From Heterostelium album PN500 (taxonomy: Eukaryota > Evosea > Eumycetozoa > Acytosteliales > Acytosteliaceae): a stretch of 64,000 nucleotides of DNA. Under the pieces are notes generated by a model, which saw nothing but the letters and a program-made list of their open reading frames with translations, was not told the origin of the DNA and ran no database searches. The position numbers and the translations under genes were made by a program. Positions 1-64,000 of the stretch are shown piece by piece. The stretch covers positions 1,922,001-1,986,000 of the forward strand of contig NW_008805065.1 of NCBI RefSeq assembly GCF_000004825.1. Reading direction: 5' to 3'. Within the stretch, counting starts at the first letter, position 1. Each line of letters starts with the position of its first letter.

Positions 1-551
1 GATTTCCAAAGAATTGTTTATCCTGCAATGCGACCGAGGAGGTACTAATACATACAAAGATACCTGGAGCCAATTTGTTCGTCAAGAATGAGTAGGTGGT
101 AGTCGATGATGAGTTGGTCTTGGCACTCTCAGAGATGGCACCAACGAGGTCGACGAATGAGTTGATGCTTTCGTCACTCAAAAAACTTTTGGTACCAGTT
201 TTGATTGAATTGGCAGCAGTCTTCAAAGCAATTGAAACAACATTCTTAATATTTTCCAAGTTAAATTCACTGGCATATTCAGTTTGGATTTTCTTATCTC
301 CGGTGACCAATTTTTGGTCTTGGACACCAACTTTATTCATGTTTTCAATGACATCTTTGTCGAATCTGGCAGTCATGGCTCCCTCTTGTTGATCAATTGT
401 TGCTTTAAGATTGGCTATGGCATCTGCAGCTGCTTTGGAGTTGTCACTAACTGTTTTCATTCAATAACAATGAATTAATAAATTGGATTAAATACAATAA
501 TATTTTAAAGAATGAATACAAACCTCTTGATACTGATGCACTTTGACCCAT
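1..551 (-). CDS. MGQSASVSR-family protein, member 1 (cut by window edge)
   Basis: The gene runs leftwards off the window. Exon 1 (524-551) is 28 nt and encodes MGQSASVSR plus the first base of a split codon. The intron ends at a CAG acceptor near 458, and exon 2 stays open to position 1. The visible protein continues through a region conserved with member 2 (QTEYASEFNLENIKN; SSTTTYSF; KLAPGIFV). M-G-x-x-x-S fits the N-myristoylation consensus (Gly2, Ser6), so membrane attachment is inferred. No known domain is recognised. It is the best match to the member at 4074-5075 and reads without interruption as far as visible. The 5' flank is an inverted copy of the flank of the plus-strand member at 8.5 kb. 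Confidence 0.75.
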
Positions 552-726
552 TATTATTTATTTTATTTGTAGTTTAAAATAGAGATATATTTAAATATTA
601 GAATTGAACTAATTTGTTTTTTATGAAAATTTAGAAAAAAAAATCAGTCTCTAAATACTTTTTCCAATATTCTTTATTTTTTTAAAAATTAGATATTTTA
701 ATATAAAATATTTATTATTTTCTAAT

Positions 727-880
727 TGACCTATTTGCCTCAAAATCTTTTGTCTAATCATTTCAGATTTACGGTGTAGGCTTTTAATTGCACTTCAATC
801 AACCAGATTCGGATTTTTTCATCCCTCATAGAAGAATTCCCCCCTTTTCAATATTGTTTTTTTATTCTCTTCCAAATAGC
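727..880. repeat. Inverted copy of 8025-8172 (upstream flank of a family member)
   Basis: The core TTTGCCTCAAAATCTTTT, TAATCATTTCAGATTT, GGTGTAGGCTTTTAATTG and CACTTCAATCAACCAGAT appears here and, reverse-complemented and nearly unchanged, at about 8090-8166. Weaker similarity (CCCCTTTTCAATATTGTTTT) extends to about 880. Each copy lies upstream of a family gene (551 minus and 8484 plus), so promoter and gene were duplicated together in opposite orientations. Confidence 0.8.
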
Positions 881-1776
881 CTTTCGAAAACTTGAAATGC
901 AAAAATAACTACATCCAAACTAAATTTGTGATACCCAACTATGAAACTATGAATATTAATAGTGGAGATTAACTAAAACCTTATTCATGGTGTATGTATT
1001 TCTCTGATTCACTGAAGTATTGCTCCCTCAAATCAAAAAAAAAATGCTCCCACTGCCACGTATTTTAAATATTCTTTTAAAATTGAAAACCAAACAAATG
1101 ATGCGCAATTACTTTCCTATATTCTTTTTTAGAAGTTCTTTTTTGCCAGCAGTGCAAAATTGATTTTGGAAAATATGATTGCAAAAAAAATAGATTTTTG
1201 TATTGTGTACAAACGGGTCAAAAAAAAACAAATTAAAAAATCATGATTTTTTTTTTTGGGTTATTTGCATATGACCAGTTTTGGAAAGTAGAATGGAATA
1301 ATAAATGTTTTTTTAGGGTTTAAATGTGGTTTTACTATCACTTTTGGTCAAAAATTGTTAATTTCATGGGGTATAGAACAACTTTACCTTAGTGCATAGC
1401 TGTTTTTTTTCTTCCAATTCCGTAAAAGTTATTTTAGTTTGATAAATAACCTTGATTTTCTATCTTCTTTTTTTTTCTATACTAAAAACATTATTCAACT
1501 GAATTTGATTTTGATAAGGGGTTTTATTTGATTTTTAATTTATTATTGAATTATGTGATTTTTTTTATTTTACTTGTAACAGACTTTTCCTTTTCAAAAA
1601 TAAATTTAATATAATATCAAATCTAAAATAATTAAAGGGTAAAATGATTTCATTTTGATCAATCACAATATTATTGGGTTTATTTGACTCTAACAAATAA
1701 AAACATCAAGCAAAAAACAAAACTTTGAAATTTAACAAACACCAATTGTTTTAATGAAAAAAACAAATTAATTCAT

Positions 1777-1783
1777 TATAAAA
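1777..1783 (+). promoter_or_regulatory. Candidate TATA box
   Basis: TATAAAA lies 70 nt upstream of the beta-helix gene ATG in an AT-rich context followed by T-rich sequence, the usual dictyostelid core promoter layout. Such motifs are frequent by chance at this base composition. Confidence 0.35.
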
Positions 1784-1852
1784 CCTATTTTCTATATATT
1801 GAGTTCACTTTGTTGCCATCCACCCACTGGTGTTTTAACAAATAATAATAAT

Positions 1853-3508
1853 ATGACAATTTTAAATAAATATTTTATTTTTACAGTTGTTTTTTTATTT
1901 TTTAATTTAATTAATTGTAAATCTGTTCAAATTTATTTAGATTCAAGGAAATCATATAGTATAGATTGTGGTAACACTCCACAAACAGCATGTCCAGATA
2001 TATTGACTGGTTTGACTATATATAGAAATGGTTCAAACACCAGTGCTTCATCTTTGATTCTGAGTTTGGCAGCTGCTACTTACACAGGATCAAATAATAG
2101 CTTCATAAATATCAACATTGGTGAAACTGTTTCCATTGTTGGATCATCAACAGATCCAAGTTCTTTTGCCACTGTTGATCTTCAATCAAATAGTAGTTTT
2201 ATAACAATTGGCGATGCTGTGCCAATCGTAGATTCAACTACAACTTTAAAGATCAGTAATTTAGATATTATCAATGGAAAGAGTTCAACTCAAAACGGTA
2301 CTGTTGTCAATGTTAATACCAAATCTACCTCCACAGTAGTAAGCTTGTCAATGAACAATGTTTATGCTCTTGGAAGCAATGCACTTGGAGGATATGGAGG
2401 TTCAATTTATTTCCACACAAATAATATCAGTTCATTCGTTCGCATTACCAACTCTCTCTTCGAGAACAACAATGCCAATTACGGATCTGTTTTCTACACT
2501 GATACTCCAGGTGATGCAATCATTAACAACTGCCAATTTATCAACAACAAAGTTGTATTCGATTCAATTGTGTACTCTTTGTATGCAACAACAAGTTTTG
2601 TCAATCTTACATTCACCGACAATCATGCCACCAATTCAATCATTACACTCGATTCCAATGCCGGAGATATTATTAATTCCAATACCCCGGTTGTTACCTT
2701 GATCGATAGTTTAAAGTTATTCAACAACACACTTAGTTCCAACTCCAAAGGTTTTCTTTCATCTTTTAACAACTACATATCAATAGATGAATCTGTCTTC
2801 CAATTTAATACTGGTTCAACAGCAATATACTTTGTATCTACAACCGGATCTAATTTCCTTGATATTTCCGATAGTAACTTTATTTCCAACAGTGGTGCTA
2901 AAGATGGTGGTGCTATCTACCAAAGCGGAGGAACATCAGATATCTCGAATACAACATTCAAAGAGAATAAAAGTCAAAACAATGGAGGTGCTTTGTTTTT
3001 AACAAACTATGTTGCTTCCACTTTGAAGACAGTGTCACTCACTAATAACACTGTGATTGGCAGTGGATCAGGTAGTTCTATCTTTACCAACTCAGCATCA
3101 AACACTCTATCTTTGACCAGTGTCTCATTTACCAGTCAATCAAACTCAACCTCATCCATCTACTGTAATTCAACATCAATCTATTTATACAGTATTAAAT
3201 TTGATAATGTTGCACCAGTGATTGCTTGTTCCACAAACAAATCATGTTTAGTTCACAGTGATGGTATTATCGGTCAACATTGTGATAATGTTGTGAACTC
3301 TAGTGATGAACCAAACACCAGTAGCAGTAGTGACAACAAACATAGCAGTAGCAGTGATAATCATCATCCAGACAATGATAAAAACGGATTATCAGGTGGT
3401 GCAATAGCAGGTATTGTCATAGGTGTACTTGTAGCAATTGGTTTAATCGGTGCTGCTGTATTCTTTGTTCTCAAGAGAAGAAATCGTTCACAATATTCAA
3501 ATATTTAA
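1853..3508 (+). CDS. Beta-helix (Pmp-like) type I membrane protein
   Basis: Single-exon gene of 551 aa. The start is the ATG at 1853 because it opens a clear signal peptide (MTILNKYFIFTVVFLFFN, then LINC); an upstream TTG in the same frame adds non-signal sequence. Mature residues to about 470 are Ser/Asn/Thr-rich with recurring FxxN and GGAI/GGAL motifs (SGAKDGGAIY, SQNNGGALF) and rows of short hydrophobic strands, as in right-handed beta-helix proteins resembling chlamydial Pmp repeats. Many N-x-S/T sites suggest glycosylation. A Ser/Asp/His linker precedes one transmembrane helix (AIAGIVIGVLVAIGLIGAA) and a short basic tail. Dictyostelids carry many such surface proteins; adhesion or recognition is inferred. 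It lies inside the MGQSASVSR-family cluster, convergent with member 2. Confidence 0.85.
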   Translation: MTILNKYFIFTVVFLFFNLINCKSVQIYLDSRKSYSIDCGNTPQTACPDILTGLTIYRNGSNTSASSLILSLAAATYTGSNNSFININIGETVSIVGSSTDPSSFATVDLQSNSSFITIGDAVPIVDSTTTLKISNLDIINGKSSTQNGTVVNVNTKSTSTVVSLSMNNVYALGSNALGGYGGSIYFHTNNISSFVRITNSLFENNNANYGSVFYTDTPGDAIINNCQFINNKVVFDSIVYSLYATTSFVNLTFTDNHATNSIITLDSNAGDIINSNTPVVTLIDSLKLFNNTLSSNSKGFLSSFNNYISIDESVFQFNTGSTAIYFVSTTGSNFLDISDSNFISNSGAKDGGAIYQSGGTSDISNTTFKENKSQNNGGALFLTNYVASTLKTVSLTNNTVIGSGSGSSIFTNSASNTLSLTSVSFTSQSNSTSSIYCNSTSIYLYSIKFDNVAPVIACSTNKSCLVHSDGIIGQHCDNVVNSSDEPNTSSSSDNKHSSSSDNHHPDNDKNGLSGGAIAGIVIGVLVAIGLIGAAVFFVLKRRNRSQYSNI

Positions 3509-4073
3509 CTCTTTCCTTTTTTTTTTATATATAATATATATTATATTATTATTCCAATTTTATTAATACAGGTTTATTCTTTTTTTTATTAATTACAACT
3601 TAATTCTTTTATAATATTATTTTTATAAACTCTAAAAAAATAAATAAATACAAAAAAATATATCTATTTGAACTATCTATTAAACTATTTTATTATTCTT
3701 ATGTTTTAAAAAAAATTAAATTTACTTAGTAATTCGCACTCGATTTTCTCTTTTTCATTTTTTTTTGTTTTTAAAATAAGTGTTTGATTTTATATTGATT
3801 AATATTTGTAAATTAATACAAATATTATTAATATCAATTAACTTTAGGAGTATTGCATATATATATATAATAAATATAAGAATAATTCATAACAGTGTAC
3901 AGATTATAGCTGCAAATAATATGTATGGAGTTAGATAATTTTTAACTTACTTTGAAAGCTAAAACCGTGACCGTTATTCATTCATTCTAAATTTTCATTA
4001 AAATCAAAGTAATTACAAAAGAGTATTTCTAAAAAAATTACACAAATGATTATTTATTGGAGGTTTGTTTTGT
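3509..4073. other. Convergent intergenic stretch
   Basis: Very AT-rich, no coding signal. It separates the 3' ends of two convergent genes and contains the perfect 10-bp inverted repeat at 3801-3826. Confidence 0.6.
3801..3826. repeat. Short perfect inverted repeat
   Basis: AATATTTGTA (3801-3810) and TACAAATATT (3817-3826) are exact reverse complements around a 6-nt loop, between two convergent genes. It could fold at a transcript 3' end, but AT-rich palindromes are common here. Confidence 0.45.
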
Positions 4074-5075
4074 TTATAAATTTGATTTTACAATATATCC
4101 ATAGTAACCAGTTTCAGCTCGAGACTTGAATAGTTGAGAAATCTTTTCATGCTTGACATTGGTAGAAACTTTAAGTGCTTTAGTAGCCAATGAATGATCC
4201 GTGTCTGGTTGGTGAGCAGCTTCATCGGGTTGTGTGAATGGTTGTGGTGGACGGTAGATCAAAATAGAGTTGGTATTGAATCCGATGTTATCCAATTCCT
4301 TTTGGATTCTATCGATGGCCTTTGTTTTTGTTTCTTCAGCGCTCTCCCATTGCTCATAAGTGATCTTATTATCGGCAAACTGTTGGGCGTTTTCGACTTG
4401 ACAAGCTTTCAAGATGTTGAGTGTCTTTGCTTTCAGTAAAGCAGAGTTGAATTTATCCATTCTCTTGGTGTCGTCGATGGACAATACAGTCTTGTAGTAG
4501 TAGGAGGTGGTTACTACAGATTCCTTTCCAAAGAATTGATCATCCTTCAAGGAGACAGAAGAGTTGCTTATGAATACAAAGAATCCTGGAGCCAATCTAT
4601 TCATCATGAATGAATAGGTGGTGGTCGAAGATGAGTTGGTCTTGCCACTGTCACAGATGGCACCGACGAGGTCGACGAAGGTGTTGATGACATCATCACC
4701 CAACAGAATGCTTAAACCACCGGTTTGACTGGCTTTGGCGGCTTCAGCTGCAGCCTTCAATGCTAGGGTAACAATATTCTTGATTTTGTCAAAGTTAAAT
4801 TCACTGGCATATTCAGTTTGTACTTCCTTATTCCCTGTGAGTAACAATTGATCTTTGATACCAGACTTGTTCATGCTGTCAAGTATTTCTTGTTCGAATC
4901 TGGTCTTCATTGATCCCTCTTGATTCTCGATTGATGCTCTAAGATTGCTATTGGCATCTGACGCTTCTTTTGAGTGGTCACTAACTTAATAATCTTGGAA
5001 TTAATACAATAAAAATAAAATTATTTTCTTAAAGAATGAATACGAACCTCTAGATACTGATGCACTTTGACCCAT
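4074..5075 (-). CDS. MGQSASVSR-family protein, member 2 (full length)
   Basis: Two exons: 5048-5075 (28 nt) and 4074-4984, joined through a 63-nt intron with split codon G|TT, giving 312 aa. The protein begins MGQSASVSRVSDHSKEA. Gly2 and Ser6 fit an N-myristoylation signal. It is mostly helical and polar, with a conserved block around QTEYASEFNFDKIKNIV (near residue 65), a central FVFISNSSVSLKDDQFFG block, a Glu/Lys-rich helix (ITYEQWESAEETKTK), a YRPPQPF motif and a C-terminal LFKSRAETGYYGY. No family in memory matches. It is the only complete intact member here and so the reference copy. A lipid-anchored cytosolic-face protein is inferred; its role is unknown. Confidence 0.8.
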
Positions 5076-5980
5076 TTTATTGTTGTTTAGATTTCTATAT
5101 ATATAAAAATTTTAGAATTGACCTTTGACAATTTTATTTTAATGAAAATATAATCTAATGAAATAGAATAGAAGTTCTTTACCTATATTCTTAAATATCA
5201 TATTTTGAAACAAATAAAACCATTATTTTTTTTTATTTTTTTTTAAAGTGTTGTTAGATAAATTTTTTTACACCCATCACTCCAGTTTTGGAAAGTGGAA
5301 CAACACCAAATTTTACATTCCTTGATCAATTTTTCTATCAATATGGATTCCAAGTGCTAACTAGGAATATTGAGAACACAATCTCAATTTTAAAATTAAA
5401 TTCTCTGAATCATCGCTCCCTCAAAAAAAAAAAAAAGTTTTTTTGTTATTGCCAGCAATGCTTTGCCGACGTCAAAAATTATTTTTAAACATTTTCGTGT
5501 CTCAGATTAAAAAATATTATAAAATACTAACAATAATATTAACACTTAATAAGTTTATTTTATTTACAATATTATCTTTCTTTTTTTTTTGAATTTAAAT
5601 TTGGAAAAATATTATTTTTTTGGGTTTCCATTCTCGTGTGAGATAGTGATGAATTTATGATTTGAATATGTAACCGAAATATGTTTCGAAGAGTCTATTA
5701 ATATTTATAAAATCTATTTATTATCCAATTGTAAAAAATAAATTTATATCTTTATAGATCTACCATTATTTTGAAGTATTTAAAATTATAATCTAACTAA
5801 TTTCTTTACAATATTAAAATAGTTTGGTAAAGAGTAAATCAGTTTTACTACAATAGGGAACTAGAATTGATATTCATTTGTGAATGGTTTGGTTAGATAT
5901 AGGTGTAGTATTGTTTCTCTTTCCAGTTACGTTGGAGATTTTCGAATGTCTTTCATTGTGTTGGATCTCGTCCGACCGTC
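5076..5980. other. Gene-free upstream region of member 2
   Basis: No coding region supported. It carries partial copies of the cluster repeats: CCAGTTTTGGAAAGTGGAA at 5283-5301 (also at 1273 and 7751) and the CTCCCTCAAA / TGCCAGCAATGC block at 5415-5462. Confidence 0.55.
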
Positions 5981-5989
5981 AATGGATCC

Positions 5990-6285
5990 CACAAATCCAA
6001 TCACAACAAATGAACAAACACAACACTCAATTTTCAATGGTACGGAATAATATGAATACGATAGTTCCTCCACCGGCAACAAATAATACAAATTAATAAG
6101 CATGTTTCTCAACAACCAAATCAATTCTAGATCAACCTTACAACGGTTTGAAGATGTTGCCTCGTAACTTGATTATCTATCACCAAAGTATTGTCGATCT
6201 ATACCGTACTCAATGGTTAAAGAGTATAAACACATACTTGGATCATCGTGCTCTCTATTGTTTACTATGGGAATCAGAGATCTGG
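5990..6285 (+). pseudogene. Decayed gene fragment A
   Basis: A reading frame with coding-like composition (MLPRNLIIYHQSIVDLYRT, then QWLKSINTYLDHR) ends at a good GTAAGT donor at 6286. Upstream the same frame carries two adjacent stops after a Gln/Asn/Pro-rich stretch. A related fragment lies at 9500-9844, sharing the LKSIN segment and the identical sequence around the donor. Both look like pieces of one former gene family whose downstream exons are missing here; the next feature is the 3' end of member 3. Identity of the parent gene is unknown. Confidence 0.35.
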
Positions 6286-6308
6286 GTAAGTTAATTAGTT
6301 ATAATATA

Positions 6309-7267
6309 TTATAGTTTAGAGCATTGTTTATTATTATTTTTTTGTATTAATTCCATTTTATCCAAATTATCTTGGAGTTTCTTGATCATTGCTAAAAATT
6401 TATCATCTTTCTCTTTCCATTCTTCTGGTGAAATCTTACCATCTTTAAGGTATTGGGAGAGTATGAGCTGATCGGATTTAAGAACGTTGATGGTTTTTCT
6501 TATATTATCTTCTTCTTCGACTTTCACTGAATTGGCTTCGTCTTGAATGGAGAACATCATTTTATAGAGGAAAACGGTAGTGATAACAATTTCATTTCCA
6601 AAGAATTTCTTTTTATCCTCCAAGGTGACCGATGAACTACAGATAAATACAAAGACACCTGGAGCCACTCTGTTGTAGATGAATGAGTAGGAGGAGGAGG
6701 GGATCGATGATGAAAAGGCCTTGGATCTTTGATCCAAACTACCAACCAGGACGGTGAGTGAGTTGATGTTATCATCACTTGCTAATGGTTTATTTCTTAA
6801 ATCTTGAATTAAATTCACTAGTTAATTTTGATCAAATTAGTATGGATATTTTTATACATTTTCACCCTTTTTTACAACCATAATTGTTCTACTATTTTAA
6901 TTTACCTTCGCGATCAGTTGATTTTAATACTTGGGAAACAATATTCTTGATATTGTCGAGGTTGAATTCACTTGAAAATTCTGTTTGGACTTCCTTGTTT
7001 TGAATAATCAATTTTTGGTCCTTGAGACCTAGTCTGTTCATATTAACAAGGATATCTTGGTCGAATCTTGTTGTCAAAAAACCCTCTTGTTGCTCGTTTA
7101 ATGTTATTAGATGATTATTGATCGTTGTGGCTCCAAAGCTGTTAATGGCATTGCCTTTGGCATTGTCTAAAACTGATTTTCATTCAAAAACCTTGGATTA
7201 ACAAATTGGAACTAAAATATCATATTTTTGAAAACTAACCTCTTGATACCGATGCACTTTGACCCAT
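6309..7267 (-). CDS. MGQSASVSR-family protein, member 3 (divergent, shorter C-terminus)
   Basis: Three exons: 7240-7267 (28 nt, MGQSASVSR), 6906-7172 and 6309-6817. The second intron (6818-6905) is absent from member 2; it starts GTAAAT, ends CTAG, and keeps phase (G|TG). The protein matches members 1 and 2 through QTEFSSEFNLDNIKNIV and NRVAPGVFVFICSSSV, then a helical C-terminal part. It ends in KMELIQKNNNKQCSKL and lacks the YRPPQPF and GYYGY tail of member 2. The linker after the second intron is also shorter. It may still be functional, since the frame is intact across all three exons, but the missing tail suggests divergence. Putative N-myristoylation is retained. Confidence 0.65.
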
Positions 7268-7730
7268 GTTTCTATATTTTAAACTACAGATATATTTATA
7301 TTAATATTAAACTTATTATAATTAATAATTGAGACTGAATGAATAGTCTATATATACTTATTTTACCTCTATTAATTATTATTTATGAATTTAGATTATT
7401 AATCATTGATATTTTTCAACACCAGTCACTGTTTCTCAATTTTATTTCTCAAACAACCAGATCGGTATCTTTGGATTTGTGATTATCAAATTAAAATTAA
7501 CATTTTAGGTTAATTTTAGGGTCCTTTGTAAACACAACACCAATATTTAACTCTAAAAGATTGATAAATCATTACAAATGAGAGAAGTTATTCTAAATTC
7601 AAAGATATTTTGATTGTGAGATAAATGAAAGGAATAACTTTTAGGTTCATCATTTTTTTTTTTTTTAGATGAAAAAATCACTAATCATTTTACCACGTAG
7701 GACTTTTTATGTTAAAAAACTGTTTTTTTT

Positions 7731-7772
7731 TTTGGATTTATTTGCATATGACCAGTTTTGGAAAGTGGAATT
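7731..7772. repeat. Direct copy of 1258-1298
   Basis: TTATTTGCATATGACCAGTT followed by TTGGAAAGT(A/G)GAA occurs at both sites in the same orientation, and the second half again at 5283-5301. It is part of the repeated non-coding framework of the MGQSASVSR cluster. Confidence 0.75.
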
Positions 7773-7867
7773 TTTTTACCATATAGGACTTCAGCACAAA
7801 AGTGGTCAAAAAAAATCACAAATCTGATTGCCACGTAGTACCTGTGCACAAATGTTGTCCAAAAAAA

Positions 7868-7985
7868 AAAAAAAACTTTTTTTGAGTTATTTTCGTTGAA
7901 CAAGTTGACAAAAAAACCTCACATAAAAAAACTTTTTTTGAGTTAATTTTCGTTGAACAAGTTGATAAAAAAACCTCACATAAAA
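7868..7985. repeat. Two-unit tandem repeat, about 57 bp per unit
   Basis: Two near-identical units, each an A run, CTTTTTTTGAGTTA, TTTTCGTTGAACAAGTTGA, then AAAAAAACCTCACATAAAA. They differ at a few positions. Confidence 0.8.
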
Positions 7986-8024
7986 AAAAAAAAGAAAATG
8001 GATTTAATTTTGGGATAAGAAGAT

Positions 8025-8172
8025 GATATAGAATTAAAAAACAATATCGAAAAGGGGTTGAATTAATCTATTAGCTATTAAATTGGATCTGGTTGATTGA
8101 AGTGCAATTAAAAGCCTACACCTAAAATCTGAAATGATTAGATCAAAAGATTTTGAGGCAAATTTGATTGTT
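8025..8172. repeat. Inverted copy of 727-880
   Basis: Reverse complement of the block upstream of member 1; here it lies upstream of the plus-strand broken member. See the entry at 727. Confidence 0.8.
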
Positions 8173-8483
8173 ATTGCCTCAAATTCTTTATATTTTTAAA
8201 TTATATTGATGAAATATTGGAAAAGTATTTACAGAACAAATTTTTTAAATAAATTTTCATTAAAATAAATAATTGTTAAAAATCATTTAAAACCCAGACC
8301 TGACCAGACATAGCGAAAATAGTGTTCGGCAGTCGCCACAAACTTTTTTTCATGCAAAAAAAAAAACAAAAATGTGTGAACAGCAAGTGGTTCGCTATGT
8401 AGGTTTTTTTTTGTTTTTCTCACTTGCTTAAATTGACTTTTAACAATTCTAAAATTTAAATATATCTGTAATAACAATTAATA

Positions 8484-9120
8484 ATAGGTCAAAGTGCATC
8501 AGTATCAAGAGGTTAGTATTATTTTTATAATTTTTATGATTTTATAAATCCAATTTATTAATTTATTGGTTTTTGAATGAAAACAGCAAGTGACAACTCA
8601 AAAGCTGCTTCAGATGCCGTACTCAAGCTTAACAACAATTGAAGAGCCATCTTAGCAAGATTCGACCAAGATGTCAATGAAAACCTTAAATTTGCTGGTG
8701 TCCAAAACAATTATTAGTCATAAGAATAACCAAACAGAGTGGGCCAGTGAATATAACTTTGACAATATCAAGACTATTGTTACAAAAGTATTGAATACGG
8801 CAGTCAATGGACTCAATGATGTTACCAAAAGTAAATTGACTCCAGATACCATTTCATTGTATCTGGAGATGACTTTTGAAGACTGGGAGAAAAAAGAAGA
8901 TATGGCTTCAAAATTAATTCAGAGAGCAAAAATGGATATGGATACCTTTATCAAACCTGTTAGTTTGGTATACCGCCGACCACAACAATTCTCACACTTA
9001 GTTAAAGCTACGAAGGGACCAGAAGTATCGTTGTATACTAAAGCATATCAAATTGCCGACCAACATGAAAAGGTTGCTAATCTATTCAAGTCTCGTGTGG
9101 AATCTGGTTACTATTGTTAA
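8484..9120 (+). pseudogene. MGQSASVSR-family member 4, broken
   Basis: Exon 1 (8484-8511) still encodes GQSASVSR but its start codon is ATA instead of ATG. The intron (8512-8587, GTTAGT...CAG) is intact. Exon 2 continues in phase as SDNSKAASDAVLKLNNN, meets an in-frame TGA near 8640, then shifts frame near 8700-8712. Past the shift it is recognisable (QTEWASEYNFDNIKTIV, near 8735) to the end (YRRPQQF; LFKSRVESGYYC). About 100 residues of the central part seen in member 2 (the FVFISNSSV block) are deleted. Lost start, stop, frameshift and deletion together make this a host-gene pseudogene. It has kept a readable 149-codon 3' part. Confidence 0.8.
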
Positions 9121-9499
9121 TTCTATTAATCTTATATTTAACGATTTATATAATCTTGAAAACACTTTGATTTTCAATATCAACTAAAAACAAAATTTAA
9201 ATAAATTCCAAACTTACTCTTTTAATTATAATAATTCTAGTTCCTCTTTTCCAAATCTGATCTCTACTAAAAAATTCAAACATTTAAACAATTTTTCAAG
9301 GTAATGAAATTTAAAAGATATTCGTTTATAATATTGATTATTAATTAAGATATTTGAAATTAAAATTTTTAAATATACATTCAAATACTGTAGGTGATAA
9401 AGTTCAGAAATTTGAAAGAAATATATTGATTAGTTAAAATTATTATTATTAAATTCAGTGTTCAACAAATACAGTGAATTGGCTGTATATTTATTTAGA
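9121..9499. other. Gene-free AT-rich stretch
   Basis: Downstream of the broken family member; no coding or structural signal seen. Confidence 0.5.
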
Positions 9500-9844
9500 T
9501 TAGTATCAAATTTAAAACTTTGATTATCCAGAAGTACAATTGATTCTGAAACTACAATACCAAGTTTCACAAAGTCAAACATCACATCAGATACCTCCAC
9601 ATCAGCAGCCAGCAACAAGCAAAGACAATTTTTAAAGAGTATAAACAAATTCTTGGAGTACAAGGTCATGTGCAATTATTAATTATTTTTTAATTTGTTT
9701 ATTCATATTTATAAGGGATGAACATATAATAAAAATATGGTGATCTTAGATTATCTTCATCTGTTTAGTGAATAATCTTGAAGGACAAAACTCTGCCATT
9801 AGATTGAAGCGTTATAGTGATGAGAGTGATGCTATTATCTCTGG
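9500..9844 (+). pseudogene. Decayed gene fragment B, related to 5990-6285
   Basis: Exon-like pieces with coding composition: one with SQSQTSHQIPPHQQPATS, shifting frame into QFLKSINKFLEYK (ends at 9661), and a second with NNLEGQNSAIRLKRYS after a TTTAG acceptor, ending TCTGG|GTAAGT at 9845. The LKSIN segment and the GGGTAAGTTAATT junction match fragment A. Frames do not join cleanly, so this is read as debris of the same former gene. Parent family unknown. Confidence 0.3.
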
Positions 9845-9969
9845 GTAAGTTAATTTGTTAGTTAATTCGTTAAAAATTAAAAAACACTGATGAAAAATAA
9901 AAAAAAATTGATCGAGTGATCATGATTCGCAATTTAACCAAATAGATTAATTTAATATTAATTAAAGAA

Positions 9970-10625
9970 ATGAAAGAAGCAAAGAGTTTAAGGAATAGAG
10001 AAAAGACAAATAAATTAATTATTTGGAAGATAGGTGAAAGAAAAGCAGATGATAGCAGCTTGAATTCCCATGCAAGGAGATTTAGTGAGTTAAAGGTGTT
10101 CATTGATGATATAAAGATTAAATTATCTTTGGATCATCTCTCTAAATTGGCATCTAAGTTTAAAATTGCAAATTTTTTGAAAGGTGCAGATGTTTCACTT
10201 GTTTTGGGTTTAAAAGATCTTATCAATGATATGAAAGGAAAAGAGCAAAAGAAGTATTAGCAGCAAGGTATATAATAAAAAATATAACAAAAATATATAA
10301 TAATACTTACATTATATCATAAATATAAAGAATGTGTCGATCTTATTTTAAGATACACAAAAAATATCCAAAACTAAGTGTGTTTAACAAAAATGGATTT
10401 TTTGTCGGGAAACAGACTTTTAAGAAGGCTATTATCATTGCAAAGAAGAAGATTAAGAAAGTGGATTATGATCAGATGAAGCTTAAGAATGATAGACGCA
10501 AAATAACAAGAGCTAGATTAATTTCAGGTGCAACTTTCTATCTAAAAAACCGAGTATCAAAAAACAACACTCTTGTTTTGGAATTGGATAGTACACTAGA
10601 ATTCAAACAAATAAAATTATTCTAA
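9970..10625 (+). CDS. Small basic protein, two exons, unrecognised
   Basis: Exon 1 (9970-10253) begins MKEAKSLRNREKTNKL. Splicing at AA|GTATTAG to the acceptor ATAAAG (10329-10330) joins in phase to MCRSYFKIHKKYPKLS and ends at 10625, giving 192 aa. If unspliced, each exon is a separate ORF of about 96 aa. The product is lysine-rich and strongly basic, with no signal peptide or transmembrane segment; a nucleic-acid-binding role would fit but is only a guess. The gene lies directly after fragment B, and a donor there is not in phase with this exon, so it may be either independent or a surviving 3' part of that decayed gene. Confidence 0.4.
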
Positions 10626-10882
10626 TAAGTATAATTGATCAAATAAATGGAATAGAAATGTTATAATGAAAATCTTTCAAATTCGAAAAAAAGAGACATC
10701 TCATGAAAAATCAGGATTTTTTTCCCACCTTTATAAATTTGTGAATAATTCTAGAAAAATTACAAGATATCTTTTTATGAATCATTTATTTGATTAATAA
10801 TTTTATTTTATTATTTTAATATGAGTGTGTGATTAATCATAATAAAAAGAGGTGAATTGAAAAGTAGAACACAAAAAAAATA

Positions 10883-13174
10883 ATGAAAGATAGAAAAATT
10901 GATTTTTTCAAAGAATATAGCGATAGTTTTTATAAGTGTAACGACACTACATGCAAACAACAGTATCATACAGATGTAATCAGAAGTGTTCTCTGTCAGA
11001 AAGTACTATTTAGACGTATAATTCAATCATTCAATCGATATGGCTATCGAATGACATTCGTAGAGAAACCACTTGCACTCAACGATGTACTAAGTTGGCG
11101 TTATCACTACCACGAAATAAATTCCGTCGAATGGATGGTAGCGAACTGTCATTTCGGTTTGTGTCTCGACAAGATCAGACTCTGCCAGAAAAATCAACAG
11201 CAACCGGAGGAACTGTTCTATCCCGATCGTATCAACGGTGTGATGTTGAACCGAATCCAACAGATGCCACTCGAGTTGTTTAGCCATCTCATTCAAGAGT
11301 ACCGTGATTCTCTCATCAAGGATCACGTCCATTTCGTGAAAGTGGTAGATGCATCGATTAGAGCGGGACGTGTCGATCTCTTTGAACACATGAGAAAGAA
11401 CATGTCGTTCACACTGTTCCAGGCGGTACAGACATCGATTGTCGAGACGGCGGTCGCTGCCAACAACTTGGAGATCACGCGATTCTGCTTTGACAATTTC
11501 GACTTCTCCAATCCGAGAAGTAGATATTACGCAGGAAAGAAACCGCTATTCAGAGTATCGGATCGACCCACTCTGGCTATGGTCAACTACTTTGCCAGCT
11601 CCGACATTGTTGGACTCCCGAAAGAGCAGCTACTCGTAGAGTATCTCGGAGAGAAGAACTACATGGCGGCGCTACTGAGATTCGGTGACTTGGTGTTGTA
11701 TTGTAGCTATATTGACTATCTAGATCCTCGTGTTACACTTCATTTCGATCCAATGCTATTAGAGAATGCACTGACTGCACTCATTAAAGACAAGGAGGTG
11801 GTAACCGGTCGTTCACACCTAGAGTTGGTTAAATACATATTGCGTGAGGAACCGTCGTTGGAGTTGACATTCGAAGAGGAGACAATGGCACCTTTCATCA
11901 TGGGAATACCAGAAGATCTACAATATCGTATCTATCTATATCATGCGAAATGCGATCTTCTCAACAAATACATGGAGACAACTAGAAACAGGAAATTAGT
12001 AGAAAGAAACACACAAGCTCTATCAAAGAAATACTTTAAATATCTAACAATAAGAAACAATCAACTCTTAAACAAAGAATTGACACTATATATTATAAAG
12101 AACGACATTAAAGCTATATACAGTCATGGTTCAATTGAACAAATAATAATGGCAAATAGTAATAGTAATAACGACAACGACAACAACAACAATGATAGTA
12201 GTGACAATAATAATATGTTGACTTCAATTCAACTAAGTAAACATCATACTGTTGAAGTGTTGGAAACGATTAAACGTTATCATAATCTAAGAAACATTAG
12301 ATTCTTGCTAAGGGATATCACAGATTTCGATAGCAAGGCAATTACATATCTGGTGATGCAACAACACATCATTCCAAAGACATCGAACAAAGATGATATC
12401 TCTGGTTACTTGTATGAGCGTGAACTCTTTGAATGTGCTCACATCATCAATCCAGAGTTTCACTTGAAACTACCGAGTAGTGAGCATATCGTGCAGAGTT
12501 CATTGCCATCGCTAGCGTCACTCCAATACATACATACTATCAATCCGACGTTTGCCAATCTCACATTCAAGGGCGTCGATTACAACACTCGTCCGGAAGC
12601 ACTACGATACTATCTCGATAACTATCATTTCAAAGCGACCAACTCCTTCAAGTGGTTCCTGAGACAGGCGACACTACATGCCATTGCAAGCGGTCGAATC
12701 GATCTCGTTCAACTGCTAGAGACATACAACCCGATGACTCTCACTGTCGATACCGACTTTGTAGCACTTGCAATTATGTATGGTTACTACGACATTGCAG
12801 AGTATTGTACAAAGAAGCTGACGCTCCAATCTAAACTACAGCTAACACTCGTCCGACGTTTGCATCTTGACTTTGACTTTCTAAAGCTGTTCCTTCAGTA
12901 TCAATACGACATGATCAAACCTAAACTCAATGTAATAGCAAACAATGCATTAGGTGCATGCAAACTAGATATTCTTCAATATCTTCTTGAACTAGATCCA
13001 TCTATCAGGTTGGAGGATTACAAATACTACAATGGAAATGAAAGAACAAACATATTGAAATATTTATTATGCCAGAAGGTTATATCAACCAACTCTGCTC
13101 TTCAAGCAAACCCTCAATTCCAAATGATATTAAGTAAATTATTACATTTAGAATCTCTTATAAATAAACATTAA
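10883..13174 (+). CDS. Ankyrin-like repeat protein (dictyostelid-expanded family)
   Basis: Single exon, 763 aa, ATG after an A-rich leader typical of dictyostelids. Residues 1-90 form a charged N-terminal region. The rest is built from degenerate helix-pair units about 33 residues apart (AIMYGYYDIAEYC, NALGACKLDILQYLLEL, IRAGRVDLFEHMRKN), the pattern of the ankyrin-like proteins expanded in dictyostelids, which often lack the strict TPLH signature. A short Asn/Asp run (near residue 425) interrupts the fold. GC content of 11.1-11.9 kb and 12.4-12.9 kb is far above the flanks. A scaffold or protein-binding role is inferred from the fold only. A related gene lies at 58893-61118. Confidence 0.75.
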   Translation: MKDRKIDFFKEYSDSFYKCNDTTCKQQYHTDVIRSVLCQKVLFRRIIQSFNRYGYRMTFVEKPLALNDVLSWRYHYHEINSVEWMVANCHFGLCLDKIRLCQKNQQQPEELFYPDRINGVMLNRIQQMPLELFSHLIQEYRDSLIKDHVHFVKVVDASIRAGRVDLFEHMRKNMSFTLFQAVQTSIVETAVAANNLEITRFCFDNFDFSNPRSRYYAGKKPLFRVSDRPTLAMVNYFASSDIVGLPKEQLLVEYLGEKNYMAALLRFGDLVLYCSYIDYLDPRVTLHFDPMLLENALTALIKDKEVVTGRSHLELVKYILREEPSLELTFEEETMAPFIMGIPEDLQYRIYLYHAKCDLLNKYMETTRNRKLVERNTQALSKKYFKYLTIRNNQLLNKELTLYIIKNDIKAIYSHGSIEQIIMANSNSNNDNDNNNNDSSDNNNMLTSIQLSKHHTVEVLETIKRYHNLRNIRFLLRDITDFDSKAITYLVMQQHIIPKTSNKDDISGYLYERELFECAHIINPEFHLKLPSSEHIVQSSLPSLASLQYIHTINPTFANLTFKGVDYNTRPEALRYYLDNYHFKATNSFKWFLRQATLHAIASGRIDLVQLLETYNPMTLTVDTDFVALAIMYGYYDIAEYCTKKLTLQSKLQLTLVRRLHLDFDFLKLFLQYQYDMIKPKLNVIANNALGACKLDILQYLLELDPSIRLEDYKYYNGNERTNILKYLLCQKVISTNSALQANPQFQMILSKLLHLESLINKH

Positions 13175-13331
13175 TATATATATATAAGTGTACAATACAA
13201 ATATTCAAAAACATTATTATCTTAATCAAACAAAAGAAAAAGAAAGAGAGATAAATATATATATATCTATTCATAAAGTTATTATTTTTTTTATTTAAAT
13301 TAGTTTCTACTCTCGGAGATTGATTGATTAA

Positions 13332-15228
13332 TCAATCGGTTGATGTTGATGATGCTTTTCTTTGTTTGATACCGGCGAGTTCGTCTGGAGATTTACTGTT
13401 TTCGTTGTTGGCAGAGGCGAGATCGTCGGACGAAGAGATCTTGCTGAGGTTGGCAGAGACCAGTGGACTGTTTGGATCTTCACCGTTGAATCTACGAGCG
13501 AATCTCGATGCGAATATACGTTGTTTGTGCTCGGCGAATCTAGAGCTTGGTTTGAAGTACTTGAGATATCCGTCCCATGGTACGTTGGTGATACCTGCAC
13601 GCTTGGCAATCATCGCCTTGACACGATTGGCAAACTGTGCCGATGTTTCATTGGCCTGCTTGGTCTGTGCCTCTAAATACCAGACATCACAAACACATGC
13701 CCACGATGTCATCATATTGAACATATGTCTAACGAATGATTGTTTCTTTGAATTCCAGAATGCATCAACAAACAATGTACTAAAAAGTAGTAAATAAGTA
13801 AATAAGTACAAAAATAATAATTAGAATAAACCATACTTTAACATAATAATAATAATATTAACTATGAAAGACTTACTTGTATTTAATTGCAATTGGTTGA
13901 ATAATAACATTTGGAAGATCGAATGCACCTTTCTTGAACATGACACAGTAGTTGTTATTCACACAAACACCCTCTGGGAAGATAAGTAATGGATCATTAT
14001 TCTCATTGCCAATATGTTTTGAAATTCTAATTAGAGTGAGATAGAGATAGAGAGAGAGAGAGAGAGAAAGAAAGAAGTGTTAATATTGTTTAGTTTGTTT
14101 AATTGGTTAATGATAAACTTACTGTTGAGCGATTAAAGCTCTGTCTTTAGCTTCTGCTCTGTCGAACCAGAGACAACCGATACAGCTTAATAAGTAATCT
14201 TGAATGAAACCTAGTAATCCCTTGTGTTTCTGACCAACCGATGCGCAATTGAATTGATTCTGTAGTACTACGACATCCATTACAGTTGTATGATTGGCAA
14301 CAAACACCTGATTCTTCTTTCTCAATGGTTTCACACCATGATATTTAATTACACCTGACCATGACATAATGAATATAATACATAAGAAACGTAATAATTT
14401 TCTCTATACATAATAATAATGATGATGATAATGATAATATTCATTAGTTTACTATATTGATATCTTATCTTTATTCTCTTATCTTCATTAATAACATACC
14501 TGATAATGTTTTTTTGTTTTATCATTCTTTACAAATGTTGATACAACGAAAAATAGTACAGCAAATGTAAATGCACCAGATAATAAACATGTAAGTCTAA
14601 AATATAAAGAGTAGATAGAGAGAGATAGTTTGTAGATTAGTTTAAACTTGACTAACTTTTTGTAGATGTTTGTTTGTTTGTTTGTTTCTAATGGTGGTAG
14701 AAAGATTATTACTACTTACCTAAGTGGGAATAAGATACCGTATCTAATGAAGGCACCTAATAGCCATGCAGGATAGAGATAGAAGTTCCAATTCCATGCA
14801 TTTGTCTCTGGACTTGTAAAACACTTGGTAAACTCATCTTCGACCAATACTTCGACACCGTCTGTCAAGAATGGTGCTACATCACTTAAATTGAATCTAA
14901 TTTAACAATTGAATTGATATAATATGATATGATATGAAATGCAATAAGTAATTGATTATTTTCTTTAACAACAATAAGTAAACATAACATACTTTTTGGA
15001 TGGATTTACTTGTCTATTTAATTGTTTCAATAGTTTCTCTTCGATCTTTTGTTGAATTTCGTCTACTTCACCTTGGGTGACCGGAGTGAACAATGACCAT
15101 GGATCTTGGCTGATCTCGAGTGGACCTTGCTTTCCTGTGGTACCACCACTACTTGGTGATCCAATTGAATTTGGTGATCCACCACCACAATTGTTGCTAT
15201 TATTATTATTATTATTTATACTATTCAT
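13332..15228 (-). CDS. Glycerol-3-phosphate acyltransferase, GPAT3/4 (AGPAT6) type
   Basis: Six exons: 14993-15228, 14720-14896, 14500-14596, 14123-14403, 13877-14026 and 13332-13779. All junctions keep phase and give 462 aa, close to animal GPAT3/4 (about 440-460). The protein acylates glycerol-3-phosphate (or lysophosphatidate) in the ER membrane on the way to triacylglycerol and phospholipids. Seen in the sequence: an Asn-rich N-terminus, hydrophobic segments in exons 2-3, the catalytic HX4D motif NHTTVMD (His208, Asp213), the FPEG block (280-283) followed by VNNN and a family-typical MFKKGAFDL, then FVDAFWNSKK, MMTSWACVCDVWYLEA and QFANRVKAMIAKRAG, all diagnostic of the GPAT3/4 branch. 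The C-terminal Ser/Lys tail is less conserved. Possible upstream leader exons are noted at 16644-16863. Confidence 0.9.
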
Positions 15229-15897
15229 TTTTATATATGTATATAAATAAATAAAAAGTAACTATATTATATTATATTATTGATCTTAAAAAATTTATAA
15301 GATTATTATGTACATGAATGAATTTACAATTTGACTAACTTTAACTTTATTCCGATTGATGATGATGATGATGATGATGATGTGAATGATTGATGATGTT
15401 CAACTAAACTAATGTATTGTTAAATAGAATAGAATTAAAATGGTCAGGTATTTTATATAAAATTATTATAGTAGTATGATAATGGATACTTTGGTTTGGT
15501 GTTGAAAAAATAAATTAAATGAAAAAAAAAAAAAAAAAAAAGGGTTTTGAAAAAAAATGATCACTTTTAAAAGGTGTTTAGAAAATTCCCCGATTCATTT
15601 GAAAAAAAACAACAAAATCAATCAAAATTTTAAATCTTTTATGATTTTTACAATGAAAAAGTCCTTTCACTATTTTTCGATAGGAGTTACCCAATTTAGG
15701 AAAATGATGTAACATTGGTTATTTATAAACTCGTTTACTATAGTCTTAATATTGTTTGAATTAATCACAAATATCAGTTTCATTAAGTGTTCTTATCAAA
15801 TCTATCTATAGTAACTTTTGTTGTCAACATTCCAGCAAAATATATATATTTAATACCATTTTTATTATTTGTTTTTTGTAGTTTTTTGTTTACTAAA

Positions 15898-16130
15898 TCG
15901 ATTTTAATTAATTCTTTAGACCATTTATTATTTTAATCAAACTAATAATGATAAATTCATTCTTATGAGAATTTATAGATTGATTGATATAGATCTCATA
16001 TATTAATAATAATTATATCTAAATTAATTACTACAAAAATATTTGTGTTTTTTTTTTTAAAGAAATCAAGCTGGGCTTAACCATCCATATTATAGTTTTT
16101 TGTATATTAATCGATTTTAATTAATTCTTT
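15898..16130. repeat. Direct repeat, about 21-bp core, two copies
   Basis: CGATTTTAATTAATTCTTTA preceded by AGTTTTTTGT occurs near 15880-15920 and again near 16090-16130, about 210 bp apart. Confidence 0.6.
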
Positions 16131-16643
16131 AGACAATTTTAAAAATTGAACATTAATTCTTTCAGAATTTATGTTGGTATACTTTTTGATTATTTTCTTT
16201 GAATAAAAGAATTTTTCAATTATAAGATTTCAAAAATAATACTAATATATTATTTGATGTTAATCAAAACTCAAATTAATTCATTGAATTATTCTATTGG
16301 AATCAAATGAAAAGACGCATGATCAGCGCCTGGTGGTTTTTAAAAAAATAAAATAAAATTAAAAAAATTCAAAAAATTAACCGTCTCTTTTTTATTTAAA
16401 AAAAAAAAAACTTTTTCACTCATTTCCCCAATTCACTATCTAATTTAACACAATATTTATAAATATATATATTTTTTTGGTGTAGGTTTATATTTTTATA
16501 ACATTACAAAAATTAACAAATTAAATAATAATAATTTTTATCACCTTATAAAAACAATATGATGTCACCCTCAACTTAATCATACAATAGAAACAATAAA
16601 CATCAATTCATTGTTAATTTATAACAAAATAGAAATATTATAA

Positions 16644-16863
16644 AAACAAAAACTTACCTTTGAATAATACAATATAGTTTTAAAGTTAAAAAACTATCAA
16701 TTTGATGATTAATAATATCAAGCTTTAGATTGATAGATTAATAAAAGAACACACAACAACAACAACAACAACAATGATAGATTAGAAAGATAAATAGATA
16801 GAATAAGCACATAGAAGAGAGAGAGATAAAGAAAAAGAAAGAGATCAATCAACTCACCATATT
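16644..16863 (-). other. Possible 5' leader exons of the acyltransferase gene
   Basis: On the minus strand an ATG at 16861-16863 is directly followed by a strong GTGAGT donor. A second candidate exon ending CAAAG|GTAAGT lies near 16660-16700. Spliced onto an ATATAG acceptor near 15265, the frame (MFFNFKTILYYSK and on) stays open into MNSINNN of the acyltransferase. This could be chance; the main start at 15228 already explains the protein. Confidence 0.2.
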
Positions 16864-17624
16864 TGTGTTTGTGTTGTGAATGTAATTGAATAGAGTGGCG
16901 TCACTTAACAATGACTTTTCTATTGGTGTTTGTAGTGGTTTTTGTGTGTTTGAGGAAATTTAATATCCCCACCACATACCGTACACATCATACCACCTCT
17001 CTCTAAAATAAAATAGTATATAAAGTTGACTACGTATACACATTTATTTAAATTTTTTTTTTTTTTTTTAATTACAAATTTGCTATTTCTTAATTTAAAT
17101 TCTCAACTCTCTCTCTCTCACTCACTCAAGTCATTCATACCATAACAACAACTAACCACTTAATCAACAAACACAGCAGCAACAACAAAACAAATAACAA
17201 CACATTTTGTTTATTCGAGTATGTAAAAAAAAGAACATAAGTACTTATTTTTATTGTTGTTTTTTTTTTTTAATTATTTATATATATGTTTGTTTTTGAT
17301 TTTGTTTTGATTTTCACTTGTTGTGATTGATAAAATATCATAATAATAATAATAAAACAATCAAAAATAATATACTCTATTTAGTAAGAAAACAAAAGTT
17401 GTAGTTGTAGTAGATAATAGCAATAATTTCAATTATAATAATAATAACAACAATAATTAATTAATAATAATCACAATCAATAGAATTTAAAATTAGAAAG
17501 AAAAATTTTTATTAATTTTAATTTTTTATTATTAGGTATATTTATTAATATAACTCTGCCGATTTTCTCAAGAATCAAACTCCCTCTCTTTTTTTTCACA
17601 TATAAATAAAACAATCTATATAAG

Positions 17625-18063
17625 ATGTCACAGTAGGTATCATAAATATTAAATAACATTGATGATTGACTAACAAACTAATCGCATTCTAGAAATCAAC
17701 CATCAAAGACTCAAGCTATTTTGCAAGAGGTCGATAAAGTAAAGGATGTAATGCACAATAATATCGGACTTATGTTGGACAACCACGACAAGGCCACAAA
17801 TTTACAAGACAAAACAGCATCAATGAACAACAATGCCAAAATGTTTAAAAAGCAAACCGTCACCATCCGTAGACAAATGTGGTGCAGAAATATGAAGGTA
17901 AGACAGTCAATCAATCAATCTAATCAAGAAGAGGAGGTCTTTGCAAGTTGTACTAATCTAAAATCGTTATTATTTTATATAGTTACAAATTATTATTGTT
18001 TTAGTTGTTATTTTGGTTTTGGCAATTATCCTCATTCCAATTATTTTGAAGCTCGCCAAGTAA
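17625..18063 (+). CDS. Synaptobrevin/VAMP-type R-SNARE with Asn at the zero layer
   Basis: Three exons: 17625-17632 (ATGTCACA), 17693-17897 and 17983-18063; 97 aa. The 8-nt first exon was chosen because CA|A restores MSQNQPSKTQ in frame. There is no longin domain. Residues 16-71 align without gaps to the VAMP2 SNARE motif and juxtamembrane region (VDKVKDVMHNNI to MWCRNMK), followed by a C-terminal membrane anchor (LQIIIVLVVILVLAIILIP). It is therefore a short brevin-class vesicle SNARE, acting in membrane fusion of endolysosomal or secretory vesicles. The zero-layer position, Arg in canonical R-SNAREs, is Asn33 here (LDNHDK against LERDQK). The anchor has only a few lumenal residues. Confidence 0.85.
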
Positions 18064-18455
18064 ACAATAAAACAAACACTAAACATAACATACATAACAA
18101 AACAAGTACCTCCAAAAACTCCACACAATCTCCGTTTCGTTCGTTCTCCCTCCTCTCCACAAAACATTATAATGTATCAAAAGAAAATCATTTCATTTAT
18201 TTAGTTATATGTTATAGTTTGTACTTTATTTATTGAATCAGTTCATTCACTCTCATCTCAACCTCAATCTTTCACATTTAGAATAAATAGCCAAAACACA
18301 CAGTTTGATTATTATTATTTTTTTTTTATCTATCATAAACAATATTTTTATTTTATTTTATTGATATTATTAGTTCATACTATTAGATTAAAAACAACAA
18401 TAAGAATGAGCTTATTTATTTATAAATACAATAATTTCTTTATTTTTTTTTTAAT
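18064..18455. other. Short convergent intergenic stretch
   Basis: Between the convergent SNARE and RWP-RK genes; pyrimidine-rich near 18120-18150; no gene seen. Confidence 0.5.
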
Positions 18456-19274
18456 TTAAAAATAAATATCTAGCCCCAATGAGCAAATTAATTCCAAAGT
18501 TTCCAAATTTGATTTTGTTTGGTGACGTATTGATCTATAAGGCCAAAGAATGTTTCTTTCGGAGCCACTTCTCTGGTAGAACTCTAAAATTCTCTGATTT
18601 GTTGATAGCACATGTGTTCCTTCTTGAATCATTCTAACAAATCTTCTGTATCCACGACTAAGGACTGTTGTACTTATTCCATATTTCTTTGCAACATCTG
18701 ATTGATTCGATTTTAGATCTTCAAAAGTAATTCTAATTGATTTTTTATATGGATTGAAAGTTTCTCTACTTTGTTTTGGTGAACCGGTAGGAGAATTTGT
18801 TTGTATAAAACCAACCAAGTCTAAATTGATATCAATATTGAATTCCAGTGATAAATCTATTACAAGTTCTGGGGTTGAATAGATTGATTCTTGAGAATAT
18901 GATTCATTGTCTAATTGATTTTCGGAATAAATAATTTCATTGTATTGTTGTTGTTGTTGTTGTTGTTCAAAGTCATTCTGATATGAAATTTGGGTATCCA
19001 GTGATCCGTTATCAGAATATTCAATGGATTCTTCTGAGTTTTGAGATGATACATCATCAACTTGGAAAGGACTATATTCATTGAATGTTTCGTTGGAAAA
19101 CTCTGCTTGATAGTTTTGATTCCAGACTGACTCCACTTGGCTTGAATAGAGATTCAAATGGTCTAAGAATAACTCTTCATCGGTACTCCATTCTTTTTGT
19201 TGACAAATCAAATTGTATAGTTCTTCGTCAACTTGGAAAGTATTAAAAATAGAAGTGGTGTCAATTGGATACAT
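18456..19274 (-). CDS. RWP-RK domain transcription factor, divergent
   Basis: Single exon, 272 aa. The N-terminal two thirds are acidic and Ser/Gln-rich with a poly-Gln run (about 104-110), suiting an activation region. The C-terminal part (179-265) reads SIRITFEDLKSN, DVAKKYGISTTVLSRGYRRF, then WPYRSIRH and a following helix: the helix-turn-helix and RWPxR signature of RWP-RK DNA-binding domains, known from plants, green algae and slime moulds. Between the recognition helix (VLSRGYRR) and WPYR (244-247) there are roughly 33 residues where plant members have about ten, so the domain carries an insertion of roughly 25 residues. The first Arg of RWP is replaced by Leu. Probably a nuclear regulator; targets unknown. 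Confidence 0.8.
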   Translation of the reverse strand: MYPIDTTSIFNTFQVDEELYNLICQQKEWSTDEELFLDHLNLYSSQVESVWNQNYQAEFSNETFNEYSPFQVDDVSSQNSEESIEYSDNGSLDTQISYQNDFEQQQQQQQYNEIIYSENQLDNESYSQESIYSTPELVIDLSLEFNIDINLDLVGFIQTNSPTGSPKQSRETFNPYKKSIRITFEDLKSNQSDVAKKYGISTTVLSRGYRRFVRMIQEGTHVLSTNQRILEFYQRSGSERNILWPYRSIRHQTKSNLETLELICSLGLDIYF

Positions 19275-19379
19275 TGTAGATATAATTAATAGATATATAT
19301 TTAGTAGTGAATATAATAGTAAGGATTGTCATTTCCTTTTATACTTTGGCTTAGAGCTACTCAAGACAGCTTATTAGGT

Positions 19380-19575
19380 AGTTTGTCAATCATAGATTTA
19401 TTTTTGGATTGACAAAGTTTGGCACGACAAATTTTTTTTTTTTTTTGATTGACAAAATTTGATTTTTTTGATTGACAAATGAACAAATAATGATAATCAT
19501 GTAATCATATCTTTGATTGACAAAATTCAAGAAAATATCTTTAGATAATAAAATTGATTGGCAAATATATCAGAT
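19380..19575. repeat. Dispersed short repeats, GATTGACAAA type
   Basis: GATTGACAAA or one-base variants (GATTGGCAAA) recur at least five times in under 200 bp directly upstream of the RWP-RK gene, often after T runs. They may be binding sites or simply replication-slippage products. Confidence 0.6.
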
Positions 19576-20213
19576 TTTTTGATCTATTCATTATTTGGAT
19601 TTACTTTTTTTATAAAACATATATATATAAATTTCTTTTATCTTTTATTTCTAATAAATCTACTATATACTATATATATATTACACCTTTTAACCATTAT
19701 AATATCTAAATGCGACTATTATATTTTTAAATGATTTTTTCAAAATAAAAATAAATTGATAAAAAACCAAAAATTTTTTTTTTTTTTCTGCAGAATGATT
19801 ATAGCGCTTTTTTTATCTTTAAAAATTAATAAGAAATGAATTTCATCAGAATTGAAATAAATCACATACGCAACTGCAAAAAAAAGTTTATTAGAAATTT
19901 TAAAATTAAATTTAATAAATTGTGTGGTTATCATTTTTACCACTTTAATCAACATATGATAACCATTTTTTTTGTTTTTATATTTTTTTAATTTTATTGT
20001 TCAACAACAACCAACACCAAAGACAACACTACATATATACATTTATTTATATATTTTTTATTATTATTATTTAATTTAATTACAATTTCGAAATCGATTT
20101 TAATTTAGTAACCAATAATCAATCAAAATCAAACTATCTTTCTATTTTTATATATTTAATATTACTTGTGTGTGTTGATACAGCTCTATCGTAAATAGTA
20201 GTTTGCATTCATT

Positions 20214-20277
20214 CTATTAAATTAACGTAGTCGTTCATTGATATAGTAATATAATCCTACTTTACGTAATTTAATAG
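20214..20277. repeat. Imperfect inverted repeat
   Basis: CTATTAAATTAACGTAG (20214-20230) pairs with CTACTTTACGTAATTTAATAG (20257-20277) as reverse complement with a small bulge, leaving a 26-nt loop. It is richer in order than the surrounding simple sequence; it could be a structured RNA or a terminator-like hairpin. Confidence 0.5.
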
Positions 20278-21873
20278 GACAGATCAGATTATTGAGTGTT
20301 TTGTTGTTGAACTGCTGAACAGCATAAATAAATAAATAAAATCAGTCAAAAAAAAAAGAAAGAAAATAATTCAAAATCAATCAATTAGTCAATCAATCTT
20401 CTATATCTATATCTAATCAATATCATTATCATTGTTATCTTTTTTTCTCTTTTATTTTAATTTGTAAGTACCCATTTTTTTCTCTTTTATTTTTTTCATT
20501 TAATTTTATGATTTTACTTTTTCCCAATTTTTGAAAAATCAAAACTTTTTTTTTTGTTCAACAACCAATAAATCAAGTCGGAGGAAGTGCCAATGCAACA
20601 TCCGTCTCCAAAAAAACAAAAAAAAAAAACAACTTTGAACTCTCTCTTTTTGGTTCAATTTCAATATTAGATTATATATTAGTCTAATTGTTTAAATTTA
20701 ATTAGATCATTTAATTTAAATTTATTTTTGCACTCTGGTATTTATCGAAAATTTATATTTATTAAAATGGTAATCCATCTACAGATATGCGACACATACT
20801 GCAATATCAATATTAATTTCTATCTTTGAAATTTTAAGTTTTGTTATTCTCGACATTTACATATGATGATGATGTTGATTAATATATATTATAATTTACA
20901 TAATTTCATATTATGTCTGCTCAAATTTATTGGATCACTTTCCAATAACGATATTTCTAACTACCTATCGATTGGTTTGATCAACATCAATAATATTATT
21001 TTCATTTTAAAATCAACATCATCATGAACATTGACCAACATGATCATCACACCCAGTATCATCCTTAAACAGGTAACAGTTTCTCACAACAATGTGTTGG
21101 TAATGAATAGTAGCTTTATCTTTATCTATAAAATTAATTCCAATTCAAAGTGAATTTCCATTTACCACACACAAATCAATCAAATCAAACATCAGTCATA
21201 TCATAAACAAAAACCGTATTATTTAAATAATTGGTTTTAAATCATCAAACATATAATTAGTCAACCAATCACAGGTTAAAATTTAAACTACCGTTGTTGA
21301 TTGTTTTGGGTTTGATTAAACAATAGCATTAGATCATATAATTTAGTACTACTCATATGAGTTTCATTTCATCAATATCAACATCGTCTTTCTTTTAACT
21401 ATTAAGACAGTGTTGGTTTCCACTAAATATTAGATATCACCCACACTCACTTACTCACTCACCACATTAGTAGTAGTAAGTTGTTGTTTTATATTCTTCA
21501 GATTGGCATACGGACACACATCAAAATTTAATATACTTACTTTATTACATATGTAATTAACCAATCTAATCCAAACACAACAACAAACATACCCCTCACT
21601 TTTACATATAAACAATCATGATATATCTGACTCCAATAACACAAATATACTTATGACACTTTTTTGTTTTAATTGTTCTTTTTATGTTGGCATTGGAAAT
21701 CCAACTCAATTTATATAAGTGATTATTATCGTTGGTAGTCTTGTTGGAAACAACGACAATACTGTTGTCACACTATAGGCAAAACCTCTTTTTCTTTACA
21801 AACTTAACACACACATCTCTAAACATGCAAACACAAAGAGGTTCTTCGATACTATTTTGATCTCATTTACCAC

Positions 21874-22107
21874 CACACACACACACACACACAACAAACA
21901 ATCCCAATTCTCACTACAAATCTATAAAAAGTAAAGTAGCTCAAAAACTCATGATTATTATGATCTTGTGTGCTCTTGAGTTAGCTTAAGTGGTTTGAGA
22001 GATTGATGGTGTGTGTGTGTTTTAGTGGTTTAGTGATCTCACACTCCTATATTCAAGTATAAAAGTTATTTTTCAGTTTAGTGGTATGTGTGTGTGTGTG
22101 TGTGTGT
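21874..22107. repeat. CA and GT dinucleotide runs
   Basis: A (CA)n run at about 21874-21892 and a (GT)n run at about 22087-22107 are complementary and 200 bp apart; ordinary microsatellites. Confidence 0.7.
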
Positions 22108-23682
22108 TTGTTTATTTTTACTGGTTTAAATGGTGGGGTAACTTTTATGATGATGTGTGTTTGTTTGTTTGACGATTGATTATAAGATAAATAAAGGCGT
22201 GGGTTAATGTTATTTCTTTGTTGTTGTTGTTGTTTGTTTTTGATTTCTGCTGTATTGTTTTTGGTTTTATTATTGCTATTGAACACTCATACACCAACTA
22301 TCTATCTATCTATCTAATTAGTTTGAGTACCTCTTATTAATTAAATAATAATAATTACTTTCAATTCAATTCAATTTATTTGTATATTTATTTTATATAT
22401 TTTATGTAAACAAACAGCAGCTCTCCTTAATATCTTTTATTTTATTTTATTTTTTCCAAAATAACATATATAGCACACCAACCACTCATACTACCACCAC
22501 TACTGCTCTCTCACAAACACCATAAGGATAGATATCCGCTTATCAATAACCAATTAATACTTTTATTACTACACCTATCTACCAATTATAATTGCACCAC
22601 CACAATCGCCACCAACACCAAGCCAACACATAACACATAAACTAATTTCACTGTTTTTCTCAACACTTGATACAACCAACAAACAACAATAACAACACAA
22701 CATAAACACCAACAAACTAAATTTTGTTTTTTTGTTATATATCAAAAGGTGTATTCCAACAGTAATATTTTTGAAACAAAATTAAATTATCAAAAAAAAA
22801 AAATTATTTAATTTATTTCAATTTATTAATAATAAATAAATAAATAAAAATAATAATAATAACAAACAATATATAATTGTTGTCATTATTGTTGTTGATT
22901 TTCTTTTTCCAATTGTTTTTGTTTTCGACTCCAACCAAACCCATCAAATCAATTAAATATTTATAAATATCGCCACAATAAATAATAATAATAATAATAA
23001 TTATAGCTCTAAACTATTTTTTGAAATTTCACTACCTGTTTAGTCCAGTAAGACCTTATTTGTTTTGATTTGTTCACTATCTTTGTTGATAACTTATTAT
23101 TATTTTTGTATTTTATCTTATAAATTTTCAATTGTTATTTTGTATATCAATCAATTATCATTTCATCTCCATATTTGTATAATTTGATTTAATAAACTAA
23201 AATCTATTTTCATCTTCAAATTTAAAGAAGAAGAACATCAATAATAATAATAAACAAATCAATCTCACACATTAATTAACTTAATTTAATAATTTATTAT
23301 AATTTTTTTTTATATAAATCTTTAACAAAATCTTTAAACATATATTGTTGTTGTAATTTTAAATATTAATTTTAAAATATTAATTTTTTTATAAGTTTAA
23401 TTATCATATACAAGTACCAATTACCGCCATTCACTTTTACCTCTATTTATTTAAATAATAATAATTTAAAACATTGTAATTCTTACCAAAAATTAAATTT
23501 AAACCAAATAATCTATATTAATCAGGCAATTAGTTTATAAATACCAACTTACTTTTTGAAACACCTGTTGATCAACCAACTAATAGAAGATTGAATTAAA
23601 ATAAATCTTTTATAACACACACCACACCAACAAAGTAAAAACAAACCAACTAAATCAATCCACAACTTATAAGTAAATCAAC

Positions 23683-25637
23683 ATGTCATCTGGAGTAAGA
23701 ACAAGAGTAGAAATACTTCATGTAAATATTACAATTTTTATTTATATATTTTGGAATTATACAATTTAAAATTTACAACTTGTAAACTGACAAATTATTT
23801 TTATCGATAATAGGATTTAACAAACTTTGTAGATTCTGAATACTATAAAATTCATAACGATTCATTGGCTTTCACATTAACAAACTCACTATTGCAAGAA
23901 GTAGAAGAGAATTCAATACAACAATCGGTTCAAAACTGTGGTAATCAACAACAATTGAATAATAATAATAATAACAACAATAATAATAGTTTAAAACACA
24001 ATTTAACATCTTCTACTTCATCATCATCTTGTTCATCATCGTCATCAACCACTTCTTCACCAACACTCAATTCCATTAATAGTTCCACCGATTCCGATTC
24101 AATACAACCAAGAAAGCGTTGTAGACAAAATGAACCATCGCCAAACCTGACCTCAACATCATCATCATCAACTACCACCACTACAACCACAACAACTACC
24201 ACTACCACTTCCAACAGTAACATTTCCACAATAATTGATGATAAACAACAACAATCCTGTTTCAAATCGTTTTCACCAACCAATAATTTATTTTTTTCCT
24301 ATTTGGATGAAGGCTTGACAACATCATTGCCATCAATGAAATCCAAGGTCGACGAGAATGCCGTAGAAGTGTTTTGTAATGATTTAACAAAAGGTAATTA
24401 CAATTTACGTATTTTTCTTTAGATACTTTACTAACATTTCTTTATTATCTTATATATAAAGAAGATGAAATCTTACCATTCTTGGAAAACGAAGATCAAT
24501 GTACAAATACAAATAAACAAATATCAGACAATGATAACAATGTGAGTGATCAATCGGTCATTGACAATGAAAACAGCACTGGATTAAGAGGAGAATTGGT
24601 CCGTTCCAGTGTTGACAATAATGTAGATAGTGTAGATAATTCAAATAATATTTTAACTTCTTTGTTTTCACCTCAGTCCTACAGTAGTAGTAGTAATGAG
24701 AGTTCATCAAATAGTAAGTATTAAAAAACATAACTTATTGCTATAATATTATTATTATTATTATTATTATTTACTAATTTTATTTTATTTTTTTCTAGTA
24801 TGTGTTCCTTTTATTCATAGTTTACCACAAGTCGATCATGATCTAAGAAAATCAATAGAGAGAACTGTGCCTGAGGAAGAGATAGAGGAGGAGGAGGAGG
24901 AAGAGGAACAAGAATTCAACCCATGGCTGTTCATTAAGCAACTGTCGCAAAGCTCAATTACACCTCCCAGTAATCGTTGTATGCTGCCTCCCAAAGACGA
25001 ACAGACTCCAAAGATCTCACTGGTGCTCGACCTCGATGAAACATTGGTACACTGCAGCACCGAGCCAATCGACGAGCCAGACCTCACGTTTTTCGTAACC
25101 TTTAACAATGTAGAATACAAAGTATTTGCAAAGAAGAGACCGTTCTTTGAGGATTTCCTCTCAAAGGCATCGTCATTGTTTGAATTAATTATATTTACTG
25201 CTTCACAGGAAGTCTATGCAAACAAACTGCTCAACATGATCGATCCAAATAAACATATAAAGTAAGTAGTAATAATTAAATATTAACATAATTAATTACA
25301 TAATTTAATTAACTAACAAACTAATCATATAATAATAATAATAATATTTAGATATCGATTATATAGAGATTCTTGTGTTTGTGTCGATGGCACCTATTTG
25401 AAAGATCTATCGATTCTTGGTAGAGATCTCTCGCAGGTGGTCATCGTAGACAACTCACCACAATCGTTTGGATTCCAAGTTGACAACGGTATACCAATCG
25501 AGAGCTGGTACGAAGACAAGAACGATCAGGAGCTTATGACTTTAATTTCATTTTTAGAATCTTTGAAAGAAGCTGAAGATGTCCGACCATTTATTAGAAC
25601 TAAATTTGGTCTTCAAGAACTAATTGATAAAGCATAA
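23683..25637 (+). CDS. ctdspl2: CTD small phosphatase-like protein 2 (FCP1/SCP family)
   Basis: Five exons: 23683-23721, 23814-24393, 24462-24713, 24799-25261 and 25352-25637; all phases agree; 539 aa. The N-terminal half is low complexity (Asn, Ser, Thr and Gln runs) with a Glu-rich stretch before the catalytic part. The FCP1 homology domain carries the HAD-type DxDxT motif in [12 protein letters not shown] (Asp368, Asp370), then [21 protein letters not shown] and [11 protein letters not shown], and ends in the CTDSPL2-type [14 protein letters not shown]. The enzyme is a Mg-dependent serine phosphatase; the family acts on the RNA polymerase II CTD and on Smad-type proteins. The first exon encodes only 13 residues. 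Confidence 0.92.
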
Positions 25638-26130
25638 TTAATCATCACACAATTGAATCCAACCCATAACTTAATTGGATTTAATAACTATTTTTTTATT
25701 ATTATTATATTATTTCTTTCACTACTCTTTTAATCTATTCTATTCTATTCTATCATTTTATAATAGAATAACATAATTAATGTGTAGTTGTTTTATGTAT
25801 TTACAAAAGAAAAAGAAGAAAACAAACAACAAATCAAAATATTTTTTTATTGATATTGTTTATAAACAAACAAAGATATATTAAATTAATAGTATTTAAA
25901 CATATAATTATATCTCAATCTAATCAAACATCAACTTCATTCAATTCAACATTTTATTAAATATAAATCGTACAATCAATCCAATGTAACTTGCTCAAAT
26001 GATAATAAAATTAAATAAAGAGTTTATAATCATAATATTATAAACTTTCTTTAGAATTAAATTAAACTCTTATAAACATATATATGTTTATAATATTATT
26101 ATTATATGATTATTTGATTGTATATTATTA
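25638..26130. other. Convergent intergenic stretch
   Basis: Between the 3' ends of ctdspl2 and wars2; AT-rich, with a TATAAACATATATATGTTTATA palindrome-like segment near 26070-26091; no gene. Confidence 0.5.
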
Positions 26131-27524
26131 TTAATAATATAATCCGATGAGATCTTTAATTTCTTTAAGATTGTTTTGTGCAAGTTGATTTGCACGTTGA
26201 GAACCAAGTTGGAGGTATTCCTTTACTTGCTTTGGGTTGGCACGATGATATTCGATTTGATCACGAATAGGTGTAATCTTTTTGCAGAGTTGTTGTGCGA
26301 GATACTCTTTGAATTTACTGTGATATTGATCTTTGAATTCATGTGCAATGTCGGTGATAGGTGCACCGGTGGCAGCCGATGCTATCGAAAGAAGATTGGA
26401 AATGTTTGCACGATTCTCTGGGTCATAAGATACTCCCACGGTCGAATCGGTAGCTGCTTTCATAATCTTGTTGGTGATGATCTTGTCAGAGTCGGTCAGG
26501 TTGATTCTCGAATTCTCAGAGGGATCTGATTTACTCATCTTTGTAGAGGCATCGGTCAAACTCATGATTCTCTTGGTCTCTGTACAATTGACGATCTGTG
26601 GCAATGTGAAAAAGTCTACTTTATGATGTGAGTTGAATGCATATGCTATCTTTCTAGTCAACTCGACATGTTGTGTTTGATCTTCTCCAACTGGTACATG
26701 TGATGCTCTATTATTATTATTATTACATCATATTAGTAGTTGTGGTTATAATGATAAACGACAAACAACAACAACAACCAACTTACTTGTAAAGTAAAAT
26801 ATCTGCAGCCATCAAAATTGGATATGCCAACAAACCATATGTATTTTGAACTAATGAAGATGTATTCTTCTTACTCTTTTCCTATATATATAATTATTGT
26901 ATTGTTTTGTTGTTAATTCTAATCGAAATGAAATGAAGGTGATTAACAAGTGCTGTTTAGATCTAAACTTACTTTATATTGAACCATATTCTCAAGTCTT
27001 CCAATGGCTGTGTGACAACTTAGTATCCATTGCAACTCTGCGTGTGCAGATACCTGTGATTGGTTGAATAGAATTACTTTGGTAGGATCGATTCCACATG
27101 ATATATATTCGATGGCAACATCGAGTGTGTTTGCTCGTAGACGCTCTGGTGTAACCGCTTTATTTGTAAGTGAATGAAGATCGACTATCGAGAAGAGAAT
27201 ATCATGCTGTTGCTGCTGGTTGTTATCACCCGACAGTATAGTGTTTTGAATCTCTACCCAATTCAACATAGCACCTACATAGTTTCCTAGATGCAGACCA
27301 CCGCTAGTTGGTTGCATTCCACTGAATATTCTCACTTTATTATTCTTGAAATCATAGTTTGTCTTGAATTGCTCGATCGATGTGATCAATGATGGTGGTT
27401 CAGCTGAAGCAGTAACCTTACTACTAGAGAAATATCTATTATTACCAACAAAACTTGAACATCTTACTCCAATTGAATTTGATATATATTTTGATGATAT
27501 ATTTTTAAATAATAAAGTATTCAT
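26131..27524 (-). CDS. wars2: Mitochondrial tryptophanyl-tRNA synthetase
   Basis: Three exons: 26973-27524, 26787-26881 and 26131-26707; 407 aa. Class Ic aminoacyl-tRNA synthetase that charges mitochondrial tRNA-Trp. Seen: a basic, Ser/Asn-rich N-terminus fitting a mitochondrial targeting peptide (MNTLLFKNISSKYISN...), the nucleotide-binding motif FSGMQPTSGGLHLGN (67-81), the conserved FNQSQVSAHAELQWIL, AYPILMAADILLYK with VGEDQTQHVELTR, and the KMSKS loop (272-276, followed by DPSENSRI). Length and motif spacing match bacterial TrpS and animal WARS2. A short Gln run in the N-terminal domain is a dictyostelid insertion. Confidence 0.95.
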
Positions 27525-27910
27525 AACTTATAATGAAATTATGATCAGTTTAATTTCGGTCATCCCATCTGATTAATCTCCAAATTTGGAACAAAAAATT
27601 TTTTTGATCAAAAATTTATCTATAAGCCACATAAGAATTATTCGTCACATGATCATAATAATAATAAAATCATATTAACCAAATATAGACATATTTGATT
27701 AGGTTAATCAAAGATTTACTATTAATCTACTTTTATCAAATACTTACAAACTCAATATTTTCTAAATGGTTATAAAATTTACAAATAGATAATCGTTTAA
27801 AACTTTTTAGATAACATCTAATATTAATTGTCTTTCATAATCTATTAAATATCGACAATATGATAGATAGTGTATTGTTGTTTTATTTACATTATAATTA
27901 AGTATTTGTT
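27525..27910. other. Intergenic stretch between wars2 and the CDGSH gene
   Basis: AT-rich; upstream of wars2 and downstream of the CDGSH gene, both on the minus strand. No feature seen. Confidence 0.5.
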
Positions 27911-28576
27911 TTACCAATTTTCACTTAGTTGGGATGTTGGACATTTACATGGAGTGTGTTTTGGATTGAATGGTAAATTAGTATGCGATCCATCACAGTG
28001 AGGTGGTCGTTGGGAATATCGACAACCACAGAGTAACCACATACTCTGATTTCTGTCGAGTGTAAACTCTATAGGTTTATACTTTGTTCCGATATGTGAT
28101 TTGTCGCAAAACGGTTGATTCTTGGTTTGTCCACACGTACAATATTCGTAGACTACATCTTTTTTCAGACCTCTCACTGTGTAAGGACTGTACATTTGAA
28201 TTTTCAGAGGTATCAATTTACTACAATTACATTTACTGCAGATCACCTCGGTCTCTGCATCGATGATAGAGTTGCCCATCATCAGACTACCACTGGTAGG
28301 GTTGCTGGCGGGACTACTATTGCTGTCGTCAGTACTGATATCGCTGTCTTGATCGAGAGCTGGAGAAGGAAGAGTAGTAGATGAATCACAACCAATAATT
28401 ACATCGTTGTCATTCAAGTTCAAATTCTTTGAATTCGCAATAATTGATTGAATCATCGATTTGTCATCTTTATCGCTATCCTTACATTGGCACCGGTTTT
28501 CCAACTCCAAATGAATTTTCGTGTCTGAAACTTCATGAGAATGGGTTATTGTTTCCTCCAATTTTCTTGATGACAT
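27911..28576 (-). CDS. Double CDGSH iron-sulfur domain protein (CISD3-like)
   Basis: Single exon, 221 aa, starting at the ATG at 28576 (MSSRKLEET); the frame is open further upstream but without another ATG. Two CDGSH motifs lie near the C-terminus: residues 146-161 (CTCGQTKNQPFCDKSH) and 183-198 (CGCRYSQRPPHCDGSH). Each keeps the three Cys and one His that bind a 2Fe-2S cluster, as in two-motif CISD3/MiNT proteins. The first has Lys in place of the Gly. A Cys-rich CSKCNC (113-118) precedes them and an acidic Ser-rich linker fills 60-100. No clear mitochondrial presequence or transmembrane helix is visible, unlike CISD1/2 and CISD3. A role in iron-sulfur or redox handling is inferred; see the neighbours at 30333 and 31648. 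Confidence 0.88.
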   Translation of the reverse strand: MSSRKLEETITHSHEVSDTKIHLELENRCQCKDSDKDDKSMIQSIIANSKNLNLNDNDVIIGCDSSTTLPSPALDQDSDISTDDSNSSPASNPTSGSLMMGNSIIDAETEVICSKCNCSKLIPLKIQMYSPYTVRGLKKDVVYEYCTCGQTKNQPFCDKSHIGTKYKPIEFTLDRNQSMWLLCGCRYSQRPPHCDGSHTNLPFNPKHTPCKCPTSQLSENW

Positions 28577-30332
28577 AATCACTATTTTTGTTTTTTTTTG
28601 ATTGTTGAAATCGAAAAGCTTCACTCAATAAATTTCTTCAATCCAATTTATCTGTGATTCAAATGTTGGATGTTGTAATGTAAACCTATGAACCTATGAA
28701 TATTGAATAGGTATAAATTAAAAATGAAATGCTTATACAAAAATAAATAAAGAATATATAAATAAATACTTTTTTAGATTAAATAGATATAGGTATTGAA
28801 ATATAAATATTTATATAAATTTTATTTATTTACATCTTTCAAAAACAATTTTTATCAGTTTAAATAGAAGAGGAAGAGTTCGTTGTACTTTAAATAAATT
28901 TTAAATTAATCAAATCAATTCATTAGTGAGCAATAGCAGGTGTGCCAAACAATTGCAGTAGAAATAGTAAGAAGTAAATATAGCGGAGCTAAAAGTAAGG
29001 AAGCAGCAGTTTCATTTTTTGCAATCAATCAGTATAATATAATTAGCAGTGCACTCTACCATATCGATTGATCTCCAACATATTAACCAAACTTGAATGA
29101 ATCAATCAAGTATACTTATATAATACAATGCTTGTTGTATAAATAATTTGGTGACTGTGTGTTTTTTGTTTAATCAATTCCAGGTGCTTCTTATTTACTT
29201 TTTGGTAAATTGGAATCAGTTTGGTTCATCATATTTAGATATATATGAGAATGAATTGGTTTTCATCATCATCCATCCTCCACCCAATTAAATTAAAAAC
29301 TTACATCTAAACATGTGAACAATTAACCATTATTTTAATAAAGTCAATTGGCAAACAACAAAACAACAACAACAACAACAACAATACTTTTGGAACATGC
29401 ACTTTATAAATAACACTATGATCATACAAAACAGTCACACGATAGCGGGTTATGAAACTATAACACGCACAGACCACCCCAACACAACACATCCAACACT
29501 CTTACACACACACTGCAAACAATATGATCTCGCTCAATACTTTCTAAACCAAATTTAAATATTTGTTGCAACAATATGTGTACATCTATAATAAACGACA
29601 ACAACAACAACAATATAAAGAACAACATTGATCAGTGTTCTATTAACAACAGCAATAGACATTCTATTAAATCTGGTCAAACAATCTAACCAAAAAAAAA
29701 ACAATATGCTATGCTTTTTACAAAAAATAATAACTTTACTTAAACCAACATATTCATTTTTAAGGTTTAATGAAAAAATATTTAGTTATAAAAAAAAAAT
29801 CAAAAAATTAAATAAGATTAAGATCAATCGGACTTCAGAAAATGGAGAACTATTCAAATTTAAATTTGATGTTCATTCACGTGACCGTTAATTTTTAATA
29901 TTTTTTTTTTAAAACCTAAACATTTATTTACATGACGTAAAGTTTATTTATCGATATATTTATAATTAATTATTATTATTGATCCTATCTTAAGACTCAG
30001 ATATAATCAAAACAACATTATTTGCAAAATTAAAATTTTAATTCTTTTTATTGTTAAAAATTATTATTATTGGTGATCTTTAAAAAAAACAAAAAACAAA
30101 AAAAAAACAAATAAAAAGATAAACAAATATTCTATTCCTCGCCCACATAAAACTTCATAGACAACAACAGCAACAACAACTTGTCACAATATATATTTAT
30201 AACAACAATAAATAATAATAATAATAAAATATAATAAAACATAATAGTTTTGTTAACATCATACTAATAAGACAATTTAACATTCATATATATCAAAAAT
30301 CATTTATATAATATACATTTTTAATAACAGAC
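28577..30332. other. Gene-free divergent region
   Basis: No convincing gene; weak frames (for example 29628-29891) are AT-rich and lack coding character. It contains AGCGGAGCTA at 28981-28992, which recurs inverted near 33426, and a (CAA)n run near 29359. Confidence 0.5.
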
Positions 30333-31537
30333 ATGATAAATTCACTGCGACTAAGATCAACAAATCAAGCCAATTCAACACAAACAACAACACCTCTTTT
30401 AGATAGTTTAATAAATACAAATGCACAAGTAGCTTTCAAAAACAACGATGTTGCAAAATCAATCGAAGCACATGTACCTAGGAAAATAGATGATGAACCA
30501 CATAAAAGGTATATTAGTGAAGTAGTATTAGAGGGGTTAAGAAGAGAGTATAGTAGAGTAGAGTAGAGTAGAGTGTGTTTTATATATAGTCAAAAAATGA
30601 ATACTAATAAAACAACAACAATATTAGTATAACATTTAGAAAAGGAACATTATTATATTTAAAATCATCGATTTCTTTTGGATCGTATGCAGTGTTAATT
30701 TGTATAGCAACAGTAATTGTACTTGAAACATTCTTTTCTTTTATTGCTGAACTACCGGGTTCGCAGTATCGAGAGAATGACAGTCATCGGAGTGTGTTGA
30801 TTCTGACGATACCCATACTCACTGCGATATCGATGGCGTTTGCATTTGTAGAGGCATCGAACAAACGATTGGAAATCAACTTTTACGAATCAGAGAAACG
30901 TCGAGAGACATGGGAGTACGATAACTATGTCGAAGGCGAACAACGAGAGATGGTCGATCTCTACTGTAAAAAAGGAATGGCAAACGAAGACGCGGTTCAA
31001 GTTGTAACTTTATTAAGTAAATACCGTGATCTTTTCATCGATATCATGATGGCCGAAGAATTGAATTTAATATCCGCAGAGTTAAATCTAACTCCTTTTT
31101 ATAACGGTATGCAATGAATTAACTTTATATAAATACATAAAAACATCATAGTTTAAGTTTAACTTTACCTAACATATTCAATATCTATTAATAACAATAG
31201 GAATAATAGCATTTGTTTCATTTTTTATTTTTGGATTATTACCGTTGATCCCATTCTTTTTCAATTGGAGTTTGGATAGTAGTGTTGTACTTCCATTGTT
31301 TTTAATAACTGCGGAAATCGAATTGTTTTTAATTGGTGCCGCCAAGGTAATTAACAAATCAAACTGTCTAGACAAACGAATGTTAATAATAACTAACAAT
31401 GATAACAAACAATAATGTAGAGTAAATTTTATACAGGTATTTGGTGGAAAGAAGGTTTAATATCTGCTTGGAATGGTATAATATCGATTGTTGGATCTAG
31501 AGGTACTGTTTATCTATTAAGATTAACAATGATATAA
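30333..31537 (+). CDS. CCC1/VIT1-like transporter (vacuolar iron or manganese)
   Basis: Four exons: 30333-30508, 30640-31106, 31201-31346 and 31421-31537; 301 aa. The family moves Fe2+ or Mn2+ into vacuoles. Seen: two N-terminal membrane helices, then the cytosolic metal-binding helices typical of VIT1: FYESEKRRETWEYDNY, GEQREMVDLYCKKG, EDAVQVVTLLSKYRDLF and MMAEELNL, with the expected Glu positions. Next comes FVSFFIFGLLPLIPFFF and a final helix. The usual Asp-Gly motif in the first helix is not seen, so transport chemistry may differ. The gene lies between two CDGSH-protein genes. A GAGTA repeat sits in intron 1. Confidence 0.82.
30546..30574. repeat. GAGTA short tandem repeat in intron 1
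   Basis: About five copies of (A)GAGT within the first intron of the VIT-like gene; it lies close to the donor. Confidence 0.7.
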
Positions 31538-31647
31538 ATTAAAGTATTTGTTTTTAATATTACAAATATTATATATAATCAAAGAAAAACACACTTTTGT
31601 ATTTGTTTTTTCTTAAATGTTACATAGTTAAAATATATTTATTTATT

Positions 31648-32676
31648 TTAAATTATAGAACATCTACTTGGCTCTACGGCTTGTTGATCTTTCCTCAGAT
31701 GACCTATAAAATAATGATTGTTTAAGAGTTGAAGCATTGTCTTTGAGTGGAATTGAACGTTTTCAGTACCGTCTTTACCGGCGAATCTAATGAGTGCTCG
31801 CTTTCCACCTGGGTGTCGATCTATGTATGTTGTAATGTCGTAAACTTTATTCTGTATGATCATCCAACAGTCATCTATAGTACAGTGCTTGGAAATCTCT
31901 TCTAAACTGAAATGGTTGTTTTGATTCAGTGGGTCTTTCAAACTTGTTGGTGTATATTTTGGTAATGATTGTATTTTTACTTCTTGTTCTATATCCTGTT
32001 GTTGTTGTTGTTGTTGTTGTTCTTTTATCAGACTATCTTTTTCTATACTTTGTACTAATTGTTGTTGTGGTTGTTGTTGTTGAGACGACGTCAGTGTATT
32101 GCTGTTGCTGTTATTTAAATTTTTGATGTTTGTTGATTGTCTAAGTTGTCTTGTTTGCTTCTGATTACTTGTTGTATTGCTATTGTCATTTTGTTGCTTT
32201 TCAAACTTTATGTAAATTGGAGTTAGATTGCTGTTTGTTTCTTGGTTGAATTGCTTGTGTGTTGAATCGCAGTAGGGATAGGCTTTCGATTGCTGACAGG
32301 TGCACAGTGGTATCTTGATATTGGAACTCGCCAGTTTATCATTGTCGAACGAGTTGAAGAGGATATCGGATGCAGACTGACTTTCATTGGGCAGCGCTTC
32401 CGTAAAGTTTTTCAGTGACTGTGTAATGGTGTTCAGTGAGTGTGAGAGTGGTCTGTTGCTGCTGTGCTCTATCGTCACCTTGGTACCATCCAAGTTAGCG
32501 CTGTTGGAAACCATTCGTTTCTTCAAGATCGATGATGCAGTTGGAGGTGTCGATTCCTCTATATCCGGTATACCGCCGTTGTGCTCGAGCAGCAGCTCAC
32601 ACGAACACATCGATTTACACGATCTTGGTGATATCGATGAATGTGGTGGTGGTGTATTCATAGGTATTGGTTCCAT
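31648..32676 (-). CDS. CDGSH iron-sulfur motif fused to a cytochrome b5 domain, with CaaX end
   Basis: Single exon, 342 aa. Residues 125-140 (CTCQQSKAYPYCDSTH) form one CDGSH motif with all three Cys and the His; Gly is replaced by Ser. A Gln/Asn/Ser-rich linker (about 150-235) follows. Residues 257-327 are a cytochrome b5 domain: HPGG heme-ligand loop (His288), second axial His310 in FHSKT, and DDCWMIIQNKVYDIT upstream. The last four residues, CSII, form a CaaX prenylation box. An N-terminal CKSMCSC (20-26) echoes the Cys cluster of the CDGSH protein at 27911. One chain thus offers a 2Fe-2S site, a b-type heme and a likely lipid anchor, suggesting electron transfer at a membrane surface. Function is inferred from domains only. 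Confidence 0.85.
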   Translation of the reverse strand: MEPIPMNTPPPHSSISPRSCKSMCSCELLLEHNGGIPDIEESTPPTASSILKKRMVSNSANLDGTKVTIEHSSNRPLSHSLNTITQSLKNFTEALPNESQSASDILFNSFDNDKLASSNIKIPLCTCQQSKAYPYCDSTHKQFNQETNSNLTPIYIKFEKQQNDNSNTTSNQKQTRQLRQSTNIKNLNNSNSNTLTSSQQQQPQQQLVQSIEKDSLIKEQQQQQQQQDIEQEVKIQSLPKYTPTSLKDPLNQNNHFSLEEISKHCTIDDCWMIIQNKVYDITTYIDRHPGGKRALIRFAGKDGTENVQFHSKTMLQLLNNHYFIGHLRKDQQAVEPSRCSII

Positions 32677-34513
32677 AACTAGTTATTATATCTATCTATC
32701 TTTTTCTTATTTTTTTATTTCTATTTTTGTTTTTAATATATATATATAAGTAAATAAATAATTATTCTTCAAAAAAACTTTTAACTAAAATAATAATAAT
32801 TAACTAACATAAATAAATATATATTATATAATTATTATATATAAAAATAAAATTACTAAATATGTATATATTTTATTTCTGGTTGTTGTGTTGTTAAAAA
32901 AATAATGGGTTTTGTTGAAATATATAAATAAATAGAGTTTAGTTTAATCACCGATGATTATTATTAATGTTGAGAAAAAAATAAAACTTGTTAAAAAATG
33001 ATTAAAATCACTATTTTTGTGTTGTAGGTTGGGTGATGTGGGGGGAAACAAACTAAGGATGGAAAAGTTTGTGCAAGAGTCTGTTTTTCGACAAAAAAAA
33101 ATGAATGATACTGAGCACAAAAAAAAATGCTAGGCTTTTGTAACTTTAATTTGCCTGAATTATTACTATTATGATTTTTTAGGTTTTTAGAAAATTTGAT
33201 TGACAAGTTTCTAACTAAAAAACCAATATTTAAATAATGATAAAACCAAACTAGGTTATCTATATAATAATAAATAATTAAATTTATATCTGAAAAAGAA
33301 ATTACAAGACCACTTTACTTTACTTTGCTTTGCAAAACTTAATTTAAAATTAAACTAATGGTGCTGTCGTTTAGTGAATGTCTGTTTGTTGTTTGTTACT
33401 GTTATTGGTGTTGTGGTGAATTGTAGCTCCGCTGTATATATGTTATTCAATCTAATGGTGCTGAGGGTTTATTCCTTTAATAAAATTTATCTACTTTTTC
33501 TATTAATTTTTTTGCATTAAATTAATAGTTTAACCTATTTAGCTGTTTGACAACTCTGAATAAAATGATAATAATAATTATAATTATAACTCTTTTTATA
33601 ATGTAATCTTATTCTTATTATCTGATAGCAACAAACTTTCTGATAGTTGTTTTAAATATTCTTTCAAAATTTATTTATAATGTAAATTTTATTGTGTGTT
33701 GTGTGTTGTTGTTTTTGTTTTGTGTCTGTTTCTGTTTGTCTGTGTTATATTATATTATATATATATATATAAAATAAATATAAATAAAAATTTAAATTCA
33801 AATTTGAAATTGAATTGAATTTGAACAAAGATGAATGGTGATATTTATGAGTAGTATTACTATAAAAATATTATAAAAATAATATTGATATTGATTCAAG
33901 ATATTGAAAAAAAAAAAAAAAAAAAATAATAATAAGAGAAATTTAAAGAAAAAAAGCTCTTTGAAAATATTTATATATTTATATGTTGAAAACAACCAAC
34001 AACACTTTTTCTCAATTTTAAATATTTCCTTTAAGGTATTATTATCATTCCACTCCACATTCTGGTATAGAGCTTATTTTTTTTTTTTGTTTTTTTTTTT
34101 TCTGGAGTTTTTTTTTAATTTTGAAAAAAATCGCACTACTGGAATGAACTTCCAGAATTTGCAAAACATAATCATAAATCATAGAAAAAAGATAGTTGTT
34201 TTATAAGATAGTATACATTTTCTTATTATACCATGATTGATTGTTATTTTAAATAGAAAAATAAATTAGAAGATATAAATGAAAAAAATTTAAAAATTTA
34301 AAAATTTAAAAAATAAACAGTTGTTTCAAAAAAAACTTTAACGATTAATTATTATTGAGTTCATTAACTAGCGATCTGATTGATTTAATTAAAATTTTTT
34401 AATTTCATTAATTTAATTACTATAAATAGATATATATTATTCATTTATAGATATTTATTTATTTATTTAATTTGTTTATTTATTTATAAAGATTATTATT
34501 TAGATAAACAAAG
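32677..34513. other. Gene-free divergent region
   Basis: AT-rich upstream region of the CDGSH-b5 gene (minus) and Arp4 (plus). It holds TAGCTCCGCTGTAT near 33425, long A and T runs, and no supported gene. Confidence 0.5.
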
Positions 34514-36233
34514 ATGTATGGTGGAGGTGACGATGTTTCTGCGGTTGTACTAGATGTCGGTACATCTTATAGTAAAGGTGGTTATGCAGGTGAAGATTCA
34601 CCAAAAGCAATATTCCCAACCGTAAGTATATCTATCTATAAAGATATCTTTCTTCAAATTCAATAGTTTGTTTATTCATATATATATGATGTGTTAAACT
34701 TATCCAAATTGGTGTTTATATTTTTTAGGATGTTGGAGTGACCTATACCTCTGGTAAAGATGGTATGGTTGGAAGTAGAGAGCAGGGAATCGGTGAAGAC
34801 CAAGACATGGATCAAGACGTTAAGAAAACATATTATATCGGTACAAACTCTATCACCTATAAACGACCACATATGGAGATACAGAATCCTTTACAAGATG
34901 GTTTAAGTATGTTGTACTTTACTTTAATAGATAGAGATTGATTAAACTATTGTTAACACACACATCCTATTCACATTTGATCTATATAATATGATGATTT
35001 GCTTATTTTACAGTTAAAGATTGGGAAGCAATGGAGAAGATTTGGAATCATGCATTCAGAGAGAGATTGAATATCAACCCGAATGAACATCCTATATTGT
35101 TGGCAGAGCCATCATTCAACACCAGACAGATCAGAGAGAAAGTTGCAGAGTTGATGTTTGAAAAGTTTCATACACCGGCATTGTTCATCTCAAAGAATGC
35201 CGTACTCACCTCTTTCGCAAGTTGTAAAGCATCGTCACTCGTTTTGGATTCAGGTGGTGGAATGACATCTATTGTACCTGTTCACGATGGTTATGCAATA
35301 AAGAATGGTAAATATATTATCATGATACATGAATGATGCTAACAATACAATTCAGATTATAACTAAACTAATCTTATCTTTTTGTTATTACTATTAATAA
35401 ACAACAACAACAACAACAACACCAAATTATAGCAATTATTAAATCCAATCTTGCAGGTAATAAACTATCTTCAGAATACTATAGAGTGTTATCACAAAAG
35501 AATATTAGGATCAATCCACATAATCTTATCAAAAAGACAGAGATTAAGCATCCGGAGTACAATGTATCGGTTATCGAGTCGCCAGAGTTGACAGAATCGT
35601 ACAGACGCTATGTATCATTAGAAACAATTAGAGATTTAAAAGAATCATCATTTAGAGTATCAAACGGTGCCGTTGGTGATGAGTATGTAGAGAATATATC
35701 ATCAAATATACTATTATAGTAGTATATATATATAAACGCTAACAAAACAAACATACAACTAATAATTACTCTTTTATTATAATAGTATAAATATTGCAAC
35801 AGTACCATACGAGTTACCGGATGGTAATTTACTGGAGGTAGGATCCGATCGTTTCCAAATACCAGAGTTGATGTTCAATCCGACGTCATTGAACGACGAG
35901 ACCAACAATTACTTGCCACTGCCCAAGATGATCTATGACAGTGTCGAAAAGTGCGATACCGACATCAGAAAGGAGTTGATTGCCAATCTCTTGTTGTCCG
36001 GTGGTAACACACTGTTCCAAGGATTCTCAGATCGTCTCTACATGGAGCTCGGTGATCTCTCACAGGCATTCGGTAAAGTGAAGTTCGTTGTGCCCAGCGC
36101 TAACGAGCGTAAATACAGTGTTTGGATCGGTGGTTCTATCTTGGGTTCACTCGGTACCTTCCAACAGATGTGGATGAGTAAATCGGAATGGGAAGAGTTT
36201 GGTCGTCCTCTAGTTGAAAAGAAATGTCCATAA
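34514..36233 (+). CDS. Actin-related protein 4 (BAF53/ACTL6 class)
   Basis: Five exons: 34514-34621, 34729-34906, 35014-35307, 35433-35682 and 35786-36233; 425 aa. It is a nuclear actin-related protein that partners actin in INO80/SWR1, SWI/SNF (BAF) and NuA4 complexes. Seen: an actin-fold start [93 protein letters not shown]; and the C-terminal VEKKCP, matching ERKCP of animal Arp4/ACTL6. IPVHDGY-type and IKSNLAG blocks also favour Arp4 over conventional actin or other Arps. The D-loop region is replaced by a short acidic stretch ([11 protein letters not shown]). Confidence 0.92.
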
Positions 36234-37254
36234 AAAATCAAAAGTAAAAAAAGTAATAATAAAAAAACTAACAAAAAAATAAAAGAAAAAAAACAAATAA
36301 ATTAACTCAACAAATAAAAGAAATCAAAATAGTATAGTATTGTTTCCATTTGAATTAAAAAAAACAACTCAACTCAACTCATATATATATATATATTGAT
36401 ATTAAATTAACACTAAATATATTATATTATTTGTACTTGATTTAACCCATTAAAACGAGATGTCAGACCCTATCAGGAGCAGGACTTTCAAATTGATTTA
36501 TTTTTGAATCAGCTTTTACTTTCTTTTTCTTGTTTTTAAAACACATCACTTTATTGGAAAGAGACTGTTTTATTTTGGGTTTTTTTTTTGTGTTTGGTCT
36601 TTGCACTTTATATTAAATCAAAAAATCTTTTTTATTTTCGTGGGTTGTTTATTTGATCAGAGTGATTCGGGTGTTTCTATTGAAAAATCTTAAATGTAAA
36701 AAGGTAAAAGTATTAAGTTCGGTGTTAGCTCGGGTGTTTGTTTGTTTGCAGAGATTTTCCAAAAAAAAATGTTTTTGGTGATTTTAACACACATCAAACA
36801 TGCACAAAATTTATTTTTATACATCATTTAAATATTTTCACCACCCTATATATTCACAGTCGACTTGATCAAAATAAAATTAATGAATGAAATGATCAAA
36901 CTCTCTGAGTACTGTGATATAAACCCTTTTTTTTGACCCACACTCTTTATTTTTGGGAATCATATTAAATTTGTACACATGTTCTACTTCTCTTTCTGTT
37001 TACTAATGATTTGATTCCATACACTAATTCAATAGTTTTACTACTTCCACTTATCAGCGAATGATGTGTGCTCCTTTAGAAAGTTGAAAAATTTAAAGAA
37101 AAGAAGAATGATACTTTTTGTCAATAATAAAAGTTGAGTTGACCAAAGAGTGTATTTTCATTCATTCTTCATAATCTAAATTATATATTCTTTTATTTAT
37201 TTATCTTTTCAACTTATTTATATTGTATATTATTTATATTTTTTATATTTAAAA
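36234..37254. other. Gene-free stretch
   Basis: Between Arp4 and the first phosphoesterase; AT-rich with a (AT)n run near 36382. Nothing else seen. Confidence 0.5.
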
Positions 37255-38784
37255 ATGATTTCACAAAAATATTTAACATTAATATTCTTTTTTATTTCAA
37301 CATTTTTATATATTTCCATAATCAATGGAGAGAATCAAAATCCTATTTATAAATATGAATCCAAACTAAAATTTAGAACCGATGGAAAATTTAAAATTGT
37401 AATATTATAAATAGTTTTTTAAATATTTAACTATTAATTAAATTATTTTTAATTTTAAATATTTAAATATTTATAACTATTATTTCTTTTCTTTTCTCTT
37501 CTAATTGTTTTAGATAATGTTTACCGATTTACATTATGGTGAATTCAATTCCTTTGACTCTTTAAATCACCAAGCTCAGAGTATGTATTATTAATGTATC
37601 AATTTTTTATTTATTTTACAAATATTAATAAAATTCCAATTTATAGATAAATTATTGGATTTCGAAAAGCCAGATTTGGTAATCCTATCTGGTGATATGA
37701 TAAGTGGATATAATAAAAACTTTTTCAATGAGTCAAGATATCATCATTCATGGGAATTATTAACTAAACCAATGAGAGATAGAAATATACCGTAAGTATA
37801 AATAAAAAATAAAAAAACAAGAATATAATTAACAAATTTTATTGATTTTTCACTATTTTTTTAGATGGGCAATTACTTTTGGAAATCATGATGCTGAAGG
37901 ATCCTATACAGGTAGTATGTTGATGGATTTAGATTTATCATACAATGGTAGTCTATCTCAACATGGTAAAGTCTATGGTGTTGGTGCTGCAAACTATATT
38001 CTACCAATAACCAATTCAAAATCAGATGACATTGCTTCACTGGTTTATATCTTTGATAGTGACAATGAAGATTGTGATGAGAATAGTTATTGGGGTTGTG
38101 TTTATAAGGAGCAAGTTCGTTGGTACGAGGAACAAAGTGAATATTATAATAAGGTAAGTAAATCGATTAATCTATTTTTTTATTAAAATCAAATAATTAA
38201 CATGTTTTGTTAAAATATTATAGACACCATCAGTTGCCTTTGTTCATATCCCACCAATTGAAGCCGTTGACCTTTGGAATGAATATGAAGTGTATGGTGA
38301 TTTCGGTGATACTCAAGCATGTTGTTATACTACCAGTGAGTCGAAATTTGTGGATACTATTGTGGAGAGAGGTGATATCAAAGCATTGTACTTTGGTCAT
38401 GATCATAGAAATGACTACCATGGTAACTACAAAGGTTTGGATCTTGGTTATGGAAGAAAGACTGGATATGGTTCATACGATCCAAAGTATCCACAGGGTG
38501 CAAGAGTGATTGAAATCGAGCAAGATCCGTTCACTCATAAAACATGGATCCGTAATGTCTTTGGTGATGTAGAGGATCAGCCATTACACAAGCCATCGGC
38601 TGATCAAGTTCCAAGAATCTGTTGCCTACCAGCGAAAGAAACACCTCTATACTGGGTGCCTTATGTTCTAGTATTTTGTTTAGTGATCATTGGATTCTCT
38701 TTGTTCCAATTCAAAAAATTATTATCGATACCATCAATGAATGATGAACCAATTTATTCAAGTGTACAAACTCATGATATTTAA
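37255..38784 (+). CDS. Membrane-anchored calcineurin-like metallophosphoesterase, copy 1
   Basis: Five exons: 37255-37398, 37514-37580, 37647-37791, 37865-38153 and 38224-38784; 401 aa. It has a signal peptide (to about residue 25), a lumenal or extracellular metallophosphoesterase domain and a C-terminal transmembrane helix (YVLVFCLVIIGFSLF) with a short tail. Metal-binding motifs are complete: TDLHYG (Asp53, His55), SGDM (Asp87), GNHDAEG (126-130), VHIP (His223) and GHDH (His274, His276). The domain arrangement resembles the purple-acid-phosphatase-28/29 and yeast DCR2 branch. Substrate unknown. It is paralogous to the gene at 41715; several stretches, for example around GHDHRNDYHGNYKGLDLGYG, are identical between them. 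Confidence 0.88.
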
Positions 38785-39138
38785 TAGTTAAAGATAACAT
38801 TAAATTTAAAAATAAATAAATAATAGTATATTCTATAATTTTAAAATTTTAATATTCGAACAATAACAATAGTTGCTAAATTGTACTTGATCTAAATATC
38901 TAAAATCAAATCCCTCATCAGGGAAGTGCACAAATCCTAGAAACAAAATATTAATCTAGATCGTTGATCCGATCAAAAGATGTCTATCCCTCATCTCACC
39001 ACTAATTTTTTTTATTTTGTTTTGTTTTTTTTTCACTAAAAATCCTTGATTGATTTGTTTCTTAAAATACCATTTCTTAAATTCAAATAATTTTATTAAA
39101 ATTATAACATATTTTATCAACAATAATATATTTTAAGA
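38785..39138. other. Short intergenic stretch
   Basis: AT-rich. CCCTCATCAGGG at 38912-38923 is a small hairpin; nothing else supported. Confidence 0.45.
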
Positions 39139-40725
39139 ATGGATTTTTGTAAAGATCATTGGGAACAACCTTTTACATTTTATTGTTCAACTTGTAAACA
39201 GTTAGTTTGTAATGAATGTATCGTCAGTACACATCAAACACATACATTTTGTACCAACAGTAAAATGAGAGTAGAAGAGGAAAGCAATCGTTTCTATATG
39301 AAAAAGATCGAATATCTTTGGAAACAATTGAAACATACAACAACAACAGTTGAATCACTCAGAAAGACAGAGACCGAGATAGCAGAGTTCTACAAAGTAC
39401 TTCACGATCTTCTCATTCAAGAGGAGCATAAGATCAAGAAACAAGTGACTTCAGAGATTGACAATGCAGTTCCGTTAGTTCTTGATTTAGTTAAAGAGAT
39501 ACAAACAACAAAACATGTCATCGAGTCAATGGGTCTGGAGATTACCAACTTAATGACAGTGGAAACAGTACAAGAAAGTAACAACAACAATGATGATACC
39601 ACTATCAGTGAGCAAGTGGAGGAAATGGTTACCGAGGAAATAGTCAGTATCAGGGTTGTCGAAGATGATATCAATAAGCTGTTTGATGCAGTTGGTCATT
39701 GTTCAAATTTAGAATCATTTTTGAAAAATGAATCATTATTTCCAAAGTCAGTTCGAGAGAGTGACAAACCAATCGACCAAAAGCAACTTATTGAATGTAT
39801 GGGATACATTACACAGCTCAAACCATCAATTTCAATCCGATTACCAATTGAGTATGAAGTAAAGTTCTCTGAACAAGCTAGAACCAGTATTGTTTCAAGT
39901 ATTCCTCAATTAAACGATTTGTATGACAAGAACAGAAAGTTTTTAGTTATTCATAAGAGTGATGGATGGATTAAGTTGGATCTTGCAAACGAAACTATAA
40001 GCAACGTTGATCCACCAACTTCAAATAGTTATTATACCCTATCAGTAAATGGGCGCACTTCTTTGATATGTGATAACTCATTATACACATTTCAAGATAG
40101 TAAATGGAAGAAAGAGTCTTTAATTAAGTCAGTTCCGAATATAACTAGTTCGTGTCACGACTCCAAGAATAACACTATTTATATATTTTATTCAGAATAT
40201 TCGCAAAATTATATGTTGAAATGGAATCTTAATGACAAGTCATCAAGTGTTTCAACATTAAAATCACATGTAAGTGGTATACCTATATTCATTGACAATT
40301 CAATATATTTTTTCAATAACTCAACCAAACAAATTCAACTTTTGGATCAAGAAAAATACACAATGGACTTACATTATTCATATGAGAAAGTAATTTCAAG
40401 AAAACTTCATTACGGTATCTATGATAGAAATCGATCAGTCTATATATCAACAAAGAAATCTATATACAAGATATCTGTTATCGATAAAACATGCACCAAA
40501 ATAACAAATCTTCCTTGTTTCCTCAATAAAAAATCAACAATTAGAATGGCATATGTAAATCAACCAAATAGTCAAATCAAAGGTGATGTCATTTATATTT
40601 TCAACATAGATCCAGAGGCAATTCATTGTTATCATATAGAATCTAACTCATGGCATATAATTAATTCATCAATCAAAAATATTCTTACACCTTTAATATT
40701 CTTTTTGAAAATAAAATTATTCTAA
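39139..40725 (+). CDS. B-box zinc finger protein (dictyostelid family)
   Basis: Single exon, 528 aa. A B-box type 2 zinc finger opens the protein: C4-x2-H7-x8-C16-x2-C19-x4-C24-x2-C27-x4-H32-x2-H35. It is followed by a long helical, probably coiled-coil region (50-150) and then a beta-rich C-terminal half with recurring short blocks (YIFYSEYSQNYMLKWNL; IYFFNNSTKQIQLLD; VYISTKKSIYKISVID), suggesting a Kelch-like propeller. No RING finger is present, so it is not an obvious TRIM ligase. Dictyostelids carry many B-box plus propeller proteins of unknown role. It separates the two paralogous phosphoesterase genes. Confidence 0.82.
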   Translation: MDFCKDHWEQPFTFYCSTCKQLVCNECIVSTHQTHTFCTNSKMRVEEESNRFYMKKIEYLWKQLKHTTTTVESLRKTETEIAEFYKVLHDLLIQEEHKIKKQVTSEIDNAVPLVLDLVKEIQTTKHVIESMGLEITNLMTVETVQESNNNNDDTTISEQVEEMVTEEIVSIRVVEDDINKLFDAVGHCSNLESFLKNESLFPKSVRESDKPIDQKQLIECMGYITQLKPSISIRLPIEYEVKFSEQARTSIVSSIPQLNDLYDKNRKFLVIHKSDGWIKLDLANETISNVDPPTSNSYYTLSVNGRTSLICDNSLYTFQDSKWKKESLIKSVPNITSSCHDSKNNTIYIFYSEYSQNYMLKWNLNDKSSSVSTLKSHVSGIPIFIDNSIYFFNNSTKQIQLLDQEKYTMDLHYSYEKVISRKLHYGIYDRNRSVYISTKKSIYKISVIDKTCTKITNLPCFLNKKSTIRMAYVNQPNSQIKGDVIYIFNIDPEAIHCYHIESNSWHIINSSIKNILTPLIFFLKIKLF

Positions 40726-41714
40726 AGTACTTTTTCCTAAATATCAAAAATTAAGTTAATTTCGAGGCTTTACTGTTTACTTCGACTATCTGTGGTTATT
40801 AAATTTAAAAATTAATAACAGATAAAGCTTGGATATCATTTGTTTTTTTTGTTATTGAAAATTCAAAAAAATAAAGATAATTAATTTTTGAAAATTAAAA
40901 ATTAAATTAAGGATATATCATTTTCTTTTCAAACCTTTTTGAATTGTTTTAGAATTTTATAATATTTATTCTCTATTCTTTACTTTCATCTCAGGTTCAA
41001 AAGAAACTTTCTTATCCTTACTTAAAAATCAAAGACTCTAGAGTATAGAAATTGTTTTAGTGAAAGATATAATAGTATTTACACTCTTTTCACTGATCAA
41101 CTTTTTTAAAGTAAAATTGGGTTCTTTCATACTTTAATAATTTTGTAAATTGTTAAACCTAAAAAATTTAAGAAATATCATATTCTTCTAATTAATGACG
41201 ATTGGTATCGATTTTTTACTCGATCATTAAGGTATTGATACTATTAAAATTGTATCGATATGTGACCTCAATCCAAATTTGAAGTTTTTTAGATTAAAAA
41301 ATTGATGAAATTCACAAAAAAAAACAAATATATGGTGCACACCACAAATTTTTGTCTTTTTCTAGATTTGAACAATTTCATTCTTTTATTCTAGAGAATA
41401 TTTGGTTTATTGTTTTGGAAATCAAGGAACTTGTTTTAAACTCATTTCTTCTATGTTTTGATAAATAACTTTTGTAAAAGAACCATTCTTGATCCTTTAG
41501 GTTTGAATAAAAATTCGATCAGACCAGCAAACTCACAGTTTTTTATCGACTACGTAGATATTGAAGTTCAAAAATGGAAATTAATTAATTTTCCATATAT
41601 GGATATGGATAAGTGTCAATGTGGCATTTTTTAATATATTTATATGTAATAATTTTAGTATAAATACTGAGATTTCCAACAATGTAAAATGTATAAAAAT
41701 TTTATTTAATAACA
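40726..41714. other. Gene-free stretch
   Basis: About 1 kb between the B-box gene and phosphoesterase copy 2; AT-rich; no coding or structural signal found. Confidence 0.5.
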
Positions 41715-43411
41715 ATGATTGTAATTTCAAATCCTATATCTGAAATAATAATTATCTTCTTCTTATTATTTGGATTGGCATTTTCAGGTGATCCAGGCCA
41801 AACCGATCTAAAATTTAGAAGTGATGGCACTTTCAAAATCGTAAGAAAATTCTATTTATTAAAACAAACTATTTTAATTAATATTTATTGAAATATTTAT
41901 TTTTCTTTTTCCAAAATAAAAAGATTATGTTTACCGATTTACATTATGGTGAAAAGACCCTTTATGATACTTTGAATATTGAAGCCCAAAGTAAGGAATA
42001 TAATAAAATAATTAGAATTATTTAAAATATAAATATTAATTTTTTTATTTTAGATAAATTATTAGATTTTGAAAAACCTGATTATGTTATGTTATCTGGA
42101 GATATGATTAGTGGTTATAATGAACACTTTTTGAATGAATCCAACTATCGTTATTATTGGGATACCCTTACCAAGCCAATGAGAGATAGAAATATTCCGT
42201 AAGTTAAACAATAATAAATAACAAAAATAAAAAATAAAAATTCTAATTTTGACAAAAAAACAATAGATGGTCAATTACTTTTGGAAATCATGATGCTGAA
42301 GTAAGTATTATTTTTATTAAATATATAAATAAATATTAATAATAATATTAAATAGGGACCTTATAACAGTGCCATGTTAATGGATTTAGATATGTCATAC
42401 AATGGTAGCATTTCTAAAAAAGGTACTGTTTTTGGTGTTGGAGAGTCAAACTATATATTACCAATCCTATCATCCAATTCCAGTGATATCGCATCATTAA
42501 TTTATATCTTTGATAGTGATAATGAAGGATGTGGTAATTTAGGAAACTGGGGTTGTGTTTACAAACAACAAGTAGAATGGTACGAACAACAAAGTGATTT
42601 TTATAACAAGGTAAATATTGTTTTAATTAATTAAAAAAAATTAAAAAAAAAACAAATAAAATATTAATTTACTTACTATTTTGTTTTAAATATATAGACA
42701 CCAGCTGTTTCATTTGTTCATATTCCACCTATTGAAGTAGTTGATCTTTGGAATAACAATGAGGTATATGGTGATTTTGGTGAATCTGCTTCCTGTTGTT
42801 ATACTACTACTGAATCGAAATTTGTTGATACTATTGTGGAGAGAGGTGATATCAAGTTTCTCTACTTTGGTCATGATCATAGAAATGACTACCATGGTAA
42901 CTACAAAGGTTTGGATCTTGGTTATGGAAGAAAGACTGGATATGGTTCATATGATCCAAAGTATACTCAAGGTGCCAGAGTATTCCTTCTTCAAGAGAAA
43001 CCATTCACCTTCAAGACATGGATCCGCAATGTCTTTGGTGACATCGAAGACCAGCCTCTCCATAAACCATCAGATCAAATTCCTATGTATTGTTGTGCTC
43101 CAGGTAATTATTAAATATAAAAAAATATAAAATATATAATGAAAATATAATATAATTATATAAAATATTAATTTTAATTTATTTAAATTACATAAAAATA
43201 ATTATTATAGAGAAATTCAATCCTAATTGGGTTATATCTATATCAATATTAGGTGCAATTCTCATTGTATTATTTGTCGTACATATTAAAACGGTAAAGA
43301 AATATCATGCTGTGAAATTAGAAATTATTAAAAAATAATAATTATATTTTTCTAATTTATTTAATATTTTAGAAAACAGCCACAACAACAATCACAACAA
43401 ATTCTAAATAA
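41715..43411 (+). CDS. Membrane-anchored calcineurin-like metallophosphoesterase, copy 2
   Basis: Exons: 41715-41840, 41924-41990, 42054-42198, 42267-42300, 42356-42610, 42698-43103 and 43211-43293, then either an eighth exon 43373-43411 (ending TNSK) or read-through to a stop at 43336-43338. It has a signal peptide (IIIIFFLLFGLAF), the same complete metal motifs as copy 1 (TDLHYG, SGDM, GNHD, VHIP, GHDH) and a C-terminal transmembrane helix after an extra intron. It differs from copy 1 by an intron at 42301-42355, splitting GNHDAE from GPYNS, and by an intron before the anchor. The 3' end is uncertain. Endolysosomal or cell-surface location is inferred from signal and anchor. Confidence 0.82.
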
Positions 43412-44454
43412 AGTATGTAACTAAAAGTGTAATCATTGATTACCGTGGCATATTTATTTAGTTTTCACCCCACAAGTTATACTGTATCACTGTCGATTCT
43501 TCGAGAGAATTTAATTTGATGATGATCATATTTAATAGGTTGACGCCACAAGGATCTCATTTTAAAAACCCAATTTACTTTCAGAAAATTATAAATTCAT
43601 TTTTTAAATTATTGGAAATTTTAAATAAAAACAATAAATATCTATCTATTTTACATCAGGTGACCTTATAAGGATAAACAAATTTTTAATAATTTTTGGC
43701 ATTAGTTAATTTATTTTGAAAAATAAAGAAAATCTTTAAAATCCAAAAAAGTTTTTCGTTTTGCGTCAGAAAGAAAAAGTAAAGGTTTTGATAGGTCGAT
43801 ATTTGCACATTAAAAATATTTTTTTAATAATTAAAAATTTAATATTTTTTTTAAATCGGGACTATATTATTCTTTAAGTACTTGTATTAATTTTTTATTT
43901 TATTATTTTTAACAAGATTTATCTTGAAGATGTTAACAAATATATATAATAATTTTTTTTTCTTATTTGAACCTAATATTTGAAAATTTTGATTATTTAT
44001 TTTTGATTTAATTTAAAGATAGTTACTATTTTTTTTATCACTATTAAAGGTCTTGCAGGACTATGGAAGTAATGATTAATGTTAACAAATTGATTTTATT
44101 GTTTGGTTGCCATGTAACATCTTTCATGTGGTTAAAGCTTGAAATTTAATTATTGGAAATTGATGTTTTTTTAATGTTAATTTTTTGCAAACTATTAACT
44201 TTATTTATTATCTAATTTTTTTTTGATAGACTATTATGATACATTCATATATAATAATAATAAAACATTGTTTATATATAATTTAGTTTGTTAGGTAGTT
44301 AAGTAAAGTTTGTTTGTTTTCTATTCAATCAAGTTTAGTTTGTTTGTCAATATATTTATTTTATCAAAGAAAGAGAAGAAGAAGAAGAAGAAGAAGAGGG
44401 AGGTAGTAGCAACAGTTTTACATTTATTTTTATGCTGGTTTTGTTACTAAAACC
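43412..44454. other. Gene-free stretch upstream of smarcal1
   Basis: AT-rich; a GAA repeat (44371-44397) lies about 60 nt before the smarcal1 ATG. No gene seen. Confidence 0.5.
44371..44397. repeat. GAA trinucleotide run in the smarcal1 leader
   Basis: AAGAGAAGAAGAAG and onward, about seven GAA units in the presumed 5' leader. Confidence 0.7.
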
Positions 44455-47400
44455 ATGATATCAGAGAGTACACCTGATATTACATGTCCTTTTCATCATC
44501 TATTATGTAAATTGATAACACCGACCCAAGGATCATATGCTGGTCGTATCTACACACTCTGTCCCAATAGGATATGTTCATTCTCGAAATGGCATGACAG
44601 AGGTACCACTCTCTCACAGTTACTCATTAACAATAGTACTACTAGTACTAGTAATAGTAATACGACAACAACAACAACAACAATGCCAACAATGATACCA
44701 ACATTAACAACAAATGTTAATAATAATAATAATAATAACAATAATAGTGGCAATGACATTACTAGTAACAGCAACAACAACAACTACATTTCATCATCAC
44801 CAACACCACCACCACCACCACCACTTGTGAAACTAGATGTCATTAAACAAGAGTTACCGCTTCAACTTCCACTTAAACAAGAGCCAACGTTTCAACCTCA
44901 AATTAAACATGAGATATCATATCAACTTCCACTTAAACAGGAAATCAAGCAAGAGACTGCTTTTCAACCTTATCAGCCTCAAATTAAACAGGAGACATCA
45001 TATCAACTTCCACTTAAGCAAGAGTCAACATTTCAACCTCAGCTTAAGCAAGAAGTCAAACAAGAGATTACTTATCAGCTTCCACTTAAGCAAGAGACAG
45101 CATTTCAACCTCAGCTTAAGCAAGAGACAGCATATCAACTTTCACTTAACCAAGAAGTCAAACAAGAGACTACGAACTTTCAAATCAATGTTATTAAGAA
45201 TGAAGTTCAACCTACTTTATTACAGCCTCCTCAAAATAGTATAAAAGTTCCAGATATAGTTAATAATAGTTATAGTGGTAATAATAATAATAGTTATAAT
45301 AATAATAATAATAATAAAAATAATAATATCGATATAAGGAATGGCAGATCGGACGATGCAATTTTAATTAGTTCATCCGATGATGAAAGAGAAGAAGCAG
45401 CAGATCAAGGTGTAATTTCACAGACAGAGAGTATATCTGTAGATGACGATGGTAATGATGAAGACGATGGTATAGAGCTTGTAAATGATGACGACGACGA
45501 TGGCAACGTAGAAGATGACAATAGTATTTTAATAAACGATGACGATCAGATCATTTTCACACCAACACCACCTTCATATAATCCAAAACAACAACAGCAA
45601 CATGATAACATTAAAAACAACAATAGCGTAATCAATAACAATAATAACAGCTGTAGCAACAACAACAACAATAATAACAATAATAACAATAATAATAATA
45701 ATAACAGCAACAACACAATAGATCTTGATGATGATGATAACAATATAGATGTAGATAATTATGTTTCACCAATACCACCGAATTCTACAGCAAAGTATCA
45801 ATATCTACAACAAAAACGACAACAACAACAAATGCAACAACAACAAATAAAACAACAACAGCAACAACAACAGCAACAACAACAAACACCAAGTAAATAT
45901 CAATTGACTTTTATTGATATCAACGATAATCCACAGAGTAAAACGCAAATTCAGAATCTAAAGGTGATGAGAAGCGACTCGAATGAGGTCATCGTTGATT
46001 TTCAGTTGATCGATGATCAAATGGTGGGAACGACACACCCCGTTCCAACGTTACGCGAGACACGTCCACTGATAGATATCTTTGTAGAGGTGAAGGCACG
46101 ACGTGACCAATACGACATGTGGACATTCTCATTGGATCAGTATAATCGTGTGATGTTCCGACTGGTGGAAACATTCAATCAAGGCACTCGTTTCAACGTA
46201 TTCATACGAAAAGTACCACAACAAGTTTTAAATTTTCACAAAAATCCATGGTCTATGGCAAATGAATCATCGTCATCCAACAATTTACAATTACAGTTTT
46301 CACAACAACCACAACAATATCAACAGCTACTACTCCCACAGCTTTCACAGTTTCAACAATTTCAACAACAACAACTACTTCCACAAAAACCAATACAACA
46401 AAAACAACAAATACAACAACAAGATCTTACACAAAGTTCTATTCCTTCAAAGCTATTGGAAGCACTGTTACCGTTTCAAACGAAAGGATTACTTTTTGGA
46501 ATTCAACATCATGGAAAGTGCATGATTGCCGACGAAATGGGTTTAGGTAAAACAATACAAGCGTTGGCAATTGCATCTTTTTATATTCAAGAATGGCCTA
46601 TTTTAAGTATGTTTATGGATAGGTTACCTGTATTTTAAAAATATACTAATCAGTAATTTTTCAATAGTTATTTGTCCATCTTCATTGAGATACACTTGGT
46701 CTCGTGAGATTCAGAAATGGTTTCCAGAGTATACAGGAAGAATCAGTTTGATTACTACAGGCGATGGCAAAGCGAATTCACTGATAAACATTGTTAGCTA
46801 TGATTTGGTGACGAAACTTTACAATACAGAGTTGATGCCCAGAAACTTTAGAGTGATCATATGCGATGAATCTCATTATCTAAAGAATATAAACGCCAAG
46901 AGAACATCGGCAGTTTTGAAACTGATAAAGAGTGCCGTCAGAAGAATACTACTCACTGGTACACCTGCACTGTCGAGACCGATCGAGCTGTATCCACAAC
47001 TGGTTGCACTGGAGACACCGATCTATTCGAAGATGAATGAATTCGGACTTCGCTATTGTGCTGCATTCAAAGGTAGATACGGATGGGACTACACTGGAAA
47101 TTCACATCTACCAGAGTTACATGTTTTATTGGTAAAGTATAATCTAACAATCTATCTTAATTTTAATGTTAATGTTTTGTTTTGTTTTGTTTTGTTTTGT
47201 TTTGTGATTAACTTTTAGAGAGGTGTTATGATTAGAAGATTAAAGAGTACTGTCTTAAAGGAGTTGCCGCCAAAACATAGGAAACAGGTGTTTGTCGACG
47301 TTCCAATTAATCTTCAGAAATCGATTCAGGAAATGTTTAGTTCGACGCACAAGAAGGTGATGTTGAAAAATGGCAAGTTGGTCGAGTCGGAGCGCGCCAG

Positions 47401-49288
47401 GATGATGACGCTCTACCAGGAGAGTGGCCGTGCCAAACTACCGGGTGCACAAGACTACATTGTTGGACTGGTGAAAGAGAATAAGAAGTTCTTGGTGTTT
47501 GCACATCACACTGATATTCTCGATGGTCTGGAGCGATCGATTAAATCGACGGGCACCGGCTATATGCGGATCGACGGCTCGACACCGGCCGAAGCCAGAC
47601 AGACCTATGTCACGCGCTTTCAAAACTCGGACAAGTGTAGAGTTGCGCTGTTGAGTATCACTGCTGCCGGAACTGGTTTGACACTGACAGCTTCGTCGCT
47701 CGTTGTGTTTGTCGAGTTGTATTGGACACCCGGTGTTCTCAGGCAAGCGGAAGATCGTGTCCATAGAATCGGTCAGCGTGAAGACGTGCACATCCACTAT
47801 CTCATTGGAAAGAACACTCTTGACGACAAGATGTGGCCGACCATCTGTAATAAACTGGAGGTTCTTGGTGAGACATTGGACGGACAAGAAGAAATCCTAC
47901 ACACTGAGATTCACGATCTTAGAAGCAACACCAAATTAGATCAATTCATCGATGTTAAAACTAATATCAACAGCATTAACAACAATAATAATGTTAAACT
48001 ACAACCTATACCAACATCGACCAAACAAGAACAAGTCATCGATGTTGATGACGATGAACAGATATTTTCATTGATTGGAAACGAAGATCTTGCCAACAGT
48101 ACAAATAACTTTAACACCAGTAACTTTAATAACTTTAACAATGTCAACAACTTTAACAACAGCAATAAGCCGTATTTAGATCTACAACTACCGGGTGTGA
48201 TCACTGCGAATGGTGGTAACAATAATAGTACTTTGGTTAGCAATAATAGTTATAAAAACAACAACAAAATCAACAATGGTAGTTATAAACATAAAAGATG
48301 TCATGACTATCATGAGGATAATGATGAGGAATCGGGTGAGGAATGTAATTGTCAAGCAAAGAGAGTGGCAGAGTATTATAAGAACAAGTACGGTCAATCA
48401 CCTAGCAATAGTAAATACGGAAAGAAACTTAAAATGTCACCTACCAAATCTACCGCTGATAAATATAAGGCATTCCTACAGGTCAATCCAAACTATGAAC
48501 TTGACATCAAACCACAACCTACTTCACCGTCAAAGAGAACAAACCAATTACTTTTCCGTGGAAATGGAATCAGTAACAATAGCAATAGCAATAACAATAT
48601 CTTTAGTAGTAACAATAACAACAACAATAATAATATCTTTAGCAGTAATAATAATATTAACATCAACAACGGCAGCAACAATAACACTATCAAAACATAT
48701 AAATTCACAAATCATGATTCTGCTAGTTATTTGTCACCTGTATATAATAATAGTACATATTTACCTACAACAACGACAACGGCAACTTCACTTCCAACAA
48801 TTTCATCAACAACAACTCCACCACCACCTTATTATAGTACAACAAGAGAAATACCAAAACAAATAATGACATCGACAACAGTAGTTCCACCAATGGTCAT
48901 ACCAAATAGCTATAATAACTTCTACAACAACAATAATAATAATAATAATAATAATAACACCATCAACACTAATATTAATATGCATCAATCAGGAAGCATA
49001 GTTTCACCAATGTTTAATCAATTGAACAATAGAATCGTTTATAATAGCAATCAACAAGGAGCTACAAACCTTACATTCGCTCAACCACTCCAAAACACAC
49101 CAACATTGTGTAACAATGATAATTCGACAATGAACTACAACAACAATTACAACAACAACAACAACAACAACACAGTAGATATAGACTCTATCTTTAATAC
49201 GAGAAAAGAGTTTATAGAAGATATTGACGATGATACCACCACTCCATCAAAGCCAAGGAAATCGTCATCATCATCAAAATATCAATAA
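44455..49288 (+). CDS. smarcal1: SMARCAL1-type annealing helicase with GRF-like finger and SUMO-motif array
   Basis: Three exons: 44455-46606, 46668-47131 and 47219-49288; 1561 aa, much longer than animal SMARCAL1 (about 950) owing to Asn/Gln-rich insertions. The family re-anneals RPA-coated DNA and remodels stalled forks. Seen in order: a GRF-like zinc finger (C11, H14 or H15, C36, C41, W46); a run of Lys-Gln-Glu motifs (130-250); acidic segments; poly-Asn/Gln; a HARP-like block (DIFVEVKARRDQYDMWTFSL); and the SNF2 ATPase with DEMGLGKT (693-700), DESHYLKN (784-791), LLTGTPALSRP, RYCAAFKGRYGWDYTG, FAHH, ITAAGTGLTL and QAEDRVHRIGQ. These match SMARCAL1 rather than ZRANB3. The Asn-rich C-terminal tail has VIDVDDDE. 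Exons of the ATPase are much richer in GC than the rest. Confidence 0.93.
44842..45204 (+). repeat. Coding repeat: tandem KQE (psi-K-x-E) motifs in smarcal1
   Basis: Degenerate in-frame repeat units of about 12-20 codons such as YQLPLKQE and FQPQLKQE. Within residues 130-250 there are thirteen matches to hydrophobic-Lys-x-Glu, seven of them with Ile or Val at the first position (IKQE, IKHE, VKQE, IKNE). Confidence 0.85.
47174..47205. repeat. TTTTG tandem repeat in smarcal1 intron 2
   Basis: About six units of GTTTT fill the pyrimidine-rich part of the intron before the acceptor at 47217-47218. Confidence 0.75.
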
Positions 49289-49449
49289 TTTAATAAAAAA
49301 CAATTTTTTTAGATTTTTTTTTTTTACCCACAAATTAACGAGGCAAATTGCTTATATGTAATTAACATACAAATTTATTTTTTGACCTCAAAATAAGGTT
49401 CATTTTTATTTTATTTTTTATTTTTCAACAACTTTTTTTTTTTTGTATA

Positions 49450-52246
49450 ATGTATAATTTAATTTATTTATTTATTTTATTAAATGTATTAAATATACAT
49501 TTATCAGTTGCATTAGTTTCAGAATCAGCTTCATACAACACAAACAATCCTTTTTGGACACTATCTTTGAAACTAAATGGTATTACACCTATACCTCAAT
49601 CTGGTATTGAACAAAGATTTATCTTTTCAACAGGTATTTATAATATAGATTAATAAATTAATTAAACATAGTTAACATTGAATTTAAATATAGATAACTT
49701 GTTAATTTTAGATCAAAACAATAATGCTTGGATAATAGACAATCATTTTGAAATAGATATAAATATTAAATATCTCTATAAATGTAATTTCATTAAGCAT
49801 ATATATATATATATATATATGTGATATGTATATAAGTATTAATGTTAAAATAAACACATTTAGCTTTAGGATTAAGATTTATTGGTAATTACTATAATGC
49901 CTATGAAGAGGAATTGGATCAATCAAATCATAGACCTTGCGACTCGAAGATTGCCAATCAAGTTTGTTGTTCAAACAATAAAATAAGAATATTTAGACGT
50001 GGGACCTCGGTACCGATTTTGTTATTTGCTTTTGCAAAAAACCCAAATTTGGTAATCAAAGATTATTTCTCTGCTGAAGTAAACATACCAGGCTACCCAA
50101 CATTTCATTTAGATTCACAGAATAACAATGGAAATAATAGTTTAGGTTTACAGCTAAGTGGTATGGAGGATACAGTACAATTCAAAGATATTGAAAATCG
50201 ATATTATCTAGCAATCAACAGTATTGATACATCAATGTTTTTAATACCCATATCAATGGTTGGACATGATACAAATCAAATCGGTATCACAATGGATATT
50301 TGGAAATCAAAGGATATTTGTAATAATCCATTAGGTTATTATATTAAAACAAATATGAATTCAATGTAAGTAATTTATCAAAAATTTTAAAATATGATAT
50401 TAATGTATTTTGTAAAAGTAATGATCAATTCAAAAACTATAAAGATCTTTTATTTTCTAAAGTATATCCAGATTGTGTTATTGATCAACTGAATAGTAAT
50501 TTCCAAGTTGCTTCCAGTAAAGAATTACAGATGTCATTAAATTGTAAAAATTTTAGTTCAGTTTTAAGAATGTCTTTGGATACCAACAATTATAGTATTC
50601 ATTCAAACCCCAAATCAGAAATTTTGGTAAGTTTTAAACATATTTTTGTAAAATTGATCCGGTATCTAACTATTTTATTCTTAACCTTTAGAATTCTGGT
50701 ATCACTCCATTAATAAATGATACTTTAATAGCAAGTATTTGTATGTATAAATCTAATTTAATTTTTTTGTTTTAAACAAATATCAAATTAATTTACTAAT
50801 TTTAAAACTAGATGTCGATATTCATAATAGTGGTGCATATACAGGAACATACACTTTGAAACCAATATTTTGTTGTAATGGAGAAGAAGATGATAACTGC
50901 AATGTAAGTTTTAAAAAATTAAATTTGGTATACCAAAATGTTTATTTATAAAAATTAATTTAATCTTTACAATTAAAGTCAATACGTATTCTTCAAGAAA
51001 GTTTATCTTTAAATATTGAAAAAGATTCAACAAAAAGATATATATTCGATATTTCGAATGATGTAAGTTTGAATTCTTTTTGAAAACATATTTAGAAACT
51101 AATTAAAATAATATTTTCTTATCTTTTTTTTAAAAGTTTGCATTGGACAAATCTGGATATTGTAAGTTGTCATTTTTTGATGGAATAAAGTTTAATAAGA
51201 ATATCAGGGTGAACTTCTCAACTACTGTTGAGCAATATAAGCTACCACCACTAGATCCTACAACCACCACCAATATGATGACAAGCAGATACTATTCGAA
51301 ATCAGAGTTGGATGCAGCATCTAATCCAATCACTTGTCAAGCAGGATATGTACTTGGTTACAAAGATGATGAATTCTCATGTGTTAGAAATTGCACGGTT
51401 GATGAATTCATGGATTACAATACATGGATCTGTATTCCCAAGAAATGTAAAGCGGGAACCTATTTCAATCAAGAAACCAGACTCTGTGGTGATATACCTC
51501 CCAATTGTGATGAGGGTTACTATTTCGATAAAGAACAGAATGCTTGTGTTCCATCTTACAGTCCACCTCCAGTAAGTAGTAGTTTATTAAACATTTTAAT
51601 TAAAAATAATTTACTAAATATATTATAATTGAAAAAAAAACAAAAGGAATATTGTAAAGTATCAAGCTCAACAAATTGTACCAGTGGAAATGAAATTATT
51701 ACAAATAACTATACATCAAATAACGAACCGAATGTTACAGGTCCATCTATTACATTGACAGGAATTATATTTATCATAGTTATCATTGTAATATTACTTG
51801 CAATCATCATTACAGTTATTGTTTGTTGTAAGAGATATAAGAGAAAAGAAAAGAAAAAGAAATACAAAGAGGTAAGATAAATAATTATATTTTCAGATAA
51901 TTGAACAATAAAATTTAATCTAACGGTAACCAAAACATATCATTAGGCAAAATTACAATATTTGAAAAATAGATACAATCATCAAACCCATAGAAGAGTT
52001 AGAAGAGGAGGATATGGATATGGTGAAGAAAATAGATATCATAATAATAATAATAATAATAGGAGCTTAAATAGAAGACCAAATGGAAATATTATAACCG
52101 AAGTTAGACCGATGAATAATAATAGTATTCGTGAAAGAAATAACAATTCTAATCAGAATATCACCAATAGAAATAGAAGGAATGATTTTGACTCTGAAGA
52201 ACATAGAATGAAGAGAAGTAAGATCACCAATGGTTTACTTTCATAG
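49450..52246 (+). CDS. Receptor-like type I membrane protein, unrecognised, ten exons
   Basis: Exons: 49450-49633, 49712-49783, 49864-50365, 50419-50626, 50692-50740, 50812-50903, 50979-51062, 51137-51571, 51647-51871 and 51947-52246. Phases agree throughout, giving 716 aa. There is a signal peptide (IYLFILLNVLNIHLSVALV) and a long ectodomain of beta-rich character with scattered Cys. Exon 8 encodes a Cys-rich EGF-like or stalk segment (CQAGYVLGYKDD, NCTVDEFMDYNTWICIP, CKAGTYFNQETRLCG, CDEGYYFDKEQNACV). A transmembrane helix (IIFIIVIIVILLAIIITVIV) is followed by a strongly basic, Asn-rich tail of about 120 residues. No kinase or other signalling domain is present. Adhesion or sensing is a guess. 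Confidence 0.72.
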
Positions 52247-53784
52247 ATCCATTTTTTAATGTAGTAAATAATAAGATTATCAAATAAAGAATTTTTATTG
52301 ATTTTTTTTGTTTAGAGGATTCGAAGATATATATTATAAAGTGATTTGCTTTGTATATACAATGTATTATTATTATTATTTAATTAATTAATATTTAGCT
52401 TGTTTGGAGAGTAGATTGATTGTACATCAGATGACGGAGACCAATTGTCAAACTGGCTTTAGATCTTCGGTTGGTTGGAGTGCATCTATTAAAGTTTTGA
52501 TTGTATGAAATTGTTGAAAACTCTTGACTGTCCATGGATTTGCTTTTTATCTTTGTTTCAATATTTTTGTTTTATTTTTTTGAATTTTTCTTTTTCTTAA
52601 TATAATACTATCTATCTATCTATATCTTTAGATTGAATTATCTTTATCTTTAATGTTGATGTTGATGATGATGATGATGTTGATGTTGATGTTATGATAA
52701 TGTTAAATGAAAATAATTGTTTATTATTATTTTATTTTGTTTATATTAAAGAAATAATATAAAGTAGTAAATGATGAAACTATTCTAAATAAGTGGTTGT
52801 TTAATCAATTGATTTTGTAATTATAATATAATAAACTAAATATGTTTTACAATAATTGTGAGAATAACTTTTATTTAGCTACTATTTTTAAAAATGAAAA
52901 GAAATATGAAAGACAACAGTTTGTTTCTAGTATATATTCATTTGTGTGTTTATAATACTTTAACTCAGTGAGTGTGTATGTGTGATGATATAATATTAGT
53001 GATACAATACAAACACACAGACACCACACAAACATAAATATTAAAATAAAAAGTAGTTGATCACAATTAATAGTGGTTGAAGGTGTAGTAGGTTCATAAT
53101 ATTCTTCTTTTCACTTTAAACTAAATTATTAATCATAACAAACACATACACACATACACACACGAACACATTGTCACATGATATGATCTATTTATAATCT
53201 TTTATTCTATAAAAGAAATTAATGATTGATTATTATATATTATTTTGTTTGGTTTTAAAATATATAAGTGAAATTGATAATTTTAGATTAGCGATGTTGA
53301 TGATGATGAAGATGATGATGATGAATTTATTTAATAGTTTTGTTAGTAGAAAATGGATTAGATTGCTGAAACCAATAAAAAGAAACAAAACTAAATTATT
53401 GTCAACAAGAAGTCAAACAATATATATAACTTGTTGATGGCGATGACATTCTCCGAAAAACAATCATATGAACAGGGTAAAGATAATATACTACTATTAT
53501 ACTAAAAATAAAATAAAATAAAAAAAGTGATTGTCATTACTATATAATTTCTATTAATTAAACAAGTTCTAAAAATGTTATGTTTTTGTTTGTCAAGAAA
53601 ATTCTTTTGAACTTTTGGGTTTTTAAAAAAATTGGTGAAAATAGATATTTTAAAAAATTTGCATTAAATATATTGTTGGTCTCAGAAGAAGAAGAAGTGT
53701 TTTAGAGTGATTGATTACTTTTTTATTTATTTATTTATTTATTTATTTAATAGAGATATAGTATAGTATAGCATATATATATGA
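52247..53784. other. Intergenic region with one small candidate ORF
   Basis: Mostly AT-rich; contains the small minus-strand ORF 52395-52535, a GATGTT/GATGAT-rich segment near 52655-52692 and a (TTTA)n run at 53727-53752. Confidence 0.5.
52395..52535 (-). CDS. Possible small protein, 46 aa
   Basis: MDSQEFSTISYNQNFNRCTP begins an uninterrupted 46-codon frame in DNA visibly richer in GC than the rest of this 1.5-kb gap. It is Ser/Asn/Thr-rich without membrane segment or known domain. The local rise in GC and the balanced codon use are the only support; it could also be the remnant of a larger gene or a non-coding RNA. Confidence 0.3.
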   Translation of the reverse strand: MDSQEFSTISYNQNFNRCTPTNRRSKASLTIGLRHLMYNQSTLQTS

Positions 53785-56700
53785 ATGGTAAAGTTTTTAA
53801 CATTTGAAATATTCGATAATCAGAATCTACCACCATCGGAGCCTGATGAGTCGTTGGAGCCCCTCGAGATCATTGCAGCGCTCAACGACTTTCTGGTATC
53901 GACAAAAGGTGGTACGATTCTGCATTATACGATCGGTGCAACCGAGTCCACCATTCTCAACCGATTCGCAGCGCAGTCAAAGCATATCATTGCCATCCAC
54001 TATTTGCCTGCCAACGATGCCATTCTCACGCTCGAGCGTGAAACAGACACCTCCAAGATCCAAGTAGTCAGACTCTATCAGAATTGGCGACAGAATCAAT
54101 CGTTTGAAGATGCATCACACGGTTTATCATCCAGTCCAATAGTTAGTTCTTCGCCAATCATTGGTGGAGGTAACAACAACAACAACAACAACAACAGTTC
54201 ATCTTTAGCCAGTATGTTATTACAACAACAACAGCAACAACAACAACATGGTCATGCTAATAGTAGTAGTAATAGTCATGGTAATGGTAATGTTTCATTA
54301 CCAACTGTTTTAAAGATACCACTCGCTACTACGGTTACTGCTATCAATGTTTGTCCGGTGACGAGTCGTGTCGTTGTCGCTACCGAGAAGAACGTTAGTC
54401 TGTGGAGTAGTGTTAGTGGTGGTCATCTTATTACATCGTTCGAGCGTATCCTAGACATCGATGCAGAGAATGTTAAAAAGGTTGCAATCTACGATGGATA
54501 CATTGCATACTCAACACTGGTAGACGTCAAAATACTTTCGCTAAACATTCACTATCAAGAGCCAATAGCAGAGACAACTGCAAACTCACAGATAACACCA
54601 CCATCGAATGCCGCTGTAAATGTATGTTGGATCTATAGATTGTAGATTAACCAATCGAAGAATAAGATAAGATTAACTAACTAAACTATTTAATATATAT
54701 TAAAATGAAGAATGGACCGTCAGAGATTGTTGAAGATGAACATTACTTTGAGGTGAATTTCGATGGAAATGGTAATCAGACAGGAAAGAATCAGTTGAGT
54801 CTATTGCAGATGGTCAATAGCAATCAACATGTAGATGAGAACGTTCATGAGATTATAGGACCGATCACAGATATCGATCATGGTATCAGTGTAAATACTG
54901 ACTTTGGATATATATTGTTATCGTCTACCTTGGTGTTGAGCAGACGATTCTCACAAGACGACAATATTCATTCGTTATTCTTCTTACCAGATGGTTCACA
55001 TTCATCAATAGATGAATTAAATATAAGTAATAATAGTAATACACAACAATCAACAAATGTACATCAACATCAACAACATAATAATCAAAATCAACAACAA
55101 CAACAACAACATAGTAATAGTAATCATGGAAAGATACAATCAATGCAAATGAGATGTGTATTCTCAACACAGAAAGAAGGTTTTCTTTATAATATATCGA
55201 AACCATCACTTCTTGCTTATTATATGTATGCAAGTGACACTGTGTTTTGTGCTGCCAATCATTGTTTCTTGTATACGCTATCGGCAGACGGCATCCAGAC
55301 TTGGTCGCTGCGAACGTGTGAAGGCGCAGAGCATGGTAATGACATACCGGCACCGTGTGGTTTCGGTATGAAACGATTCATCGGGTTGTCTTCTATGGCT
55401 GTGATGGGTGAGTATCTAGTGATTCTCTCAAAGATCGCCAATGACATAACAGAGTCGTTGACACCGTCGTTCATGCGGTCACCCTCACGTGTACTCTCGC
55501 CAAAGAAGCAGGTCGACGGTCATAGCAACAGCAGTAAGTCGTCGTCCAAACAGATCTGGTCGATCTATATATTGCACCATACACCACTGCAGTCGCTGTA
55601 CACTCAGATCCTTGAGTACGCTACCGCTGTCAAAGATAAAGACGAAGACGTCTATCACCAACTCTTGCTAGAAGGTCACTTCCTCTTGCAATCGAAACTC
55701 TCGAATCAATTTAGATCCAACCCAAACATGAATGATGTTGCATCGATAGTTAATCATGACGTCGAAAGAAAGAACTTTAAGAAACTACTACGTAAATCAT
55801 CTTCTTTCCTTGGTGAAGTAAGTTAGTTATACAAAAGCAACTTCAAAAGATAAGATTATTGTTACTAACAATACTTTAACTACAACTCGTTCTAGTTCTT
55901 CTTTAAGAATCAACAAGATTATATGAGAGCTGCTCTATGGTATAGTTCAAGTGATACTGATATCGAATTGGTATTCAATATGTTAAAAGAAAACAAAGAA
56001 TCACAAAAAGCACTTAGCTATTATTTAAAACAAGTTTTATTTAATCCATCTGTAAGTTTTTATTTAATAGTTATCTAATATAAATATAACAATTAACCAA
56101 CTAATAACCAACATAATTATTTACTTAAAATAATAGTCAGTTGAATTATTAGCAGACAAAGAAGATCTTAGTAATAAGATTCTTGAACATTATTATTCTG
56201 AAAGTCCACATAATCTATCATTCCTTATTTTAGAATCATCTGTTTCATCTTATTCACAAGTAAGTATATATAGAATTTTAACAAAGATAGATTATAAAGT
56301 TTATTAATATTCGATAATTCTATCTATATTTTATTAGAAATTAGCAATAGATTTATTAAAGAGATTATCAGAGACATGTGACTTTGATTTAGAACAAAGA
56401 AATATGAATTACTTTGCACTGGGATTGTTGTATTTAGATCAGAATAACATTGAAGATACTATGTCATCTTTGAATCAGATACCGGTGGATTCATTGATAA
56501 AGCTTTGTTTGAAGAATCCAAAGCTATTGTTGACTACGATGGGTGAGAACAATCCGACTGCTCTCGGAAAGATACTAAGACAATCGATTCCTTGGGGTCT
56601 GTTAGAGATAACCATTCAGTTGGTGCGCAAAAAGGATATATCACCCGATGAAGCATTCACCATATTGCTACATTCGACCACCACGTTTGCAACGAATGGC

Positions 56701-57763
56701 ATATTGAATAGCAACAGCAGTAACTATCATCACGAGGATTTCGATATGGATGCACTGCTACTGAAGATCTACTTGGAGTGGTTCCTGAATGAACACTGCA
56801 ATGCTATCAATGTCAATAATATCGGTTCGTTGGTGACACTCTCCACCACTTCGTCGACATCGAATCTCGTCGAGTTGGTTCCACCGTTCATCAAGTATCT
56901 CATTCACCTCTACGTGCAAGACATCCACAGATTCCGCGGTGACGACAAACAACTGTTCCAATCACTCAATATCGATGTAGCAATGATTGTAAACTATACA
57001 CCAACCAACAAAATCAGTAGTACTAACAAACAACATCCTCAAAGTCAATTAAACAATATGATTACAACGTAAGTTAATCAATTATTTTTATAGCTAAAGA
57101 TTTAGTTTATTAATTCTTCATCTTTAAAGAGATGAATATTGTAATCATTGGATTATGTATCATTTAAAAACCTATTCAATTATTCCTCAATGGCTGTCCA
57201 AGTTACCACCATTCTCTTTGGACTTTAATAGAAATCCATCGGAGAAAGAAGATCCAAACAATCAACTCTCGTCACTGTACTATAGAAAAATTCAATCGCT
57301 TCTCTCAACTACAAAGGTGACCGACTTTGAGTTTATGGAGAATGTAGAACTGATGTTTGCCAGCGATCCAGAGAATATCATGTTTGTATCGTTGCAGTTG
57401 GCTTGTCTACCGTTGTTGGACCGTACCGACGAGGGTATCAAACTTGCAACCAACACCGACATTGCTATCATGTTGGAGTATGGTTTGCATTTCTGTAAGC
57501 ACAACGACTGGTCGGTCGTACTCGACCAAATGCTGCGCCGTTACCTGGCAGTCAGCCACGAAGTTCAGAATCAACTGATCCTGTTGGAGTACGAACGTGT
57601 CTTGGACTATCTTACCAGCTACATGGATCCAGAGGCATTCCTTCAGCTACTACCGTCCAACGGTAAAATGGATTACTTCCTCCCATTCATTGAGAAATCA
57701 TTCTCCAATCACTATGCCAAGTTACTAAAAGCAAAACTTACAGACTTTTTGTTTGTTGAATAA
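53785..57763 (+). CDS. hps3: Probable HPS3 homologue (BLOC-2 subunit)
   Basis: Six exons: 53785-54621, 54711-55817, 55896-56051, 56137-56259, 56338-57068 and 57130-57763; 1195 aa (human HPS3 about 1000). Animal HPS3, HPS5 and HPS6 form BLOC-2, which routes cargo to lysosome-related organelles. The N-terminal part fits an HPS3 propeller: VVRLYQNWRQNQ resembles the AYVNWRNK region, VLKIPLATTVTAINVCPVTS resembles the MPLSEAPLCISCCPVKG block, and SFERILDIDAENVKKVAIYDGYIAYSTLVDVKILSL follows in the same order. The remainder is alpha-helical, as in coat-like trafficking proteins. Poly-Asn, Gln and His insertions occur near 130-165 and 380-415. The acceptor of exon 2 (ATGAAG) is weak but keeps phase. 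Confidence 0.68.
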
Positions 57764-57869
57764 AACAAACATGTTAAAAGAAAATAATACTGAATAAAAA
57801 ATAATATAATATTTATAACTTTAAAAAGAAAATTTAGGTTTTTTTTTATTTTATTTATATATCTATTTC

Positions 57870-58673
57870 TTAGGAATATAAATATTTTTTCTTTCGATGT
57901 GAAAGATTCATGTCAATCCCTGATGAACGATTTGTTTTTCTTTTTATGTTACTTTTTTTCGTATTTTTGAAATACGGAATTCTTTCGTTTCCTTTGATAT
58001 AGTCAATGATTTCTTGATTTATCTTGAATCCATAATTATCCAAAAGATCTGATGAAACAGGTCCTTCAGTTCGATTTTCATAGAGGAATTTCAGGATTTG
58101 GAATTGATTGTTTCTGGCTGCATTGTCGAATGTTTCACTTGAACATTGAGTTCCAGTAGAGAGAAGAAATTTCATGATTGATAGATTTCCAAAATGTGCT
58201 GCGTCATTCGTTGCATTGTGATTATCCTCAGAGATATTGTATTTGACGATGAATCTGACCGCTGCCATATTACCATTGGATACTGCTTTCTCCATAGATT
58301 CAAAATATTCGTGCTTATGATGATATGTTTCGTCATGATTACAACTATTCTCCAGTTCTTTGAGATAGTGCATAGCCATGAAGTTTGAATTCTCCAAAAA
58401 TCTAGAAAATGAACGCGACAATTGATTGGATGGACAAATCGGCCATTCTCTCTCTGGATTGTCTTCAAGTGTTCTCTTTAATAAATCTGTCAGACAATGA
58501 ACCATGTCAATTCTGTGAACGACATTATCAATATTATTAATAATTTTATGTGGTAGCAAATGTTGGCAATGATGATGATCTACAAGATATTGAACCAATG
58601 GGAGGTTTTCATTTAAACAAGCAGTTTTTAGTAAAGATTCATCCCTCTTTTCTTGATCTATAAACTCTTCCTT
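57870..58673 (-). pseudogene. 5'-truncated tandem copy of the ankyrin-like gene at 58893
   Basis: The frame opens after an in-frame TGA (58674-58676) and has no ATG until well inside the homologous region (IDMVHCL, near 58505). From NENLPLVQYLVDHH on it matches the C-terminal third of the neighbouring 741-aa protein: RIDMVHCLTDLLKRT, FLENSNFMAMHYL, EKAVSNGNMAAVRFI, CSSETFDNAARNNQ and KFLYENRTEGPVSS. It then ends in a different basic tail. The uninterrupted frame of 267 codons suggests a recent partial duplication or that a shorter protein from an internal Met is made. No upstream exon is evident in the 220 bp to the next gene. Confidence 0.75.
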
Positions 58674-58892
58674 TCAAGGGAATAATTTTACTATGTTGTC
58701 TTGTTGATTAATATAAACTCTGAGCTTTTATTTTCATACCAATCTTACAGTCTTTTAACTTGCAAAATAAAATTGGTAAAAATAAAAATATAAATAAAAA
58801 ACTTTACAATTAAATTATTTGTTTATTTGAAAAAAAACATAGTTTGTTTTTGAGAAGTATCACCATAGCAGACACTTCTATTGTAATTTAGA

Positions 58893-61118
58893 TCAATAAT
58901 TAGTTTTTTGTTTTTTGTTTCTTTTGGTTTGTTTAAACGGCTTTCTCTCATGTCCTTCGATAAAATCAATGATTTCTTGATCTATATTGAAATTGCCAAG
59001 ACCTGAGGAAACAGGTCCTTCAGTTCGATTTTCATAGAGGAATTTCAAGATTTCATAGTGATTGTTTTTGGCTGCAGTGTCGAAAGTATCACTTGAACAT
59101 TGAGCTCCTGTGGAATGAAGAAACTTCATGATTGAGATATGTCCAAACTCTGCGGCGTAATCCATTCCAGAGTGATTGTCCATTGAAAGATTGTATTTGT
59201 CGATGAATCTGACCGCTGCCAGATTACCATTAGATACGGCTTTCTCCATGAGTTCGTTTTCCCTAAAATATGCTTCGTCATGATTACAACTACTGGCCAG
59301 TTCATTGAGATAGTGCATTGCCATGAAGTTGGAATTCTCCAACAAACGAGCAAATTCAAGTGATAATTGACATGTTGGACAACGGAGATTTTTTCTTTCT
59401 GGATCGCTTTCAACTATTCTCCTTAACGCATCTGCCAGACAACGAACCATATCCATTCTGTGACCGACATTTACAATATTATGAATAATTTTATATGGTA
59501 ATAAAGGTTGATTATCTAAAAGATATTGAACCATTGGGAGGTTCTCTTCTATACAAGAAGATTTGAAAACTAATTCTGTTCTTTGTTGACTTAACAAGTT
59601 TTTCTTTGTCTCGTATATCCATTTAACCATATTAACGGATCCTGATTCAACTGCCATTGAAAGATTAAGATTCCAATCCAACTCCGAATGGTTAGTGTCG
59701 GTTTCCAGAATATACTCTAGAAACTCCAATTGTCCGAAGGAACATGCTTGTGCCACTCTCGTAGAGAGTGATAAACCCGAACTCTTGCTTTGGAAAACGT
59801 TATAAAGATCTTTTAATTCAATGTATCCATTTTGAATGATAATACTGATTCCCAATATCGTCAAAACTGCTGGATATACACTGTATAGATATCTGACCAT
59901 TTCGATATAACCGTACCCCAATGCATATCTATCGAATGGATGCGACAAAATATCATCCCAATCACTGAATCCTTCTTCAATGAAAGTGTTTATGATCTTT
60001 TTTACCAAAGGTAAATGATTGTATTGGATTGCATACTCCAAACATTCTTTTCTCATGAGCTCCTGTCTGTTACTAGTAAGATAGTCCAATGCTTCAAATT
60101 GTGAATTTTCAAACGCTTCCATTACTACTTTATATGAACATTGGATATCATTACAGTTTTCGTGGAGATATTTCAACATCTTCATGTTACCAACTCGAAC
60201 TGCATGATTATACGCATCACTAGATAATCTATAACTACTGTTGTCATAACAAAACCGCAGCAACTCTAAATCACCATTTTCACCAACAATGTCAATTGCC
60301 TGCTGATCTAGCTCCAAATGTTTGTCTTTGACCAAGTATTTCACCAGATCTATTCTTCCACTTTTCATTGCAGCATACATAACATATCCAAGTGCATCAG
60401 AGTATTTGGTATCGAATAGGTGGTCTATCAACTTTGTATCACTACATTTGACATCCATTTCACCAATTGAATCTTCTACCAGATCAGCTTTGATTGCACC
60501 ATGCTCATAAAGGTATAACACAACATCGGTATAACCATTGGATATCGCTACTCCATAGGCAGTATAGGCATCAATTCGATCCTCCGAATTCTCCATTAGG
60601 AATTTAACAGTCTCCAAATGTCCATTAGATGCTGCCTCAACCAAGTTTGATTCAATAAAGATTGAACCACCATAACTTTCTTCACCAGCATTCGCCAATC
60701 TTCTGATAGTCTCGATATCACCTGCTTTACATGCATCTTCAATACTCTTACGATTAAATGATCGATCAGCCAACACCAACTCATCTATATACTCTGAATA
60801 GTTGTCTACAATGTGATAGACCCATTTGTCTTGATCCTGGTAACGACACTTCCCAAGTGCTTTACTCATCAATGATGTATATGCCAAAATAGCATATCTA
60901 TTCTCATATTCTTCTCTCTCCAACACTGATAACGAACTAAAAAACTGATCGAAATAAGCATACTCCAATAATTGAGATGGCTCTTCACATAACTCTAACC
61001 AAGTAAATAGCCTTAACTTTGTTTGATCAATGATTCTTTTATTGATTTCTTTTACATAACTAAACAAAAGACTCCTAATCACTACCGAATTTATTATAAT
61101 CTTAAATTGACTATTCAT
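58893..61118 (-). CDS. Ankyrin-like repeat protein
   Basis: Single exon, 741 aa. It is built almost wholly of ankyrin-type units: EAASNGHLETVKFLMEN, AISNGYTDVVLYLYEHG, AAMKSGRIDLVKYLVKD, HAVRVGNMKMLKYLHEN, EKAVSNGNLAAVRFI and YAAEFGHISIMKFLHST. The first about 100 residues include an F-box-like or leading helical segment (VIRSLLFSYVKEINKR). The basic tail (KPFKQTKRNKKQKTNY) could act as a nuclear signal. The family is expanded in dictyostelids, often in tandem. Its 3' part is duplicated immediately downstream. Protein-binding scaffold inferred. Confidence 0.82.
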   Translation of the reverse strand: MNSQFKIIINSVVIRSLLFSYVKEINKRIIDQTKLRLFTWLELCEEPSQLLEYAYFDQFFSSLSVLEREEYENRYAILAYTSLMSKALGKCRYQDQDKWVYHIVDNYSEYIDELVLADRSFNRKSIEDACKAGDIETIRRLANAGEESYGGSIFIESNLVEAASNGHLETVKFLMENSEDRIDAYTAYGVAISNGYTDVVLYLYEHGAIKADLVEDSIGEMDVKCSDTKLIDHLFDTKYSDALGYVMYAAMKSGRIDLVKYLVKDKHLELDQQAIDIVGENGDLELLRFCYDNSSYRLSSDAYNHAVRVGNMKMLKYLHENCNDIQCSYKVVMEAFENSQFEALDYLTSNRQELMRKECLEYAIQYNHLPLVKKIINTFIEEGFSDWDDILSHPFDRYALGYGYIEMVRYLYSVYPAVLTILGISIIIQNGYIELKDLYNVFQSKSSGLSLSTRVAQACSFGQLEFLEYILETDTNHSELDWNLNLSMAVESGSVNMVKWIYETKKNLLSQQRTELVFKSSCIEENLPMVQYLLDNQPLLPYKIIHNIVNVGHRMDMVRCLADALRRIVESDPERKNLRCPTCQLSLEFARLLENSNFMAMHYLNELASSCNHDEAYFRENELMEKAVSNGNLAAVRFIDKYNLSMDNHSGMDYAAEFGHISIMKFLHSTGAQCSSDTFDTAAKNNHYEILKFLYENRTEGPVSSGLGNFNIDQEIIDFIEGHERKPFKQTKRNKKQKTNY

Positions 61119-61339
61119 TCTAAATCTATTTAATAAACAAACTCTTCATTTTTTAAAAATAACAATATCTTTATTTTGTTTTTTTTGCAACTGCCGAGAA
61201 GTTGCTTATACATGCAATTTCCGCTAAAACGTCAACTTTATTTTTTTCTGGAAATAATTAAGACTGACTAATTCTAAGTAAAAGAAACACCCAATAATCG
61301 TGTACTATGAGTTGGCGTATAATAATGTGAACCACCAGC

Positions 61340-61576
61340 ATGGAAATGGAAGTATTCGAATATATAGGTGAGAGAATGAAGATGTTGCAGGCAGCTAGTT
61401 CTCAAGAAAACATTAATACATGTCTAGTTTCGCTATCTTACATAGTAGTTGGTTTGTGCAATTTATTTTTATACATTTATTATGTTTTGTTTTGTTTTTT
61501 TTTAATGATTGTGAAGATCATAATATTGTTGTTTGGTTGTTTGTTGTTGATTGTGTTTTCGATATCGATTGAATGA
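61340..61576 (+). CDS. Possible small membrane protein, 78 aa
   Basis: Starts MEMEVFEYIGERMKMLQ, with a soluble helix of about 30 residues, then two hydrophobic stretches (LYIYYVLFCFFLMIV; IIILLFGCLLLIVFS). The first half (61340-61455) is clearly richer in GC than its flanks and codon-like; the second half is T-rich and could be 3' untranslated or spliced sequence. It ends 12 bp before the 3' end of the convergent gene at 61589. A TATAATAA lies about 25 nt upstream. Confidence 0.35.
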   Translation: MEMEVFEYIGERMKMLQAASSQENINTCLVSLSYIVVGLCNLFLYIYYVLFCFFLMIVKIIILLFGCLLLIVFSISIE

Positions 61577-61588
61577 TGATTGATTTGT

Positions 61589-62287
61589 CTATGCTTTCTT
61601 GTGTGGATATCTAAACTTGTTCAATCCTTGAATTTCATTTTGAGTGTTGTTGGTGAGGTGTGAGATGTAGAGACATCCAATGAGGAATACACTGTTGACG
61701 CCTAGCGTCCAGAGACTGGTGAAGAGTGAACCGGTCGAGAGGTACAGCAAGAGCGAACCAAAGAATGTAAAGACCGAGCTGATCAACATGATCCACTTCT
61801 TGATGAATCCCTTTACAAAGCCGGGATACATTGCAATGCCACCGGCGATAAAAGCCGACGCCGACATCCACTCCAACCAAAACAATATGAACGACGAAAA
61901 CTTTGCTCGCAGTATGCCATGTGCCTCGTTCTCAAACGGCAACACTGTAAAAGGTAAAACTGCACAACATATCTTTAAAGCTCCAAAAACAAATCCAACT
62001 ACACTAATTATTTTCTATAATTACAAAGATTTACAAAAGTTAGTTAACTAAACTAAAGTTAAAGATATTTTAATAAACAAATTGAAACATACTAAATATA
62101 ATAAATTTATATTTTGATCTTTCTCTAATAATGATGAAATTAAATCTTTTTGTTCTATTTTAAATATTAATAAAGTTAGTTTCTTTAAATGATAAGTAAT
62201 GCGTCATTCAATCGTGTTTTATTTAACATTACCATCATCATCTAAATAATCACTATCTAACTCATTTCTCTTTTGTCTTCTACTCAT
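61589..62287 (-). CDS. Multi-pass membrane protein, unrecognised
   Basis: Exon 1 probably starts at the ATG at 62287 (MSRRQKRNELDSDYLDDD), with a GTAATG donor at 62232. Exon 2 begins at either 61998 (acceptor GTAG, phase matches) or 62014 (acceptor TATAG, requiring a weak GTTAAA donor) and ends at 61589. The product is about 155 aa with four hydrophobic segments (VGFVFGALKICCAVL; FILFWLEWMSASAFIAGGIA; IMLISSVFTFFGSLLLYL; LWTLGVNSVFLIGCLYI) and a short polar tail ending YPHKKA. The acidic/basic N-terminus would be cytosolic. Size and topology recall TMEM50-like proteins, but no diagnostic motif is recognised. Confidence 0.6.
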
Positions 62288-62556
62288 TTTATTTGTATTT
62301 CTATTTATATATATTTAAATGTTGTTTAATATCTATTGTTTTATATGTTGCTTTATATTGATTGTGTTGTTTTTAATTAAAAAAAAATGAAGATCATTGA
62401 GGTGACTCACCTATTTTAAGTTGTTTTTTTCATTTTTCAAATAATTTTAAAATTAAAGGTGAAAACCAAAAAGGCAAAATATTGATTTTTCAAATCAGTT
62501 GGATTTTTGGACGAATCGATCGAAAAACAAATAATAATATTTGGAAATAGAGAGAT

Positions 62557-63838
62557 ATGGATAAAATAGAAAGATACATGGAATCTGACACCAAAGAACC
62601 ATTTATAGATAATAATTTTTGTTGGGTCTATACTTATCTACCTGGATTGAGATCAATGCATGAGAATGGCATTCAAGATATTCCACCAATTGCATTTCCT
62701 TTGGAGTGTGACCTGAGAGAGATACAAACCAAATTGAAAACGGTGGACAGCTACATATCCACTCGTTACAATGTGGTGAAAATCAAGGAGAACTCGCATC
62801 AGCGTGCAATGGAGTTGACACCCTACTTCAGGATGTCGTTCGACGAAGTCATTTGGTATCTGTCGAGCGATGGCGGAGTATACCTCTGCAAATCATATAA
62901 CTGCTATCAGCTGTGTGCTCACTCCAAGGCAGAGTTTGACACACGGATTGCAATAGAGTCGTCGCTCTACTACAAGTTGGTGCGTGCCATTGGCTATGAA
63001 ACCAATGTAATGCGCAGTATGATAGTACCTCTCGTTCCAAAGTTGAAACTCGACAGCATCGAATCTCTCTACTTTCAATTCTATCTTGTCAAACCATTAA
63101 GAGAGTTATTATACGAAAGGTAAGTAATAAATAATAATAATTATTAGAAAAAAACAAAAAAACTGGAAAAAAATAGAAAGTTTTCAGAAAAATATCTAAA
63201 ATTACAATGTTTTTTTTCTCTTATCTATAACTAACTAAAATTTTACAATTACAAGTATATCAAATGAGTTTACAGGTACAAGAACAGTGATAGATGACTT
63301 TGTATGGTTTGGAACTGAAATTCCTGGTGTAAGAGAAGGTGGTACTTCCTATCACCAATATTTATCTGTACCACCTATTAAAAATCAAACGTCAAGAGAT
63401 TTAAATGAAATTAAATCACCAACTTCTTGTATACTTTTGGATGATGATAATTCAATTGAAGTTAAAGTTCAACATATTACAATGAAATCATTTTATTCTG
63501 ATCCAGTAAGTTTAAAAACTGTTAAAAAAACAAAAAACATTTGTTAATAATCATCTTGTTCCATTCATTCTTAGGCTCGTAATATAAATTGGTATTTAGG
63601 TAGTGATAATAAAGTTTATTATTCTGATGATTTTAAAGAGTTTAGATTAACTGCTAATTCAAAAGAGGAATTCGAAAGTAGAATTACTATAGAGGCATCT
63701 CTATGTGAGAAATTAAATACTCTAAAGATGGAAAATGCCAATATATCAAAAGAGATCATAGAACAAAACAAACATATAATGATAGATGAAGAGTTAAACT
63801 ACATTGATTACTATTTTCAAATCAACAACAATATATAA
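62557..63838 (+). CDS. Protein with two related halves, unrecognised
   Basis: Three exons: 62557-63119, 63256-63505 and 63575-63838; 358 aa. No signal peptide or membrane segment. The two halves resemble each other: FCWVYTYLPGLRSMHENGI with FVWFGTEIPGVREGGTSY, and WYLSSDGGVYLCKSYNCYQL plus SKAEFDTRIAIESSLYYKLV with WYLGSDNKVYYSDDFKEFRL plus SKEEFESRITIEASLCEKLN. The first exon is far richer in GC than exons 2 and 3. It is likely a dictyostelid-specific protein with a duplicated domain; function unknown. Confidence 0.7.
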
Positions 63839-64000
63839 AAATAAAATTTTTAATTAATATAAGATACAAAAGAACCTGCAGGAGTAATAATATTTTAATA
63901 AAAAAATGAACTTCCGTCATGAAATGTATCAATACTCTATCTCAATGAAAATACTCCGATTAATCTATCAACCTTAGTACTGCTATAACAATATATTGTT
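63839..64000. other. Window end, no gene assigned
   Basis: A 23-codon frame at 63906 (MNFRHEMYQYS...) is too short to support; the rest is AT-rich. Confidence 0.4.

Follow-up and report, generated by a model that had tools for sequence, protein, structure and literature searches.

A tandem array of hydrophobic-Lys-x-Glu tetrads and a cluster of SIM-like motifs in a SMARCAL1-like gene of Heterostelium album, a possible SUMO platform

SUMO-linked motors and scaffolds, and the amoeba locus

For human SMARCAL1, a SUMO site has been reported at K647, which is located in the ATPase core and not in an N-terminal array, according to PMC13213312. In yeasts, Uls1 and Rrp2 are SNF2 translocases acting on SUMO-modified proteins, and Uls1 possesses SUMO-interacting motifs (SIMs), as described in PMC8161396. 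Concerning PML and the engineered polySUMO-polySIM scaffolds, SUMO and SIMs jointly form droplets or nuclear bodies, as described in PMC8430037. These scaffolds resemble the proposed amoeba system by the combination of SUMO and SIMs and differ from it in that they are not DNA motors. Moreover, PML has few acceptor lysines, and engineered polySUMO chains are made of folded SUMO domains rather than of acceptor peptides.

The locus compared here with these systems belongs to H. album PN500 and was found in a window of 64,000 nucleotides, i.e. the whole stretch of DNA analysed (contig NW_008805065.1, positions 1,922,001 to 1,986,000). Its predicted product resembles SMARCAL1 by an ATPase core with 45% identity to a provisional human segment and by a low-scoring HARP-like stretch before the motor. 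Unlike SMARCAL1, it adds a probable N-terminal GRF-type finger, an array of [VIL]KxE tetrads and an acidic SIM-like cluster, and it gave no match to three patterns of the RPA32-binding helix. With Uls1 and Rrp2, the amoeba protein would share both the SNF2-family translocase and the orientation towards SUMO. Uls1, however, recognises the SUMO carried by other proteins and includes a RING ubiquitin-ligase domain, whereas the hallmark of the amoeba protein is its putative acceptor array; no RING domain is present among the three Pfam families found in it at E 1. As a whole, what is unusual here is the combination, the enzyme, the motif and the type of multivalency each being already known.

The SMARCAL1-like gene and its domains

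The source genome comprises 32.9 Mb in 39 contigs, with an A+T content of 68.7% as measured on a 214-kb sample, window included. The SMARCAL1-like gene is carried by the + strand and consists of three exons, the spliced translation of which gives a 1561-aa protein without internal stop. Exon 1 (44455..46606) is an open frame containing the GRF-like finger, the array, the SIM-like cluster, the HARP-like stretch and the start of the ATPase, while exon 2 (46668..47131) continues the SNF2 ATPase and exon 3 (47219..49288) holds the remaining motor, Helicase_C and a low-complexity C-terminal tail. These limits were set from GT-AG pairs and from the fit to the helicase, without transcript, and the frame across intron 1 stays open with alternative GT-AG pairs too. 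Since the array and the SIM-like cluster both lie within exon 1, they are independent of the splice choices. The second intron contains a perfect TGTTT pentanucleotide repeat of 6.6 copies (47173-47205).

When the whole protein was scanned at E 1, Pfam returned three families: SNF2 (residues 679-936) and Helicase_C (residues 956-1057), both with scores far over their cut-offs, and a sub-threshold GRF finger (residues 10-49). The first part of the SNF2 ATPase (46465..46606, +) was placed by Pfam and by comparison with the human SMARCAL1 segment. Elsewhere in the window, on the - strand, a predicted protein (31648-32676) combines a cytochrome b5 domain (E 2.2e-20) with a CDGSH iron-sulfur motif, whose score of 29.1 bits is slightly below the threshold of 29.5, and a second CDGSH-type gene with two matched stretches lies nearby (27911-28576; E 4.9e-12).

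The motor matched the provisional human SMARCAL1 ATPase segment over 422 columns with 45% identity and 369 bits. Eight other SNF2 loci, drawn from the 34 matching places in the genome, were compared with the same human segment; seven of them matched it, with at most 126 bits and 25-38% identity. Despite its strength, the match to SMARCAL1 is to be taken as a lead, because the human reference sequence is provisional. The designation SMARCAL1-like was thus chosen in view of a motor match that is the best when set against the SNF2 paralogues, a provisional reference and a weak HARP signal. The first-pass annotation had assigned the gene to SMARCAL1: this is sustained at the level of a lead by the ATPase identity and by a HARP match that is in the right place, weak and sub-threshold. 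Judging from the sequence, the gene may therefore encode a dictyostelid fork remodeller of the SMARCAL1 type, an assignment kept as a lead.

The HARP-like stretch (residues about 539-569; 46069..46161, +) has Pfam HARP as its top family, with 14.1 bits and an E-value of 0.035 for a cut-off of 25. The match at this stretch was absent from the Pfam scan of the whole protein and from the scans of the amoeba's own genome, even at E 10. The AlphaFold2 model of the stretch was poor (mean pLDDT 53.4) and its fold search gave no match at E 0.001, whereas all the matches of the PDB sequence search had E-values of 1 or worse. Another HARP-like match in the genome (L044, E 0.022) was rejected, as it sits in a WD-repeat-like frame.

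At the N-terminus, residues 10-49 (44482..44601, +) form a probable GRF-type zinc finger, with C11, H14, C36 and C41, a Gly-Arg and a Trp. Scanned alone, it matched Pfam Zn_ribbon_GRF with 21.4 bits and E 2.7e-4, under the cut-off of 25.9, and it was one of the two matches to the GRF family in the genome at E 0.5 (E 0.019 for this finger). In the PDB search, RNF168 chains (E 0.13) came slightly ahead of NEIL3 (7omk; E 0.15 overall, 9.3 for the aligned stretch), with which the finger aligns at its Cys/His positions as well as at its Gly-Arg and Trp. Its structure model was also poor (mean pLDDT 54.7), and the fold search yielded no match at E 0.001. No report linking a GRF zinc finger with SMARCAL1 was found among open-licence papers. 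As for the RPA32-binding helix of animal SMARCAL1, no string of the protein matched any of three patterns, which is a weak test.

The KxE array and the SIM-like cluster

Thirteen [VIL]KxE tetrads are present in residues 130-250 (44842..45204, +), within degenerate tandem repeats of 30 and 102 nt. They start at residues 130, 140, 150, 160, 164, 177, 187, 197, 201, 211, 221, 235 and 247, with successive Lys-to-Lys spacings of 10, 10, 10, 4, 13, 10, 10, 4, 10, 10, 14 and 12. The thirteen hydrophobic-Lys-x-Glu tetrads counted by the first-pass annotation were thus exact, residue 130 starting at 44842 and residue 250 ending at 45204. Upstream of the array, a [VIL]KxD tetrad, VKLD, occupies residue 125 (44827..44838, +), and the sole array unit without lysine is LNQE at residue 231 (45145..45156, +). 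Within residues 121-262, all of the 14 lysines are part of a [VIL]Kx[DE] motif, vs. none of the 76 in the rest of the protein. If residues 121-270 are considered, 14 out of 15 lysines belong to this motif, the exception being IKVP at the far end, outside the limit of 262, and each of the 14 glutamates closes a [VIL][KN]xE.

The array is a Q/P-rich segment without Pfam domain, and its composition suggests that the lysines would be accessible. Two types of units alternate, YQLPLKQE and FQPQ(I/L)KQE, accompanied by short inserts (IKQE or VKQE), and the tetrads at residues 125, 130, 164, 201, 235 and 247 are outside the context of the 10-aa unit. At the DNA level, periods of 30 nt (72-79% matches) and a super-period of 102 nt (82%) were observed, indicating that the array grew by tandem duplication.

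The abundance of tetrads, which had been described as far above chance, was confirmed by two comparisons. Shuffling the array residues 20,000 times yielded 0.32 tetrads on average and never more than 4. In a set of 341 stop-to-stop frames with a length of 100 aa or more, the array frame reaches 13 tetrads per 125 aa, and the highest value in the 340 others is 2. These frames come from the window and from fetched loci of the same genome; they include the array frame itself, non-coding or overlapping frames and some overlapping loci, and exclude two loci that repeat the window (L001 and L011) as well as L002, whose tetrads were checked separately. The latter, a weak second genomic match of the array (E 0.30), was rejected as a second array, with at most one tetrad per 125 aa. 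A milder, repeat-aware null was obtained by shuffling a 10-aa unit and repeating it in tandem, in which case a [VIL]KxE was present 2.8% of the time. Since this proportion of shuffled units carries the motif, duplication accounts for part of the number 13, which is not in itself a proof of selection.

A search of open-licence papers (titles, abstract starts and passages) brought up no SMARCAL1 with an array of this kind. Viral contigs (IMG/VR) were also searched with the ATPase and gave eight loci, none exceeding 2 tetrads per 125 aa, a search that is informative on the motor alone. Five of the IMG/VR loci (L036-L040) encode SNF2 proteins whose best segments are 33-42% identical to the amoeba motor.

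Directly after the array, the three SIM-like motifs noticed in the first-pass annotation were all recovered, in the order AILISSSDDE, IELVNDDDDD and SILINDDD. By the pattern of a hydrophobic core plus acidic residues, they correspond to ILISSSDD (residue 303; 45361..45384, +), IELVNDDDD (residue 340; 45472..45498, +) and ILINDDD (residue 358; 45526..45546, +). Two further motifs are new: IDLDDDD at residue 422 (45718..45738, +), in the context TIDLDDDD (421), and a weak IDVD at residue 431 (45745..45756, +), in the context NIDVDN (430). Residues 295-470 thus contain five SIM-like motifs for a pattern that was defined after looking at the sequence, vs. 0.39 expected from 2000 shuffles (maximum 4) and 0.48 from 5000 shuffles with D/E kept fixed (maximum also 4). 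The other frames of the set of 341 have at most 3 such motifs in a comparable span, a number reached by four of them. It counts against the SIM reading that acidic low-complexity regions give rise to SIM-like strings. In the C-terminal tail, the VIDVDDDE listed in the first-pass annotation (residue 1145; 48035..48058, +) is indeed present and good-looking, but a single match does not exceed the chance level of this region (P 0.08 and 0.25).

Probable codon-level constraint, candidate SUMO machinery and rival readings

The evolution of the array was analysed at the codon level by comparing its nine long units mutually and along a parsimony tree. This test was selected after the array had been inspected, and it deals with units that are related and short, with few events and possible gene conversion. 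The four core codons show a pS of 0.66 and a pN of 0.08, vs. 0.36 and 0.32 for the six codons that precede them (the lead); the pairwise pN/pS is 0.12 for the core and 0.88 for the lead. Among the changes placed on the tree, five out of six are silent at the Lys and Glu codons, seven out of ten at the four core codons and seven out of nine at the last three core codons, vs. eight out of 26 at the six lead codons (one-sided Fisher P of 0.029, 0.039 and 0.019, respectively). Against the neutral expectation, the binomial probability of at least five silent changes out of six is 0.0002, 0.0010 or 0.0035, for a transition weight of 1, 2 or 4.

In the 14 units, the first two bases of the Lys and Glu codons are invariant while the third bases vary, and the hydrophobic position swaps between I, L and V, staying in its class in 14/14 units. 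The first-pass annotation had opposed a selected motif to a plain slippage repeat, in which Lys and Glu are lost as freely as the neighbouring Gln. Inside the array this contrast holds in part: Lys is lost in one unit out of 14, Glu in none and the middle Gln in two, but the Gln at position -3 is kept in all nine long units, as invariant as the Glu. The constraint is therefore wider than Lys and Glu, and an aromatic residue occupies position -4 in eight of the nine long units. A constraint on the tetrad core at the protein level is likely from these codon patterns, its tie to SUMO being unproven.

As regards the host, a scan of the genome for Rad60-SLD (ubiquitin-fold) domains gave 43 matches, many of them in tandem arrays. 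The SUMO gene was hand-picked from these 43 as an isolated partial match (L035) and was spliced by eye. The candidate protein ends in GGC, and its best PDB match is a two-unit SUMO-2 chain (6e-35, or 1.2e-15 per unit). Concerning the enzymes, the genome holds one PIAS-type MIZ finger and eight places matching Ulp-type peptidases (best 1.8e-33, several with internal stops). One genomic match exceeded the cut-off for UAE_UbL, a domain of activating enzymes that we take to be the mark of the SUMO E1. An exon of a Ubc9-like E2, the best of 23 E2-like matches, is 63% identical to a provisional human UBC9 sequence over residues 48-138. With a SUMO gene and candidates in each enzyme class sought, the host probably has the SUMO machinery needed to recognise these tetrads.

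The candidate SUMO itself carries a PKQE near its N-terminus (VPKQEGE, L035 368-412), which is close to the KQE core of the array units. In SUMO-2, the chain-forming site is located in the N-terminal arm.

The reading preferred here is that the array and the SIM-like cluster together act as a SUMO platform, recruiting the SMARCAL1-like enzyme to forks or retaining it there. Based on sequence features, this is put forward tentatively, at slightly less than an even chance, and a SUMO function for the array as such is given much the same standing, possible with doubt just prevailing. The platform would be the long N-terminal region, which is of low complexity and probably disordered. Starting from a 10-residue unit built on a consensus SUMO-acceptor tetrad, tandem duplication would have produced 13 sites. 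Selection for SUMO use would then have preserved the hydrophobic-Lys-x-Glu core, and most of the intervening residues would have drifted. The acidic-hydrophobic motifs may bind SUMO in cis or, at a stressed fork, on proteins nearby, so that a conjugated array and the SIM cluster would provide a multivalent, switchable and reversible hold on SUMO-rich repair sites. Beside this hold, DNA would be contacted by the SNF2 motor and probably by the GRF-type finger too. Simultaneous SUMO loading of lysines four residues apart is unlikely. Self-assembly or recruitment to SUMO foci, as suggested from the first inspection of the sequence, may be among the consequences.

The codon patterns bear directly on a first rival, a neutral or near-neutral expansion in a disordered linker, by which a founder LKQE would have been copied through unequal crossing-over or slippage with no SUMO role. 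The nested 30-nt and 102-nt periods denote duplication, the gene is rich in simple repeats (28 entries), and the 2.8% of shuffled 10-aa units bearing the motif, the unit without lysine (LNQE) and the two units with a different middle residue all agree with this explanation. It is nevertheless considered rather unlikely, given that silent changes prevail at Lys and Glu and not in the lead, and that every lysine of residues 121-262 belongs to a motif, even outside the unit register. The wider regularity of the units points to another possibility, namely that [FY]Q[LP][PQ][IL]KQE is a motif for a different reader, or belongs to a sticker-spacer condensation region with one aromatic residue per unit, the match to the SUMO consensus being incidental. 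The aromatic at -4 and the Gln at -3 (8/9 and 9/9) are about as regular as the tetrad, and the array region has 10 aromatics in 142 residues. However, the tetrad also stands without the full unit, in the IKQE and VKQE inserts as well as in VIKQE and VIKNE at the outer positions, and this possibility is held to be improbable.

The third rival concerns the SIM-like cluster alone and may hold alongside each of the readings of the array. RPA70N has acidic amphipathic peptides among its known ligands, and the acidic-hydrophobic motifs could, instead of being SIMs, bind its basic cleft, or another acidic-peptide receptor, in replacement of the RPA32-binding helix, for which no similar string was detected by the three patterns. 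Animal SMARCAL1 associates with RPA-coated ssDNA, according to PMC10950228, which fits such a role. Against it, the whole genome gave no match to RPA_C or Rep-A_N at E 0.1, by an exon-by-exon search that is possibly limiting; this weighs little, since Rep-A_N was missed in 14/14 control genomes. On balance, an RPA ligand is held to be quite doubtful.

Returning to the SUMO platform, its most extended version would be a natural single-chain scaffold combining polySUMO acceptors and polySIM in a fork motor, recruited by SUMO density and using the GRF finger for ssDNA, the whole replacing the RPA32-binding helix; in this complete form it is unlikely. The length of the array would then set the sensitivity of the system and could shift fast by gain or loss of repeats. 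If the array works as read, it would be a natural counterpart of the engineered polySUMO-polySIM scaffolds and an alternative way of bringing SMARCAL1 to forks, in a group of organisms that includes a genetically workable laboratory model. Under the same condition, this fork remodeller would illustrate how simple tandem duplication can multiply a SUMO switch and how such a switch can be linked to a DNA motor.
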